NCBI GenBank assembly: GCA_013306675.1
Contig: JABLUY010000099.1
Location: forward strand, 56,034 to 120,033
Direction: 5' to 3'
DNA length: 64,000 nucleotides
Origin: Thraustochytrium sp. TN22
Lineage: Eukaryota; Sar; Bigyra; Thraustochytrida; Thraustochytriidae
Made by a program: the position numbers and the translations under genes. The number at the start of each line of letters is the position of its first letter. The stretch's first letter is position 1. Positions 1 to 64,000 of this stretch are shown here, in pieces. Under the pieces are notes generated by a model. It was not told the DNA's origin, did not search any database, and saw only the letters and a program-made list of their open reading frames with translations.

Positions 1-1
1 C

Positions 2-673
2 CACCCGTACGACGTGGGCGATACCATCCTGCTCGACGGCAACAAGCTCAAGGTGGCGCGCATTCGCCTGCTCACCACGGACTTTGTGCGCAACGACGGC
101 AGCGCCATCCGCCGGCCCAACAGCATCATCCGTCAGCAGTTCCTCATCAACCTGTCCACGTCCGAGAATAACTCGCAGGAGTTCACCACGCTGCTGCCGG
201 CGCGCGAGGTCTCGGCCAGTTTCTTGGCTGGCCTGCAAAACGAGCTCAACGAGTTCGTTTCGGACCACCTCGAGCACTACAGCTCCGTTCTCTGCTACCT
301 GCCGGAGATGAAGCACCTCCTCGACCTGCCGGGACGACTGCCCGAGGGCGCTGGCCTTGGCGGCGGCGGCGGCGGCGGCGACGACGAGCCGGACGGCGGC
401 TTCAAGCCGACGCTGCTTCGCATCAGCTTCTGGGTCACCTTTGCGGCGCCGCTCGAGGACATCATGCGAGTGTTGGCTGCTCGCTCCGCCTTCCTCATCT
501 TCATCACCGATCTCCTTGATCAAAAGACGGCCACCAAGCCCGCGGTGGGCCCCACCGAGGCGCAGCACGCCATCGACGCCGAGCGCAACGAAGCGGACCT
601 CGCAGCCGAGCTGGGCCGTGGCGGCTCGCGCAGCCTCGGGCGCCTCGGGCGCCTCGGGCTCTCCTCCAAGTAA
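2..673 (+). CDS. MscS-like mechanosensitive channel, C-terminal part (5' end outside window)
   Basis: The open frame runs in from the left edge, so only the C-terminal 223 residues or so are visible. It begins inside the MscS signature (HPYDVGD at residues 1-7 of the visible part), continues through the beta domain (RIRLLTTDFVRNDG, then FLINLSTSENN) and ends at TAA 671-673. A glycine run (GLGGGGGGGDD) interrupts the C-terminal cytoplasmic domain. By family knowledge the protein is a membrane channel opened by membrane tension. It is a paralogue of the next three genes but more divergent: it has RRPNSIIRQQ where the others have R-L-x-N-x-Y-V-A. It faces the next gene tail-to-tail. No start can be chosen because the N-terminus and the pore helix are missing. 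Confidence 0.9.
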   Translation, partial: HPYDVGDTILLDGNKLKVARIRLLTTDFVRNDGSAIRRPNSIIRQQFLINLSTSENNSQEFTTLLPAREVSASFLAGLQNELNEFVSDHLEHYSSVLCYLPEMKHLLDLPGRLPEGAGLGGGGGGGDDEPDGGFKPTLLRISFWVTFAAPLEDIMRVLAARSAFLIFITDLLDQKTATKPAVGPTEAQHAIDAERNEADLAAELGRGGSRSLGRLGRLGLSSK

Positions 674-972
674 AAGGTACGCGGAGTGATTGAGGCAGGC
701 AGGCGCTGCAGTGGTCTCTCTGGCCACAGTTGTGTTTCGAGACGTACTCGCGCATTGGCCGTGCGAGCTCGAGGCTCGCATTCACGCGACTGCTACACGC
801 ATTGGTCAACCAAAAAATAACGCGGCGAAAGATTTTTTGCAAACCCCACAGCTGGTGCTTGGCATTGACTTTTGGCTACGGTTCATGATGTGTGGATTGA
901 TTTACGATTGGGCAGCGACCGATGAAGACATGCTCCCGCCCGCGCAAGACGCTCAAGTTCTTATAGTTTTAA
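674..972. other. Convergent intergenic gap between two MscS-like genes
   Basis: About 300 bp between two facing stop codons. It has lower GC and A/T runs near 815-840 and 955-985 (for example tataGttttaattaata), consistent with 3' ends of both transcripts. No gene seen. Confidence 0.5.
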
Positions 973-3900
973 TTAATAGTTGCGCGTCGGGATCGGTGCA
1001 TGAAGCGAGGAGCGCATTGTCTGGCCCGTCGGGACGACGCGCGGCAAGTCGAGGTGCGGTTCCTGCGGCGGAGCAGCCGCAGAGGACTGGCGTTTGAGGT
1101 GCGTGAGGATCGGGTTCGGGTCGACGAGCGGCTTGGCGATGCCAAGCTCCTCCATTGCGCCGCAAATGTGCGAGACGCAAAGCGCCTGCTCGTCAAAGGT
1201 GCGGCCGAGCTCGGCCATGTTGCGCGAGTACGGGTGGGAGAACTCGATCCAGAAGACAATGAGCGCGTGCGTGGGGTGCGTGGCGCCCAGCGGTATGTGT
1301 CCGCCCTGGTGCAGCGGGTGCGCGAGCGAGCGGGCCTGGACGATGATCAGCGAGAAGGCGTTGGGGTGGGTCTCCACGAAGGTCTTCATGATCTCCTGGA
1401 GCTTGGCTAGCGTGGACTCCTTGGCGTCGACGGCTGGAATGTACGTGTCGAGGCGCACGGCGTGGTTGTGCGAGGTGGACAGGTTGGAGATGGGGCCGGC
1501 GCCGTGGGCGACATAGTTATTGTCGAGGCGCAGAAAGGTGCCGTCCATGTTGATGAAGTCAGTGGTGAGCAGGCGGATGCTGGTGACTGTGTAGAAGTTG
1601 CCACCCATAAGCACCATGTCACCGACGTCATACGGGTGATGTGCCAAGAGGTAGATGAGGTTCTGGAAGCTCGTGGCGACGGTAGTCCCGAAGACAAAAG
1701 AGTAGGCGACGATGATGGTGCCGATGGACGCGAGCATGGGGATGACGTCCGTGGTGTAGAGCGTGAGCGCGAGCGTGAGAACGATCATGAGCAGCAGGCT
1801 CATGATGACAACGTCCATGCCTTTGAGCACGGCCTGGGAGTCCGCGAGCGTGAGCGCGAGGTTGTAGCGAGCCTCGTAGAAGTTGTGGATGACGAAGCGA
1901 AAGTGCGTCCAGGTGACAAAGCCCTGCTTCTTGGTGTCAAAGTAGCGCGTCCAGACACGCTCCCAGTTGAACGAGGAGTCGAGCTCCATGAAGATGGGCA
2001 TGACGTCCTCTTTGAGTAGAAACTTCGCCGAGAAGCGGCCCGAGTTTGCCCCGTCGCCGCGGCCCATGCGACGACGCTGGCGCGCGTAGGCCAGGTTGGT
2101 GTTGCGTGCGAGCTGCTCGATGCGTTCGATGCTGCGCGGCGTGGTGGATCGGTTTTCGCTCGGGTCGAGCGCCGCCTTGGCCTTGCGCATGACGCTGGAG
2201 AAGCTGGCGCCGCCGCGGCCGCGGCGCCAATTGGGCGCCTTACGGTTAAGCGCGTCGCCGGCGGACCGCGAGGCGCGCAAGCCCCCCGCCGGCTCCGACA
2301 CGACCGAGTCCACCCCGGGCGTGTCGGTTGTCGACATTGTCGACATCTCGAACAGCGTGGGCTGCTGAGTACGCTTCTTCCTGTTGGCCTGGCCCAAAAA
2401 GCGCATGTCATCGCGCCAGATGATGGGCGACGCCGAGGCCGCGATCAGTGGCGGCGTGCGGCTACGGCTGAGACCGCTCGTCTCGTCCACGGACTGTGCG
2501 TCGCACTCGCGTTGCGGCTCGTGGTCGTGGTCGTGGAGATCAGGGTCGCGACCATGGTCTTCCTCGTGGCCGTGGTCGTGAAGTTGATCGTGGTTGTGGT
2601 GATCGTGGTCTTGGTCCCGGGAGCCGAGCGCGAGCGGCGCCTCGTAGACGTCATCATAGCTGTCGACTGTGTTGGTGCTCGCGAAAGAAGCGGCGCGCGG
2701 CACGGCGCGCAGGCCCGGCCTGGCGGCAGGCGGCGGGACAGCATTTGCGCTGAGCCCCGGGCGCGTCCCGTTCGCTACGGCCTTGGCGGCCTCGACGCGC
2801 GTGAGCAGCCAGGCGAAGACCGAGGTGGCTACCGGCTTGGAGCGCTTGGTCAGGCCATTGTCCATCCCTGCCTTGGTCGCCATGTGCTTGCCGGCGCGCG
2901 GCTCGAGGCCGTCGACGTGGTGTGCGTTGACGTAGCGGAGCAGCTTCTGCCAGAGCTCCGGGCCAACGTTGCCGCCGTCGCGCAGGATGCGCTGCATGCG
3001 CGTGTGCAGGCTCATGAGGACTGGGTCGGGCGCAACGCGGCGGAGCTTGGCGAGCACGAGCTCCTCGTGAAGCGTCTCCTTGACCTTTTCCTGGTAGGAG
3101 CGCGTGCCGAAGTCCTGCACGAGGTACATGCGCAGGAGGACGGCGGAGATGCGCGCCAGAATGGCGAGCGACCAGATACCGAGGAGGCGGGTGGCGTGAA
3201 AGTACGCCCGGGACCAGGTCGGCACAATCTCGCCGGAGCCGTCGCGCGGCACCCAGCAGGTGAGCAGGATTATGATAATGACAGACCAGAGGAAGGTGAC
3301 GAGAGAGTTGCGCACGGTGCCCAGGTAGAAGACGAGCGCTGTGGTGAAAATCTCCAGCTCTTTGGACTGCGAGAGGCGCACGCTCATGGAGAGCAGGCCG
3401 AAGAAGCCGATGATGGCCAGGTCCGCCACGACTGCGGACACCAGCGAGCAGCCGGTGAAGAGCAGGGCCACGGGCAGGTAGCGTTCGTCCAGGACGCTGA
3501 GTGCGCTCATGATTGCGCCGGAGATGATGAGGATGAGTCCCATGCCGCCCATTGCGACGATGAGGGGCCGCTTGGCGCAATACTCCTTGATTTTGGTGAC
3601 CCAGGCCGGCCTGCGCCGGCGGCGGCAGCAGGCCCAGGCCCCCCAGCCGCGCGCGCTGGCGGCGCCGTCCAGGTCGTCGGCCTCGCTGGCCCAGGCGTCC
3701 TCGTCCTCCACGGGCACGGCCTCCTTTTCTGCTTCCTGCATACGTGGGCTGCTAAGGTGGAGTAAGTGCTGCTCCATCTGCTTGTCGGCGGTCTTGCTTA
3801 GGTCCAGGGCCAGCACGGGCTGCGTCTCAGTCCCGGAGGTGGGCGCGGTCTCGTGGATGGGCGTGACCCCGATCATGAGCGGTGGCTGGAACGAGGAAGC

Positions 3901-4428
3901 GTCGATGCCAGCGCTCATGGAGTACCCGCCCTCGGACTGCGTTTCCATGGTCGGATCGTAATACGCGTCCTCGTGCTCCGCATACGCTGCCTCGTACTCG
4001 AAGCTCGGCTGGCCGCCCTGCGCAGACCGGCTGGACAGCACCGACGTGCTCCCGGACGGCTGGTCATACTGTGACCCTGTCGTGAGCACGGAGCTCGCCG
4101 GCGCAAACTCATCGTGCGGCGCCACGCGCGCTGCGCCATCGTCCTGGCCGTCTTCGGACACGACGCCTGCGCTCTCGTCGCTGCGCCCCGCGCCTCTCCG
4201 CTCCTGCCTCATCCTCCTGGGCGTCACGCTCTCCTCGCTATTATCGCCCAGCCCCTGGCTCTGCTGTCCATCCCGCGTGCCGCTCGCCTCCTCCTCCTCC
4301 TCCTCCTCCTCTTCGCGCTCCAGGTCCTCCTCCTGCGCGGTTGCCGCGGCGGCGGCCCTGCTCGCCTGGTTCACCTCCTGGTCCTGCTCCGCGTATTGTG
4401 GCCGCAGCTCCTGCTCGCGCCGCAGCAT
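973..4428 (-). CDS. MscS-like mechanosensitive channel with His/Asp-rich linker (1151 aa)
   Basis: Intronless frame from ATG (4426-4428) to 973. The long N-terminus is acidic (an E-run near residues 38-48). Four probable membrane helices follow at about residues 286-309, 316-346, 358-392 and 410-436. A long cytoplasmic linker contains a His/Asp-rich stretch at about 603-640. Next comes an EF-hand-like segment around FDTKKQGFVTW, just before the helix beginning MDVVIMS (about 870), and the pore helix with AYSFVFGTT. The MscS signature HHPYDVGD, the beta domain (SIRLLTTDFINMDG, SNLSTSHN) and a cytoplasmic alpha/beta domain complete it. This order (TMs, EF-hand-like, MscS) resembles fungal Msy-type channels, which act in osmotic and calcium signalling; the role here is inferred. 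It is oriented opposite to its paralogues, with 2.8 kb to the next one. Confidence 0.92.
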   Translation of the reverse strand: MLRREQELRPQYAEQDQEVNQASRAAAAATAQEEDLEREEEEEEEEEASGTRDGQQSQGLGDNSEESVTPRRMRQERRGAGRSDESAGVVSEDGQDDGAARVAPHDEFAPASSVLTTGSQYDQPSGSTSVLSSRSAQGGQPSFEYEAAYAEHEDAYYDPTMETQSEGGYSMSAGIDASSFQPPLMIGVTPIHETAPTSGTETQPVLALDLSKTADKQMEQHLLHLSSPRMQEAEKEAVPVEDEDAWASEADDLDGAASARGWGAWACCRRRRRPAWVTKIKEYCAKRPLIVAMGGMGLILIISGAIMSALSVLDERYLPVALLFTGCSLVSAVVADLAIIGFFGLLSMSVRLSQSKELEIFTTALVFYLGTVRNSLVTFLWSVIIIILLTCWVPRDGSGEIVPTWSRAYFHATRLLGIWSLAILARISAVLLRMYLVQDFGTRSYQEKVKETLHEELVLAKLRRVAPDPVLMSLHTRMQRILRDGGNVGPELWQKLLRYVNAHHVDGLEPRAGKHMATKAGMDNGLTKRSKPVATSVFAWLLTRVEAAKAVANGTRPGLSANAVPPPAARPGLRAVPRAASFASTNTVDSYDDVYEAPLALGSRDQDHDHHNHDQLHDHGHEEDHGRDPDLHDHDHEPQRECDAQSVDETSGLSRSRTPPLIAASASPIIWRDDMRFLGQANRKKRTQQPTLFEMSTMSTTDTPGVDSVVSEPAGGLRASRSAGDALNRKAPNWRRGRGGASFSSVMRKAKAALDPSENRSTTPRSIERIEQLARNTNLAYARQRRRMGRGDGANSGRFSAKFLLKEDVMPIFMELDSSFNWERVWTRYFDTKKQGFVTWTHFRFVIHNFYEARYNLALTLADSQAVLKGMDVVIMSLLLMIVLTLALTLYTTDVIPMLASIGTIIVAYSFVFGTTVATSFQNLIYLLAHHPYDVGDMVLMGGNFYTVTSIRLLTTDFINMDGTFLRLDNNYVAHGAGPISNLSTSHNHAVRLDTYIPAVDAKESTLAKLQEIMKTFVETHPNAFSLIIVQARSLAHPLHQGGHIPLGATHPTHALIVFWIEFSHPYSRNMAELGRTFDEQALCVSHICGAMEELGIAKPLVDPNPILTHLKRQSSAAAPPQEPHLDLPRVVPTGQTMRSSLHAPIPTRNY

Positions 4429-7212
4429 CGCGCGCCAGCCCGTCTGCCCGCGCCGCGGGTCGCGCCCGCCGCCGCCCGGACGCGCCTCGGGCCGGCCGAG
4501 CGCGCCGTGGACTCCTGGACCTGGACCTCCTTCTCCCGCTCGTCCTCCGCCGCCACGCGCGCCGCCGTGTTCTCACATGTCAGCCAAGCAAGCAACAAAG
4601 CCTGAGAGAGAGAAGGCGCCGCGGGACGGCCGGGCTCGGTCGCCCGCACCGGACGCGGGGCACCCATTCGCTAGGGATAGGGGCGGGGCTCCGGGTCCGC
4701 TGCGGCTGGCGACGCGGGAGGTCCGCTGTGGCGTGGTTCCCTCTACGCCAGCGTCCTGGGATTCAGGAATCTGAATCAAAGATGCGGCCTGGCTGGCTCA
4801 GGCTGGTTGGTTGGCTGGCGGGAGGGGGTCAAGGCTGGCGCGGGACGCAGAGGAGCTGGTCGGCAGAATCGCAGATGGGCAGAGCCAAGCGCCGCGGCTG
4901 GCTGACCGGCGGGCGGTTGCGTTGACGCTTCCAAACGAACTCCAGAAGCCAAGGTGCTGGTGGCCCCGCGTGGGGAGACGAGGAGCGCATGAGCTGCTGT
5001 CAGACATTGAGAAGACGCACTGCCGCAGTCCTCTTCAACGGCACAGCTAGAAGAATCGCGGGGTGATGCGGTTCAAGTTCTGTGCAACGATGCCCGGGCC
5101 GGTGAGACGAATGGGCTTGGCCAAGGCCGCAGCTTCGCAGATTTGGCGATGGCATGCAACCGAGACGTGCAGCCAAGCGGAGACTCAAGGCGCCAGCGCC
5201 ACGCAGCACAAGGACGTCCTGCAGCCAGATATCGGCAAGCCTGAGCACTGCGAGCAGGCGCGAGGCTCGGGCAGCAAGACCAGAGGCCAGGAAGCGCGCA
5301 GTTTCCTGGCAAACTCTCATGATGGTCTCGCGGCGCACACGTCACTTGACGTACACACCACACAGTGGACACTCAGTCGCGCACTGCTCGATGCGGCCTC
5401 ACTCAGGCTGCCACCACCAGCCTGAGCTCGATCGGCGGACGGGCTCTTCTGCAGCACAGATCACTCCTCAGGCTGTCACAAGGCGGCACAAAGGCTTTGG
5501 TGACGAGCCCCGGAGAGATCAAGACCCGTCTGTACAAGCGCGGCGCGGCGACCAGCAGCGGCAGCCGCCAGGGCACCGGCCCGCTCCGGCTACGGGCGCC
5601 GTGGCCCGGTTGGCCGGGCCTGCCTCTGGCACCGCCGCACATTTCGTCAAATCTTGGATCGTGACTCGTCTTCGTTTGTTGCTGCCTATCGGCCGCTCGC
5701 TCAGCGGACGCCGTCCGAAAGCCGCGCATCGGAGGCGAGGCCCGGAGCGCCGGGAGCGGCGCGTCGCGGCGCGTCGGCGCCGCTGTACGGCCGCGGCCAC
5801 ATGAGGCTCGCCCTGTACCAGGTCGCCCGCCACGTCGTGGGCATAATGAGTCTTGGCTTCATCGACGTTCGCCTCGCCTTCGGCGCTCGCCGCTGGTGCC
5901 GGCACGGCGCCGTCGCACTTTGCGGTGCCGTGCCGCGAGCGGCTGGCCAGCCGGCGCTCGGGCGACGCCGCGACGGGCTTGGAAGGTGGGCTGCCCCGCG
6001 TTGCAGCCAGCTTCCTGTTCCTCGCCACCACGCCATCGCAGCCTCATGAGTCGTGACTCTCGGGGTGCGCGTCCGTCCGCAGAAGGCGGCCTGGCCCGGC
6101 TGGCCCGGCCTGGCCGCCGCGGCCGGCGTCGGCGTCGTCATGGCGTCTCGCTCGCGCTTTCTTGGGCGGGCGTTGCCACGCGCGCGCGCGCAGAGAGACT
6201 CTCGCGCCGCGGCGCCGCGCTGCTAGCGCACGCACGTCGAACGAGCGCGCGAGAGCGAGAGGGCGCCCGGCCTCCAAGGTCAACCGAGAATGTCTCGTGC
6301 TCAGGCATGTCTTCGTTCGGGCTCCAACTCCAACTTCGAGCTTCGTTTCGAATTCGAATTCAAATCGCGCGGGCGTCGTGTCGCAGCCCGCCTGGTACCG
6401 AGCCTGCAGCCCGCCCGCCAGCCCGGCCGAGCCTCGGCGGCGCCGTCCGTCTCGCTCGTCGACGCTCGAGCTCTGCGCCGCGCTACATGCAAGCAGCCAG
6501 CCAGCCAGCGAGCGCCCCGGCGTTCGTCCGGAGCGCGGCGCGGTCCCAGCCGCCCCGCCTCAGGACCAGGCGGCTGTTTCCTTCGCAGCCTCAGCCTGCC
6601 CTGCCGTGCAGAGCGGCCCGCCTCCCCCGCGGCCGCGGCCGCAGCGTCGGAGCGCCTCTGCCAGCGCGCCGAGTCTGCGGAGTCTGCGCGCGGCGGGCTC
6701 CGCTCGACTCCGAGGCGCGGCTCGAGGCCCGGGCGGCCAACCCGAGCGGCCCAGGCTAGGCTGGCTGCAGCGCTCGCTGCCCGTGCCTCGTGAATCGAGA
6801 TCGCTTGCGCCGCGGCGGTCCGGCCCGCGGCAAGCCCGGCGCCCCGGCCGCCTGAGCGTCGAGCTCGCTCGCCGGGTACTGCAGTGCAGGCCACTGCAGG
6901 CCACCAAGAGCAAGCTGTGCTTCCGCTCGGGCGCACGCGCCAGGGGCCGGCCAGCGACTGCCAACGCTCCCTCACTGCGCTGGCGCAGTCTGGCGGGCCG
7001 GGCGAGCGAATCAATCAAAGCCCAATCATCGATCGTCGGCCGAGGCGGACCCTCGGTCGCGCGGCCGCCGCTCCACACGGCGCGGCGCGGCGCGGCGAGC
7101 GCGTGGGAGGCAGGCAGGGAGGCAGGGAGGGAGCGGGCAGGCAGCGGCGGCGCGGGACGCCAAAGCTTTGACTAGGCATCGGCATCCCAGCGCAGCGCAG
7201 CGCAGCGCGCAG
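4429..7212. other. Gene-free divergent upstream region of two MscS-like genes
   Basis: About 2.8 kb between the starts of two divergent channel genes. It is very GC-rich with short simple repeats, CG runs near 6180-6260, and an AT-richer palindrome-like patch (ttcgaattcgaattc) near 6345-6360. All ORFs here are arginine/proline/alanine-rich and lack recognisable domains, so I call none. It presumably holds both promoters. Confidence 0.5.
7188..7209. repeat. Short GCGCA/CGCAG pentanucleotide repeat in 5' leader
   Basis: About four copies of a 5-bp unit (cgcag) ending a few bases before the ATG at 7213. The same unit is expanded just before the start of the next paralogue. Confidence 0.8.
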
Positions 7213-10017
7213 ATGTCGCGCGCCGAGGATGGGGCCGCGGCGGTGCCGCCGCCGACGGCGCCGGGGCTGCCGCTCTCGTCCGGCGTGGCGACGTCGGCAT
7301 CGGGCGAGCAGCGCGTGCGGTCGTCCATGCAAGAGCCGCGCAGCCCGGTGAGCACCAAGAGCGGGCGCAGCCCGAGGCCCAACACGCTGCGCGTCCAGCA
7401 GCACCGGCGGCGGCAGACGCTCTCGGGCGCGGACGAGGCCCTGGAGCGGCAGCTCAAGTCGGACATTCAGAACCCGGCGGAGGCCAGGTCGCACGGCGGC
7501 GGCGGGCCCAACAAGGAACACGAGGTGCGCATCATGTCCGAGACAAATTTTGTGGACAGCGAGTTCGACGAGGACGCGGAGAAGAAGCTGATCGAGTCCA
7601 AGTTCGCGAACTCTTGCTGCGGATTCATATACCGGCGGCCCATTAAGATCTTCCTCTTTGTGCTGGGGTGTATCATGATGGCGGCCGGCGCCAGCATGTT
7701 GGCCATCGAGCGCGTGGACGTGCGCCAGGTCCCGGAGGCGCTGCTCTTCGTGGGCAGCTCCTTCGCCATGGGCTTCGTCTCGGACATGATCACGCTGGGC
7801 TTTGGCGCCTTGATGACATGGATGGTGGACGTGGCGCAGAACCGCCACAAGGACGCCGCCTACCAGCTCGCCGTCGGCACCTTCTACTACCGCAGCGTGG
7901 AGAGCAAGATCACCGTGCTCGTCTGGAACCTGCTCGTCATCATCATGCTCACGAGCTTCGTGCCGCGTGAGGACGACAGCACGGCCATCGTGGCCACCTG
8001 GTCCGAGGCGTACTTTTATCTGGTTCGCTTCCTCGGCATCGGCGCCATGGTGCTCTTCGCGCGCGTGCTCACGCAGCTCATCCGCATGTACTTGACGCAG
8101 GACTTTGGCGTGCGGTCCTTCGCGCGCAAGGTGCGCGAGTCGCTGGAGCGCGAGGTGCTGCTGGCCAAGCTGCGCCGCGTACGCCCGGACCCGTCCTTTC
8201 TGAGCCTGCTGCACCGCCTGCGCGCCATCAACAGCCAGGGCGGCTACGCGGACCCGGAGCTCTGGCAGGCCGTCGTGCGCCACGTCAACACGCACCACAT
8301 TGACGGCTTCGAGCCGCTCAACGGCAAGCACTCGCCGGTCAAGCCGGGCCAGGACCCTGGCCTGTCGCGGCGCGCGCGCCCGGTGGCCGCCTCCATCTTC
8401 TCGCGTATCATGGAGAGCATCAAGGACCACCGCCGTGCCATGTTCGCGGCCAGCGAGAATGACCTGGAGACTGACATCGGTGACGAGGACGACGACGACC
8501 GCAACGTCGACGATAGCTATGAGGAGGAGAGCCGCGCCGCGGACGACGGCACGGACTCGAACGAGCAGCCCCAGTCGCTGGAGGAGCCCGCCGCCCTGGA
8601 GGTGGCGGTCGACGATCCGCCGGCGCCCGCGGGCCAGCACCAGACGCAGCAAACCACGCGTGGCGCACGGCGCAGCCGGCGGACGAGCGCCGGCAGCGCG
8701 ACGGTTCCGGCGCCAACGCCGGCGTCCGCGGCCATGACCTCGCCCGGGTCCTTTGCCAGCGAGGTGCGCCGAAACGAGAGCTTCCGCACGATCCGCACGG
8801 TCGACGTGGAACGCACCGAGACCGGGACTGTCATCGTCGAGGGCGACGAGGAGCGTGCCGCGGGCGCCGTCCCCGAGGAGGAGCCCGCGCCCGTGCTCAC
8901 GTCGGCTCTGGCCGAGGTGGTGAACACGCGCGAGGCCGCGCACCTGCGCGAGCTGGAGGACGAGCCGACCGAGCTCATCCAGGAGATGTCCAAGGAGATT
9001 GCGCGCGTGCAGAACACGACCGCGGACACGCGGTCGCGACGCGAGCTCATGAGCAACCTGTCGCAGCGCCTGGGCAACAAGGTGTTCTTCAAGGCCGAGG
9101 TGATTGAGGTGCTGCACGAGATCGACTCCGCGTACGATTGGGAGCGAGTGTGGACCGACTACCTGGACCCCAAGGGCAGCGGGCTGCTCACGTGGCCGCG
9201 CATGCGCACGCTCGTGCTGGACTTTTACGAGGACCGCTACAACCTGTCGCTTTCGCTGCAGGACTCCAAGGCGGCCATCAAGAGCATGGACGTGGTCATC
9301 ATGAGCGTGCTCCTGGTTGTGGTTGTGCTCATTAGCCTGACCTTTTTCACCACGGACATCGGTTCCATGCTTACGAGTATCGCCACGGTCGTGCTCGGCT
9401 ACTCGTTCATCTTCGGCAGCACGGCGGCCGAGTCCTTCACCAACATCATCTTCCTCTTCGCCGTGCACCAGTATGACGTCGGCGACACGCTGCTCTTCAA
9501 TAACAATCGCTACACGGTGCACCGCATCCGTCTGCTCACCACGGACTTTTTGCAGGCCGACGGCGCGCTCATGCGCCTCAAAAACTCCTACGTGGCCGGC
9601 ATCGGCCCCATTTTGAACCTGTCCACCTCGCAGAACTACTCGTATGGCTTCAACATCTACATTCCGGCCACCGACATGCGCGAGGAGCTCTTCAACGACT
9701 TCAAGAACTCCATCAACAAGTTCGTCATGTCGAACCCGGCCTCCTTCACCGGCTGCTTCGTCTCCTCGCGCGAGTTCGTCCACCCGCTCGAGGCCAACGG
9801 CGAGCTCCCGTCTAAGGGCACGCACCCAACGCACGTCAAGATTGTGCTCTGGCTCACCTACGCGTACAGCTTCGAGGACGGCGGCCGCGTCTTCACCGAC
9901 CAGACGCGCTTCATGATTCACGTCTGCGAGCTCATGAACCGCCTCGGTATCAGCAAGCCCATCATCGACGGCGACCACACGCATCACCCTCCCGGCGCCT
10001 CCTCAGGCCAGCGTTGA
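7213..10017 (+). CDS. MscS-like mechanosensitive channel with EF-hand-like segment (934 aa)
   Basis: I chose ATG 7213 (MSRAEDGAAAV); the frame is open upstream only to a TTG in repeat sequence. The Ser/Arg-rich N-terminus carries RPNTLRVQQHRRRQTLSGAD, shared with the next gene and a possible phosphorylation region. Helices lie at about 143-163, 175-201, 230-251 and 267-294. An acidic linker precedes an EF-hand-like segment (DPKGSGLLTW, about 650-660). Helices at about 693-713 and 717-745 follow, with pore-region motif GYSFIFGSTAAESF, then HQYDVGD and the beta domain (RIRLLTTDFLQADG, LNLSTSQN). It is a tension-gated channel by family knowledge. The C-terminal cytoplasmic domain ends GISKPIIDGDHTHHPP. 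It is very similar in sequence and layout to the gene at 11565, so a recent tandem duplicate. No intron signals are needed. Confidence 0.94.
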   Translation: MSRAEDGAAAVPPPTAPGLPLSSGVATSASGEQRVRSSMQEPRSPVSTKSGRSPRPNTLRVQQHRRRQTLSGADEALERQLKSDIQNPAEARSHGGGGPNKEHEVRIMSETNFVDSEFDEDAEKKLIESKFANSCCGFIYRRPIKIFLFVLGCIMMAAGASMLAIERVDVRQVPEALLFVGSSFAMGFVSDMITLGFGALMTWMVDVAQNRHKDAAYQLAVGTFYYRSVESKITVLVWNLLVIIMLTSFVPREDDSTAIVATWSEAYFYLVRFLGIGAMVLFARVLTQLIRMYLTQDFGVRSFARKVRESLEREVLLAKLRRVRPDPSFLSLLHRLRAINSQGGYADPELWQAVVRHVNTHHIDGFEPLNGKHSPVKPGQDPGLSRRARPVAASIFSRIMESIKDHRRAMFAASENDLETDIGDEDDDDRNVDDSYEEESRAADDGTDSNEQPQSLEEPAALEVAVDDPPAPAGQHQTQQTTRGARRSRRTSAGSATVPAPTPASAAMTSPGSFASEVRRNESFRTIRTVDVERTETGTVIVEGDEERAAGAVPEEEPAPVLTSALAEVVNTREAAHLRELEDEPTELIQEMSKEIARVQNTTADTRSRRELMSNLSQRLGNKVFFKAEVIEVLHEIDSAYDWERVWTDYLDPKGSGLLTWPRMRTLVLDFYEDRYNLSLSLQDSKAAIKSMDVVIMSVLLVVVVLISLTFFTTDIGSMLTSIATVVLGYSFIFGSTAAESFTNIIFLFAVHQYDVGDTLLFNNNRYTVHRIRLLTTDFLQADGALMRLKNSYVAGIGPILNLSTSQNYSYGFNIYIPATDMREELFNDFKNSINKFVMSNPASFTGCFVSSREFVHPLEANGELPSKGTHPTHVKIVLWLTYAYSFEDGGRVFTDQTRFMIHVCELMNRLGISKPIIDGDHTHHPPGASSGQR

Positions 10018-11564
10018 GCTGCGCCTGCGCATTTCGTACATCCTTCAATATTTTCTTTCACACACGACCCCACCCCATCGACACAAGACGTTCTCTGTCA
10101 TCTTGTCATCTTGTGTCCGAGTCCTTTTCCCTTGCCGCAAGCCAGGAAATGCGAAGGAAATGTCTTTCGTATTCGGGCGCGAGCGTTCGACCCAAGCTCG
10201 GTCCCTGACTCCCTTGGCTTGGGCCAGCCTGCAGTAGTGGCCAGCCTCCCTCTTCCTCACCGGGCTTAACCCCCTGAAGCTCTGCGCGCCCCACTCCCAC
10301 AGGTCCAGCCCGCAGTGCGAGGACCGCCACCGCTCGCACCGCAAAAGGGCGACGGCCCGGGGCGACGGCCCGACCAAAGCCCGCCGGCGTCGACGGCCGG
10401 GCGGGTCAGCCACAGGGCGCGCTCTTTGCCTGTAATGATGAGATCGGCGACATGGAGCTGCGCCGGAGTTCCGCGCGAGGCGCTCGCAAGTCGCGCCGCC
10501 GCCGTTGCCCGGCCGTCCGTGCGCTCGGCCAGCCGTCCAGCGAGCGACCTCGACGGTCTCGACTGCTTCCTCTCCGAGCCTCTTCTCAGCACTGCAAGGC
10601 GCAGGCAAGCCTTCAACTTGGCGGACCTCGCTCGTCACCGCTGCAGCCAGCCTGCCCAGCTAGCTCCGACCGACGCGCCACGGCCACGTTCGAGCGCCCG
10701 ACCGACGGGCCGGCCATCGCCAAAGCGCGAGGGTGGGGTGAGCGCGACGCCGCCCCGCCGCCGCGCCGTGCACGCGGCCGCCGCCCTCTCGAGCCCGGCC
10801 GCGCAGCCGCAGCGCCGCAGCGCCGCAGAGCCCGGCCAGCCAAGCGCTGCCACGCCAAGCCGCAAATCCGCAGGCCGTGCGGACGTGACCGGACGTCCTG
10901 CAGCTCTCGTTCGCGCGGCGCGACCCCGGCTGCGCGACGGTCGCGTTGCGTCGCGTCGCGTCGCGCCGCGCCGCGCGTTGCGTTGCGCGCCGCGCGGGCG
11001 CGGCCGAGGCAGAGAGCGCGCCGCGAAGCCTTCGCGGCGGGGCGAAGGAGCGGCCACGGCGCGCGGGGTCAGCGCGCTGCGGAAGCCCGGCCACCGGCAG
11101 CGCCGCAGCAGCCTCAGGTTGGCTGCCGTGGCCGCCCGGCCCAGGCCGCTGCGCGCACGCTCCCTCGGCTTCGCCCGCGGCGCGGCCGTCGCGCAGCGCG
11201 AGCGGAGCGCGGGGCGGCGGCCGGGGGCGCCGTGCCTGCCTGCTGCAAGTTGAACGAGCGAGGCCTGCGCGCCGCGACCAGCCAGGACAGCGTCACTGCA
11301 CTGCACCCGAGCAGCCCAGTCCCTGAAAAGAAGAGAAGAGAGGGATACGGGGGGCAGCGAGGCCCCTCCTCAGGCTGAGCTCCCTGGCGCTGGCAGGAGG
11401 CAAGGCGCCGGCGTGCGTGTCCAGCGGCCAGGCCGGGCACGGCGCCGAGGGCGGCTGCGGCAGAAAGCGGTCAGTAGTCCCCATTTGCGAGGCCGCGGCG
11501 GCCCGTCGCAGCGCAGCGCAGCGCAGCGCAGCGCAGCGCAGCGCAGCGCAGCGCAGCAGGCAGG
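10018..11564. other. Gene-free spacer between tandem MscS-like paralogues
   Basis: 1.5 kb. The first 150 bp are AT-richer (3' end of the upstream gene); the rest is GC-rich with runs such as gcgtcgcgtcgcgtcgcgccgcg near 10945-10975. ORFs on both strands are compositional artefacts (Arg/Ala/Pro). It must contain the promoter and 5' leader of the next gene. Confidence 0.5.
11507..11557. repeat. GCGCA pentanucleotide tandem repeat (about 10 copies)
   Basis: Perfect 5-bp repeat (gcgca) ending eight bases before the ATG at 11565, so within the 5' leader. The paralogue at 7213 has a four-copy version at the same place, suggesting the repeat was present before duplication and expanded here. Confidence 0.9.
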
Positions 11565-14500
11565 ATGGAGGCCGGGTCGCCCGGGTCGCCCGGCTCGCCC
11601 GGCTCGCCGGGCAAGGCGCTGTCGTCCGGCGCGTCCACGGAGACGTCCGCGCGGCAGAGCAGGTCGACGCAGGTGACGCACGGGACGCAGGCGCAGCCAG
11701 GGCTGCAGCCACAGCGCAGCGTGCGCGGTATGCGCAGCATGCGCAACATGCGCAGCATGCGCAGCGTGCGCAGGAGCACGCAGGAGCCGCTGAGCCCGAC
11801 GAGCGAAAAGTCCCCGGCCACGGTGCGCAGCGGCGGCAGGCCCAACACGCTGCGTATGCAGCAGCAATCTCGGCAGCAGACGCTCTCGGGCGCCGATGAT
11901 GAGCTCGAGCGCCATCTCGCGTCTGACATCAAGCAGCCGCAGCCGCATCCGCAGGAAAACCCGGCCGAGATCGAGATGCCCAAGGACCTAGGCGGTCCGG
12001 CCGACCAGATCCTGCCCGGCTTACGCAACCTTTCATCCGGCTGGGAGGACAGTGAGTTCGACGCGGACGCGGAGAAGCGCATGCGCAAGCCCAAGTACAC
12101 CAACGCGTGGTGCGGCTTCGTGTACCGTCGGCCCATCAAGATCTTTCTCTTCGTGCTGGGCTGCTGCATGATGGCGGCCGGCGGAGGCATGCGCGGCGGC
12201 CCGCGCGTCGACGTGCGCCAGGTTCCAGAGGCGCTCCTCTTTGTGGGCAGCTCCTTCGCAATGGGTTTCGTCTCGGACATGATTGCCCTGGGCTTTGGCG
12301 AGTTCATGAAGTGGTCGGTGAGCATTGTGCACAACAAGCACAAGGACGTTGCCTACCAGCTGGCCGTGGCGGACTTTTACTACCGTTGCGTGGCCAGCAA
12401 GATCTCTGTTCTCCTTTGGAACCTTTTTACCATCATCATGCTCACTAGCTTTGTGCCGCGCGAGTCGGACAGCACCGCCATTGTGGCCAGCTGGGCCCAG
12501 GCGTACTACTACCTCGTGCGCCTCCTCGGCATTGGCGCCATGGTGCTCTTCGCGCGGGTGCTCACGATTCTCATTCGCATGTACCTGACGCAGGACTTTG
12601 GAATCCGGTCCTTCGCTAGCAAGGTGCGCGAGTCGCTCGAGCGCGAGGTGCTCCTGGCCAAGTTCCGCCGCGTGCGCCCGGACCCAACCTTTCTCAGCCT
12701 GCTGCAGCGCCTGCGCGCCATCAACAAGCAGGGTGGCTATGCGGATCCGGAGCTCTGGCAGGCGGTCGTGCGCCACGTCAATACGCACCACATCGACGGC
12801 TTCGAGCCGCTCAACCGCAAGCACTCCCCGGCCAAGCCGGGCCAGGATCTGGGCCTGAACCGTCGCGCACGCCCGGTCGCCGCCTCCATCTTCTCGCGCA
12901 TCATGGAGAGCATCAAGGAACGCCGCCGCGCCCTCTTTGCCGGCGAAGACGTCGAGGTTCACACCGAGGTGGACGATGACGAGGAGGAGGACGAGGACGT
13001 TGATCAAGAGGATGATGAGGAGAAGCCCGGTGCAGACGGCGTGGCTGGTGTGATGCGCGCCGCGAGCCAGACGCAGGGTGAGAATAGCAAACCCGACGAG
13101 GATGCCAGTGCCGCCAGTCGCCGCCACACCTCGCAGCAGCCGCAGCCTCAGCCGCAGCCACAGCCGCAGGAGGAACTGAATGAGTCAGATGTGCCTCTCG
13201 CTGGCCTGGAGCTTGCCATTCCGCCTGTCGTGCCACCCGCCAGCGCCAATGTGGCTTTCGTATCGCGGTCCTCCCGTGCTCTCCCGCGCGCGCGGCAGCA
13301 GCCGCAGCACCAACAGCAACAGCAGGGAGGAGACGTGGATGAGACACACGTGAACTCCTTTGAATTCGACAACGGCGTCACGTCGCCGCGAAGTGCGGTG
13401 AGCGAAATTCGCACACTGCGGACCGTGCGCACCGCCGAAGTGGAGCCCGTGGAGCTCGTTCCGGCTGGGCAAGAGGCGCCGATCGGGCTTGCCGCGGCGC
13501 TGGCCGAGGTGATCCAGACCAAGGGCGAGTCGCAGCATGCCGTCCTTGAGGAGGAACCGATCGAGCTCATCCAGGAGATGTCCAAGGAGATCGCGCGCGT
13601 GCAGGACGCAGAGGTGGACACGCGTTCGCGGCGCGAACTCATGAGCAACCTGTCGCAGCGGCTTGGCAATAAGGTCTTCTTCAAAACCGAAGTGATCGAA
13701 GCGCTTCACGAGATCGACTCGGCATACGACTGGGAGCGCGTCTGGACCACGCATCTGGACCCCAAGGGCACGGGCCTGTTGACCTGGCCGCGCATGCGCA
13801 CCATGGTTTACAAGTTCTACGAGGACCGCTACAACCTGTCTCTTTCGCTGCAAGACTCCAAGGCGGCAATCAAAAGCATGGACGTGGTCGTCATGGGGGT
13901 GCTTATGGTGATTGTGGTCCTCATCAGTCTGACGTTCTTTACCACGGACATTGGTTCCACGCTCACCAGCGTCGCCACGGTTGTGGTTGGTTACAAATTC
14001 ATCTTCGGCGACAACGCCGCAGAGTCCTTCACCAATATCGTCTTCCTCTTCGGCGTACATCCATACGACGTAGGCGACACCGTCCTGTTCAACAACAACC
14101 GGTACACCGTGTATCGCATCCGCCTGCTCACCACGGACTTTTTGCAGGCGGACGGATCGCTGATGCGCCTGGAGAACTCCTACGTCGCGGGGGTTGGGCC
14201 CATTCTCAATCTGTCCACCTCGCAGAATCACTCCTTCGGCTTCAACATCTACATCCCGGCCACCGATATGCGCGAGGAAATGTGGAACGACTTCAAGACC
14301 TCCATCAGCAAGTTCATTGCGGCCAACCCGACCTCCTACACCAACTGCTTTGTCTCCTCACGCGAGTTCGTGCATCCGCTCGAAGCGAACGGCGAGCTCC
14401 CGGCCAAGGGCACGCACCCGACACACATCAAGATTGTGCTCTGGCTCACGTACGCTTACAGCTTCGAGGACGGCGGCCGTGTCTTCACGGACCAGACGCG

Positions 14501-14633
14501 CTTCATGATTCACGTTTGTGAGCTCATGAACCGTCTTGGCATCAGCAAGCCCATCATTGAGGGCGACCACCAGCGCTACCATCCCGAAATCGAGGTGGAG
14601 CCTGACAGTGAGGCAACAGAAACGCACGCGTAA
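11565..14633 (+). CDS. MscS-like mechanosensitive channel (1022 aa), pore helix with charged residues
   Basis: ATG 11565 follows the pentanucleotide repeat. The N-terminus is Gly/Ser/Pro repeats (GSPGSPGSPG), then a Met/Arg/Ser repeat (MRSMRNMRSMRSVR). Helices lie at about 192-209, 222-248, 279-299 and 315-342. The linker is longer than in the 7213 paralogue and includes a Pro/Gln repeat (about 522-535) and a short poly-Q (about 585). An EF-hand-like DPKGTGLLTW lies at about 732-742; pore helices at about 772-792 and 796-824. MscS signature HPYDVGD, beta domain and C-terminal domain are intact. Oddities: the pore-region helix reads GYKFIFGDNAAES, with K811 and D816 where the paralogue has uncharged Ser, and the first TM loop has GGGMRGGPR. 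It is predicted to be a tension-gated channel; the charged positions may change conductance or gating. Confidence 0.94.
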   Translation: MEAGSPGSPGSPGSPGKALSSGASTETSARQSRSTQVTHGTQAQPGLQPQRSVRGMRSMRNMRSMRSVRRSTQEPLSPTSEKSPATVRSGGRPNTLRMQQQSRQQTLSGADDELERHLASDIKQPQPHPQENPAEIEMPKDLGGPADQILPGLRNLSSGWEDSEFDADAEKRMRKPKYTNAWCGFVYRRPIKIFLFVLGCCMMAAGGGMRGGPRVDVRQVPEALLFVGSSFAMGFVSDMIALGFGEFMKWSVSIVHNKHKDVAYQLAVADFYYRCVASKISVLLWNLFTIIMLTSFVPRESDSTAIVASWAQAYYYLVRLLGIGAMVLFARVLTILIRMYLTQDFGIRSFASKVRESLEREVLLAKFRRVRPDPTFLSLLQRLRAINKQGGYADPELWQAVVRHVNTHHIDGFEPLNRKHSPAKPGQDLGLNRRARPVAASIFSRIMESIKERRRALFAGEDVEVHTEVDDDEEEDEDVDQEDDEEKPGADGVAGVMRAASQTQGENSKPDEDASAASRRHTSQQPQPQPQPQPQEELNESDVPLAGLELAIPPVVPPASANVAFVSRSSRALPRARQQPQHQQQQQGGDVDETHVNSFEFDNGVTSPRSAVSEIRTLRTVRTAEVEPVELVPAGQEAPIGLAAALAEVIQTKGESQHAVLEEEPIELIQEMSKEIARVQDAEVDTRSRRELMSNLSQRLGNKVFFKTEVIEALHEIDSAYDWERVWTTHLDPKGTGLLTWPRMRTMVYKFYEDRYNLSLSLQDSKAAIKSMDVVVMGVLMVIVVLISLTFFTTDIGSTLTSVATVVVGYKFIFGDNAAESFTNIVFLFGVHPYDVGDTVLFNNNRYTVYRIRLLTTDFLQADGSLMRLENSYVAGVGPILNLSTSQNHSFGFNIYIPATDMREEMWNDFKTSISKFIAANPTSYTNCFVSSREFVHPLEANGELPAKGTHPTHIKIVLWLTYAYSFEDGGRVFTDQTRFMIHVCELMNRLGISKPIIEGDHQRYHPEIEVEPDSEATETHA

Positions 14634-15661
14634 AGAGACACGTACGCACACGCACACACACGCAGAGAGAGAGAGAGAGAGGGGGAGAGGGGGAGCGGGA
14701 TCGATGGAGAGAATAGGATGGATCTCAGCCGACGCGCCCGCTGCTGTGGAGCAGACTGGCGCCAAAGGCGCAGCTGATACACATGAAAATCACTTGATAA
14801 AAATCACTTTGCTTGAATTCTGATGAGACACGATGGTTTTTCAAGGAAAGGACTCTGAGTCCGTCGAGAAGAAGGCAATGAAACGGATTTCGCAAAGCAA
14901 TGGCGCGGAGCAAGTGACAAGCCAAAACTCCCGAAGAAAGGTCAAGCCAACGAAGCCAAAAGTCTCGGAGAAAGGGCAGGTCAAACAATCTGGACGCGAA
15001 GAAAAAGCCAAATGCTGGACACGAAGACAAAGCCAAGAGCCTGAGAAACCCAAGACCTTGAGCGCACCAAGACGGAGAAAGAACCCTTTGTTTTGGCTTT
15101 GTCTTCGCGTCGCTCGACCGCTTTCAGCCAGCCAACCAACCGACCGACCAAGCGGAGAGTTCTCTTCGACTTGGTTGGCTTTGCGTCACACGACGACCTG
15201 CCTCAAAAAGGATCAAAAGAAGGTGATTACATACAAAGCTTGTGGCGGGCTAACTTGTGAGTTGAAGTGAACGTGTTTTTGGGGTTTTGCGGGTTTTCTG
15301 CTTTTTTGCGGGTTTTCTTGCCCGGCACCTTGCAAAGGTAAGTTTGTCTCTATACATGGAGGGCGCATGCAAGCAAGAGAAGCGCGGGTAGGTGACCAGA
15401 GGGACTGCGCGATCGATGGCGTGTTGACGCGCGCATTGTGTGGCCCTCTGCCGCCCTGCCGGTCTGTTTGCCGTTATGCTTGGCGTCACTCGTTTGAGTG
15501 CGCATGCGTTTGAGCGCTCATGCGTTTGAGTGCGCGCGCGCGTGGTCGCGACGATGCCTGCGCTTGGCTCAGGCTTGTGTCTGAGAGTGGGTTTGTTGAG
15601 CTCGTTGGAGTCTTGGACCAGAGCGCGAGCCTCTTCGGCACGCGGGGCCTTGCTCCTGTAT
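14634..15661. other. Intergenic region with a weak basic ORF
   Basis: Starts with CA- and GA-dinucleotide runs (14645-14685). AT-richer than the surroundings. One ATG-initiated frame at 14833-15270 (145 aa, Lys/Ser/Gln-rich then ordinary composition) has no recognisable domain. Its sequence is made of degenerate short repeats around 'aagccaa', so I do not call it a gene. Confidence 0.4.
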
Positions 15662-16238
15662 TTAGCGGCGGCCGCGGCGCTTGGAGGCCTTCTTCTTGGT
15701 CTTCTTGGCCTTCTTGCGGCTCCCCGCTCCCCCCGAGCGGGCGCGTGAGGCCGAGTCCTGCTGCGCCTTGGAAATCGCCTCGCGCGGAGTCGCCCCGGCC
15801 GGCTCCACGCCGACCGGGGCCTCACTGTCATCCATCTGCATGGGATCCTCGCCGTCGTCCTCGCCGCTCTTGGAGGTCTGCGGCGCCGCCTCGGAGGCCG
15901 ACTTGCCACTTACGAGGGCATCCTCGCCCTCCTCACAGTCCGTATCGTCGTCGTCGCCTTCCAGCTCGAAGTCGTCGCCGTCCGAGAAGCAGTCCAGATC
16001 CACTGTGGCCTCCCCCGGAGTCTGTTCGAGTCCGATCGCGATTCTCACCCGTTCGTCAGTCGGTTGCCCGCCACAGCATGCCGCGCGTGTCCCGTCCTAC
16101 CCAACAGCTCCCATCGCCCAACCCGAGTGGCCCTCCGCTGCGGAAATTTCCCTACCGCATGCCTGCCGGTGGCCAAGCGTTGCGCTCACACCACGCTAAG
16201 CACGCGAGGCGCCCTCGCACTGGCCCGCCCTCCATTTC

Positions 16239-16271
<33 letters not shown>

Positions 16272-16444
16272 GCTCTCCCTTTCCTTTCCCCCGCCTGGCG
16301 CATCGCGCGCACACGTACCGTCACGGCGGTCTGCGCCTCATCCGCAGCGGACACCATGCACCAGCCGTCGTCCATCTCGGCCACTTCCACGAAGGCAACG
16401 TCCGAGGTCGCGCCAGCAGGCACCTCCGTCAGCATGACGCCCAT
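15662..16444 (-). CDS. Small acidic/basic protein, two exons, likely nuclear; function unknown
   Basis: Proposed splice: exon 1 16444-16319 (42 codons from ATG, MGVMLTEVPAGATS...), donor GTACGT, acceptor TTGGGTAG, exon 2 16096-15662; total 186 aa. Both junctions are phase 0. The join reads AVT|DGTRAACC and keeps the frame into RIAIGLEQTPGEA. After that comes an acidic stretch (about 90-115) and a lysine/arginine tail (KKAKKTKKKASKRRGRR) that resembles a nuclear localisation signal. The intron (222 nt) is unusual in carrying a GA-rich tract on the sense strand. Without the splice, exon 2 has only a GTG start. The protein is unidentified; the acidic-then-basic layout is common in chromatin or nucleolar proteins, but that is only a suggestion. 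Confidence 0.6.
16243..16272. repeat. CT dinucleotide tract inside the predicted intron
   Basis: Runs of ctctctct on the plus strand, so GA-rich on the sense strand of the two-exon gene. Confidence 0.85.
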
Positions 16445-18627
16445 GGTCTGTCTGTCTGTCTGTCTGTCTGACTCTCGCCGGTCCGAGTCTGCCCGCGCAG
16501 CTCAAGAAAAGTCTTCTCGTCCCTGGCGCGGTCTTGGCCTCGCGCGCTGCTGGCCAGCTCGCGCTCGCGCTCGCTCGCTCGCTAGCACAAGTCCGCGTCT
16601 GTCCCCCTCGGTTGGCGCCCCTCCTTCCCCGCTTTCTGCGCTTGCCGCTGCGTGCTCTGCTCGGCCGCAGCGCCCACTCTCAGTCAGGGCGCGAGCTGCA
16701 CCGTGTCGTGCCGCGCCGCGCGACGCAGCAGCGCAGACCTTCTCGCCTGGCCTCGCCTGGCCGCTCGCCGCTCGCTCGCTCGCTCGCACACGCACGCGCA
16801 GAGGCCTGCGATCCGTGTCGCGGGCCGGAGGCGCGAGGATGGATGAACAGCTGACGAAGCAATGTAACGCGGCGCCAGGGATGGATGAAGGCGAAAAGCC
16901 GCGCGGGCGCTGCGAGCGCTGCGAGCGAGGGGGAAGGGGAGGGGCTGCCGCCGCGAGCGGGCTCGCGCGCCGCCGACCTCGGCGAGAAGACCGCTGCAGA
17001 GCCTTAGCGCGGGAGAGAGAAGGGGGGGGGCGTCGCGTGCGTGCAGTGCGTGTTGCGCCTTTGCTCGTAGACGCAGCCAAGGAGCCGCCGGGCCCGCCCC
17101 AGTGGAGGGCCGGGGGGGCGCCGTGCCACCGCGTGCTGCGGCGCCCCCCTGCCGCGGCCCAGTGGCGCCCTCCTCACGACCCCCACGGAAATTTTGCCCT
17201 TCCCCTGGCCCCCACTGACCTCCGCTGTGAGGACGGCGGCGCAGGCCGCGAGACGCGGCTGCGGCGGCCTCCTGGCGCCGCCAGAGGGGACAGCCAAGCG
17301 CTGGCGTTCGTTACCGGACACGGGCGCGCGGAACTACCGACTCCTGCCGCCACACCGTGTCCCGTGCGCGGGGGCAGCAGGAAAATTCCTCAAGCGCGCC
17401 GCTGGCCGCGGTAGCTCGCTCGCGCGCGAGCGCGCCTTGCGGCTGTTCGATCTTGCTCGCAAGCCTTGCAAGGAGGCAGAGGAGGGGGCCCAGCGCCGCA
17501 AGGCTGCCGCCGGGAGGGCCGGCGCGCGCTAGCTGGCGGAGGCACTGGCAGCGTCGCGAGATGCGCGACCGGCTGCGCGAGATGCGGCGCGGCGGAAGCG
17601 GACAGCGAGAGAGATGCGCTAGAATCCGATCTCCGAGGCGCTCAGGCGCTCAGGCGCTCAGGCGCTCAGCCAAGTGCGGGCAGGCTCTGAGATTCATGTC
17701 AAGCGAGCAAGCAAGCGAGCAAGCAAGCAAGCAAGCAAGCGCTCGAAGCGAATCACGAGATGCGCAAGGCAAGGCAAGGCAACTTGAAGAGCAGCGCCGA
17801 GCACAAGCGCGAGCGCGAGCACAGGCAGGCTGCGCAGCCTGCTCCGCGACGACGTCGGCGGCGGCGCGGCGGCCGGTCCAGTCTCGCGACGACGCGCAAG
17901 GAAAGGAGACGGACGTACGTTGGCGCGCGTGGGCGTAGCAGTGACATCGTAGGCATCGTACGTACTTCTGCGGTTCACACGAGTGATCATGCGGCCGCGG
18001 CGCAAAGCAAAACATGCGGCGAGATGCATGCGCCCGAGTCCGCGAAGCTGCGCGCCCTCGGACCGAGCTCAACCAGCTCCGCTTGCACCGGCCTGCGACC
18101 CTGGCGAGCGGACTCGTGAGCTTCTCTGCATGTCAAGTGGCGCGCCCTGCTTCGCTTGCACGCCCCCTTTGAGCTTCGCGGTAACTACAAGAAGCCAGGC
18201 ACTTGGCTAATAGCAGGCTTGAGACGGAATCGTGACTGACTTCGAAGGCCGGCCGGCCAGCGGCGCGGCCAAGCACCGAGCTCAGTAGTGGTCGGCCAAG
18301 TGAGGCTTCGATCGCACGCTGGCCACCGAGCGCAGCTCAGCGCGAAGCCGCAGCGAAACTCCGACTCGGAGGTGCGGCGGTGGATCGATCGCGTGACGGG
18401 CCGCGACCGGCCTCCGGGCGTCGCATACGCTCGCAGTCCACATGCGCACCTCGGTGTGTTCCGTGTGCGCAGAGTCACAGTAGGCCACTTTTCCGACCTC
18501 TAAAAGATGACGTGAGCGATGGGCGTCGCCGACGACGCCAAGGCAGGCAGGCAGGCCACCAGACGGAGCGGAGCGGCAGGCAGCGCTAGACAGAGCAGGA
18601 GCAGCGAACGACCGAGGCGGCAGCAGG
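16445..18627. other. Gene-free GC-rich region
   Basis: About 2.2 kb. Holds a gtct tetranucleotide run (16446-16470), an 8-bp repeat ggcgctca in four copies (17638-17669), and an agcaagcaagc run (17700-17742). Frames are Arg/Ala/Ser-rich without domains. Probably the leader and promoter of the two flanking divergent genes. Confidence 0.5.
17638..17669. repeat. Four copies of an 8-bp repeat (ggcgctca)
   Basis: Perfect tandem copies visible directly, in noncoding sequence. Confidence 0.85.
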
Positions 18628-19062
18628 ATGCCGGCGCAGGGCGCAGCAGATGCGGGCGAGGCGTGGCCGTTCAAGGCGGAGATGCTCATGTACTACGAGG
18701 ACACGGACCTGACGGGCGCCGTGTACGCTGGCAACTACTTCAAGTACTTTGAGCGCGCGCGCGACGAGGCCGTGGGCATGGACGTGCTCAAGGCGCTGCT
18801 GGACCAGGGTGTGGCGCTGTACGTGCGCAAGGTGACCGAGATGGTCTTCAAGGGTGGCGCCAAGCACGCCGAGGTGCTTGTGGTCGAGTCCAAGGTCGAG
18901 GCACCCTCGGACTTTCGCCTGGTGTTCAAGCAGCGCGCGGCCGTGCAGCCACAGACGCAGACCACTATTGTGGACGCCGAGTTCGAGGTTGTCTGCATCG
19001 ACACCACGACGCAGCGTCTGGCCAAGATCCCGGCCGAGGTGCGTGCGGCGCTGCGCGTTTGA
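18628..19062 (+). CDS. YbgC/4HBT-type hotdog acyl-CoA thioesterase (144 aa)
   Basis: ATG at 18628 gives MPAQGAADAGEAWPFKAEML. Residues 22-47 match the signature of the YbgC-like hotdog thioesterases: YYEDTDLTGAVYAGNYFKYF then ERARDE. The second aspartate (D27) is at the position of the catalytic Asp of bacterial YbgC. The length is typical of a single hotdog domain (about 130-145 aa); such enzymes hydrolyse acyl-CoA thioesters and usually form tetramers. Substrate cannot be read from sequence. There is no clear targeting peptide. It lies tail-to-tail with PSF1, 108 bp between stop codons, with CA/GA repeats in the gap (19064-19097). Confidence 0.85.
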   Translation: MPAQGAADAGEAWPFKAEMLMYYEDTDLTGAVYAGNYFKYFERARDEAVGMDVLKALLDQGVALYVRKVTEMVFKGGAKHAEVLVVESKVEAPSDFRLVFKQRAAVQPQTQTTIVDAEFEVVCIDTTTQRLAKIPAEVRAALRV

Positions 19063-19063
19063 G

Positions 19064-19095
<32 letters not shown>

Positions 19096-19170
19096 GAGAA
19101 GAGAGAAAGGAGAATACACATGGTTATAGCGAAATGAAGCTGCCACTCGCGCTGGCCGGAGCAGCTCGGG

Positions 19171-20049
19171 CTAGGCCGAAGTCTGCTCCAGCGCGCCCTG
19201 GCGCAGCAGGTGCTCGACGTCGGCGCGACGCAGGTAGTGCGTCGTGTCGCGGGCCAGCACCACGGCGCCGCTCGACGTGTAGATCTCGCCGCAGTCGCGA
19301 AGGACGCGCACCTCCACGTACAGGCTCTTGGGCGGCTCCATATCCTGTGCATCGTCAGCTCGTCAGCGTGCCTGGGCCTGTCTCTCTGGTTTGCTTCGTT
19401 CGTTTGTCTGAACAGCGCAAAAGGCGAGGAGCACGCTACCGGCGCTTCGTCTGCGCAGCGAGCGCGCAAAGCGGGCGCGCGCTCTGCCACCCCGTCTCTC
19501 CCATCACTTACCGCGCCCAGGTCGAGGTCCATCTCACGCATATAGTCGCTAAGGATGCTGTCGTACTCTGCAAAATACTGCGTCTCTTCGGCGCAGAGCT
19601 TGCCCTTGAGGTCCTCCGGGATGGCGCTGCCGGCGTCCCAACGCAGCTGCGACAGCTGGTCCGCGCGGTGCTTCAGGTACGCAAGCAGGCAGCGCTTGTT
19701 GCGCAGCGTGCTGGCGTGGTACACCATGAGCGGGCACGCATAAAAGGGGTCGCGCGGGTCGCTCGCAGCTGACATGCGCGCGCGCATGCGCTTGTACAGC
19801 GCGTCGATCTCGCCCAGCACCAGCCGCACGCCCTCATCCTGTGCGCACGTCAGCCATCCGAGCGCCGAGGAGGGTCGTCGAGTCGTCGTCGTTGGTCATG
19901 CGCCGCGCCGCGCCGCGCCGCGCCGCGCCGCGCGGTCGCATGCGCACCTGGCCACGCTCACTCACGTTGTACGCCGGCAGCCAGCTACTGCGCTGCAGCT
20001 CCAGCAGCAGCTCGCGCGCCTTGTTGCCATACGGCAGCACCGAGGTCAT
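19171..20049 (-). CDS. GINS1: GINS complex subunit PSF1, three exons (194 aa)
   Basis: Exon 1 20049-19966 (MTSVLPYGNKARELLLELQR..., 28 codons), donor GTGAGT, acceptor GTGCGCACAG; exon 2 19838-19512 (109 codons), donor GTAAGT, acceptor TGTGCACAG... GCACAG; exon 3 19344-19171 (57 codons plus TAG). Both introns are phase 0. The spliced protein is 194 aa, close to animal PSF1 (about 196). Exon 2 has the helical A domain with the conserved RNKRCLLAYLKHRADQL and LRWD. Exon 3 is the B domain, MEPPKSLYVEVRVLRDCGEI ... THYLRRADVEHLLRQG. PSF1 is one of four GINS subunits that join Cdc45 and Mcm2-7 to form the replicative helicase. The intron 1 sequence contains a CGCCG pentanucleotide run. Confidence is high because both domain halves match only after splicing. 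Confidence 0.93.
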
Positions 20050-20587
20050 GCTTGCTTGCCCGCGCGTTCGCGCTCTTGCTTTGCCGCGCCGCGAGCGCCG
20101 CCTGCCTAACGACCAACGGAGGCCCAGACCAAGAGGAGGGGAACAACGGGCAAGAGCAGCGAGCACCTCCAAGTCGGCCTAGCTAAGCTAGAGGCTAGCT
20201 AGAACGGCGAAAGGCACTGACAGTGAGAGCGAGCGCATGACCGAGCGAGGGATGAGCAAGAATTGAGCGTGGCGAGCATGACGTAGAGATTCAAAAGCAA
20301 ACAAGCGATTCGTCGCGATGAGAAATGCTTGCCGCGCTCGCAGCACTCACGACAAACGAAGTCCGTCGCTCGCACAGTCAGTCACGGCCATCGACCGTGA
20401 TACGATTCACACAAGGCAGGACCTCCCGCACCCACATTGTGGTGGTCGCAGGCGGCGGATGGGAAAACTCAAAGTCAAAATGAAAAACTCTGTGTGTGCC
20501 GTTTAGATCAGACTCTTACAAGGCCTGCGGCTCATTGATGCATGTCCACAAGTACAGCCGCCAAAGAAGGAGCGGTCAGGCAGGCGC
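20050..20587. other. Intergenic region between PSF1 and histone H3
   Basis: About 540 bp; contains the CTAGCTAG-type palindromic cluster at 20177-20202. Otherwise no gene seen. It is upstream of PSF1 and downstream of H3 (both on the minus strand). Confidence 0.5.
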
Positions 20588-24723
<4,136 letters not shown>

Positions 24724-26331
24724 ATGGCGGTCTCGCGCGGCGTGCGGACGGTGCAGCGGCGGTGGCTGAGCAGCGCGCGGCGCGGCGCGGTGAGCGGGTC
24801 GGCGCTGAGCGGCGCGGCGCGGCGCCAGACGGCCGCGCCGGCCAGCTCGCTGGCCGCGGCGTCGGCGCTGAGCACCGAGAGCGCGCCGTTCAAGCCGACG
24901 CTGCGCATCGACAACATGAACGAGCACCTGCGCAAGATGGAGTACGCCGTGCGCGGCGAGGTGCCCATCGAGGCCGGCAAGATCTCCAAGCAGCTGCGCG
25001 AGGGCAAGGGCGACCAGTACCCCTTCGACCACGTCCTGCTCTGCAACATCGGCAACCCGCAGGCGGTGGGCACGCCGCCCATCACCTTTTACCGCCAGGT
25101 GCTCTCGCTCGTGGACAACCCGCGCCTGCTCGGCCCGGAGTTCCGCGACGACCTCTCCCGCCTTTACACGCAGGAAGAGATTGAGCGCGCCGAGGACATC
25201 GTCAAGTCCATCCCCGGCGGCTCGGGCGCCTACTCGGACAGCCAGGGCGTCGAGGCCTTCCGCAAGCACGTGGCGGACTTCTTGGAGAAGCGCGACGGCT
25301 ACGAGGCCGACCCGGATCACATCTTCCTCACCAACGGCGCCTCCACCGGCATCCAGCACCTGCTCACGGCGCTTATCGCCGACCCTTCGCACGCCGTGCT
25401 CACGCCCGTGCCGCAGTACCCCATCTACTCGGCGCTCATCGCGCTTCTCAACGGCCAGGCAGAGGGCTACTACCTCGACGAGGAGCGCAGCTGGGCGCTC
25501 ACCGAGGAGGAGCTCGAGCGCGCGCACGCCAACTCCGTCAAGCAGGGCCACAACCCGCGCGCTATGGTCGCCATCAACCCGGGCAACCCCACCGGCAGCG
25601 TCCTCTCTTACGACGACATGGCCAACGTCATTCGCTTCTGCAACAAGCACGAGCTCGTGCTCCTCGCTGACGAGGTCTACCAGGAGAACATCTACAGCGA
25701 CCGCCCCTTTTATTCCTTCAAGCAGGTCATGATGGACATTGGCGTGCCCGTCGAGCTTGCCTCCTTTCACTCCACCAGCAAGGGGTTTCTCGGTGAGTGC
25801 GGTCGCCGCGGCGGCTTCATGGAGCTCTGCAACTTTGACTCCGAGGTCTTTGCTCAGATCGTCAAGCTCGCCTCTGCCTCGCTCTGCTCCAACCTCGACG
25901 GCCAGGTCATGACCGACCTCATGGTGCGCCCGCCCGCGCCCGGCCGCACCCGCGACGCCTTTTTCGCCGAGCGCGACAGCATCATCAACGACCTCAAGGA
26001 CAAGGCCAAGATGGTGCACCGCATGCTCAACGACGTCCCGGGCGTCTCCTGCCAGCCCCTCGACGGCGCCATGTATGCCTTCCCCAGCATTGAGCTCCCC
26101 GACGCCTTTTGCGACGAGGCGCGTCGCCAGGGCAAGGCCCCCGATGCGCTCTACGCGCTCTCGCTTCTCCGCACGACCGGCATCTGCGCCGTTCCGGGTT
26201 CCGGCTTTAACCAGGTTGACGGCACCCACCACATCCGCCTCACCATCCTCCCCGGCGCCGAGGAGCTCGAAAACGCTCTCGGCCGCTTCAAGGACCACCA
26301 TCTCGACCTCAGCAAGAAGTACAGCTCCTGA
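24724..26331 (+). CDS. GPT: Alanine aminotransferase, mitochondrial-type (535 aa)
   Basis: I chose ATG 24724, preceded by a GGCGC-type repeat; upstream in-frame extension is only from TTG. The first 50 or so residues (MAVSRGVRTVQRRWLSSARR...) are Arg/Ser/Ala-rich and lack acids, typical of a mitochondrial presequence. The rest matches class I/II PLP aminotransferases of the alanine aminotransferase type: GSGAYSDSQGVEAFRKHVA, FLTNGASTGIQ, INPGNPTGSVLSYDDM, LADEVYQENIY. The PLP lysine is K353 in STSKGFLGECGRRGGF, a motif diagnostic of ALT. It interconverts alanine plus 2-oxoglutarate with pyruvate plus glutamate. Length fits ALT plus presequence. The GGTGAGTG at 25791 looks like a donor site but lies in this conserved motif, so no intron. 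Confidence 0.95.
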   Translation: MAVSRGVRTVQRRWLSSARRGAVSGSALSGAARRQTAAPASSLAAASALSTESAPFKPTLRIDNMNEHLRKMEYAVRGEVPIEAGKISKQLREGKGDQYPFDHVLLCNIGNPQAVGTPPITFYRQVLSLVDNPRLLGPEFRDDLSRLYTQEEIERAEDIVKSIPGGSGAYSDSQGVEAFRKHVADFLEKRDGYEADPDHIFLTNGASTGIQHLLTALIADPSHAVLTPVPQYPIYSALIALLNGQAEGYYLDEERSWALTEEELERAHANSVKQGHNPRAMVAINPGNPTGSVLSYDDMANVIRFCNKHELVLLADEVYQENIYSDRPFYSFKQVMMDIGVPVELASFHSTSKGFLGECGRRGGFMELCNFDSEVFAQIVKLASASLCSNLDGQVMTDLMVRPPAPGRTRDAFFAERDSIINDLKDKAKMVHRMLNDVPGVSCQPLDGAMYAFPSIELPDAFCDEARRQGKAPDALYALSLLRTTGICAVPGSGFNQVDGTHHIRLTILPGAEELENALGRFKDHHLDLSKKYSS

Positions 26332-26884
26332 GCGAGCCGCGTCCTGTCGAAGCGAGTCATCCGGACCGCTTCTACAGACGTTGAACCGCACGCGCGCTCA
26401 GCGCTGACTGATGATTCTTGAACGAGTAACCTACAAGCCAAAGTTGATGTTGTGAGAGACGCCATCTTGCATCGGAGATTGAGAGTGAGTGACTCAGTGT
26501 CTCACAATTCACGTTGATAGTGACTTGAGTCGAACGGCTGCATGCTCTTATGGTTGGTTGCAACGAGCATTCATTCGAGCGAGCGCACTCCACGAGGTTT
26601 GCTTGGAGCAAGCGTTGGCGCGCTCACGCTCTCTCTCTCTCTCTCTGCTCTAGCTTAGAGCTAACCCTGGCCAACGCAGAAGTGACCCGGAAACTGACCC
26701 GGAATTTCCGTCGAAAGCAAAACGATGCGCCAGCCTAACCACGTCGTAATTCTTAGAAAGACTTTAAGGGCAGCGATCTAGCAAGGCTGTTCACAGAGCT
26801 GCGAAAGCAAATTGGCGGACATGCAGTTCCTGCAAAGTTGAAGGAGTTTGAAGTTGCCTCCTCAGAAAAGGGCCTAATGTGTTT
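26332..26884. other. 3' flank of the aminotransferase
   Basis: 550 bp of more AT-rich DNA with a CT run at 26630-26647; no gene seen. Confidence 0.5.
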
Positions 26885-26900
26885 TAAACCCCTTTTGAGG

Positions 26901-26928
26901 TTTCGGGACCTTTTTGGTACGGTTTAGC
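26901..26928. repeat. Left inverted repeat of the degenerate element
   Basis: Pairs with 28133-28160 in reverse; about 21 of 28 positions agree by eye with one gap. Confidence 0.55.
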
Positions 26929-27049
26929 TAGGTGAAACCAGTAGGACCTCTAGGGCCCGCGCATGGAGTGGTACCGTAGCCGCCGGGCGGCTCTAACAGT
27001 AAGAGCTCCTTGAGAATGGCGTGGACAGCACCGACGACCTGGTTGATGC

Positions 27050-27830
27050 GGAAAGGCTTGTGGGAAAGCCTCCTGCGAGATGAGGGATGGCCAGGTCCCG
27101 ACAGGTGTGGAACGAGACGAAGCACTGCTTGCAGAGTGCCGCATCGCACTTCATGCACCAATGCAGAGTCTTGCGGGGTTCTCAGTTGTGTCGGGGTGCA
27201 ATCGTGCCCTTATTGATGTGCTTCTCGCACGTCATGCAGCACTTGATGCAGCGGCGCCGCGACTTGGCCCTAGTTTGGAAGTGGTTGTCGTGGCTTCAGT
27301 TTGCCAGGAGACCTTGGAGCCGCGTGGAGCGATACTTGCCCTCCGGGCCACCTGAGATCAACTGCGCGATTGCTGGCGTGTCTGAGATGGCAACAGCTGA
27401 TGATGAGCAGGTTCCTGACTCGCTCGAGCACGTCTGCGCACTCCGTTTGCGCATTCTTGAGCAGGACTTCGCCACTTGGGTTGTACTCCAGCTCGACTGA
27501 GTCCATGCTGTGGAGCCCATTGTGGTACGCGGAGCCACGCGCCGTGTAGAAGTGAAAGCATCAGTCGCCACGGCCCTCCAACTCGGCCACGACACCGCTG
27601 ATTCTTCTAGTTCGCTCTCTTTAGAGCTGACAGACATGTCGTCCTCGTCGAGGAGTGCGTCGAGCTCATCTGTCGCGCCACTGTCGTCAAGCAGGTCCTC
27701 GTGCGCCGCAGCGGTCGCCACCAGGCCGCCGCTTCGCCATGGCCATTCGCTGCATGGGCGCTCGCGTGGCCTCTGCACAGGCCTGCACAGGACCTCGTGC
27801 TTCCTGGGCAAGCGCGCTGGCGCGGCAGCA
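27050..27830 (-). pseudogene. Broken piggyBac-like transposase remnant
   Basis: Reading the minus strand, an acidic N-terminal-like segment (DDSGATDELDALLDEDD near 27690-27640) is followed, with frameshifts, by YHNGLHSMDSVELEYN (about 27530-27485) and then by a Cys-rich tail at about 27260-27090: RRRCIKCCMTCEKH, an in-frame stop at about 27180, and TLHWCMKCDAALCKQCFVSF ending HT. The C-x2-C ... C-x2-C ... LC-x2-CF-x3-HT pattern is that of the C-terminal zinc finger of piggyBac transposases. The DDE catalytic core is not found, so it is deleted internally or unrecognisable. Nonfunctional. Identification is from the tail only. Confidence 0.5.
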
Positions 27831-28132
27831 GCCGCGCGCTTCCTGCGGCCCGCCCGGAGTGCTGCGGCCCAGCAATGCCGCTCTGTACGAGCGTCGCGAC
27901 GTGCGAAGCGCGGTCGTTAGGCTACATGGTGAGACTCGATCAAGTTGCGGCACCTAACGGCGGGCGCTGTGCGCCCTGCTATGGCGAGGAGTACCGCTGC
28001 GTCTCGGGGGGGCAGGCCACACCAGTCTCACTCGCCGAGACCAAGGGAAAACTAAAAAGTAGGTTGTCCAAAGACAGCACTGATTTTCGGGGCTTCCGCG
28101 ACACGGACGCTGCCCCCCAATCGTACTAAATT

Positions 28133-28160
28133 CTAGTACCGGTACGAAAATGACCCGAAA
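28133..28160. repeat. Right inverted repeat of the degenerate element
   Basis: ctagtaccggtacgaaaatg...; reverse complement matches 26901-26928. It contains the internal palindrome taccggta. Confidence 0.55.
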
Positions 28161-28310
28161 ATCTAGCCAGGGCTAAGTAGCAACAAGCAAACCCCCTCAA
28201 GCTGCTGACAAAAGAGTGCGCGTTGTCAAAGCATTGCCAACGCCGCGGCGCAGCGCAGATACGGGCGCGGGCGCGGGCGCATCCGCTGGGAGCCGCGTGG
28301 CCGGCGCCCC

Positions 28311-29180
28311 ATGGACTTCCTCGCCATGCTGCGCGAGGAAAAGCGCAAGGCGGGCCTGCTGGATGCTGGGCGCACCCCAAAGGCCGCCAAGGATGCCGTC
28401 GCCCAGGATAACGCCGCCACAGACGCAGACGTAGCCACGGGCACCACGACGAGAGCACAGCGTGCCTTCAAGTTCACGCCACCACCGTTCGAGCATGAGA
28501 CGCTAAGCGGCGAGCGCAGGTGCCTCGCGGAAGGACTCCAGCGCTGGCGCGTGAATGGCAACTTACGCGACGTCTTCTACGTGCCAGACTTCGTCAGCGA
28601 GCAGGAGGAAGCAGATATGCTTACGCAAGTCAATGCAGCACCCTGGAAAGACATCCGCTGTCGCCGTCTGCAATGTCACCAGCGGCATGAGGCTGGTCTG
28701 CCGCCGTGGCTCGAGGTGCTCGCGACCGCCCTCGTCCGCGCGGGCATCTTTCCGGCCGAGATCGAGCCTGACCACGCCCTCATCAACGAGTACCTGCCGG
28801 GCCAGGGCATCCTGGGACACACGGATGGTCCTGCCTACCACGATTTGGTAGCCTGCCTCTCGCTTGGGTCAAGCGCCACGCTTTCCTTCACGGAGCGCCT
28901 CACGACTGATGAAATCGGCTCGCGCGAGCCGCTGCTCCTGTGCAAGCTCCTGCTGCGCCCTCGCAGCCTCGTCGTGTTTACCGCAGATGCCTATGCCCGT
29001 GCCCTGCACAGCGTGCCTGCGCTACATGACGAGGAGATCTGCGAAGACGTGGCCAATCTCGATGCAGCTGGAGCTCGCGCGGGCGATCGCTTCGCGCGTA
29101 CCACGCGCGTCTCCATCACCATGCGCACAGAGAACCATGCGCCGACGGGCCAGAGTCGGCCAACAGCGCTTGCGAGCTGA
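28311..29180 (+). CDS. ALKBH6: AlkB homologue 6-like Fe(II)/2-oxoglutarate dioxygenase (289 aa)
   Basis: ATG 28311 (MDFLAMLREEKRKAGLLDAG) is the first ATG of the frame. After a variable N-terminus the body matches ALKBH6: FYVPDFVSEQEEADML, LPPWLEVL, HALINEYLPGQGILGHTDGP, then LVACLSLGSSATLSF. Predicted iron ligands are H170 and D172 (HTD) and H233 (ALHSVP); R266 and R272 in TRVSITMR fit the 2-oxoglutarate-binding arginine. ALKBH6 is a member of the AlkB oxidative demethylase family; its substrate is not settled. Oddity: the segment usually reading RRLQ-N-W-G-G is RRLQCHQRHEAG here. It begins 150 bp from the piggyBac relic and ends 17 bp before the GATGC array. Confidence 0.88.
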   Translation: MDFLAMLREEKRKAGLLDAGRTPKAAKDAVAQDNAATDADVATGTTTRAQRAFKFTPPPFEHETLSGERRCLAEGLQRWRVNGNLRDVFYVPDFVSEQEEADMLTQVNAAPWKDIRCRRLQCHQRHEAGLPPWLEVLATALVRAGIFPAEIEPDHALINEYLPGQGILGHTDGPAYHDLVACLSLGSSATLSFTERLTTDEIGSREPLLLCKLLLRPRSLVVFTADAYARALHSVPALHDEEICEDVANLDAAGARAGDRFARTTRVSITMRTENHAPTGQSRPTALAS

Positions 29181-29196
29181 TGTGGCGCGATGCAAT

Positions 29197-29464
29197 ACGA
29201 TGCGATGCGATGCGATGCGATGCGATGCGATGCGATGCGATGCGATGCGATGCGATGCGATGCGATGCGATGCGATGCGATGCGATGCGATGCGATGCGA
29301 TGCGATGCGATGCGATGCGATGCGATGCGATGCGATGCGATGCGATGCGATGCGATGCGATGCGATGCGATGCCGATGCGATGCGATGCGATGCGATGCG
29401 ATGCGATGCGATGCGATGCGATGCGATGCCATGCGATGCCATGCCATGCCATGCCATGCCATGC
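29197..29464. repeat. GATGC pentanucleotide array, about 53 copies
   Basis: Nearly perfect tandem 5-bp repeat in the immediate 3' flank of the ALKBH6-like gene. One extra C at about 29374 shifts the phase, and the last six or so units have changed from GATGC to CATGC, showing directional drift at the right end. It is open in several frames (M-R-C-D-A) but is not a gene. Confidence 0.97.
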
Positions 29465-30106
29465 ATGCGGCCAGGAACGTCAAAGGTGAGGCTAGCGTGT
29501 TGCATGCATGGATAAGACGGCTCGCGTCGCGATTCACGCCTGACTGGCAACATCATGCGGAGTTCTCCCGAGGACGGTCGAAAATCGGCGTGATGGCAAA
29601 CCGAGATTCGCGTGTTGAGAATGCGATTCGAAGGTGTCGATGATCGTTGAGCTCACCCGGCAAAACCTATTCCGCGAAACCCATCGCCGTGGCAAGCTGG
29701 CAAGCTGGCAAGCTGGCAAGCTGAGATGAGGCCTGGTCACTTGGCTTCATGTTCAAGGCATCTGTGTCGAGTGCAAGTAATTTTATCTGCGAAGAGTGTA
29801 CGCCGACGTGGCTATGTACGGCTGCCTCGCCTGGGCCGCTTTGCTTCGCACTCTTTGTGCGTGCCTGCCTCGTCTGGCTCGATTCGCTCTCTTTCTTGTG
29901 TGCCTTCCCAACATGCACTGCTCAAAAGCTCAAAAGCGGAAAATGTTACCCAAGACTATTTATGTGACTAAGAGGAACGTCTCTGGCAATGTGACTCTCG
30001 CTTCCGCGGCGCCGTTGGCCGCCTCTGCGCGCCTTTGCATCGGCCTCTGGTTCCTGCCCGCAGCACCTGGTGCGTGGGTGTGTGTGTGGGGTTGTCCTCA
30101 CTCGGC
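29465..30106. other. Intergenic region between two facing genes
   Basis: Holds an 8-bp tandem repeat (ggcaagct, four copies, 29691-29722). No gene seen. Both flanking genes end here, so it contains their 3' untranslated regions. Confidence 0.5.
29691..29722. repeat. Four copies of an 8-bp repeat (ggcaagct)
   Basis: Perfect tandem copies in noncoding DNA. Confidence 0.85.
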
Positions 30107-31573
30107 TTACTCAAAAACCGGGTAAGAGGCGCCCAGGAGAAGGCCGCACTCACCACCACGCACGTGCTTGCCGCGCTGAATGAGGATGAAGCCGTTCATG
30201 CCCCAGGTGGGCCCCCAGGAGTTCTTGACCTTCCAGTACTTGGTGCCGTCGAGGGTGCCGTAGCCGACGGCGAGCACGCCGTGGTCGAGGCGGTGGCCGC
30301 AGCTGCCGGTGAGAACACCCTTGCGGTAGAACTGGAAGGCGAGCTGGTCCGCCTCAATGCCAAGCGCAACGGGGCGCTGCGCAACGGCCTCCTCGAGGGA
30401 CTGCTCGACGTTCTGGACATCGACGAAGCTGGAGGGCGCGCTGCCGTCGACAGGGGTGCAGCTGGAGATCTTGCACGTGCGCGAAGAAAAGCCCGAGCCG
30501 GAGGTGTACGGGTAGTCGTCCTCGGAGCAGAGGCCGCCGTTCTTCATGATGAACTGGTAGGCGTAGTTCATGTTGCCGCCGTTGCAGCCCTGGTCAACGT
30601 GGTCGCAGCTCACGAGCTCCTGCTCCGAGAAGGACATGAGCGTACCGGTCTTGAGGTAGTAGGCACCCTCGAGTGCGCCGGTGGTAGCAAAGCTCCAGCA
30701 GCTGCCGCAAGAGCCCTGGTTCTTGACCGGGGTGACGGCGCCCTTTGCGACCCAGTCAACCTCATCCGGGATGTCCGTGAGGCCGAGGGTGTCCACGTCA
30801 AGCTGGTAGAAGTCACGGTGCACCGTGGCGTTGGGGATGCCGCCGGCCGGCCCGTTGAGGCCAAAGTGCGTAGCGGCGAACTCCTCCTGCGTCAGGTGCG
30901 CAAACTCGTTGAGCGCCAGCGTGTAGGTGTTGCCCTCCTTGTTGCGCACGGCGACGGCCTCGAGGTTCTCGGCAAAGTTGCGCATGCGCTGGAGGAGCTC
31001 CTTGGAGGAGAACTTGAGGCCAAAGGAACGCGCCCACTTGTCAAAGAGGAACTCGAGCTCCTCGCGGGCCAGCGTCAGCTCGCGGTCGCCCTCGGCCGAG
31101 GCGCGCAGCACCTGCTCGCCCTGAGCCGCGGCCTTGCGCTCCACCTGAACGCCCGAGGCCTCCACGCAGGTGAGCTGGGCGCCGTTGTGGTCGTTGACAA
31201 TCACCTTGATGCTCGTCTCAAAGCCCGCGGGCATGGCCGCCGGCAGCGTCAGCCACAGCAGGCTCTTGGTCACCTGATGCGCCGGCACGTGGCAAGAGGT
31301 CACCTCGCACAGCTCGAACATCTCGTGCGCCACCTTGACGCCCTCCACGTCCACCTCCACGCGCACATGGCCCTTGCCCACGGCGCGGTTCGGCTTCTGC
31401 ACCAGCTCCACCGAGATCTTCTCGCCCGCCACCGCGAACTCCGGCAGGATCACATCCTCAATCCCGAAATCGTTGAGCGCGTCCGAGCACACCTCAAACG
31501 AGACCGCGCCCTGCGCGCCCACCACCGCGCCGGCCACGGCCAGCACCGTCCACAGCGTCTTCATGCCCGTCAT
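30107..31573 (-). CDS. Secreted ML-domain/papain-family cysteine protease fusion (488 aa)
   Basis: ATG 31573 opens a signal peptide (MTGMKTLWTVLAVAGAVVGA, cleavage near residue 23). Residues 24-145 look like an ML (MD-2/NPC2-like) lipid-binding domain, with cysteines C29, C89, C94 and C136 spaced as for its disulfides. Residues about 168-235 are an I29-type inhibitory propeptide (LEFLFDKWARSFGLKF ... LALNEFAHLTQEEF). The mature C1A peptidase starts near residue 268 (IPDEVDWVAKGAV). The active site is intact: Q286, C292 in NQGSCGSCWSF, H431 in LDHGVLAVGYGT, N451 in KNSWGPTWG. It is probably lysosomal or extracellular. ML plus papain in one chain is unusual; the lipid-binding part could target the protease to membranes or lipid substrates. 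No intron. Confidence 0.92.
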   Translation of the reverse strand: MTGMKTLWTVLAVAGAVVGAQGAVSFEVCSDALNDFGIEDVILPEFAVAGEKISVELVQKPNRAVGKGHVRVEVDVEGVKVAHEMFELCEVTSCHVPAHQVTKSLLWLTLPAAMPAGFETSIKVIVNDHNGAQLTCVEASGVQVERKAAAQGEQVLRASAEGDRELTLAREELEFLFDKWARSFGLKFSSKELLQRMRNFAENLEAVAVRNKEGNTYTLALNEFAHLTQEEFAATHFGLNGPAGGIPNATVHRDFYQLDVDTLGLTDIPDEVDWVAKGAVTPVKNQGSCGSCWSFATTGALEGAYYLKTGTLMSFSEQELVSCDHVDQGCNGGNMNYAYQFIMKNGGLCSEDDYPYTSGSGFSSRTCKISSCTPVDGSAPSSFVDVQNVEQSLEEAVAQRPVALGIEADQLAFQFYRKGVLTGSCGHRLDHGVLAVGYGTLDGTKYWKVKNSWGPTWGMNGFILIQRGKHVRGGECGLLLGASYPVFE

Positions 31574-32997
31574 CGTCCTTTTCCCTGCGCCCAGCCGTCA
31601 GTTAGTCTTCTCTTTCTCTCTTCGCTTCGCTCGCCTTCGTGGCGCCGTTGGCCCGGCCACCCAGCCAGGGCCCGCGCCCGGAAGGCTGGCCGGCCGGCGC
31701 CGCGGTGGAGCGCGCCGCCAAGGGCACCGTGCCGCCGCGCCGCACCGCGCTCCGCCACGCTTCGCCGCGCTTCGCCGCCGCCGCCGCCGCCAAGACCACC
31801 TACTACCTCGGCGTCTCGATCGCGCGCGAGTTGACGCTTTTTGGAGTTTGCCTTCGCTGCGCGGTCTCTGCGGGCCAGGATCTTTCCCCGCCGCGCGCTG
31901 CGGGGCGCCGCCCCCCACGCCGGGGCCAGTCGCCGCCCCCCCTGCAGCCTCTGACGCCGCCACCTGCACTGCGGGAACTGCGCGTGGGACGGAAGCTCAG
32001 GGCGCGGCCTGTGCTGCGCTCCCCTCTTTGCCACTGGGTTGCCAAATTGGGGCGGTGGCTGGATCGGCACTGGGCGCGTGGCAGGGGGAAGCCGCGGAGA
32101 GTTGCAAAACAGAGCGGGCTGGACTCGGAGGGCTGCGGGAGGATTTGGGGGACAGGGAGCGGCGGGCAGAGGGGCGCGCGGCGCGCGGCGGGGGGGCGGG
32201 TCTCTGCCGCGCTCGTTCGAGCGCCTCGCTGCTCCACGTTAACGATGCCAGAATCGGAATCGAGCAACGAAGCCCGAGACGTTCTTCAACTTGCTTGGCA
32301 AGGCAAGGCACTGCAAGCCGATCACGTGGCCTCGTCGCGAGCCGCCAGCCGGCGCGTCTCGAAGCCGCCGGCCAGCTCGCTGCCAGGCCGCCTGGCGCGC
32401 GCGAGCTGAGAGTCGTTGCCGAGGCCACGGTGGCGGCGACCTCGCGACTGGCAGCCGCCGCGGAACCTCATGTCAACTTGTCCATGCCGGCGGCGGGCGG
32501 ACTTCCAGCAGCCAGGCGCTCGTGCCGCGCCGGCGGCCGCAGCGAAGCAACACTGCCAGCACGCGGCGCCGGCGGCGCTCGGGTTCCGCCGCGTGGCCAC
32601 CGTGCGGAACCGCGGGAGTCGAGTGACGAGAAGATAGCAAAATGCACGTGAAGTGGCCCGACGCGTGCGATGCGCAGGGTGGGCCGGCGCGCAGGGTGGG
32701 CCGGCGCCCGGCTGGGCTTGAGATCTCTCCTTGTCCATCAGTTGCTCTTGGCCTGGGCGATTTGAACTCAATGATCATGCCAGGCTGGGCTTTAGATTCT
32801 TGTTGATCGCTCGCTCGTGGTGGAGAGCGGCGCGACTTGCGAGATGTAACGAAAGATCCAATGCAGAATCATGTTCACGCGCGACTTACGAGATCAAACG
32901 CAAGATCAAATGCAAGATCACGTTTACGTACATAGCCCCGGCGTAGAGACAAATGCGCAGGGCTCGGGTCTGTCTTTTGTCGAAGCTCAGGCTTTTC
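31574..32997. other. Gene-free region upstream of the ML-papain gene
   Basis: 1.4 kb, GC-rich, with AT-richer DNA at 32720-32970, which is the 3' flank of the polyQ gene. ORFs are Arg/Ala-rich shadows. No domain seen. Confidence 0.5.
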
Positions 32998-34547
32998 TCA
33001 AGTGTGCTCGTGGGCATTGAGGAGACCATCACGCAAAACGACACGGGCGTACAGGGCAAGGAGTGGGAGCATGTTTTGCGGAGGAGAGTGCTGCAGTGCG
33101 CCGAGGGAGTCGTCAAGGGCAGCGCTGAGCGCCGCGACATGCTTGGCAAGGACCTCTGGCGAGGCGGAGGAAGTAGACGGGGTCAGGGACGCGTGGTGCT
33201 CGTCCTTGTTGGCGAGAGCGCGCAGCGCACGGCTGTAGTAGGCGCCGAGGTTGAGCTGCGGCGAGTGTGCCGGGAGGCGGCAGAGGGTGAGGTCGCCGCC
33301 CGAGGCGCGCAGGAGGGCGCAGAGCGCCGCGGCGTCCGGGAGCTGGGCGAAGGCGGCGTCGTTATCGTCCGTGGAGGGCGCGTCCTGGTCGGCGCGGCCC
33401 TCGACAACCAGGACGACCTTCTTGCCAAGCAGGCTGGCGCGACGCTCGGGCGACTGCAAGAGCGAGGCGCAGAGCTCGTTGAGGAAGGAGAGGCGGTCCA
33501 TCTGGCCGTACGCCGCGCGGATGAGCGCCTGGCGCCGCAGCGACACGGGCCGGGCCGCGAAGCGCCGGCCCAGAAGCACGCCGTCATGCGCGTGCACAGC
33601 GAGCGCCACGTGCGCCCGGTAGATGTGGTAGACGCCAGCGGTCTGAATCTGTTGCGCCAACGCCCCCGCGTTGGAGCCACCGGCCGGCTTGTGCGCTTCC
33701 TGTGGGTCCATGGCGCAGAAGAAGGGCGTCTCCTTGACAAAGGCCACGTAGTGGTCCTCGCTCTGCAGCATCTGTGACATTGCCTTGGCAAACCCGAGGC
33801 GCTCCGCCATGACCTCGGCGCTGTTGCTCAGCGCCGCCGTGGCGGCCGCAGCAGGTGAGACGGCCAACTTCCACGTGAAGAAGCGCCGCGTCAGCCACCG
33901 CTGCACCGTCGTGCGGCTCCGGATGCGCTGCTTTGTGTACAACAGCTTGGCGTGCGGAAGCGCGTCCAGCAGCTCCATGCGCACGTGCCCGCCCGGCTGT
34001 CGCTCTGCCTCCGCCAGCGTCAGCCCGCTGTCGCCCTTGGCCTCCTCCGCCACCAGCAGCCGCCGCGCCAGCTCCTCGTTCACGCGCAGTCGCGCCTCAT
34101 CCAGCGGCGCGAACGGGTCCTCGTCCATGTACCGCGTTAGCTCCTCCATCATCCACTCCTGCATCTTGTACGGCCCGGTCTTGTGTTGGTCATGCCGGCG
34201 GTCCCGCGCCGCCTGCTGCCTGCCCATTTTGCGTGCGCGCTTGCACAGGCTGTCCGCCGTGCCGCGGGGCATGCCCAGGAGGTCGGCGATGCCGTGCCTC
34301 GCGCTCGGGCCGTGCGCGGCGTCCGCCTTGAGCACCAGGTCCTTTTCCCAGTTCTTGTAGGACTTGCGCTGCTGCGTTTGGTGAGCGGACGCCTTGCCTT
34401 TGGGCTGCTTTGGCTGCTGTTGCGTTGCCGGTTGTTCTTGTTCCTGCTCCTGCTCCTGCTCCAGCTGCTTGTTGATGCTGCGACCACTCAGCTGCTGTTG
34501 CAGGAGTTGCTGCAAAAGCTGCTGCATTTGATGCGGCTGCAACGTGG

Positions 34548-34606
<59 letters not shown>

Positions 34607-34885
34607 ATTTGCGGCTGCTGCATTTGCGGGTGCATCTGCGGCTGCTGCTGCAAAGGCTGCTGCTGATGCGGCTGATGGGGCTGCGCGAGCGCGAGCGCCA
34701 ACGGCTGCTCCTGGCTCTGCGGCTGCGGCTGCGGCCCGGTCGCTTGCAGCGGCATGTGGAGGAGCTGCTGCATGGACAGTAGCTGCTGCAGCTGCAATGG
34801 CTGCTGCTGCAATGGCTGCTGCTGCAACGGCTGTTGCTGTTGCTGTTGATGCTGCTGCTGCGGCTGCTGCTGCAATGGCTGCTGC

Positions 34886-34964
<79 letters not shown>

Positions 34965-34978
34965 GCATGAGCTGCAAC

Positions 34979-35024
<46 letters not shown>

Positions 35025-35277
35025 GCATGAGCTGCTGCAGCTGCTGCAGCTGCGGCTGCTGATGCTGATGATGCTGCAGCAGCATCATGATCGGCTGCAC
35101 CTCCGGCTGAATGCACATGGCGTCCACGCCCAGCGCTTTCCTTTCTGTCCTTGCGTGCGGCCTCATGGCTTCTGCCAGCTCCCTCCTCCGCTTCCTGCCT
35201 CGCCCGTCCTCCTCGGCCGCTGCCAAAGCATTCCTCCGCTCGTCCGCGCCCGTGCGCGTCAGGAACCCCATCGCCAT
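32998..35277 (-). CDS. PolyQ protein with catalytically dead Tc1/mariner-IS630-like transposase fold (759 aa)
   Basis: The frame extends to a GTG at 35553, but I take the first ATG, 35277 (MAMGFLTRTGADERR). Residues about 74-290 are glutamine runs (CAG codons) with Leu, Pro and His. Then a helix-turn-helix-like region (KSYKNWEKDLVLKADAAHG ... RHGIADLLGMP) and RTTVQRWLTRRFFTWK. A DDE-like domain follows with the landmarks of Tc1/mariner/IS630 enzymes: VAFVKETPFF (family: F-x-D-E-T-x-F), VVLVVEGRADQD (family: V-x-D-N-A) and LPAHSPQLNLGAYYS (family: LPPYSPDLNPIE). All three acidic positions are changed: K515, E626 and A679. So it cannot be an active transposase of that type, yet the frame is long and open. 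This suggests a domesticated DNA-binding or regulatory protein. There are no inverted repeats that I could see. Confidence 0.7.
34548..35060 (-). repeat. CAG-type trinucleotide repeat coding polyglutamine
   Basis: Several interrupted CTG/CAG runs (longest about 34552-34605, 34891-34930, 34940-34962, 34982-35022) within the previous gene. Reverse-frame ORFs of Leu or Ala repeats over it are artefacts. Confidence 0.95.
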
Positions 35278-36741
35278 CCTCCCTGCCGTCCGCCGGCCGT
35301 CCGAGCCCCGGCCGCTACCTCCCAGACGAGCGCCGCGCCGGCGCGTGCGTCTCCGCGGCCGCCTCCCCTTCAAGCGGACTGCGCCGCCTCGCCGGCGCGC
35401 CCGCCTCGCGCGCCGCGCGCCTCGCCCGCCTCGCCTCGCCTCGTTTGCCTCGCCTCGTTTGCCTCGCCTCGCCAGCGCCCGTCCCGGACGCGTCCCAGGA
35501 CGGCGCGCGGCTGTCCCCCGCAGCGCGCGCACTGCGCCGCGCAGCGTGTTCACGTGTTGGCGACTGCGGCCAACTCACAGCTCTAAGTTAGGTGTTGCTG
35601 CACTTCAAGTTGTTGGCTGGTCGCGCTGCACTTCCGCGCCCGAGGCCGCGGCGCAGCCTCCCTGTGGCAGGTGCAGTGGAGAGGCCTTTGCGCTCGGGTG
35701 CCAGTGGGGGCGCGGCGGGCGAGCGTCGCCATCGCAGAAGGCCGCGCGAAGCGACCCGAGAGGGCCCCGGAGCAGGCGTGCCGCGCTCGATTCTTCGAGC
35801 TCGGTCGGAGCGCCAGCCCCGGCTGCCGTGGCCAGCGCGCGGACGGCCGCGGCTCGGAGAGAGGGAGGGCGGCTCGAGGCGATGAGCGAGGGCCTCGGCG
35901 TCTCGGCGCTCAGGTCGCAGGCGCTGGGCGGCGTCCGGGCCCGGACGTCTTCCTTCTCTCGCTCGCCGCCAGCCCCCCTTTACGAGCTACTGTGTGCCGG
36001 CAGGTACTACTAAGTACTTTAGGCCTCGGCGAACAGTGCGGCGGCCGGCAGGAGGCGCAACCGAGACGCGGCGCGATGCGACGCGACGCGACGCGACGTG
36101 ACGCGACGCGAGGCTTCGCCACGGCCACGGCAGCTCGCTTGGGGCCGCTGCCGGCGCCGGGAGGCAGGGTGAGCAAGCCACGTCGCGTAGGCGTCCGGGA
36201 TGCCCTGTGAACGCGGACGGCGGCCACGGGGCCCGTCGACACTGCATGCGGTGGCCTCCGCAGCAATAAGGAAGGGCCAACGGGGGTCACACGGCCTTAC
36301 GATTAGTCGGTCACTAGTCAAGAGCCTGCCCTCCCTGTGGAGATGACCTTTTTCACTGACTCTACTAACTCGGCGAGGCGTGGCCTCCTCCTCACTTAGC
36401 GGCTGCGCCCGCGTCTCTCGACCCATGCCGTGGCGTGCCGCGCCGCGCCTGAGCAGCCAGCTGCGGCTGCGGCTGCCATGGGCTGCCTGGCTTGTGGAGA
36501 GCTTGCTTGCTTGCTTGCTTTTCATAGCACCGCGCCGTGGTGGCCCGTGGCACGCGGCTTCCAAGTTCGCGACTTGGGAAGTAAGAGTCTCTCAGGCTAC
36601 AGAGAGAAAGAGAACGGCCAGGCCCCGGCCGGGCCGGGTGCTCTTGCTTTCCCTCGCTGATACGCCGTACGGCCAGGCGCCGCGGCCTGGGCCGGGCCCC
36701 TTGCCGCCCAAAGGCTCTAGCTCGCTCGCTCGCCAGGCTAG
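35278..36741. other. Gene-free region upstream of the transposase-derived gene
   Basis: 1.46 kb. Contains TCGCC-type short runs (35420-35470) and a CGACG pentanucleotide run (36076-36110). No supportable gene. Confidence 0.5.
36076..36110. repeat. CGACG pentanucleotide run
   Basis: About six near-perfect copies (cgacgcgacgcgacg) in noncoding DNA. Confidence 0.8.
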
Positions 36742-37803
36742 CTAGGCCTCGGTGCGCTGCTTCTTGCGCGTGAGGATGCTGACGTCGTGGTCGCGCACGC
36801 GCGTGAGGAAAAAGGCGACCTTCTTCTCGTAGTAGGCGGCCTCGTTGACGAACATGGGATAAAAGGCCTCGTCCTTGGGCAGGCCGAGCTTCTCAAGGTC
36901 GAGCTTGACAGTCTCGCCGGCGTCGGTCTGGAAAATGGGCGCGCCGTCGGTGATGCGGCCCTCCTCGCGCAGCTCCGAGACGCCCTGGAGGTCGGGGTGG
37001 ATGAAGGCGGCCAGGCGGCCGTCCTCGTCGCGCGGATAGTCGATCTCCTTGACGCGCTCGGCGACCGGGACCTGGACGGTGATGCGCTGCAGCGCGTCGG
37101 CATCCGCCACGGCCTCGTTGTGCATCTCCACGTAGTCGAGAGCGCGAAGGAGAAGCTCCTTGGTCTGCTCGAAGATGGCCGCGCGCATCGTGGAGTGCGG
37201 CATGGGCCCGACCTCGACGGTCATGCCGCTGCGCGCCAGCGTCGGCAGGTACGGCGGGTCGTCCTGCGGCCAGAACGAGCAGCAGAGCTCCTTGTGGAAC
37301 TGCTTCAGGTAGGCCGCGACCTCGCGCGCGAAGACGTCGTCCTTGTGCAAGCACAGCAGCACGCCCGTGTTGGACGTCGTGTTGTGCAGGTCCAGCAGCA
37401 GGTCCGTGTGCGGCACGTCTGCGAACTTGGGCCCCAGCTGCGCGTCTAGCTCCAGCGCGCGCCGCTGCTCCACGTTGGGCTCCGGCGCAGCGCGCGCCGC
37501 CTCGAGCGCCGCGAAGTCAAAGCACCGGTTCAGGTCCGTGTCCACATACCTGCGGTTCGCCTCGATGGCCGCCAGGTTCGACAGCACGCACTCCGTCTCA
37601 AAGCCGCTGCGCTTCGCCAGCTTGGGCTCCTTGCTCCCCAGGTAGTGCACCAGCGCCGGTCCGGCCAGCTCGTTCCCGTGCGTCCCGCCCAGGATGCTCA
37701 CCGTGCGCACCGCCGTCGCCGCCGTCAGCCGCCGCGCCGCCAGCTGCCGCGCGCCCGCGGCCATGGCCTCCTCGCGCGCCTGCGCCTCCGCGTCGCTCGC
37801 CAT
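36742..37803 (-). CDS. ASPA: Aspartoacylase-like zinc amidohydrolase (353 aa)
   Basis: ATG 37803 (MASDAEAQAREEAMAAGARQ). Motifs of the aspartoacylase branch of the AstE/AspA family are in order: GGTHGNE with H42 and E45, DTDLNRCF with R93, DLHNTTSNTG with H140, and MTVEVGPMPHS with E198. H42, E45 and H140 would bind zinc and E198 act in catalysis. The enzyme splits N-acetylaspartate or related N-acyl amino acids into acetate and the amino acid; exact substrate is inferred. It is some 40 aa longer than the human protein, mostly an Ala-rich N-terminus and a Lys/Arg tail (TRKKQRTEA). The gene is head-to-head with the four-exon membrane protein gene; start codons are about 275 bp apart, with a CCG repeat between. 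Confidence 0.9.
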   Translation of the reverse strand: MASDAEAQAREEAMAAGARQLAARRLTAATAVRTVSILGGTHGNELAGPALVHYLGSKEPKLAKRSGFETECVLSNLAAIEANRRYVDTDLNRCFDFAALEAARAAPEPNVEQRRALELDAQLGPKFADVPHTDLLLDLHNTTSNTGVLLCLHKDDVFAREVAAYLKQFHKELCCSFWPQDDPPYLPTLARSGMTVEVGPMPHSTMRAAIFEQTKELLLRALDYVEMHNEAVADADALQRITVQVPVAERVKEIDYPRDEDGRLAAFIHPDLQGVSELREEGRITDGAPIFQTDAGETVKLDLEKLGLPKDEAFYPMFVNEAAYYEKKVAFFLTRVRDHDVSILTRKKQRTEA

Positions 37804-37907
37804 GGCTGTCTGCTCACCTGCCTGCCTCGCCTGCCTTGCCCCTTGCCTTGCGCGCGAGCGCGGATACCGACGGATGCCGCGCCCGCGCCGTCCGACGCCC
37901 CTCCCTC

Positions 37908-37911
<4 letters not shown>

Positions 37912-37958
<47 letters not shown>

Positions 37959-37960
37959 AC
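37912..37960. repeat. CCG trinucleotide tract in divergent promoter
   Basis: About 16 CGC/CCG units between the two divergent start codons. It could code for an Ala run if translation of the plus-strand gene began at ATG 37874. Confidence 0.9.
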
Positions 37961-38077
37961 ACCGCCGTTGCCGCCGTCGAGCGTGCCGCTCTGCCGCGCG
38001 CCTGCGCGCCGCGCTGCCGCGCCGCGCCGGCAGACCGCCTTCCAGCGCAGGGCCGCCGCGCCCGCGCCCCCGCCATC

Positions 38078-39777
38078 ATGCTCGCGGGCGCCGGCGGCGG
38101 CCATGGCGGCGGCGGCAGCAGCGGCGGCCACGGCCACGACGGCGAGCAGGAGGGCAGAGACCGCGGCGGCGGGCCCGCGCCCGGCGCCGCCGCCGCCGCC
38201 ACCGCCGCCGCCGCCGCTGCTTCCGCCGCCACGGTGGCTCCCGCACGCCACGACGACGGCTACGAGGGCGGCGACGAGCGCCGCAGCGCCGCCAACTACG
38301 AGCGCGGCGCCGAGCCTGGGGACGGGAACGGGCGAGACGACAGGGACGGAGAGCGGCGGCGACGGCGACAAGAGCAGCGGCGGGTGGGCCTGGAGGACGA
38401 GGACGAGGATGAGGACGAGGATGAGGACGAGGACGAGGACGAGGATGCATACGACGACTCCACGCCCTTTGTGGTGCCGCCGCCGCCACCAGACGACGAC
38501 GACGATGCGATCGACCTGGAGGCCGCGAGGAACGCCGACACAGGTGACGGCTCGCTTCCGCCGCCGCCGCCGCCACCCGCGGTGTCCTCCTCGGACACTA
38601 CGCGCAGTGGCCCACAGCGACCACCGAGGAAGCGCAGGAGCATGCACTTGCGCGCCGCCTCGCTCTATGCGAACGGAATCATTGACCTGCGGTACGAGAC
38701 CGCCGAGGAGATGGAGGAGGATCTGGAGCTTTATGCAGAGGAGTTCGCTCTCTGGAAGTCCTACTCGGCCGCCGGCCGCGAGCGCCTCAGAATCGCGAGC
38801 AAGGCGCTCGCTGAGGCCGCCTCCGAGGCGCGCAGGCAGCGCCCAGACCTATGGACCAATTCGGCCGCAGACAAGCTGCACGCCGCGCTCTCCACCGCTC
38901 AGCGCACAGCCAAGGGCGAGGACGTCGTGCTCAAAGAGTCCATCTATAGTACGTTGAGGAAATCCTTGTACACCGCCTCGCGCGGGTAAGCGCGCGCGCG
39001 CACGAATCAAGCACTCACTCCGCTGCTCTCTGTGAGCGCCTCGCAGCGGCTGCACTCAAGGAGATCGACAGCGACTCGCTCCGCACGCAGTTCCTGCAAA
39101 AGACCTACTTCCGCCATGAGATCAACCTGCGCGAGTGCTGCCGTCTTTGTGCAGGCTGGACCTGCCTCTTCATTGTATGCTACGCGCCCTGGTTTGCCGC
39201 GCTCATTGTCTCTTACGGCGACCGCGAGGAGTGCACCTATGAGGAGGCGCACTATATCTTGTACGTTCGTTCGCTAACGTTCCGGACCGGCGCCGCCCTA
39301 TCGTCGTGATCCGCATCACTTACCCCGCCCGTGTGCACAGCGTGTTTATGATCTTTCTGGCCATCAACTTCTGCCTCAACTGCCTCTCCTCCTGCGTCGT
39401 CATCTATGACAGGGGCGTGGTCTGGTAGGTGACTCGACGCGCCTTCGGGCCTTGCGTGGCAAGTGAAGACTGACCTGCCGCACGTGCACCGCTCTTGGAA
39501 CCCGAATCACAGCACGGACGCGGCGCGGACCAAGCGCTGGATCAACCGCATCATTGTCCTCTTTACGGCCGCGTTTCTGCTCTTCAACGTGTACGGCCTC
39601 ACCATCTGGTGGGTCCCCTCCGGGCGGCTTTCGAGCTGCTCGCTGCGCGTCTACATGCTCGCCATCGTCGTCGCCTTCCTCCTGCTGCCCTGTATCTGCT
39701 TTGCTGTCCAGGCCATCTTCTTGCCCAGCTTGCAACGCAAGGATTCGCCGTCAAGCGGGCCGTCCAAGGCAAAGTGA
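38078..39777 (+). CDS. Four-exon tetraspanning membrane protein with acidic, Pro-rich N-terminus (477 aa); function unknown
   Basis: Exons: 38078-38948, 39047-39260, 39341-39424, 39513-39777. Donors are GTACGT, GTACGT and GTAGGT; acceptors CGCAG, CACAG and CACAG. Phases are consistent and the joined length is an exact 478 codons. Junctions read ESIY|TAALKEIDSD, HYI|FVFMIFLAIN and GVV|CTDAARTKRW. I prefer ATG 38078 (A at -3) over the in-frame ATG 37874, which would add an Ala run. The cytosolic-looking N-terminus has a DE repeat (about residues 108-125), Pro runs, then a helical segment (RASLYANGIIDLRYETAEEM). Four TM segments follow: CLFIVCYAPWFAALIV, VFMIFLAINFCLNCLS, IIVLFTAAFLLFNVYGL and MLAIVVAFLLLPCICFAV. 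I do not recognise the family. Confidence 0.75.
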
Positions 39778-39810
39778 TTACTCTTGACAGTCAGTCGTCA
39801 ACGCGACGCA

Positions 39811-39856
39811 GCGCAGCGCAGCGCAACGCAACGCAATGCAACGCAACGCAACGCAA
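39811..39856. repeat. CGCAG to CGCAA pentanucleotide array
   Basis: About nine 5-bp units that change from gcgca-g to acgca-a along the array; another case of unit drift. Confidence 0.85.
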
Positions 39857-39964
39857 TGAATGAACTGATGTGAATAGCCAACAAGAGAACGAAGGTCGCG
39901 TGTACTTTTCCTGTCTGCACCAACTTGGTCCCGGCTTCCCCGACACGGTGGCCCATCTCGGGTC

Positions 39965-39966
39965 AG

Positions 39967-40034
<68 letters not shown>
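39965..40034. repeat. CT dinucleotide tract, about 70 bp
   Basis: Nearly perfect ctctct run in the 5' leader of the next gene, ending TCGCAG, which could serve as a splice acceptor of a leader intron. Confidence 0.95.
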
Positions 40035-40035
<1 letters not shown>

Positions 40036-40319
40036 GGTCCGCGCCGAGCGCCGCCTGTGTCGACTGTCCCTGCTCTCGCTGCGGGCACTGCAGTGCCTCA
40101 AGTTGCAATGACGAGTTGCCCGTTGAGCGGAGGCGCACGGCCCGTGTCCCCGCGGCGCGGACCTGCGCTGCACGCGCCGCGGCTGCCGGCCGTGGCAGCA
40201 GACAAGGCCCTGCGCGGCGGCGGCGGGAGCAGCGCGCCGCAGAGCCGGGGTGGCGTAGAGCTCGCGGACGAACAGCGCGCGGGACTCGGGTTGGAGGAGC
40301 AGAGCTGGCTGCGACCATC

Positions 40320-41249
40320 ATGGGGTCCGGCGCGAGCGACCTGAAGAAGGTCTCCGCCAAGACACTGCACGACGAGCTCAAGGGCGAGTGCAAGGCGGTG
40401 CGGCTGGCGCACGGCGAACTGGGCACGGGACGCGCGTGCTCGGAGGGCGTGCGCGGGTCGCTCGAAAAGCTCTTCCGCGAGCTGGAACAAGCGTACGAGG
40501 ACTACGAAGCAGTGTACAGCACGCACGCCACCGGCGAGGCCGAGGAGGCGCTCCTGGCCGCCGTTGCAGAGGTCAACGACCGGTACCTGGCGTACGACTT
40601 CGTCCTCAAGACCAGCGTCTACGAGGTGGGCGACGTTGTGCAGGTGCGTGATGAGAACTTGGGCGGCCTCTTCGTCGAGGGCGTCATCACCTCGGTGTCC
40701 TGTCCGACGATCGAAGTGCACCTGGACAACGAGGAGGAGAAGGAGGATCGCCGCATTCTAGAATCGGACCCCAGCGAGTTTATCACGGTCGACATCACCT
40801 TGTCCACCGTGCGCAAGCTCAAAAGCTGGCTCACCCTTGAGGTTGGCGACCGCGTGCGCGTCAAGGAGGGCTGTCTCGCCTTCCAGGGCACCGTCATGGA
40901 CATCTCGGACGATGGAAATGAGGTGACGGTCTCCTTCGCGTGCGACGAGGACGAACACGGCGTCGACGACGACCTCGAGTACGACGAAGACGACAAGGCT
41001 GCCGAGACTCAGATCTTCCCGCGCCATCTCCTTGAGAAGATCGATACCGGACGCATCGCGCGCCTCCGCTTCAAGGACACTGTGCGCCGCGTGCAGACCT
41101 CGCTCCACGTCGCGAGCGCCTTCAAGTACGTCGTGGCCAACTCGCCGCGCCAATACGAAGGCTCTGCCCGTACGGACAACGGAGATGAGGCCAAGGCCTA
41201 CGAGGACGGCGAGGGCAAGGACGGCGCGGCGGAGGATGCCACCAACTGA
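40320..41249 (+). CDS. Probably N-myristoylated protein with two Tudor/KOW-like modules (309 aa)
   Basis: ATG 40320 gives MGSGASDLKKVSAKTL, a good N-myristoylation context (Gly2, Ser6). Residues about 15-95 are helical. Two related beta-rich modules follow: YEVGDVVQVRDENLGGLFVE (about 100-145) and LEVGDRVRVKEGCLAFQGTV (about 173-222). Each has V-G-D-x-V-x-V at the start, as in Tudor, KOW or SH3-like barrels, which bind proteins, methylated residues or RNA. An acidic stretch and a conserved-looking segment (FPRHLLEKIDTGRIARLRFK) follow, then an acidic tail. I do not recognise a named gene. The upstream frame remains open through the CT tract, but the ATG with the myristoylation motif is the convincing start. 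It ends tail-to-tail with the next gene, 194 bp away. Confidence 0.8.
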   Translation: MGSGASDLKKVSAKTLHDELKGECKAVRLAHGELGTGRACSEGVRGSLEKLFRELEQAYEDYEAVYSTHATGEAEEALLAAVAEVNDRYLAYDFVLKTSVYEVGDVVQVRDENLGGLFVEGVITSVSCPTIEVHLDNEEEKEDRRILESDPSEFITVDITLSTVRKLKSWLTLEVGDRVRVKEGCLAFQGTVMDISDDGNEVTVSFACDEDEHGVDDDLEYDEDDKAAETQIFPRHLLEKIDTGRIARLRFKDTVRRVQTSLHVASAFKYVVANSPRQYEGSARTDNGDEAKAYEDGEGKDGAAEDATN

Positions 41250-41443
41250 GGAAAATGAGCAAGAAGCGCGGTACCAGGCTAAATTCTCAATACATGTACA
41301 ATGAATGAATGTATGCGGACGCATGGGTGGCTGCGTAGGTGGATGGGAGACCACCGGCGACCGTGGGCACGACCGTGGGCACAACCTTGCGCCACGCAGC
41401 GTGTCTACTCCAGCGAGCGGTACAAAGAAAGACACTCAAGGGA

Positions 41444-44400
41444 TCACAACGAATGCGCGAGTTCGGGGCGCACAGGCAGCGAGCCATCAAGGGGCGCGAG
41501 CCCGCCGGTAATGAGGCCCATCTTCAGACCGACATCGAGCACCTCGCGGAGCAGGGCGTAGTGCACAGAGTCTACCTCGGGCACCGCCCTGCACCACGCC
41601 GTATGCAGCGCAACAAGCTGCCAGTCCCTAAAGAAGCGGTCCTCCCACCACTCGCGTTGAGCGCCCACATGCGCCAGCACCTCGCCCGGGCACGCGCCCA
41701 AGAGCTTCCACAGCTCCAGCGCCGTGTCCTCACCGACGAGAGGCGGCGCTTGCGCACAGGCCAGATCCAGCAGCTGGGAGACCCCGGGGCAGGACTCGAA
41801 CGCGAGGCACTCAAGGCTGTCGCAGAACTGGTTGGCGCTCTCGCGCGCCGCGGCCACCTTTGCTGCTGCGACGTCTTGCGCATCGCGATTCGCGCCGACG
41901 CCGACGCCGGTGCCAGTGCCGGTGCCGGCCAGGCCATCGTCCGAGGACAGCGGCGGGTGCAGCTCGCCGGGCGGCGGCGGCTCGGCAAACTCCATGAGCG
42001 CGCGCGCCGCCTCGAGGTTGAGCGGGTCGGTGCGCAGCGTGTCGTGGAGCGCGGCCCGCAAGTCCGACGTGGTCTTGGCGTAGAAGACCTCGTCCTCCTC
42101 GTCGGTCAGCTTTAGCTGGATCTGGAAGAACCGCGCCAGGCCCCAGTGGCCCGCGGCGAGCTCGGGATTTTCGTGCGCAAAGGCCCGTACGAGCGCGAAG
42201 ACGTCACCGGCCTCGGCCGCAGGGCGCGAGGCATCTTGCGAGGCGGGGTCCAGACGGTGCGGCGGGCCAAGGTCCTGGCTCTGCTGCGTGAGCTTTTGCG
42301 TGTTGGAGACGCCCATCAGCGGGATGACGTTGAGGTGAAGCTCCACGAGCGCCTCGACCACTGCGTACGCCAGCTTCCCTTGGCCAACGACGCCCTCCAG
42401 GAAGGCTTGGCCCGCGCGCAGCTGCTCGGCGCGTGCGAAGCGCTCCTTGGTGGCCGCGATCTCGGCACAGAGCGCCGCCGCAACGATTCTCGTCTCCGCC
42501 GCGCTGGTCGCCATCGGTCTTTTGAAGTGCTGCTCCTTGAGAAAGCTGAGCGCCGCTGCGTGGTTGCCAGCCGCTGCGTCGACGCGCGCCCGAAGCTGCG
42601 CCATGCTCTCGCAGACCAACGACCACAGGGCCGAGGCAGCCGGCTTGGGAACGATGTAGTGCCAATATTGGTCCTGGCGCACGTCAATGTCAAGGTTGAG
42701 GAGCTTCCGAATGGCAACTTTCATGCCCGTCCTGGTCCGGAAGTCTGGCGTGTGCATGGCCTCGAAGGAGAGCGTCAAAGAGAGCATCTTGGATGTGTAC
42801 TTGACGGCCTCCTTGTGCTTGCCGGCGCGCAGGAGCGCCAGAGCGCTCAGGCGAACCATCGCTCGAAAGGGTGCGTCGCCGCCGCTACGGCCCATGAGCA
42901 TGACATAGCGGTGCAGCTGACGGGCAACGCCCACCGCATCCTGCCAGCGCCGCTGCGCGCTCAGGAGATCCATGAGGCGCGCCAGGTTGTAGCACTCGGC
43001 GCGCTCTGTCTGGTAGCTTACCGCGCCCGTACTGCGCGTGAAGGTGCGGTTGCGCCACTGCTGCGTGAAGGCGCGCCCCACCAGGAAGTCAAACATGTGC
43101 AATTGGCCGTCGCGGGCCCTGAAATCAGGCACGTACGCGTCGTCCGGGTTCAAAAGCGCCGCGGCCGTCAAGTCGAAGGCCTCTTCAAAAATGGGCGCCG
43201 CGTTCCCATCGACTAGGCTTTCCGCCAAGAAGGCCTTGCGCACCTCTTTGTAGTTGAGCCGCGCGTGCTTGTAGGACATGCGGAGTACGGTTTCGTCGTG
43301 CAGACGGGCAGCCTCCTCCAGCGTGTCGCACGTGGCGAGCACGCGGATGCGACCTCTCACGATGCAGTACGAAATAAACTTGCCCACCTCGTCCTCATTG
43401 TTCTCCTCCCCGGGCTCGACCTCGTGCACGCCCCAGTGCCTGAGTTTGGTGAAGTCACGGCAAACCTGCATGCCCTCCTGAAAGTCCTCCAGGACGAGTT
43501 TGGCAATATCCATCTTGCGGTCCTTGCCGTTGCTCGTGATGGTCAAAAGGAAGCCGGGCCTGAGACGATTGAGGTGGCTGGGCTTGATGGAGGCGCGCAC
43601 ATGCAGATTCGGGTCTGTTACGCGCCAAAATGTGTGCTGGTACCGCGCGCCACGCTTTTTCTTTGTCTTGCCCTTGGTGATTCGCTTTGTAGGCGGACCA
43701 GCGCTGCCTTTGCGTTCGCCATCGTCGTCGCCATCACCACCAGTGGAGGAGACGGAGCCGGCAGAAGACTCCGCGTCCACCACCGAGCCCTCCGTGTCCA
43801 CGGTGGGTTTGAGACTTTGCGAGAAGGCCACCATGTCCATGTCCGAGTCCGAGTCCGAGTCCGAGGATGAGGATGCCGGCTCGGGCTTGACGGCCTTGGC
43901 GGACTCGACATCCTCGGTCGCGTCCTTGCGGGCCTGGGACCTGAGCACGCGTGTGCTGGCCACGTTCTCGAAATTGACGGTCTTGGCCTCCTCCTTGGCG
44001 CCCTTGCCGGCCTCGGACCTGCTCTCGAGCGGGCTGTCCACGCTCTCGTCACTGTCGCTGTCCTCGAGCCCCCGACGGCGGCGCTTCTTGGCCTTGGGCG
44101 CGCTCTCCTTGCCAGCCTCGGACCTGCTCTCGAGCGCGCTGCCCACGCTCTCGTCACTGTCGCTGTCCTCGAGCCCCCGACGGCGGCGCTTCTTGGCCTC
44201 GGGCGCGCTCTCCTTGGCCTCTCTCGCGCGCTTCTTGGCCTTTTTCGCCCTTTTCGCCTCCTTGGCCTCCTTGGTCTCCTTGGCCTTGCCCTTTTTGTTC
44301 TTCTTGTCCTTCTTGTCCTTTTTGTCCTTTTTGTCCTTCTTGTCCTTCTTGGCCTTCTTGGCCTTCTTGGCCTTGCCCTCGACCTCGGTGGCCTCGTTGG

Positions 44401-44476
44401 CCGGCCCGCCACCCTCATCGTCGCTCTCGCCGTCCAGCGCCTCGAGCAGGCGCCACTTGGCGCCGCGCCGTGTCAT
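41444..44476 (-). CDS. Lysine-rich nuclear protein with AP2-like segment and TAF1A-like helical region (1010 aa)
   Basis: ATG 44476 (MTRRGAKWRLLEALDGESDD). Residues about 34-110 are lysine repeats (KKDKKDKKDKK). Two near-identical copies of a 30-odd-residue unit follow (AKKRRRRGLEDSDSDESV ... LESRSEAGK). Around 366-410, GRIRVLATCDTLEEAARLHD and then YKHARLNYKE resemble the AP2/ERF DNA-binding domain (R-I-x-V ... F-D-T-x-E-E-A-A-x-A-x-D ... LN). The rest is a helical, TPR-like body (NLARLMDLLSAQRRWQDAVG ... LSALALLRAGKHKEAVKYTS) and ends with REWWEDRFFRDWQL. That body suggests TAF1A, an RNA polymerase I initiation factor subunit, but this is low-confidence by-eye similarity. The basic repeats predict nuclear or nucleolar location. 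It is divergent from the zipper protein gene, with 250 bp between starts. Confidence 0.8.
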   Translation of the reverse strand: MTRRGAKWRLLEALDGESDDEGGGPANEATEVEGKAKKAKKAKKDKKDKKDKKDKKDKKNKKGKAKETKEAKEAKRAKKAKKRAREAKESAPEAKKRRRRGLEDSDSDESVGSALESRSEAGKESAPKAKKRRRRGLEDSDSDESVDSPLESRSEAGKGAKEEAKTVNFENVASTRVLRSQARKDATEDVESAKAVKPEPASSSSDSDSDSDMDMVAFSQSLKPTVDTEGSVVDAESSAGSVSSTGGDGDDDGERKGSAGPPTKRITKGKTKKKRGARYQHTFWRVTDPNLHVRASIKPSHLNRLRPGFLLTITSNGKDRKMDIAKLVLEDFQEGMQVCRDFTKLRHWGVHEVEPGEENNEDEVGKFISYCIVRGRIRVLATCDTLEEAARLHDETVLRMSYKHARLNYKEVRKAFLAESLVDGNAAPIFEEAFDLTAAALLNPDDAYVPDFRARDGQLHMFDFLVGRAFTQQWRNRTFTRSTGAVSYQTERAECYNLARLMDLLSAQRRWQDAVGVARQLHRYVMLMGRSGGDAPFRAMVRLSALALLRAGKHKEAVKYTSKMLSLTLSFEAMHTPDFRTRTGMKVAIRKLLNLDIDVRQDQYWHYIVPKPAASALWSLVCESMAQLRARVDAAAGNHAAALSFLKEQHFKRPMATSAAETRIVAAALCAEIAATKERFARAEQLRAGQAFLEGVVGQGKLAYAVVEALVELHLNVIPLMGVSNTQKLTQQSQDLGPPHRLDPASQDASRPAAEAGDVFALVRAFAHENPELAAGHWGLARFFQIQLKLTDEEDEVFYAKTTSDLRAALHDTLRTDPLNLEAARALMEFAEPPPPGELHPPLSSDDGLAGTGTGTGVGVGANRDAQDVAAAKVAAARESANQFCDSLECLAFESCPGVSQLLDLACAQAPPLVGEDTALELWKLLGACPGEVLAHVGAQREWWEDRFFRDWQLVALHTAWCRAVPEVDSVHYALLREVLDVGLKMGLITGGLAPLDGSLPVRPELAHSL

Positions 44477-44726
44477 GGCCGCGCCGCGCTACGGCCGCGT
44501 CGCGCGGTGGCCGCGCCGCGCGAGGGCCGCGCCGCGCGAGGGCCGCGCCGCGCCGCCGGCGGAGATTGGGAATGGGTGGCGGCTTGAATGGACGAAGGAA
44601 GGTCACGGTGTCGGATGGACACGCGCGCGGGCCCCTGGCCGGCGGGGCGAGCAAACTCTCAACGCGGAGGCGCGCGCGGGGGCGGCGGGCGCGGGGCGCG
44701 ACGCGCGGCGCGACCGGTCTGCCAGC
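44477..44726. promoter_or_regulatory. Short divergent promoter region
   Basis: Only 250 bp separate two head-to-head ATGs; contains GCCGCGC pentanucleotide-like runs (44515-44565). Both promoters must fit here or overlap the genes. Inferred from position. Confidence 0.5.
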
Positions 44727-45545
44727 ATGAGCACCGCGAAGCGCTCGCGCAAGAGCGAGCCCGGCGCGGGCGGCGCAGGCGGCGCAGGCGGCGCGGGTGC
44801 CGCGGGCGGCGCGGGCGGCGCGGGCGCCGCGCCGGCCAAGAAGAAGAAGAAGGAGAAGGTGAACGAGCTGGAGGACCGCGTGAACGCGCTGGAGAGCGAG
44901 AACCTGCAGCTGCGGCTGCAGCTCAAGGTGGGCAAGGAGACTGTGCAGCGCGACGCGCAGGAGAAGCTGGAGATCACGCAGCGGCTAGAGGAGATGCTGG
45001 CACGGCACGCCTCGGACGCCGAGCTTCAGTCCGTGCTGGGCACCTACGTGAAGAAGTTCAGCGACTACGGCGCCGTGCGCACGGACTCGATCCGCAGGCA
45101 CATGGAGCAGCTGGAGCGGCTGCTGCTGCCCACGCAGGTGACCAAGATGTGCATGTGGTCGCTGCACCAGGAGGACGACTTTTACGACTCCACCAGCGAG
45201 CAGAATCTGGACTCGAGCGGCGCGGGCAGCATCTGGGCCATCGTCATGCGCGAGATCGGCGCCAGCGACGAGCAAAAGGAGAAGATCAAGGAGCACCGCA
45301 ACGACGCGCGGCAAATGGCCAAGGACCTGCGCTTCACGCTCCGGGAGTGCGACGACCTCAAGCGCCGCATGGAGCGCAAGAACCAGGCGCTCGGCGAGGA
45401 GATGGAGGAGCTCCAGAAGATCCTCACGGCCGAGCAGCTTGCGCGCTTCATCCTCTGGGTCAACAACAACCCGGCCTCCATGGCCATGCTCGACAAGCTC
45501 TGGAGCCCGGTCGACGAGCTCTCCAAGGGTCGCGCTGTGAACTGA
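44727..45545 (+). CDS. bZIP-like leucine-zipper protein (272 aa)
   Basis: ATG 44727 (MSTAKRSRKSEPGAGG); a longer open frame upstream is antisense to the neighbouring gene and is ignored. A Gly/Ala-rich stretch is followed by KKKKKEK (38-44) and a coiled coil with zipper spacing (VNELEDRVNALESENLQLRL, 45-64). The canonical bZIP basic motif N-x7-R is missing, so DNA binding is uncertain. The second half has LERLLLPTQVTKMCMWSLHQ, a second coiled coil and LTAEQLARFILWVNNNPAS, a layout I associate with stramenopile bZIP-type factors (inference). Likely a transcription regulator. Confidence 0.75.
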   Translation: MSTAKRSRKSEPGAGGAGGAGGAGAAGGAGGAGAAPAKKKKKEKVNELEDRVNALESENLQLRLQLKVGKETVQRDAQEKLEITQRLEEMLARHASDAELQSVLGTYVKKFSDYGAVRTDSIRRHMEQLERLLLPTQVTKMCMWSLHQEDDFYDSTSEQNLDSSGAGSIWAIVMREIGASDEQKEKIKEHRNDARQMAKDLRFTLRECDDLKRRMERKNQALGEEMEELQKILTAEQLARFILWVNNNPASMAMLDKLWSPVDELSKGRAVN

Positions 45546-46249
45546 CCATGACGATGAATCAATCAATGACCGCTGATGACAAGATGACAACACCATGGCA
45601 ACGAGTTTATTCACTATTGTAGTCTGGCACCGCAAGCACTTGCGCGCCCGCGCGCTCCCTGGCTCGCTCGCGAAGCGCTCCCGGCCGCCGTCTGCCTGCC
45701 TGCCTGCGTGCCTGCCTGCGTGCTGCGTGCCTGCCCTTGAGCAGCCTGGCCCGGCCGGGCTCGGCCGCGCTCCTCACCGGCGAGCAGAACAAGAAACGCT
45801 CCCGCGGCGGCTGCGCGCGCGGCGGCGCGGCGGCGACTCCCGGCGCGGCGCCGGCTGGCAGCGGCGGCGGCGGCGGCGGCTCGCCCCCTCGCGTGGCGCG
45901 GCGCGGCGCGGCGCGGCGCGGCGCAGGGGCGCGCGCAAGCGCGCAAGCGAGCGGAGGCAGCCTGGGGGAGGCAGAGAGGCAGGCTAGCACTGTACCTGCC
46001 CGCCTCTGACAGCAGCGTTTACCTTCAGTCGGGACAAGGCCGAGCCCGTGCGCTACGCGCTCTGCCTCGGCCGCGGCGCGCCGCACGCGCCGCGCGCGCG
46101 CGCAGAGCCTGCCTCTCCGCGGCAGCCCCTGGCTGCTTGCTGCGCGCTCGCCGCCGGGGGTGGTACCTTACCTCACCTCACCTCACCTCACCTCCTCGTG
46201 GGTGTACCACGTGTACGTGCGCTGCGACGGGTAGAAGAAGAAGCGCAAG
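45546..46249. other. Intergenic region
   Basis: 700 bp; GGCGC pentanucleotide run at 45894-45926 and cctcacctcacctcacctc at 46169-46194 (TCACC pentanucleotide) just upstream of the next start. No gene. Confidence 0.5.
46169..46197. repeat. TCACC pentanucleotide run in 5' leader
   Basis: About five copies, some 50 bp before ATG 46250. Confidence 0.85.
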
Positions 46250-48883
46250 ATGGAGGAGCTGGACGTGGACGCCGATACGGTGCGCAGGATGCAGGCGAAC
46301 GAGGGCAAGCGGCGGCACCACAAGAAGGGCAAGGTGTCCCTGACGCGGCAGCGGTCGGCGTCGGAGATCCTGGAGGATGAGCAGAGCATGGCGCAGCTGA
46401 TGGTGTCGCTGCGCACACTGGGCGTGGTGGCGGCCGTGTTTGCGAGCATGGCATCCGTGGGCGCGGTGATGCAGCTGCTGAGCGACAGCACCCACCGTGG
46501 GCTGGCGACGCAGGTGCAGGCGCAGCAGAAGCTGGACATGGGCGCGACGCGCGAGGTCTTCATCGCGGCGTCCGAGGCGACCTGGCTCGCGACGCGGCTG
46601 TGGGCAAGGCTGCTGTGGATCGTGCTGCTGCCTACGTCGCACCAAACGTTCCGCATCACCAAGGATGGCTTCTCGGCGATGCAGCCGTCGCTGCGGGCGT
46701 CGCTGCAGTGGATGGCGAACCTGCACTGGACCACCAAGTTGGCGGCGTGCGGCGTCTGCCTGCTCGTGGCGGCTTCGTGGGCGCTGCAGCGCGAGATCAA
46801 GCGTCGGCGCTACCGCGAGCGGCTGGCGGCCTGGATTGAGCGTCGCAACGCGGCGCGGCGCGCGGCGTACGAGCGCTTGGCCGGTGCGGTGCGCACGCAG
46901 TCGCGCATCCTGGCGGACCTGCTGCCGCACATCTTCTTTCTCATGGGCGCCGCGGTTGTGTATGCGACGGGCCGTCGGCAGTTTGTGGAGTTCAGCCACG
47001 GCCTGGGCGGCTGGGCCGTGGTGATCGGCCTGCCCGTGGTGCTGGCAGCACGCGCGCTCATTGTGTACGACATGGCGTACCGCAAGAAGATCGAGCGGTT
47101 CCACGGGCAGCAGCGGCGGCGCACATTCTCGCAGCTGCCGACGCCGGAGATGGCGGAGCGCCAGTCGCTGCCCCTGCAGGGCACGGCAGCGGCGCTGCTG
47201 TCGTCGTGGCTGCCGGCGGGCTGGTTTGGCGGCGGCAGCAGCGGCGGCGGGCGGTCGAGCGTGCGACGCGGGCGCACCAGCGTGCGGCGCACCAACAGCT
47301 CGGAGCACGACAGCGAAGACGACTCGAGCTCGATCGGTTCCCTGGACTCGCAGGACATCTCTACTGTGGACGGCATCCATTACCCGCGGCAGCTGGAGAT
47401 GGACCCGGAGGCTTCGCTGGAGCAGTACGAAGAGCTCCAGCTCGTGGTGCATTGGGTGCAGTACTGGACGGTGCTGGGCGTCGCTCTCCTGCTGGAGCAG
47501 CTCCCGGTGACGGGCCACGTCCTGGCGGCGCTACCGCTGTGGCCGCCGGCGCGCCTTCTGTGGTCGCTCTGGCTGCAGATGCCCGGGACCTCGGGCGCGC
47601 AGCTCTCTTTCCGCCTGATTCTGCCCGTCGTGGACCGCTTCCTCGGCAAGGTGGACGCGCCCGGCGTGTCCGCCTCGCAGCAGAACCAGTTCGTGAACCT
47701 TCTCTTTGCATTCGGGCTCATCTCGGGCGAGTCGCGCATCAAGCTGGCCGAGGTGATGGAGACGGGCGGCACGCTGGTCATGACCGGTTTCGTGTTTTTC
47801 ATTCTCCCCTCGAGCATCACCGGTATCGGCGCCGTCATGATCGGCATCGGCCGTCCCGTGCTGGCGGCGACGCGCGCCATCATCGCCATCGAGCGCGCCG
47901 AGGGCATCACGCGCGCCGCAGCGCGCGACTCGAATGACGCCGAGGCCATTAAGCGGTTCCGGTCCAACTCGGTGAGCATCACGAACGGCGCCGTGCAGAC
48001 CACGCAGTGGCTCGAGTACTGGGTCGTCTACACGGTGTGCATGCTCGTGCACGGCGCGGCCTCCGTGGCGCTCTTTTGGTTCCCGCTCTGGAACCACATG
48101 CTGCTGGCGTTCACGCTCTGGCTGCAGCTGCCGTACTTTCGCGGCGCGCACAACATCTTTAAGAGCGCGCTCAAGGTCTTTTACAAGGTGCGCTCGATCT
48201 TCATCAAGGACGACCCGGCGCCCTCGTCACGCGCCTCGACGCGCCGCGGCCAAGATGCCCTCGTTCTGGCGCCCATTGACGAGGTGGTCTCGGACGAGGC
48301 CGACGCGCCGCCCGGCCCGGTCACGCCGCCCTCCTCGAGCAGCAGCGCCTCGCGCCGGTCCACGCCGAGCCGCTCCAGTCGGCGCCGGTCCAGCCGCGCC
48401 TCGGGCTCCTCCTCGGGCTCCAAGTCGCGCTCCTCGCGCCGCTCTTCGCGGCGCCGCAAGGCCGCGCAGGATCCGGCCGCGCAGTCCTGGGTGGCCTGGC
48501 TCTTTGGCGGTGGCAGTGGCGGAGGCGCCGCCGACGAGGACGCAGGCTTGCTGCCAGAGGACGACGGCGACGATGTGTACGGCGACGCTCTTGACCTGGA
48601 CCGCGCTCGGCGCAGCGGCGCCTTGGGTCGCGATGTCGACGACGATGCTGCGGGGCTGCTGCTGGAGGAGGACGTCGGCGAGGACGACGATCTGGATCGC
48701 GACGACGAGCCTGCGGCGCCGCCGCGCAGCTCTCTGACGAGCAGCGCGAGCAGCCGCTCCTCGAGCAGCCGCAAGCTGCGCAAGCGCGTCAAGTCCAAGG
48801 ACCGCGCCAAGGACAAGAAGGACGATGGGGATGACGCCCAGGCCGTGGCCGCCACCACCTCCTCCTCGGGCTGGTGGTGGTGA
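46250..48883 (+). CDS. Multi-pass membrane protein with two REEP/HVA22 (TB2/DP1) units (877 aa)
   Basis: ATG 46250 (MEELDVDADTVRRMQANEGK). Membrane segments are at about 57-77, 162-180, 224-241 and 253-273. A first TB2/DP1-type unit lies at about 398-466 (VVHWVQYWTVLGVALLLEQL ... LLWSLWLQMPGTSGAQLSF). Another TM pair at about 508-552 is followed by a second, clearer unit at 585-647 (LEYWVVYTVCMLVHGAASVA ... WLQLPYFRGAHNIF). The TM pairs before each unit are also alike (VVIGLPVVLAARALIVYD versus GIGRPVLAATRAIIAIE), so a whole block seems duplicated. REEP/HVA22 proteins bend and shape ER tubules; a single unit is normal. The C-terminus is Ser/Arg then Asp-rich, basic, and ends SSGWWW. No intron. 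Confidence 0.85.
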   Translation: MEELDVDADTVRRMQANEGKRRHHKKGKVSLTRQRSASEILEDEQSMAQLMVSLRTLGVVAAVFASMASVGAVMQLLSDSTHRGLATQVQAQQKLDMGATREVFIAASEATWLATRLWARLLWIVLLPTSHQTFRITKDGFSAMQPSLRASLQWMANLHWTTKLAACGVCLLVAASWALQREIKRRRYRERLAAWIERRNAARRAAYERLAGAVRTQSRILADLLPHIFFLMGAAVVYATGRRQFVEFSHGLGGWAVVIGLPVVLAARALIVYDMAYRKKIERFHGQQRRRTFSQLPTPEMAERQSLPLQGTAAALLSSWLPAGWFGGGSSGGGRSSVRRGRTSVRRTNSSEHDSEDDSSSIGSLDSQDISTVDGIHYPRQLEMDPEASLEQYEELQLVVHWVQYWTVLGVALLLEQLPVTGHVLAALPLWPPARLLWSLWLQMPGTSGAQLSFRLILPVVDRFLGKVDAPGVSASQQNQFVNLLFAFGLISGESRIKLAEVMETGGTLVMTGFVFFILPSSITGIGAVMIGIGRPVLAATRAIIAIERAEGITRAAARDSNDAEAIKRFRSNSVSITNGAVQTTQWLEYWVVYTVCMLVHGAASVALFWFPLWNHMLLAFTLWLQLPYFRGAHNIFKSALKVFYKVRSIFIKDDPAPSSRASTRRGQDALVLAPIDEVVSDEADAPPGPVTPPSSSSSASRRSTPSRSSRRRSSRASGSSSGSKSRSSRRSSRRRKAAQDPAAQSWVAWLFGGGSGGGAADEDAGLLPEDDGDDVYGDALDLDRARRSGALGRDVDDDAAGLLLEEDVGEDDDLDRDDEPAAPPRSSLTSSASSRSSSSRKLRKRVKSKDRAKDKKDDGDDAQAVAATTSSSGWWW

Positions 48884-49517
48884 TGACGACGATGATGAGG
48901 CTTTGCTCGGCAGGATTGTAGGGAGGGAGATTTGCGTTGACCACTTAATTAAGATACACGTTGCGGTGCGGCGCGGCGCGGCGCGGCGCAGCGCGGCTTG
49001 CAGCATGCGGCAGTTCTCACCTCCCTCGTTTGTTTGTTGTCAAGAAGGTCACCTCCTCAATCAGATAAGTTAACCTTAGATTGGATCTGTGTGTGTTTGT
49101 GACAGAGAGAAAGAGAGCACGTACAACGGAGAATCGACTTCTGACCGAGAGTTATGAAAGATTGGTGGGATTCCGATTCAGCCAACGAGCCAGTCAGCTA
49201 GCCGTCCAGCGAGCCGGCCTGGCTGCCTGCTTGCCTGTTTGTCTCTGCACAAGACACCTGAGGGTCTGTAGGCTCAAGGTCACGGCCTAACGTTTCAGAT
49301 AGATGAGCGAACGAAGCGAGGGATCAACGCTCGGAATCAACGCTCGGGATCAACGTTCGTAAAAAATCAGAAGGTTGTGTGTGTATTTTTTGGTTCTTTT
49401 TGATTCATCAAAGGAGGGTAAACTTGTCGGGCCCACTCGCAAAAGAAAGACAACCGAGGGACCATGGGCGAGAGAGAATACAGAGGGGCGAGGCCTCAGC
49501 GAGCGCATCCAACGTGC
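48884..49517. other. Convergent intergenic region
   Basis: 630 bp between two facing genes; GGCGC/GCGCA run at 48963-48992, then AT-richer DNA. No gene seen. Confidence 0.5.
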
Positions 49518-51383
49518 TCAAGCAGCCGCGAGCTTGCGGCGCTTGTTGGAGGTCGCGAGGTCGCTGTCGGAAGAGCAGAGCGGCCTGGGCTCAAAAGGCA
49601 CAGCGCGCTTCATGTCAGAGGCCGAGGGCGAGGCCGGGATGGGCGAGATGGGGCGCATCGACATGAAGGATTCCAGGTAGTCGCTGTCGTCGTCGTCGCT
49701 GCTGAAGACGTAGTCCGTGAGCGGGCCGCTGCTGGAGAGCTCGGGCTGCGGCTCGAGGTCAGTGTCGCGCACCTCGGCCGGGTCGACCGAGAGAATGTCG
49801 CAGTCGCGCACGCCCGTGGTGGCATCCGCGGGCCCGAGGCCGAGGCCGGCGTCCTCCGAAAAGCGGGCGAGCTCCTCAGCGTCGAGCGCATCAAAGTCAT
49901 GCGCCGGGTTGGCTGCGCTCGCGGCGTTGGGGGTGCCGCTAGGGCCGCTGCCGCTGGGCGAGGGCGCGGCCGGGTTGGCAGCGGAGACGGCGGCGGCGGC
50001 GGAGGTGACCGGCGAGGAGTGCGAGCTGGCGCTCACGGAGCGGTGCGTGGGCGTGACCGAGACCGGGGTGGGCGCGAAGAGGTCGCCGGCGAGGTCTTCG
50101 GAGCTAAAGTCGAGGTCGGCTACGCCCGTGGGCGACGCGTCCGGGAGCTTGCCGCTGAACCCGTGTACAAACCACTTGAGGCCCTCCTCCTCGTCGTACT
50201 GCGAGAAGCCGGTGCTCGAGAGGTAAGTGAGCTCGGGGGCCGCGATGGTGAGGCGCGGCGCGCCGGCGCGCGGCGTCGTCAAGGCTGCATCGTCCGTGCT
50301 GTCCAGAGAGGCTTGGCGGCGCGCCGGCTGCGGCTGCGGCAGCTGCGCCTGGCGGCGCGCCGGCGCGGTCTGCTGGCTGTTCTTGCGCGCGCGGCGCGCG
50401 GCCTTGGGACCGGTCACGTTGGCCTTGGTCGGGTTCGCGGAAGCGGTGTCAACAGCAGCAGCAGCAGCAGCAGCACCAGCAGCAGAGGCGGGCGAGGCCG
50501 TCGCCGAGGTGGAGGTGGTGGTGGTCGAGGAGGCCGCGGCCGCGGCGGCAGCTGCAGCTGAGGCGTTGTCGGCCGCGACGGCGGCCGCCACGTTGTTGGC
50601 ATCGGTGTTCATGGCGAGAAGGATGGAGGGCGGCATGGGCGTGCCGGCGGCAACCGAGCCAATGCCGCCAGTGATGCGTTTGCCGCCACGCCGCGACGAG
50701 GCGCTCGTCACCGAGCGCCGCCGCGACGAGTCCGAGGCGGGCTTCACGTTTCGCGCCGTGCTGATGAGGTCGCCGGGCACCTCCTGGCCCTGCTGCTCGG
50801 CGTTCTTGGCGAGCTTCTGAAAGTACTTTTGGGCGTGCGTGCGGATCTGCACCACGGTGCGCGAATCGATCATGCCAGAGATCTTCTTCCACTCCTTGCC
50901 GTAGCGCTGCAGGCCCTCAAGGAACCTTGCGTGCTCCTCCTTGGTCCAGCGGCCCGTGTTCTCGCCTGTCGGCAGCTTCTTGGTCTGCGAGTACCCCGAG
51001 GCGTTCGAGGTGCCCGACATGATGCCGGGAACCACGAGCGGGCTCTTCATTTGAAACGCCGTCGCCGCGGCGCCGCCTACTGGTGCCACGGCCGCCGACG
51101 CTGGGCCCGCCGAGGCCATGTGCTGGCCGGCGGTTCCTGCTGATCCTGCTGCTGATCCTGCTGCTGTTGCTGCTGTAGGCGCAACGGCGCCCGTGGCCGC
51201 CACGGGGACGGCGACCTGAGCGGGGACGGCCGGGACGGCGGCGGCAGCCAGCTGCTGCGGCTGCGACATGACGGCCTGGACCGCGGTGCCGGCGCTGGCG
51301 GCCGCCAGCGCCTTGGCCTGCGGCGCGCTGGCGGCTGCCGCCACGCCGCCGGCCTTCTTGGCACGCGAGGCCTGCGGTGCCAT
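49518..51383 (-). CDS. Myb-like SHAQKYF-class transcription factor (621 aa)
   Basis: ATG 51383 (MAPQASRAKKAGGVAAAASA). The first 130 residues are Ala/Val/Gln-rich. A single Myb-type repeat at about 142-190 runs GRWTKEEHARFLEGLQRYGK, WKKISGMIDSRTVVQIRTHA and QKYFQKL. This is the SHAQKYF subclass (here THAQKYF), common in plants, stramenopiles and other protists. The family binds DNA and regulates transcription, often circadian or developmental genes in plants; targets here are unknown. After the repeat are basic Ser/Arg patches, a long Ala-run region and acidic Ser/Asp segments (FSSDDDDSDY) suited to activation, and a basic end (KRRKLAAA) that may be a nuclear signal. Confidence 0.9.
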   Translation of the reverse strand: MAPQASRAKKAGGVAAAASAPQAKALAAASAGTAVQAVMSQPQQLAAAAVPAVPAQVAVPVAATGAVAPTAATAAGSAAGSAGTAGQHMASAGPASAAVAPVGGAAATAFQMKSPLVVPGIMSGTSNASGYSQTKKLPTGENTGRWTKEEHARFLEGLQRYGKEWKKISGMIDSRTVVQIRTHAQKYFQKLAKNAEQQGQEVPGDLISTARNVKPASDSSRRRSVTSASSRRGGKRITGGIGSVAAGTPMPPSILLAMNTDANNVAAAVAADNASAAAAAAAAASSTTTTSTSATASPASAAGAAAAAAAVDTASANPTKANVTGPKAARRARKNSQQTAPARRQAQLPQPQPARRQASLDSTDDAALTTPRAGAPRLTIAAPELTYLSSTGFSQYDEEEGLKWFVHGFSGKLPDASPTGVADLDFSSEDLAGDLFAPTPVSVTPTHRSVSASSHSSPVTSAAAAVSAANPAAPSPSGSGPSGTPNAASAANPAHDFDALDAEELARFSEDAGLGLGPADATTGVRDCDILSVDPAEVRDTDLEPQPELSSSGPLTDYVFSSDDDDSDYLESFMSMRPISPIPASPSASDMKRAVPFEPRPLCSSDSDLATSNKRRKLAAA

Positions 51384-52347
51384 TCGTGCTCTACTTTGCG
51401 TAAGAAAGAACGAGAGTGGTGACGGCCTCGCCGGCTGGGTAGAGCGATGCCGCGGCTGCCTGCCTGCCTGCCTGCCTGCCTGCGCGTCTAGCTCGCTCTG
51501 GCTCGCTCGCTCGCCTGCTAGCTATAGCTAGCAAGGTACGAATGCGGTGCGAGGCTCAGTGCCTGGCGCGCGACTCACGACCGCTGCCTGCTTGCTTGCT
51601 TGCTTGCTTGCTCGCTCGCTCGCCTGGCACGCCGGGTCACACGACCGCGCGGAGCTCGCCGCAGCGACTGCCGCCCCGGCAGCCGAGCTTGCGCCTGCTG
51701 CGTCTCCGCCAGCGCTCAGGCCGGCTCGTGCGAAGGATAGATAGACGAGAGCGAGAGCGAGAGAGAGAGAGAGAGATCGATGCCTGCTGGCTGCGCGCCT
51801 GGCTTGCTGGATGGAAACGCGGCGGGGCGATGCGCCCGGCCTGACCGCCTCCTGCTCCGCAACCGCTCGCCCGGTGCCACGCGCAGGGCCGCTGCGCCGC
51901 GCGGTGCCCGCCGCCTCGCGCTGCCGCCCGTCCGCCTGCCTGCCCGCCCGCCCGCCCGCCCGCCTGCCTGCCCGCTGCCCGCCTGCCTGCCTGCCGCTGC
52001 GCGCGAGCGGGACGGAGGCGGCGCCGGCGGCGAGGAATCGCTTTTGCGGCCAGCCAGAAGGCAGCAAGCGGGAAGCGCTGCTTGCGCAGCCGGGCCGGGC
52101 CAGACCAGGCAGCCGCCCGAGCGGGATGGATCTTTTGGCGCGGCGCCCCGCGTTCCCCGCGCCCGTGGCCCTCACTCACAGTCAGTCAGTCAGCCTGCCT
52201 GTCAGAGGCAGTGGCGCTGGCGGGCAGGCCGCCGCCTGTGTCTGTCTGTGTCTGTGTCTTTGTCTGCGAGCGCGGCGCCCGCAGGCGCACTGACCGACGG
52301 AGACGAGGCGAGACGAGACGCGAGGCAAGGCAAGCCTGGGCCCCGCG

Positions 52348-52382
52348 CAGCAGCGCAGCGCAGCGCAGCGCAGCGCAGCGCA
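52348..52382. repeat. CGCAG pentanucleotide run
   Basis: About seven copies of the same unit that precedes the two MscS paralogues. Confidence 0.85.
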
Positions 52383-54883
52383 CGGCCAGTCGCGCGCAAG
52401 TGGCGCGGCGCAAGGCACCTCAGGCTGCCTGCCTGCGTGGCGCCCGCCATTCGGCGGTTGCCGCGCAGAGCCGCAGACTCCGGCGCTGCCCCGCGAGCGT
52501 CCCCTCCAGCAACGTGCCGGCACGCGGCGGGGGGGGCGCCACCGTTTCGCGCTCGCCCCCCTCGCGCGAGCGGCTGCGGGGCTGTAGCGCGCAGCGGCGG
52601 CGGTGCCCGCAGCGCACGCGCGCCGCCCCGCAGCGTGCGTGACTCCTGCGGCAGCGGCTTTCGGACGCGGCCAGAGGCGCGGGGGGCGCGCGGCCGCCCC
52701 GCGCGCCAGAGCAGGGGGGTGCGCCGCAAGATCACGGGCGACCTGACCCACGAGGGCCTGGCACTCGCAACCAACTTCGAAAACGAGCGGCCGGCGGCGC
52801 GGCCGCACCAGGATCCGCGCCCTCGCCCGCCCGCCCGCGCGCCCGCCCGCCCGCCCGCCAGCCAGTCGTCACAGGACCCAGGCCGCCGGCCGCCGGCCCC
52901 CCGCCGCTGCTCCGCCCTGATCCGCGCCTCGCCTCCGGCGGCGCTCGCGGGCGCCAGGTCGGCGCCCGGGGGCCGGCGGCCGGCCGGCCAGCGAGCGGCG
53001 CCGCACGCCTTTCCGCGCTTCAAGTTGCCCGCTTGCTCGCTTGCGTGCCTCCTCCTGCCGCTTCTTTCTCTCTGCTCGCTTGCTTTCTTTCTTTCTTTCT
53101 TTTCTTTCTTCAAGTTTCCCCTCCCAGTGAGCCTCCTCTACTAGCTCGGCTACAAGCGCCAGGACCGACCGACGGCCAGCTGAGCTAGCTCAGCGGCAGC
53201 TGGCCGGCGGCCTGGCCTGGCCTGGCCAGGCTCGCGCCCGCGACGAGGCCGAGAGGGCGGCGGCGGCGCGGCAGCAGCGCGGCGGCCGGCGGCCAGAGGC
53301 GCGAGCGCGACGAGCGCGACGACGAGAGACGCGCCCCAGGCCGGCTGCAGCGCCCCAGCCGACCAGCAGCGGTACAGCGGCTGGGCAGGGCAGGGCCCGC
53401 GCGTCCGAGGCCCGGAGGCCGCCTCGTCGCCGTTGTGGTTAGTTCGTTGGATACCACCAAGCTGCTGGCGGGCTAGTAGCTAAGCGAGTAGTAGCAGCTT
53501 TCGCAAGAGCTACCTGGCCGCGACCTGGCGCTGTGCTGCTTCCTCCCGGCCGGCGCCGTGCGCCTCGGCGTCCGCACGCACGACGACGCTGCAGCGCACC
53601 GGCCATGGCAGGCAGGCAGGCAGCGCGAGGCTCGAGCGTGCGCCGCGCAGCGCGCCGCGGTCGCCCGCCCGCCCGCCCGCCCGCCTGCCTGCCTGCCTGC
53701 TGCCCTCCAAGTCGAATCTCGCGTGCAGCTCGAGCTCCAGCTCGAGCTCCAGCTCGAGCTGCAGCTCAGCGCAGCGCTGATCCTGACCGTCGCGGCGCGG
53801 CGCGGCCGGGCTGGTGCAGCGGTCGACGGCGCCGCGGCCGGCTCGGCTCGGACCCCGCGCCCGAGCGGCGGCCACGAGGCGGCGCGCAGCAGCAGCTGCA
53901 GGGAGGGAGGAGCTGCGTGGGCGCCGCGGGCGCTTCCCGACGCGGCGGGGCTCTGCCTGGGCGCTGCTACTTGGTGCAGCGTGCGCGAGCGAGAGAGGCC
54001 CCGCCGGTTGGATCACTTCGTCGCGTCGAGTCGAGTCGAGTCGAGTCGAGCCGCGCCGCGCCGACCCGAGCCACGGCGCGGCGAGGCGAGGCGAGGCGAG
54101 GCGCGGCGGCCACCCGTGTCTCACAGGACGCGCCGCAGGCAGAGCGACCCGACCGCGACGGACGCCAGCCAGGTCGCGCTGCGCTCCGCTGCGAGGGACG
54201 CGTCGCCGACCGCCCTGCCTGCCTGCCTGCCTGCCTGCCTGGCCGGCTGTGAACGAGACGCGACGCGGCGCGACGAGACGAGATCAGCAGCGCGTCCCGG
54301 CTGCCGCGCTGCCGCTGCCTGGCCTGAGCTCGATCGCGGCGCCGGCGTCGACCCCGAGGGCCGTCGCCAGCGCTGCCCCGCGCTCTCCGGCAGCCGCGGC
54401 GCCAACCGCCCTGCAGCCTGCCTGCCTGCCAGTGCCTGCCAGTGCGCTGCGCGGCTGCGAGCCAGAGTCGAGGCCCAGTCCGGGCTCGCAGGAGTTCGAG
54501 CGCGCGTGCCGGGTCAGCGCGGCCCGCCACGCCCGCCAGGCCGGCCGCCGGGCACCGCGACGGCGGGCGAGGCCGGCAGCCGGTCGGCGCGGCCGGCCTG
54601 GAGCACCAGCAACGCCTGCCCTCCGAGTCCAAGCCCACTGGCAGCAAGCTGAGCGCGCCGCTGCTGCTTGCTGCGCCAGGGCAGGCGGAGCCAGGCGGAG
54701 CGGGAGCGCGAGCAGGGGGCCGCTGCGGTCGACCGTCGACCGCCGTGGCCGCGGGCGCAAGTGGCAGGTGGCAGAGCGTCCCGTCGACGTGCATGAACGC
54801 GGCTCCTTCCAGCGAGCCGCACGTGATGGCTGCTCGCAAAGATGGGGCGCCTCGCCCTGACAGTGAGTCGCCCAGCCCGCCTG

Positions 54884-54962
54884 CCTCGCCTCGCCTCGCC
54901 TCGCCTCGCCTCGCCTCGCCTCGCCTCGCCTCGCCTCGCCTCGCCTCGCCTCGCCTCGCCTC
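54884..54962. repeat. TCGCC pentanucleotide array, about 15 copies
   Basis: Perfect tandem array, noncoding. Confidence 0.95.
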
Positions 54963-55773
54963 TCTTGTTAGGCTCTCTGGCCGGGCTGCGAGTTGCGGGT
55001 TGCGCTTGCCGCGCCCGTTCGCGGCGAGGGCGGCGAGCACGACGGCGGCCGGCGCGGGCGTGAGCCTGGAGCTGACGACGGGCCAAGCCTTCCAAGGTCG
55101 CAGGCTTGCAGAGTTGAGTTGTGCGCGTAGTAACTATGTGTGTGAGGACGTATCCGTGTGCTGCCACTGCTCTGCCTTACGCAGCGCAGAGGGAGCCAGA
55201 CGGACATCTCGTGCGCACTGCATTCCCGTATCTTACGAAGACACGCTGGAGAATTGTCCAACTGGTCGCAGGACGCCGCAGGACGACGCAGGACGCTGCC
55301 TGGCCTCCTCTCGCTTGTCTGCCTGGCTGCAGAGCTCGTCCGTGGTCTTTGGTAGCGGCTTGCCTTGGGTAGCGGCTTGCCTTGGCTTGGTTGTCGTACC
55401 GAAGGCAGCGAGCCACGCCCTGCTGCGCCTTACTGCATGTGCGTTAGGATTCTCGCACGGCACACGACGAACTTGTTCTTCATGCACGAGAGCTGCTCTC
55501 TGTCGCCAACGTTCACTGCCAAGTCTTGCTTCGCCGTCCCTGATGCTGCTTCGTGATTTCCGCGGCCACGAACGGACGAGATTCCGAACCTGTAAGTAAG
55601 TTAGCATCCAACAAGAAGCCAAAATGCAAGTTGGTGCCTCACAGAGCACTTCGTCGAAGGCTTTGTGGCGGCAATTAGTTAGGCCTAGGCTCACTCACAG
55701 TCAGAGTCAGAGGCAACGCACTGCCACTCTGTCTCAGGCTGTCATCGTGGTCACGCTGACCTTCGCAATCAAA

Positions 55774-58700
55774 TCACTGCCAAGCGACGAAGGTGTCCTT
55801 GAGGAGCGCAACGTGCGGCAAAAAGACGTCGGCAGGCAGGTCGTCCTCGTCCCACTCCGTGGCGGCGGCAGGATCCTGCAGGAGCGCGGGCGGCGCGGCG
55901 AGCGGCGCGGCGGGCGTGGCGGCCAAGGTGGCCAGGGACGAGGACTTGGGCGAGACGCGGCCCAGGGCACGCAGCAGCGAGGCCCACTCGCGCGCAGCAG
56001 CCGGGTCGCGAAAGAGCGCCTCGCGCGCCTCGGGCGCGGCGAGCGCAGCGGCGGCTCGCTCGCGAAGCTCCGGCGTGGCGGCCACGCGCACGGCCGCGTC
56101 CTCGTAGCACGAGGAGTCCTCTTGGTCGCGGTCCAGACACACAAAGGGCGCCAGCGCAGCCCGCAGCGTCGACGAGCGCGCCATGGCGTACCGATACATG
56201 CCGTAGGCACTGGGCGCCACGAGCTGCGCGCGCGGCATGGACACCATGGGCACGCCCACGGCCGCCAGCTCCAGCGCCGTCACGCCGCTGCCAAAGGACC
56301 CAAAGGCCTCCAGTACCACGGCGGCGAGCTGGCCCACGGCAAGAAAGACCGGCTTGCGCATGATGGGCAGCCACACGGCGCGGCCCGCGGCCACGCCCAG
56401 GCGCGCCGCCGTCGTCTCGCGCGCGCTCGTCACCACGGAGAACCCGCGCGACGAGGCGCGGTCCTCGGCGGCGAAGACCAGCACGGCGGCCTCGTCGCGG
56501 GCCACAATCTCGCGCAGGTGCCGGTCCATGCGCGGGTGCAGCTTCATGAGCTTGTGCGGCAAAAAGTACACGCGCGTCTCCTCGAGGGGCCGCTCCCAGC
56601 CCACCGCTCGCAGGTGCTTCTCCAGCAGCGCGCGCGCCTCGGCCACGTGCGCCTCGGTCGGCGCCGCCGGCGCCTCGAATGAGGTCCCGAGCGAGTCCAT
56701 ACACAAGAGCCCCTCCTCGAAGGGCGCCAGGCTCGTGTTCCACAGGTGCAGGTCGCGCGGGCACGCCTGGGCGCCATCCTGCGCCAACCCGCGCGCTGCC
56801 GGCACCGCAAGGCCCACCGGCGCCTCGTCCTCGCTCGCCGCGCCAGCCGCGGCCGCCAGGAAGCTGCGCGAGGTGATCGCGAAGTCCAGCGAGCCGCCCA
56901 CACCCGCGGTCAGCGGATGGCCCCAAAAGGCCACCTGCACGGGCGCCATGCGGCCAAAAGCCAAAAAGTACGACCGCATCGAGAGGCCGACCTCGCCAAA
57001 GACCAGCACGTCCAGCTCCAGCGCCGCCACTGCCTCCATGCCGGCGCGCATGCCCTCCGCCGAAAGCGGCACCTCCAGCTGCACGCCCGCCATGCGAGCC
57101 ATCGCCCCGGTCTCCTCCTCCGTCTCCTCCGCAGAGCCCTCCGCGGCGCGAGCCGCCATGCTCCACAGTCCGCGGCACGGCCCGGGCCGGGACGTGACCA
57201 GCGCCGCGTTGCCCGCCTGGATCAGCACCACCTCCAGGTCCTGCGCCTCCGCGTGCTCCGCGACCAAGTCCGCAATCATCGGGCACAGCAACTTGCCCAC
57301 CGAGTGCTCGTACAGGAACTCCGACAGGACGCCGACGCGCAGCGGGCCCGCAGCGCCTCCTTCGTCCGAGGCCGGGCCCGGGCCCGCCGCCAGGGCGCGC
57401 GGGGACCGATAGTTGAGCGCTGGCGTCGTCGCGCGGTGCAGGCGGCCCAGCGCCATGCGCAGGTCGCGCACTTCCGCCGGGGCCTCCAGCGCACCCGCGT
57501 ACACCGAGTAAAACCCAAGGTACGGGTGCAGCTTGCCTGCGCGCTCCGGCGCCATCTGCACCCGCGCTGTCAGCAAGTCCACCTCGCGATGCACGACGCG
57601 GTGCAGGCGCAGCGCGTCCCCGGCCGTCGTGTGCGCGAAAGGCATCGTCGTGGCGCCGAACATGTCCACAGCATGCCGGTCCGCGACGCTCAGGTTCGCC
57701 GGCATGGGACCCTTGACCAGCTGCAGCACCGCGTCCGTGTCGCCCACGTTACCCTCCAGCGTCAGCGCCCACGTCATGGCCTCATTCCAGATGCGCCGCC
57801 ATTCCGCAGGGTTCTCCTCCATGTGCTCGAGCGCCATGGCCATGGCCGTCGCCAGGCTCGCGCGAGCCCGCCCCGTGTGGCCCAGGTGCAGGCTGGCCTT
57901 GCCGCCCAGCGCCAGGATGCGCGCGTGGTCCAGCGCCAGCACGCCGACGCGCCCAGCGGCCGCACCATCGTCATCGTCGGCGCTTGCCGCCGCCGCCGCT
58001 GCAGCCTCCGCCGCCTTGCGCTCGAACACCACGTACTCCGCCGCCTGCTCGTAGCAGAGCTCGGCCTTGTGCAGCAGGCTCGTCGAGTTCAGATCCTGCA
58101 CGGCCTGCGCAATAAAGGGCACCGTGGACGCCGTGCTGTACAGGCCCGCCAGCACGAACCATGCGCGCCAGTGCGCGCGGTCCACCACCAGCAGGGACGA
58201 GAGGTGGTGGTTCACGCGCACGGCGTCCTTCCACGAGCCGTGGCCCTCCTCCAGGCGCACCTTGGCGGCGACACCCGTGTCGAAGCGCCGTTGCAGGTCC
58301 TTGGCGCCCCGCGCGCGCAGCGCGTTCCACGGCTCCACCGTCTGGTTCGCGATGGCCCGGCAGCTCTCCGTGCCAATGCCGCGCTCCTCGCAGAACTCGC
58401 GCGTGGCCTCCACCGGGTCCTGCTCCACGCCGATCACCAGCGAGCCGTCCTCGAGGTCGCCCTCCGCGTTGCGCAGGGCCAGCGTCACCGAGAAGCTCAG
58501 GTCCAGGCTCACCTTGACGAAGCGCTCCTCGCCCACCGCCGAGAGCGCCGCGCCGGCCTCCAGCTCCTTGCCCACGCCTTCGCACGACGCCTCATCCAGC
58601 TCGTGCTCGCCGCAGAACGCGTCCCGCGCGCTCGCCACCGCCGCGCGCGCCGCCTCGGCCTCCTCCGCCGTCGTCGCCTCCGTCTCGTTCGTGCCCTGCA

Positions 58701-58827
58701 CCAGCACGAGCCACGCGCTCGACCGCTGCCACGTCAGCGCGGGCGCCGCGTCCGCCTCGCCTCTCGCCAGCGCCAGCGCGGCCGCCACCACGGCCGCCAC
58801 CACGGCCGCCGCGCCGCGCGCCTTCAT
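55774..58827 (-). CDS. OGT-like (GT41) glycosyltransferase with signal peptide (1017 aa)
   Basis: I chose ATG 58827 because it opens a clear signal peptide (MKARGAAAVVAAVVAAALAL, residues 1-28); the upstream frame is compositional. Two Cys motifs follow: FCGEHELDEASCEGV (C72, C82) and FCEERGIGTESC (about 145). A helical, TPR-like middle (about 200-470) comes before a catalytic region like that of SPINDLY/O-GlcNAc transferases: LRVGVLSEFLYEHSVGKLLC (about 494, with His at the place of the OGT base), VAFWGHPLTAGVGGSLDFAI (about 630) and TALELAAVGVPMVSMPRAQL (about 850). OGT normally works in cytosol and nucleus; this one appears to enter the ER, so it may glycosylate secretory proteins. Acceptor and donor are unproven. 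Confidence 0.8.
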   Translation of the reverse strand: MKARGAAAVVAAVVAAALALARGEADAAPALTWQRSSAWLVLVQGTNETEATTAEEAEAARAAVASARDAFCGEHELDEASCEGVGKELEAGAALSAVGEERFVKVSLDLSFSVTLALRNAEGDLEDGSLVIGVEQDPVEATREFCEERGIGTESCRAIANQTVEPWNALRARGAKDLQRRFDTGVAAKVRLEEGHGSWKDAVRVNHHLSSLLVVDRAHWRAWFVLAGLYSTASTVPFIAQAVQDLNSTSLLHKAELCYEQAAEYVVFERKAAEAAAAAAASADDDDGAAAGRVGVLALDHARILALGGKASLHLGHTGRARASLATAMAMALEHMEENPAEWRRIWNEAMTWALTLEGNVGDTDAVLQLVKGPMPANLSVADRHAVDMFGATTMPFAHTTAGDALRLHRVVHREVDLLTARVQMAPERAGKLHPYLGFYSVYAGALEAPAEVRDLRMALGRLHRATTPALNYRSPRALAAGPGPASDEGGAAGPLRVGVLSEFLYEHSVGKLLCPMIADLVAEHAEAQDLEVVLIQAGNAALVTSRPGPCRGLWSMAARAAEGSAEETEEETGAMARMAGVQLEVPLSAEGMRAGMEAVAALELDVLVFGEVGLSMRSYFLAFGRMAPVQVAFWGHPLTAGVGGSLDFAITSRSFLAAAAGAASEDEAPVGLAVPAARGLAQDGAQACPRDLHLWNTSLAPFEEGLLCMDSLGTSFEAPAAPTEAHVAEARALLEKHLRAVGWERPLEETRVYFLPHKLMKLHPRMDRHLREIVARDEAAVLVFAAEDRASSRGFSVVTSARETTAARLGVAAGRAVWLPIMRKPVFLAVGQLAAVVLEAFGSFGSGVTALELAAVGVPMVSMPRAQLVAPSAYGMYRYAMARSSTLRAALAPFVCLDRDQEDSSCYEDAAVRVAATPELRERAAAALAAPEAREALFRDPAAAREWASLLRALGRVSPKSSSLATLAATPAAPLAAPPALLQDPAAATEWDEDDLPADVFLPHVALLKDTFVAWQ

Positions 58828-59202
58828 CCCTGCCTGCCTCTGCGCACAAGCGCAGGATGCTCGATCCCGCGCTCGCGCCGCGCCTGGCCCGCCGCGCCGC
58901 GCCACTGGCTGCGCCGCGCAACGGTCGCTGGGGCGTCGCCCTCCGCCGCCTGCTCGCGCTCCGCTCCGCGCGCCGCCCGCGCGCTCCGGGTCTGCTGCCG
59001 GTCGCGCGCGCGCGGCGCTGCCGGTGCCGGCGCGGGACTCGCGTCCCAACGGCGGCGCGCCCGGCGCTCCCCGCGCGCCCCGCGCGCCCCGCGCGCCCGG
59101 CGTTCCCTGCGGCGCCGCGGCGCGGCCGAGGTGGAAAGAGACTCGGAGCGCGCGGCGGAGGCGCGGCGCGGCGCGGCGCGGCGCGCGGGGGGCGGCGGCG
59201 CG
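58828..59202. promoter_or_regulatory. Divergent promoter region
   Basis: 375 bp between head-to-head ATGs, with a GGCGC pentanucleotide run at 59158-59186, just before the right-hand start. Function inferred from position. Confidence 0.5.
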
Positions 59203-59559
59203 ATGGAGTTCCTGCGCGAGCTGGCGCGGCGGCAGGAGGCGCTCAAGCAGCGCATCCACGGCACGCGCATCCCGCTCTCGCGCAGGGGGCAGATGGCCAT
59301 GAGCGCCGTGTACATGAGCATCCCGCTCGTGGCGGGCTACTTTATCATGGACTGGGCCACCAGCAAGGCGAACAAGAAGTGGGAGGTTGTCGAGCGCCCC
59401 GACGGCACCAAGGAGTACCGCGTGCCCGACGCCGTGCGCGAGCGTGGCGGCGTGCCCAGGGCCTACGTCGAGGGCTCTCACAGGCAGACCGACCTCATCA
59501 AAGAGCAAATTGCACGCGAGGCCAACGAGACCGCTAACGCCTCCCGCCAGGTCCCGTAA
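59203..59559 (+). CDS. Small single-TM protein (118 aa), possibly mitochondrial; unknown
   Basis: ATG 59203 gives MEFLRELARRQEALKQRIHG. A basic amphipathic N-terminus leads into one hydrophobic helix (MSAVYMSIPLVAGYFIMDWA, about 33-52), then a charged tail (KKWEVVERPDGTKEYRVPD) ending QVP. Size and layout resemble small inner-membrane or assembly-factor proteins of mitochondria, but I cannot name a family. The frame is open far upstream only because it lies antisense to the neighbouring gene. It follows a GGCGC repeat in the leader, as several genes here do. Confidence 0.7.
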   Translation: MEFLRELARRQEALKQRIHGTRIPLSRRGQMAMSAVYMSIPLVAGYFIMDWATSKANKKWEVVERPDGTKEYRVPDAVRERGGVPRAYVEGSHRQTDLIKEQIAREANETANASRQVP

Positions 59560-60259
59560 GGACGATGCTCGACCAGCGCCCAGAGCACCGGGCGCGCAGA
59601 GCAAGTGGCTTGCTCGTTCGGGCCTGGCTTAAAACACGCGAGGCAATGCGCAGGGCACCAGCTCACGAAAGGCTCTTTAGAGAGCGAACTAGGCCTAGCT
59701 ACCTAGCTAGGCCTCGCAAGCTACATCGCTCCAGAGACGGAGGACATCATCAGGGTCCAGTTTATCAAACCCCGTTTGTAGAGTGTCGCGTGCGCGTCTG
59801 TGTTCGTGTCGTGTGTGTGGTGGTGTCATGTTTTTCACGTTCAGCTCTGCAAGGTGGTGAGCGCGCTTGGCACGCAAGCGATTGTCCTTTTGCGTTCGAC
59901 GCGTCCGTGCTTCTCCTCACACAGCGTGAGCCTGCCAGCGCCTTCGTCGTCCGGGTCTTCCGGACTCTCACGTCGCATGCCCTTGATGTTGTGCTCCTGG
60001 ACGACGAAAAAACAATATGTTTCCTTTGACACTATTGCTTCGCCCGTGACTTCTCTCCTCCGCCGCCCGGGCCCAAGGTCCAGGTCCGGGTTCGGGTCCA
60101 AGTCCGAGTCCGAGTCCGAGTCGTCCCCCATGTGCAACGGCTCAAGGCCGCTGGGCTAGACCCTTGAAGGGGCGCGCGCGCGCGTAAGCGAGCGAGGAAG
60201 CGCCAGCGCGCGGCTGGGAGCGCGCACGCGCACGCGCGCTCGCGCGCGCGCGCGCCATA
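59560..60259. other. Intergenic region with a perfect hairpin
   Basis: 700 bp; perfect 11-bp inverted repeat at 59691-59714, lower GC around 59755-60050, then CG-alternating runs just before the next ATG (60170-60255). No gene seen. Confidence 0.5.
59691..59714. repeat. Perfect inverted repeat aggcctagcta-cc-tagctaggcct
   Basis: Two 11-bp arms with a 2-bp loop, 132 bp after the stop of the small TM gene. It could be an RNA hairpin in the 3' untranslated region or a cruciform. Confidence 0.9.
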
Positions 60260-60461
60260 ATGAGCGCGGGCTCGCCCGATGCAGAGTCCTCGGACCTGGA
60301 GGACTACCTGCGCGCGAGCTCCAGCTCCAGCACCATGCGCAGCGGCAACGCGGACGCGGACGCGCTCGCGCTCGCGCTGTCTGCGTCAGAGCTGGCAGAC
60401 GAGCGCGTGAGCTTCTCATTCGAGGAAGCAGAAGGCAACGACCAGCACCATCTCATCCGTC

Positions 60462-60519
<58 letters not shown>

Positions 60520-62356
60520 GCAGCAGCGGCAGCAGGAGCAACTCCACGAGCAACAGCAGCACAAGGAGGAGGAGCAGTACGAACTGCAAGAGGAGTACCA
60601 GGAGCCCCGACGAGACGCACAGCGTCAGCAGACGTCGCTGCGCAAGCTTGACGAGGCGCACGAGGAGCTGCTGCGGCTGAGTGAGGGCTTGCAGCTCAAG
60701 GCCCGCATGCTGGCGGACCGCGAGAACGAGCTGGCGCGATCCAGGCTGCAGGTGGAGCAGGCACAGCAGGAGCTGGAGGAGCGGCGCGCGATCTTGGCGC
60801 AGCGCGAGGCAGCCATGGACGAGCGCGTGCAGGAGGAGGAGCGCATGTTGCAGCAGGATGCCAAGCTGGTGGCACAGCGGCTGCGCGACAGCGCGCAGGA
60901 GGAGCTGGCCAGCGCCAAGGACCGCCTCTATACACAGCGCGAGACGCTCATGCACCGACTGGCGCGCGCGCAGCGCGTGGCGCGCCAGCGCGCCAAGCTG
61001 CTCGCCAACGCCGAGGACCGCAATCAGCTCCTCGGTGAGAAGAACAGGAAGCTCGAGGCCCGCACCAGCGACCTGGAGGCTGAGCTGGCACGCCAGGCCA
61101 ATGAGCTGGACCGCATGCGCGCCGACCTCGACAACGCGCGCAAGCGCTTCCGCGTCGAGGCATGGCGCCGCGACAAGACGCTAGAGCGCCGCAACGAGGA
61201 GCGCGCCTCGGCGCAGGCGCAGCGCGAGACCGACTCGCAGCATGCGCGCGCGCGGACCTCACAGAGCCTGGCGCAGGACCGCCAGCTGCTCCTGCTCCTC
61301 GTTGACGGCCTGGCGGACCGCCTCCTGGCCGAGGGCGCGCCCGCGCCAGGGTCCATCAGCGAGGATGTCTTCGCGCACAAGCTCCTGCCCGGCCTGGCGC
61401 ACGCGCTCCATCTGGTCGAGGCAGGTCGTGCTGGTGCAGGCCGCCCGCGCGCCGAGACGGCGCAGCAGCAGCCCGAGCTCGCCGCGCAGCGCGCGCGCCT
61501 GCTCATGCTTACCATGTACTGCGTGCAGGGTGCCTCCCTAACGCGCGAGCGCGAGCGAGAACGCGAACGCGCCCGCGACGCGCGCGCCGCCGAGGACGAC
61601 CGCTCCCGCGCCAGCGTCGTGCATCGATTCGCGAGCCGCCTGCTCAAGGCCATGGCGGCGGACGAGGAATCAGAGGCCGGCGACGCGGCGGAAGGCGAGG
61701 CTGGCCGCGATGCCGTCCTGGCCGCCCAGGTCACGCTAAGCATGTACATGCTCAAGAAGCCGCTCGAGCCCTCGGCCATGTTGCAGCCGCTGCGCGCCCT
61801 TTCCCGTGCCGCGGATGACACCGTGGCGTGCGAGCTGCTGCTGCGCTTCCCGGTGGCGCTTGAGGCGCCGCTGCGCGTCATCTACTTCACGGGCCACGCC
61901 GCCTGGCGGCCCTGCGTACGCGAGGCGGTGCGCTTGCTCCTCTCGCTCTCGCGCAAGGGCCCATTCCAGGCCAAATTCCTGCACCGCCTCACACGCGCCA
62001 CGCACTTTATAGACGCCTGCGACGCCGTCTTTGCGACGCTGCGCAAGCTCGAAACGCACGAGACCGACGCGGCCTTCTCGGACTGCGCCTGCGAGGCCGC
62101 CTCCATTGTCGCCGTGCTCATGCAACGCCTCGCGCGGAGCGAGTCCGGGGTGGACTTCCTCCGCGCTGCCTTTCGCCACACCGACCTGGTGGGTACGCTG
62201 CGCGAGTGCCAGCGCGTCGCGCAGGCGCTCGGCGCACGCGACCCGCCGCCGGTTTCGGATCGCGACAGCCTGGACTTCTTCGTGCTCAACGCCCACGCCG
62301 TGGAGGCCGCGCTTGCCAAGCGCGCCGCCGAAGACGCCCTCAATCTCTCCTTGTAG
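60260..62356 (+). CDS. PolyQ coiled-coil protein (698 aa), function unknown
   Basis: ATG 60260 (MSAGSPDAESSDLEDYLRAS). A Ser/acid N-terminus, a 22-residue glutamine run (CAG codons, 60465-60517), then a long coiled coil, about residues 100-345 (RKLDEAHEELLRLSEGLQLK ... ELARQANELDRMRADLDNAR). The C-terminal third is globular and helical, with possible armadillo/HEAT character (LRVIYFTGHAAWRPCVREAV, FIDACDAVFATLRKLE). A coiled coil followed by helical repeats recalls checkpoint partner ATRIP and several scaffold proteins, but there is no diagnostic motif, so I leave it unnamed. No intron. Confidence 0.85.
60465..60517 (+). repeat. CAG repeat coding polyglutamine
   Basis: Seventeen or so pure CAG units, then CAG/CGG mixed, within the previous CDS. 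Confidence 0.97.
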
Positions 62357-62877
62357 CCTACCGTGGTTTGTCACCAATACGTACAACAGCTTTGCTGACC
62401 ACGATGTTATTCCAGAAAAGTGTCAGCCCGTACGTAGGCCTTCTTTCGTTTGGACGAGTGAACAAAGACCTTTAGGCCCGCAAGCGATTGGGACCTCCCC
62501 TGAAGCTTTGCGCCAACAAGATCTCTTTCACGGCATGAGAACGTCCAAGAGCGAAAATGATAAAGCATGCACAGGAAGATACGATACGGTTTACGTGGGA
62601 TGCTGTCGTCTGGTCGGGAGCGAGCAGAGCCCAACTGGCTGATCGTCGTTGTTCGTAGTAAGTAGAGAGCAAGGGGGGGGGGGGGGCGAGAAGGGACCGG
62701 GGCTAGGCAGGTCGATGTCCTCCGCAGCCCGAGGAGCCGGACGCAAGTTGCATACCAGCGGGAGCGCAGCACGACCGGGGCGGCAGGCCTGCATAGCCCT
62801 CGCGCAGGGCGCCTCGCGCGCGCGCGTGCGCACTCGCTTGCTCGCTCGCCTATTGTCGCGTCGCGTTGCGTCGCCGT
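62357..62877. other. Convergent intergenic region
   Basis: 520 bp with a run of about 14 G at 62673-62687. 3' flanks of both neighbours; no gene seen. Confidence 0.5.
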
Positions 62878-63300
62878 TTACATCATGTCCTTCTTCTTGC
62901 CGGCCAGGCCGCCCTGCTTGTTAATGAGGGACTTGTGGATGTGCGGGATGACACCACCACCGGCGATGGTGGCCTTGATGAGGGTGTCGAGCTCCTCGTC
63001 ACCGCGAATGGCGAGCTGAAGGTGGCGCGGAGTGATGCGCTTCACCTTGAGATCCTTGGACGCGTTGCCTGCGAGCTCCAGCACCTCGGCCGTCAGGTAC
63101 TCAAGGATAGCCGCAGTGTACACGGCAGCGGTGGCGCCCACGCGCTGCTTGAGCGCCACGCGCTGCTTCAGGAAACGGTGCACACGACCAACGGGGAACT
63201 GCAGGCCCGCGCGCGAGCTGCGCGACTGCGGCGTCTTCTTCGAGGCGGGCGCCTTGCCGCCCTTGCCGCCCTTGCCACCCTTGCCGCCCTTGCCGGACAT
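62878..63300 (-). CDS. H2AZ: Histone variant H2A.Z (140 aa)
   Basis: ATG 63300. The N-tail has repeated GGK units ([17 protein letters not shown]). The fold follows: [79 protein letters not shown] plus HIHKSLI is the H2A.Z signature region (docking domain), distinguishing it from canonical H2A. The L1 loop reads [12 protein letters not shown] in place of the animal KSRTTSHGRVGA: same length, different chemistry. H2A.Z marks promoters and regulatory nucleosomes; the C-terminus here ends in GKKKDMM. No intron. Confidence 0.96.
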
Positions 63301-64000
63301 CTTCTTCTCCTTTTCCTTTCCCTACGTCTGTATCCTGCTCGTTCGCGCCGGCGCTATCTGGGTCAGTCTCCGTCCTCGCGCCGCCTCGCCCCACGCTCTC
63401 GCCGCTGCGCCCCCCGCCGCGGCCGCCGCCGCCGCGCGCGCGCGCGCGCGCGCGCCTCCATCCTCGCGCGCCGCCGGTTCTGCGCGCGCCAGGCAGGCCT
63501 CCGAGCCCGGGTCGCGCCGCCTTCAACGGCTCGGCGCCTCTCGATCATCTATCTCGCGCCGCCATGCCATCCGCCATGCCGCGCTGCGCCGTGCCGTGCC
63601 GAGCTCAGCGGGCCTCGGCGCGCAGCGCGCCTCGCGGGCGTCGGCCGCCGCGCGGCCGCTCGCGCGCCGCTTGCCCGCTTCCTGGGCGCCCCGAGTCGCA
63701 GGCGAGGTCCGGCTGAGGCGCTGGCGTTGTCGCGGCGGCGGCGGCGCCAGCCAGCCAGCCCGCCCAGGTCTCCTCGGCACGCACGACGCGTGCTCGCCGC
63801 GCCGCGCCGCGCCGCGCCGCGCTTCGTCTCGGGCGGCCTTCGCCTCGCCCGCGCCGCCCCGACGCCGCGCGCGCCTCGCCGCGCAGGCGCGCGCGGCGCG
63901 CCTTGGCGCGAGCGCCTGAGCCTGAGCATGAGCGCTCCTGAGCCTGAGCATGAGCCCGCCGCCCGCCGCCCGCGCCGCGCTCCCGCGCGCGGCGCGCCGG
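63301..64000. other. Upstream region of H2A.Z to window edge
   Basis: GC-rich with CG-alternating run (63432-63456) and CCGCG pentanucleotides (63800-63825). The ORFs are Arg/Ala shadows. No gene seen. Confidence 0.5.

Follow-up and report, generated by a model that had tools for sequence, protein, structure and literature searches.

Does a long open reading frame that keeps the landmarks of a transposase, yet none of its catalytic acids, represent a host gene or a transposon copy on its way to decay? This question is raised by a 759-codon frame, encoding the protein P0001, on a 64,000-nucleotide stretch of the Thraustochytrium sp. TN22 genome (the window; JABLUY010000099.1:56,034-120,033). 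Positions given below without a contig or locus are those of the window, and genome searches covered the 37.9-Mb assembly of 453 contigs.

Architecture of the locus

Translation of 32998-35277 on the reverse strand gave 759 residues and a single terminal stop, as the initial annotation had claimed, and the three motifs it named (FVKETPFF, VVEGRADQD and LPAHSPQLNLG) were all found in P0001. The start position is uncertain because the frame remains open upstream as far as a GTG at 35553, which corresponds to a protein of 851 aa. The features of the locus are as follows, with the coordinates of the three catalytic-position codons calculated from the residue number.

32998..35277 (-), 759-codon frame (protein P0001), transposase-derived, with one terminal stop on translation
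34357..35118 (-), Gln-rich N-terminal region with approximate limits, in which the longest run has 19 Q
34491-35087, CAG repeat tract, with similar stretches on 29 further contigs
32998..34356 (-), transposase-like core of 452 codons plus stop, helix-turn-helix-like and then DDE-type region
34192..34356 (-), probable helix-turn-helix region, residues ~308-362, by homology with the loci L003, L007 and L008 of the same genome
33733..33735 (-), codon of K515, the first catalytic Asp position
33400..33402 (-), codon of E626, the second catalytic Asp position
33241..33243 (-), codon of A679, the third catalytic Glu position

Elsewhere in the window, three long frames at 973-4428 (-), 7168-10017 (+) and 11565-14633 (+) look like paralogous membrane proteins; judging by eye, we take them to be possible mechanosensitive channels. 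On a different contig (C124, L052-L054), a PfaA-like frame of 3044 residues scored 2539.7 bits summed, against a cut-off of 1010.1, and is adjoined by a 2083-residue frame of opposite direction with matches to parts of that model. We assume this paired arrangement to be that of the thraustochytrid PUFA synthase, and the place to be a likely PUFA synthase locus.

Loss of the catalytic triad

The claim that all three catalytic acids have been lost was borne out. K515, E626 and A679 stand exactly where they had been numbered, and pair with the D, D and E of the intact relatives L002, L003 and L004 in four MAFFT modes, one of the additional modes having used four of the six alignment rows. P0001 thus lacks the DDE/D triad of IS630-Tc1-mariner transposases. 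In the first block, P0001 reads FVKETPF where the relatives have FVDELPF, FLDEVPF and YVDEMPF, and in the third block NLGAYYSR where they have NLCENYNR, NLCEFFNR and NLCEYYNR. The residues beside the lost acids are mostly kept in both of these blocks, as is the 52-residue spacing. The second block (VVEGR, compared to VMDNA, ISDCP and VMDND) has lost its other typical residues as well. The three catalytic columns cannot be considered disproportionately lost, since 31 of the 68 columns that are invariant among the intact relatives are changed in P0001. As judged from the substitutions themselves (D to K, D to E and E to A), P0001 is most likely devoid of metal-binding catalysis.

Relatives in the TN22 genome

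A search of the genome with the 452-residue core returned nine places at E up to 10, including the window locus itself. The strongest matches were L002 (8.7e-23), L003 (2.9e-21) and L004 (1.7e-20), with L004-L006 spanning 1.7e-20 to 1.1e-19. Weaker matches were obtained for L007 (5.9e-12), L008 (0.00135) and a place on contig C126 (L009, 0.069), the membership of which is backed by an 8.1e-18 match to the L004 protein. The closest protein relatives are 28-32% identical to the P0001 core. BLASTP aligned P0001 with L003 across 472 columns (2e-29, 27% identity), spanning all three catalytic blocks, while identity over aligned columns amounts to 24.5% for L002 and 25.5% for L004. Two further loci, L046 and L047, were reached through Pfam DDE_3; L047 lies under the DDE_3 cut-off and was retained on the basis of its 45% identity to L046. 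A DDE-type region is thus found at 10 loci, corresponding to 8 distinct proteins, with L008 as an extra locus that has the helix-turn-helix part alone. No stop occurs inside any of these 11 frames.

As read from the translations, D-D-E is present in L002, L003, L004-L006 and L046. L047 has an Asp at the third catalytic position, with which the protein may still be functional. L009 is altered, with Thr at the first position, Thr at the second in two of three alignments and Asp at the third, and L007 has either Thr or Asn at the second position, depending on the alignment. The residues lost in L007 and L009 can only be stated loosely, because the second catalytic column shifts with alignment mode. 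The L007 frame (L007:490-2484) has a Gln-rich N-terminal part of its own, and its core is rich in Ala and changed at the second catalytic position. The 442-residue frame of L008 (L008:1315-2643) retains only the helix-turn-helix part of the family (hhalign probability 81%, 1.2e-5, 99 columns), hence the genome contains a form free of the catalytic domain. By eye, a second similar unit seemingly lies upstream within the L008 frame.

L004 and L005 are located on one contig (C37) as inverted copies with flanks in common, and C37 therefore either carries an inverted duplication or was folded back on itself during assembly. L006 is located elsewhere, has different flanks, and is 98-100% identical to L004/L005 in most 100-column bins over ~2.9 kb, indels aside. 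We read L004-L006 as a family that has moved, with insertions at two sites.

Marginal matches comprise L059 (C12:46087-46350) to L007 at E 0.0026 and L064 (C354:10753-11157) to L008 at E 0.0038, which may be more distant relatives or low-complexity matches. Weak matches bearing stops were seen on C86 (E 0.047, two stops) and C398 (E 2.57, one stop), and the search that gave C354 and C398 yielded weak extra matches on C63 and C33.

Family assignment and spacing

The frame had been labelled Tc1/mariner-IS630-like. P0001 alone gave nothing significant against Pfam, NCBIfam or the PDB, and is scored by neither the NCBIfam IS630 model NF033545 nor Pfam DDE_3. NF033545 matched L002 (8.2e-10), L003 (1.3e-7), L006 (2.1e-10), L046 (1.8e-12) and L047 (0.0031), all under the curated cut-off, and DDE_3 matched L006 over its cut-off and L002 slightly under it. 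Homology to the IS630-Tc1-mariner group therefore extends to P0001 indirectly, via the alignment with L002, L003 and L004, and descent of P0001 from an IS630-Tc1-mariner-type transposase is supported by these sequence comparisons.

While this part of the label stands, assignment to Tc1/mariner proper does not. Catalytic positions 2 and 3 are separated by 52 residues in P0001, which places it outside the spacing of both Tc1/mariner (DD34-41E/D) and Sailor (DD78-111E, of which DD83E is common in several taxa, stramenopiles among them), as given in the available part of PMC8533490. The corresponding numbers are 52 for L002, 50 for L003, 60 for L004 and 83 for L046/L047. By spacing, L046/L047 are thus Sailor-like and the window family, at 50-60 residues, is neither. 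Spacing by itself is no proof that the family is novel, since the range of pogo is DD29-56D in the available part of PMC7386202. No description of a DD50-60E group was found in the literature, for which coverage of subscription journals was thin.

Comparison of a profile of the window family with L046/L047 aligned only 30 columns (probability 4.6%, E 0.0087), located in the helix-turn-helix part. The Sailor-like transposon L046:982-2902 has a triad that looks intact and is enclosed by perfect 16-base inverted repeats; visual inspection of its ends showed no TATA duplication. L047:1812-3413 is a second Sailor-like frame, situated near the end of contig C111.

Against the PDB, the only row for the family profile was a chain of 57 residues from the Sleeping Beauty transposase (E 0.74), and L046 gave 12 rows with no transposase among them. 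As neither search provided a usable row, no solved structure can be linked to the family. No relatives were found in a viral contig collection using whole P0001 and the L004 protein as queries, nor were relatives of the core found in a genome contig collection, a miss that carries little weight given that this collection consists of bacteria and archaea only; eukaryotes of this kind fall outside the design of both collections.

The Gln-rich arm and the helix-turn-helix region

The whole P0001 frame contains 139 CAG and 17 CAA codons. The polyglutamine region that the initial annotation described as activator-like is thus present; its value as evidence for activation was rejected because CAG stretches like it were found on 29 other contigs. 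Indeed, 38 of the 57 listed DNA matches (40 of 498 candidates scored) fall in the CAG tract, one on its own contig and 37 on those 29 others. CAG expansion seems to be widespread across the TN22 genome.

A helix-turn-helix had also been proposed. For the P0001 core, Sigma70_r4_2 is the sole helix-turn-helix model listed, at a non-significant E of 0.33, and L003 matched HTH_29 under the cut-off at E 0.05. P0001 has no significant profile match, and its helix-turn-helix region is made probable by sequence homology to L003, L007 and L008.

A host gene or a decaying copy

On balance, we favour the explanation that P0001 is a single-copy host gene that arose by exaptation and encodes a non-catalytic, nuclear DNA-binding protein. 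Exaptation is favoured because the triad is replaced, the frame is open, no close second copy is listed and the codon-position GC is host-like. Domestication as originally suggested is supported in part, by descent, by loss of the acids and by a frame that is open and host-like in its codon-position GC, and the argument that the Gln tract makes P0001 a regulator is abandoned.

The main alternative, which we consider rather unlikely, is that P0001 is a recently killed transposon copy, having lost catalysis lately with the frame yet to break. Among the 57 DNA matches listed (40 of 498 candidates scored), there is no second copy of the core. Within this set P0001 is therefore single-copy, as a domesticated transposase would be, and this speaks against a recent kill. 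Single copy by itself is no mark of exaptation, because the intact L003 is likewise without a close second copy. The codon-position GC of P0001 is 0.72/0.47/0.88, and its GC3 of 0.876, compared to 0.825-0.949 in ten window frames, is host-like and again argues against a recent kill. GC3 was considered as a clean mark of exaptation and rejected: the altered L007 (0.751) and L009 (0.742) are near L004 and L006 (both 0.739), and the intact L003 is at 0.872. Hence GC3 does not follow triad loss.

In terms of sequence conservation, P0001 keeps 72 of 170 of the columns common to L002 and L004, with corresponding values of 68/156 for L003, 60/168 for L007 and 56/146 for L009, which favours a retained gene. 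The longer branch of P0001, 1.42 compared to 1.01 for L003, with 2.2 for L007 and 1.96 for L009, counts against it, and the placement of P0001 has a support of only 86/86. The core is Ile-poor and contains 16.4% Ala, compared to 6.4-9.1% in three intact relatives, which suggests that constraint has been relaxed, although a further frame of the window has a similar Ala content (16.0%). This relaxed-looking composition is what a recent kill would lead one to expect, and the 31 of 68 otherwise invariant columns that have changed point the same way. The three catalytic replacements do not, two of them being located within otherwise well-kept motifs. Taken together, P0001 looks like a gene under constraint that is weaker than that on an enzyme, or of a different kind.

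The survival of the open frame was assessed by a decay simulation that assumed 10% indels and an equilibrium GC of 0.70. At 0.05 neutral substitutions per site with indels, the frame survived in 0.2% of P0001 cores and 0.3% of L003 cores, and at 0.1 in none of 1000, which speaks against a recent kill. This argument depends on the assumed indels, because with stops alone 29.8% of P0001 cores remained open at 0.05 (9.6% at 0.1), a proportion that would accommodate a recent kill. Between 32000 and 36700 there are 50 inverted pairs; the 25 listed have a complementarity of 70-89%, and none stood out as transposon ends. The method also missed the imperfect ends of L006, so that P0001 may still have ends of its own, which leaves room for a recent kill.

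It appears improbable that P0001 is a repressor, i.e. a dead protein that binds the ends of, or pairs with, the live transposases of the family (L002 and L004-L006). Relatives with intact triads do occur in the same genome and one family is near-identical at three places. However, the identity of 24.5% and 25.5% to L002 and L004 makes common end-recognition or pairing doubtful, and no related ends were recognised beside the gene, albeit in a weak test.

Continued activity through other residues or a different chemistry is highly unlikely: E626 is acidic, and a D-to-E substitution can bind metal in some enzymes, but the other two catalytic positions are occupied by Lys and Ala. We give equally little credence to an open frame without a protein product, held open by GC-rich and repeat-rich composition. 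GC-rich antisense frames of up to 990 codons do overlap likely genes in the window; however, when 4000 random sequences were matched to the 452-codon core in dinucleotide composition, only 5 of them had this frame open, and the other five frames of the core contain 3 to 11 stops each, so that the P0001 frame exceeds chance, while the 2e-29 homology to another long frame (L003) and a codon-position GC of coding type also count against it.

Proposed origin and role of P0001

According to the favoured explanation, an IS630-Tc1-mariner-type transposase, with the 50-60 residue spacing seen in the intact relatives, would have become a host gene by exaptation. Replacement of the three acids would have abolished metal-binding catalysis, leaving the N-terminal helix-turn-helix part of the core to bind DNA and the RNase-H-like part to act as a structural or partner-binding module, with the Gln-rich arm as a presumably disordered tail. 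A DNA-binding role would be the most economical reading of the parts that remain. For P0001, the fold, the binding of DNA, a location in the nucleus, any effect on regulation, the target sites and the role in the host are all put forward here by extrapolation from its sequence.

A wider scenario can be suggested tentatively, in which exaptation occurred repeatedly within the DD50-60 IS630-Tc1-mariner group and gave rise to P0001, L009, L007 and L008 as lineage-specific DNA-binding regulators or genome-defence proteins comparable to Cbp1/CENP-B. If the favoured explanation is true, P0001 provides an independent example of the conversion of a cutting enzyme to a DNA-binding protein, in a probable stramenopile protist, and the intact and altered states can be compared within one genome. 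Should the altered set prove to be conserved, this would suggest a lineage-specific regulator family.

Comparison with known domesticated transposases

P0001 is likely to represent a known kind of event, a catalytically dead domesticated transposase, in a little-studied lineage. Domesticated IS630-Tc1-mariner transposases have been described in vertebrates and fission yeasts (available parts of PMC7386202 and PMC10085805), and no description of a dead domesticated transposase in the thraustochytrid lineage was found in a literature search with thin coverage of subscription journals.

With respect to transposase families, the relatives L002, L003 and L006 resemble IS630 (NF033545), and L002 and L006 also DDE_3, whereas P0001 is scored by neither model and lacks the three acids. 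The Sailor DD82E superfamily (PMC8533490, in part) likewise belongs to the IS630-Tc1-mariner group and occurs in stramenopiles, and L046/L047 resemble it with their 83 residues. In contrast, positions 2 and 3 lie 50-60 residues apart in the window family.

Among host genes, CENP-B, TIGD3, TIGD4 and TIGD5 share with P0001 an origin in the IS630-Tc1-mariner group and a triad that is no longer recognisable, and their functions are thought to be related to DNA binding (available text of PMC7386202). They differ in belonging to the pogo superfamily and the vertebrate lineage, and in having had Ka/Ks measured.

Cbp1/Abp1 of fission yeasts is similarly transposase-derived and combines a helix-turn-helix with a DDE-type domain. 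The Cbp1 triad is degenerate in the three S. pombe members, while four of the six S. osmophilus members have DDE or DDD, such that dead and intact triad forms coexist as they do in the TN22 genome. A related Geotrichum gene was called domesticated on the grounds that it has no inverted repeats, is single copy and occupies the same place in two strains. Unlike P0001, Cbp1/Abp1 is pogo-derived and has orthologues, synteny and retrotransposon LTR binding to its name; P0001 for its part belongs to another spacing group and carries a Gln-rich arm (all Cbp1/Abp1 and Geotrichum details as given in the available sections of PMC10085805).
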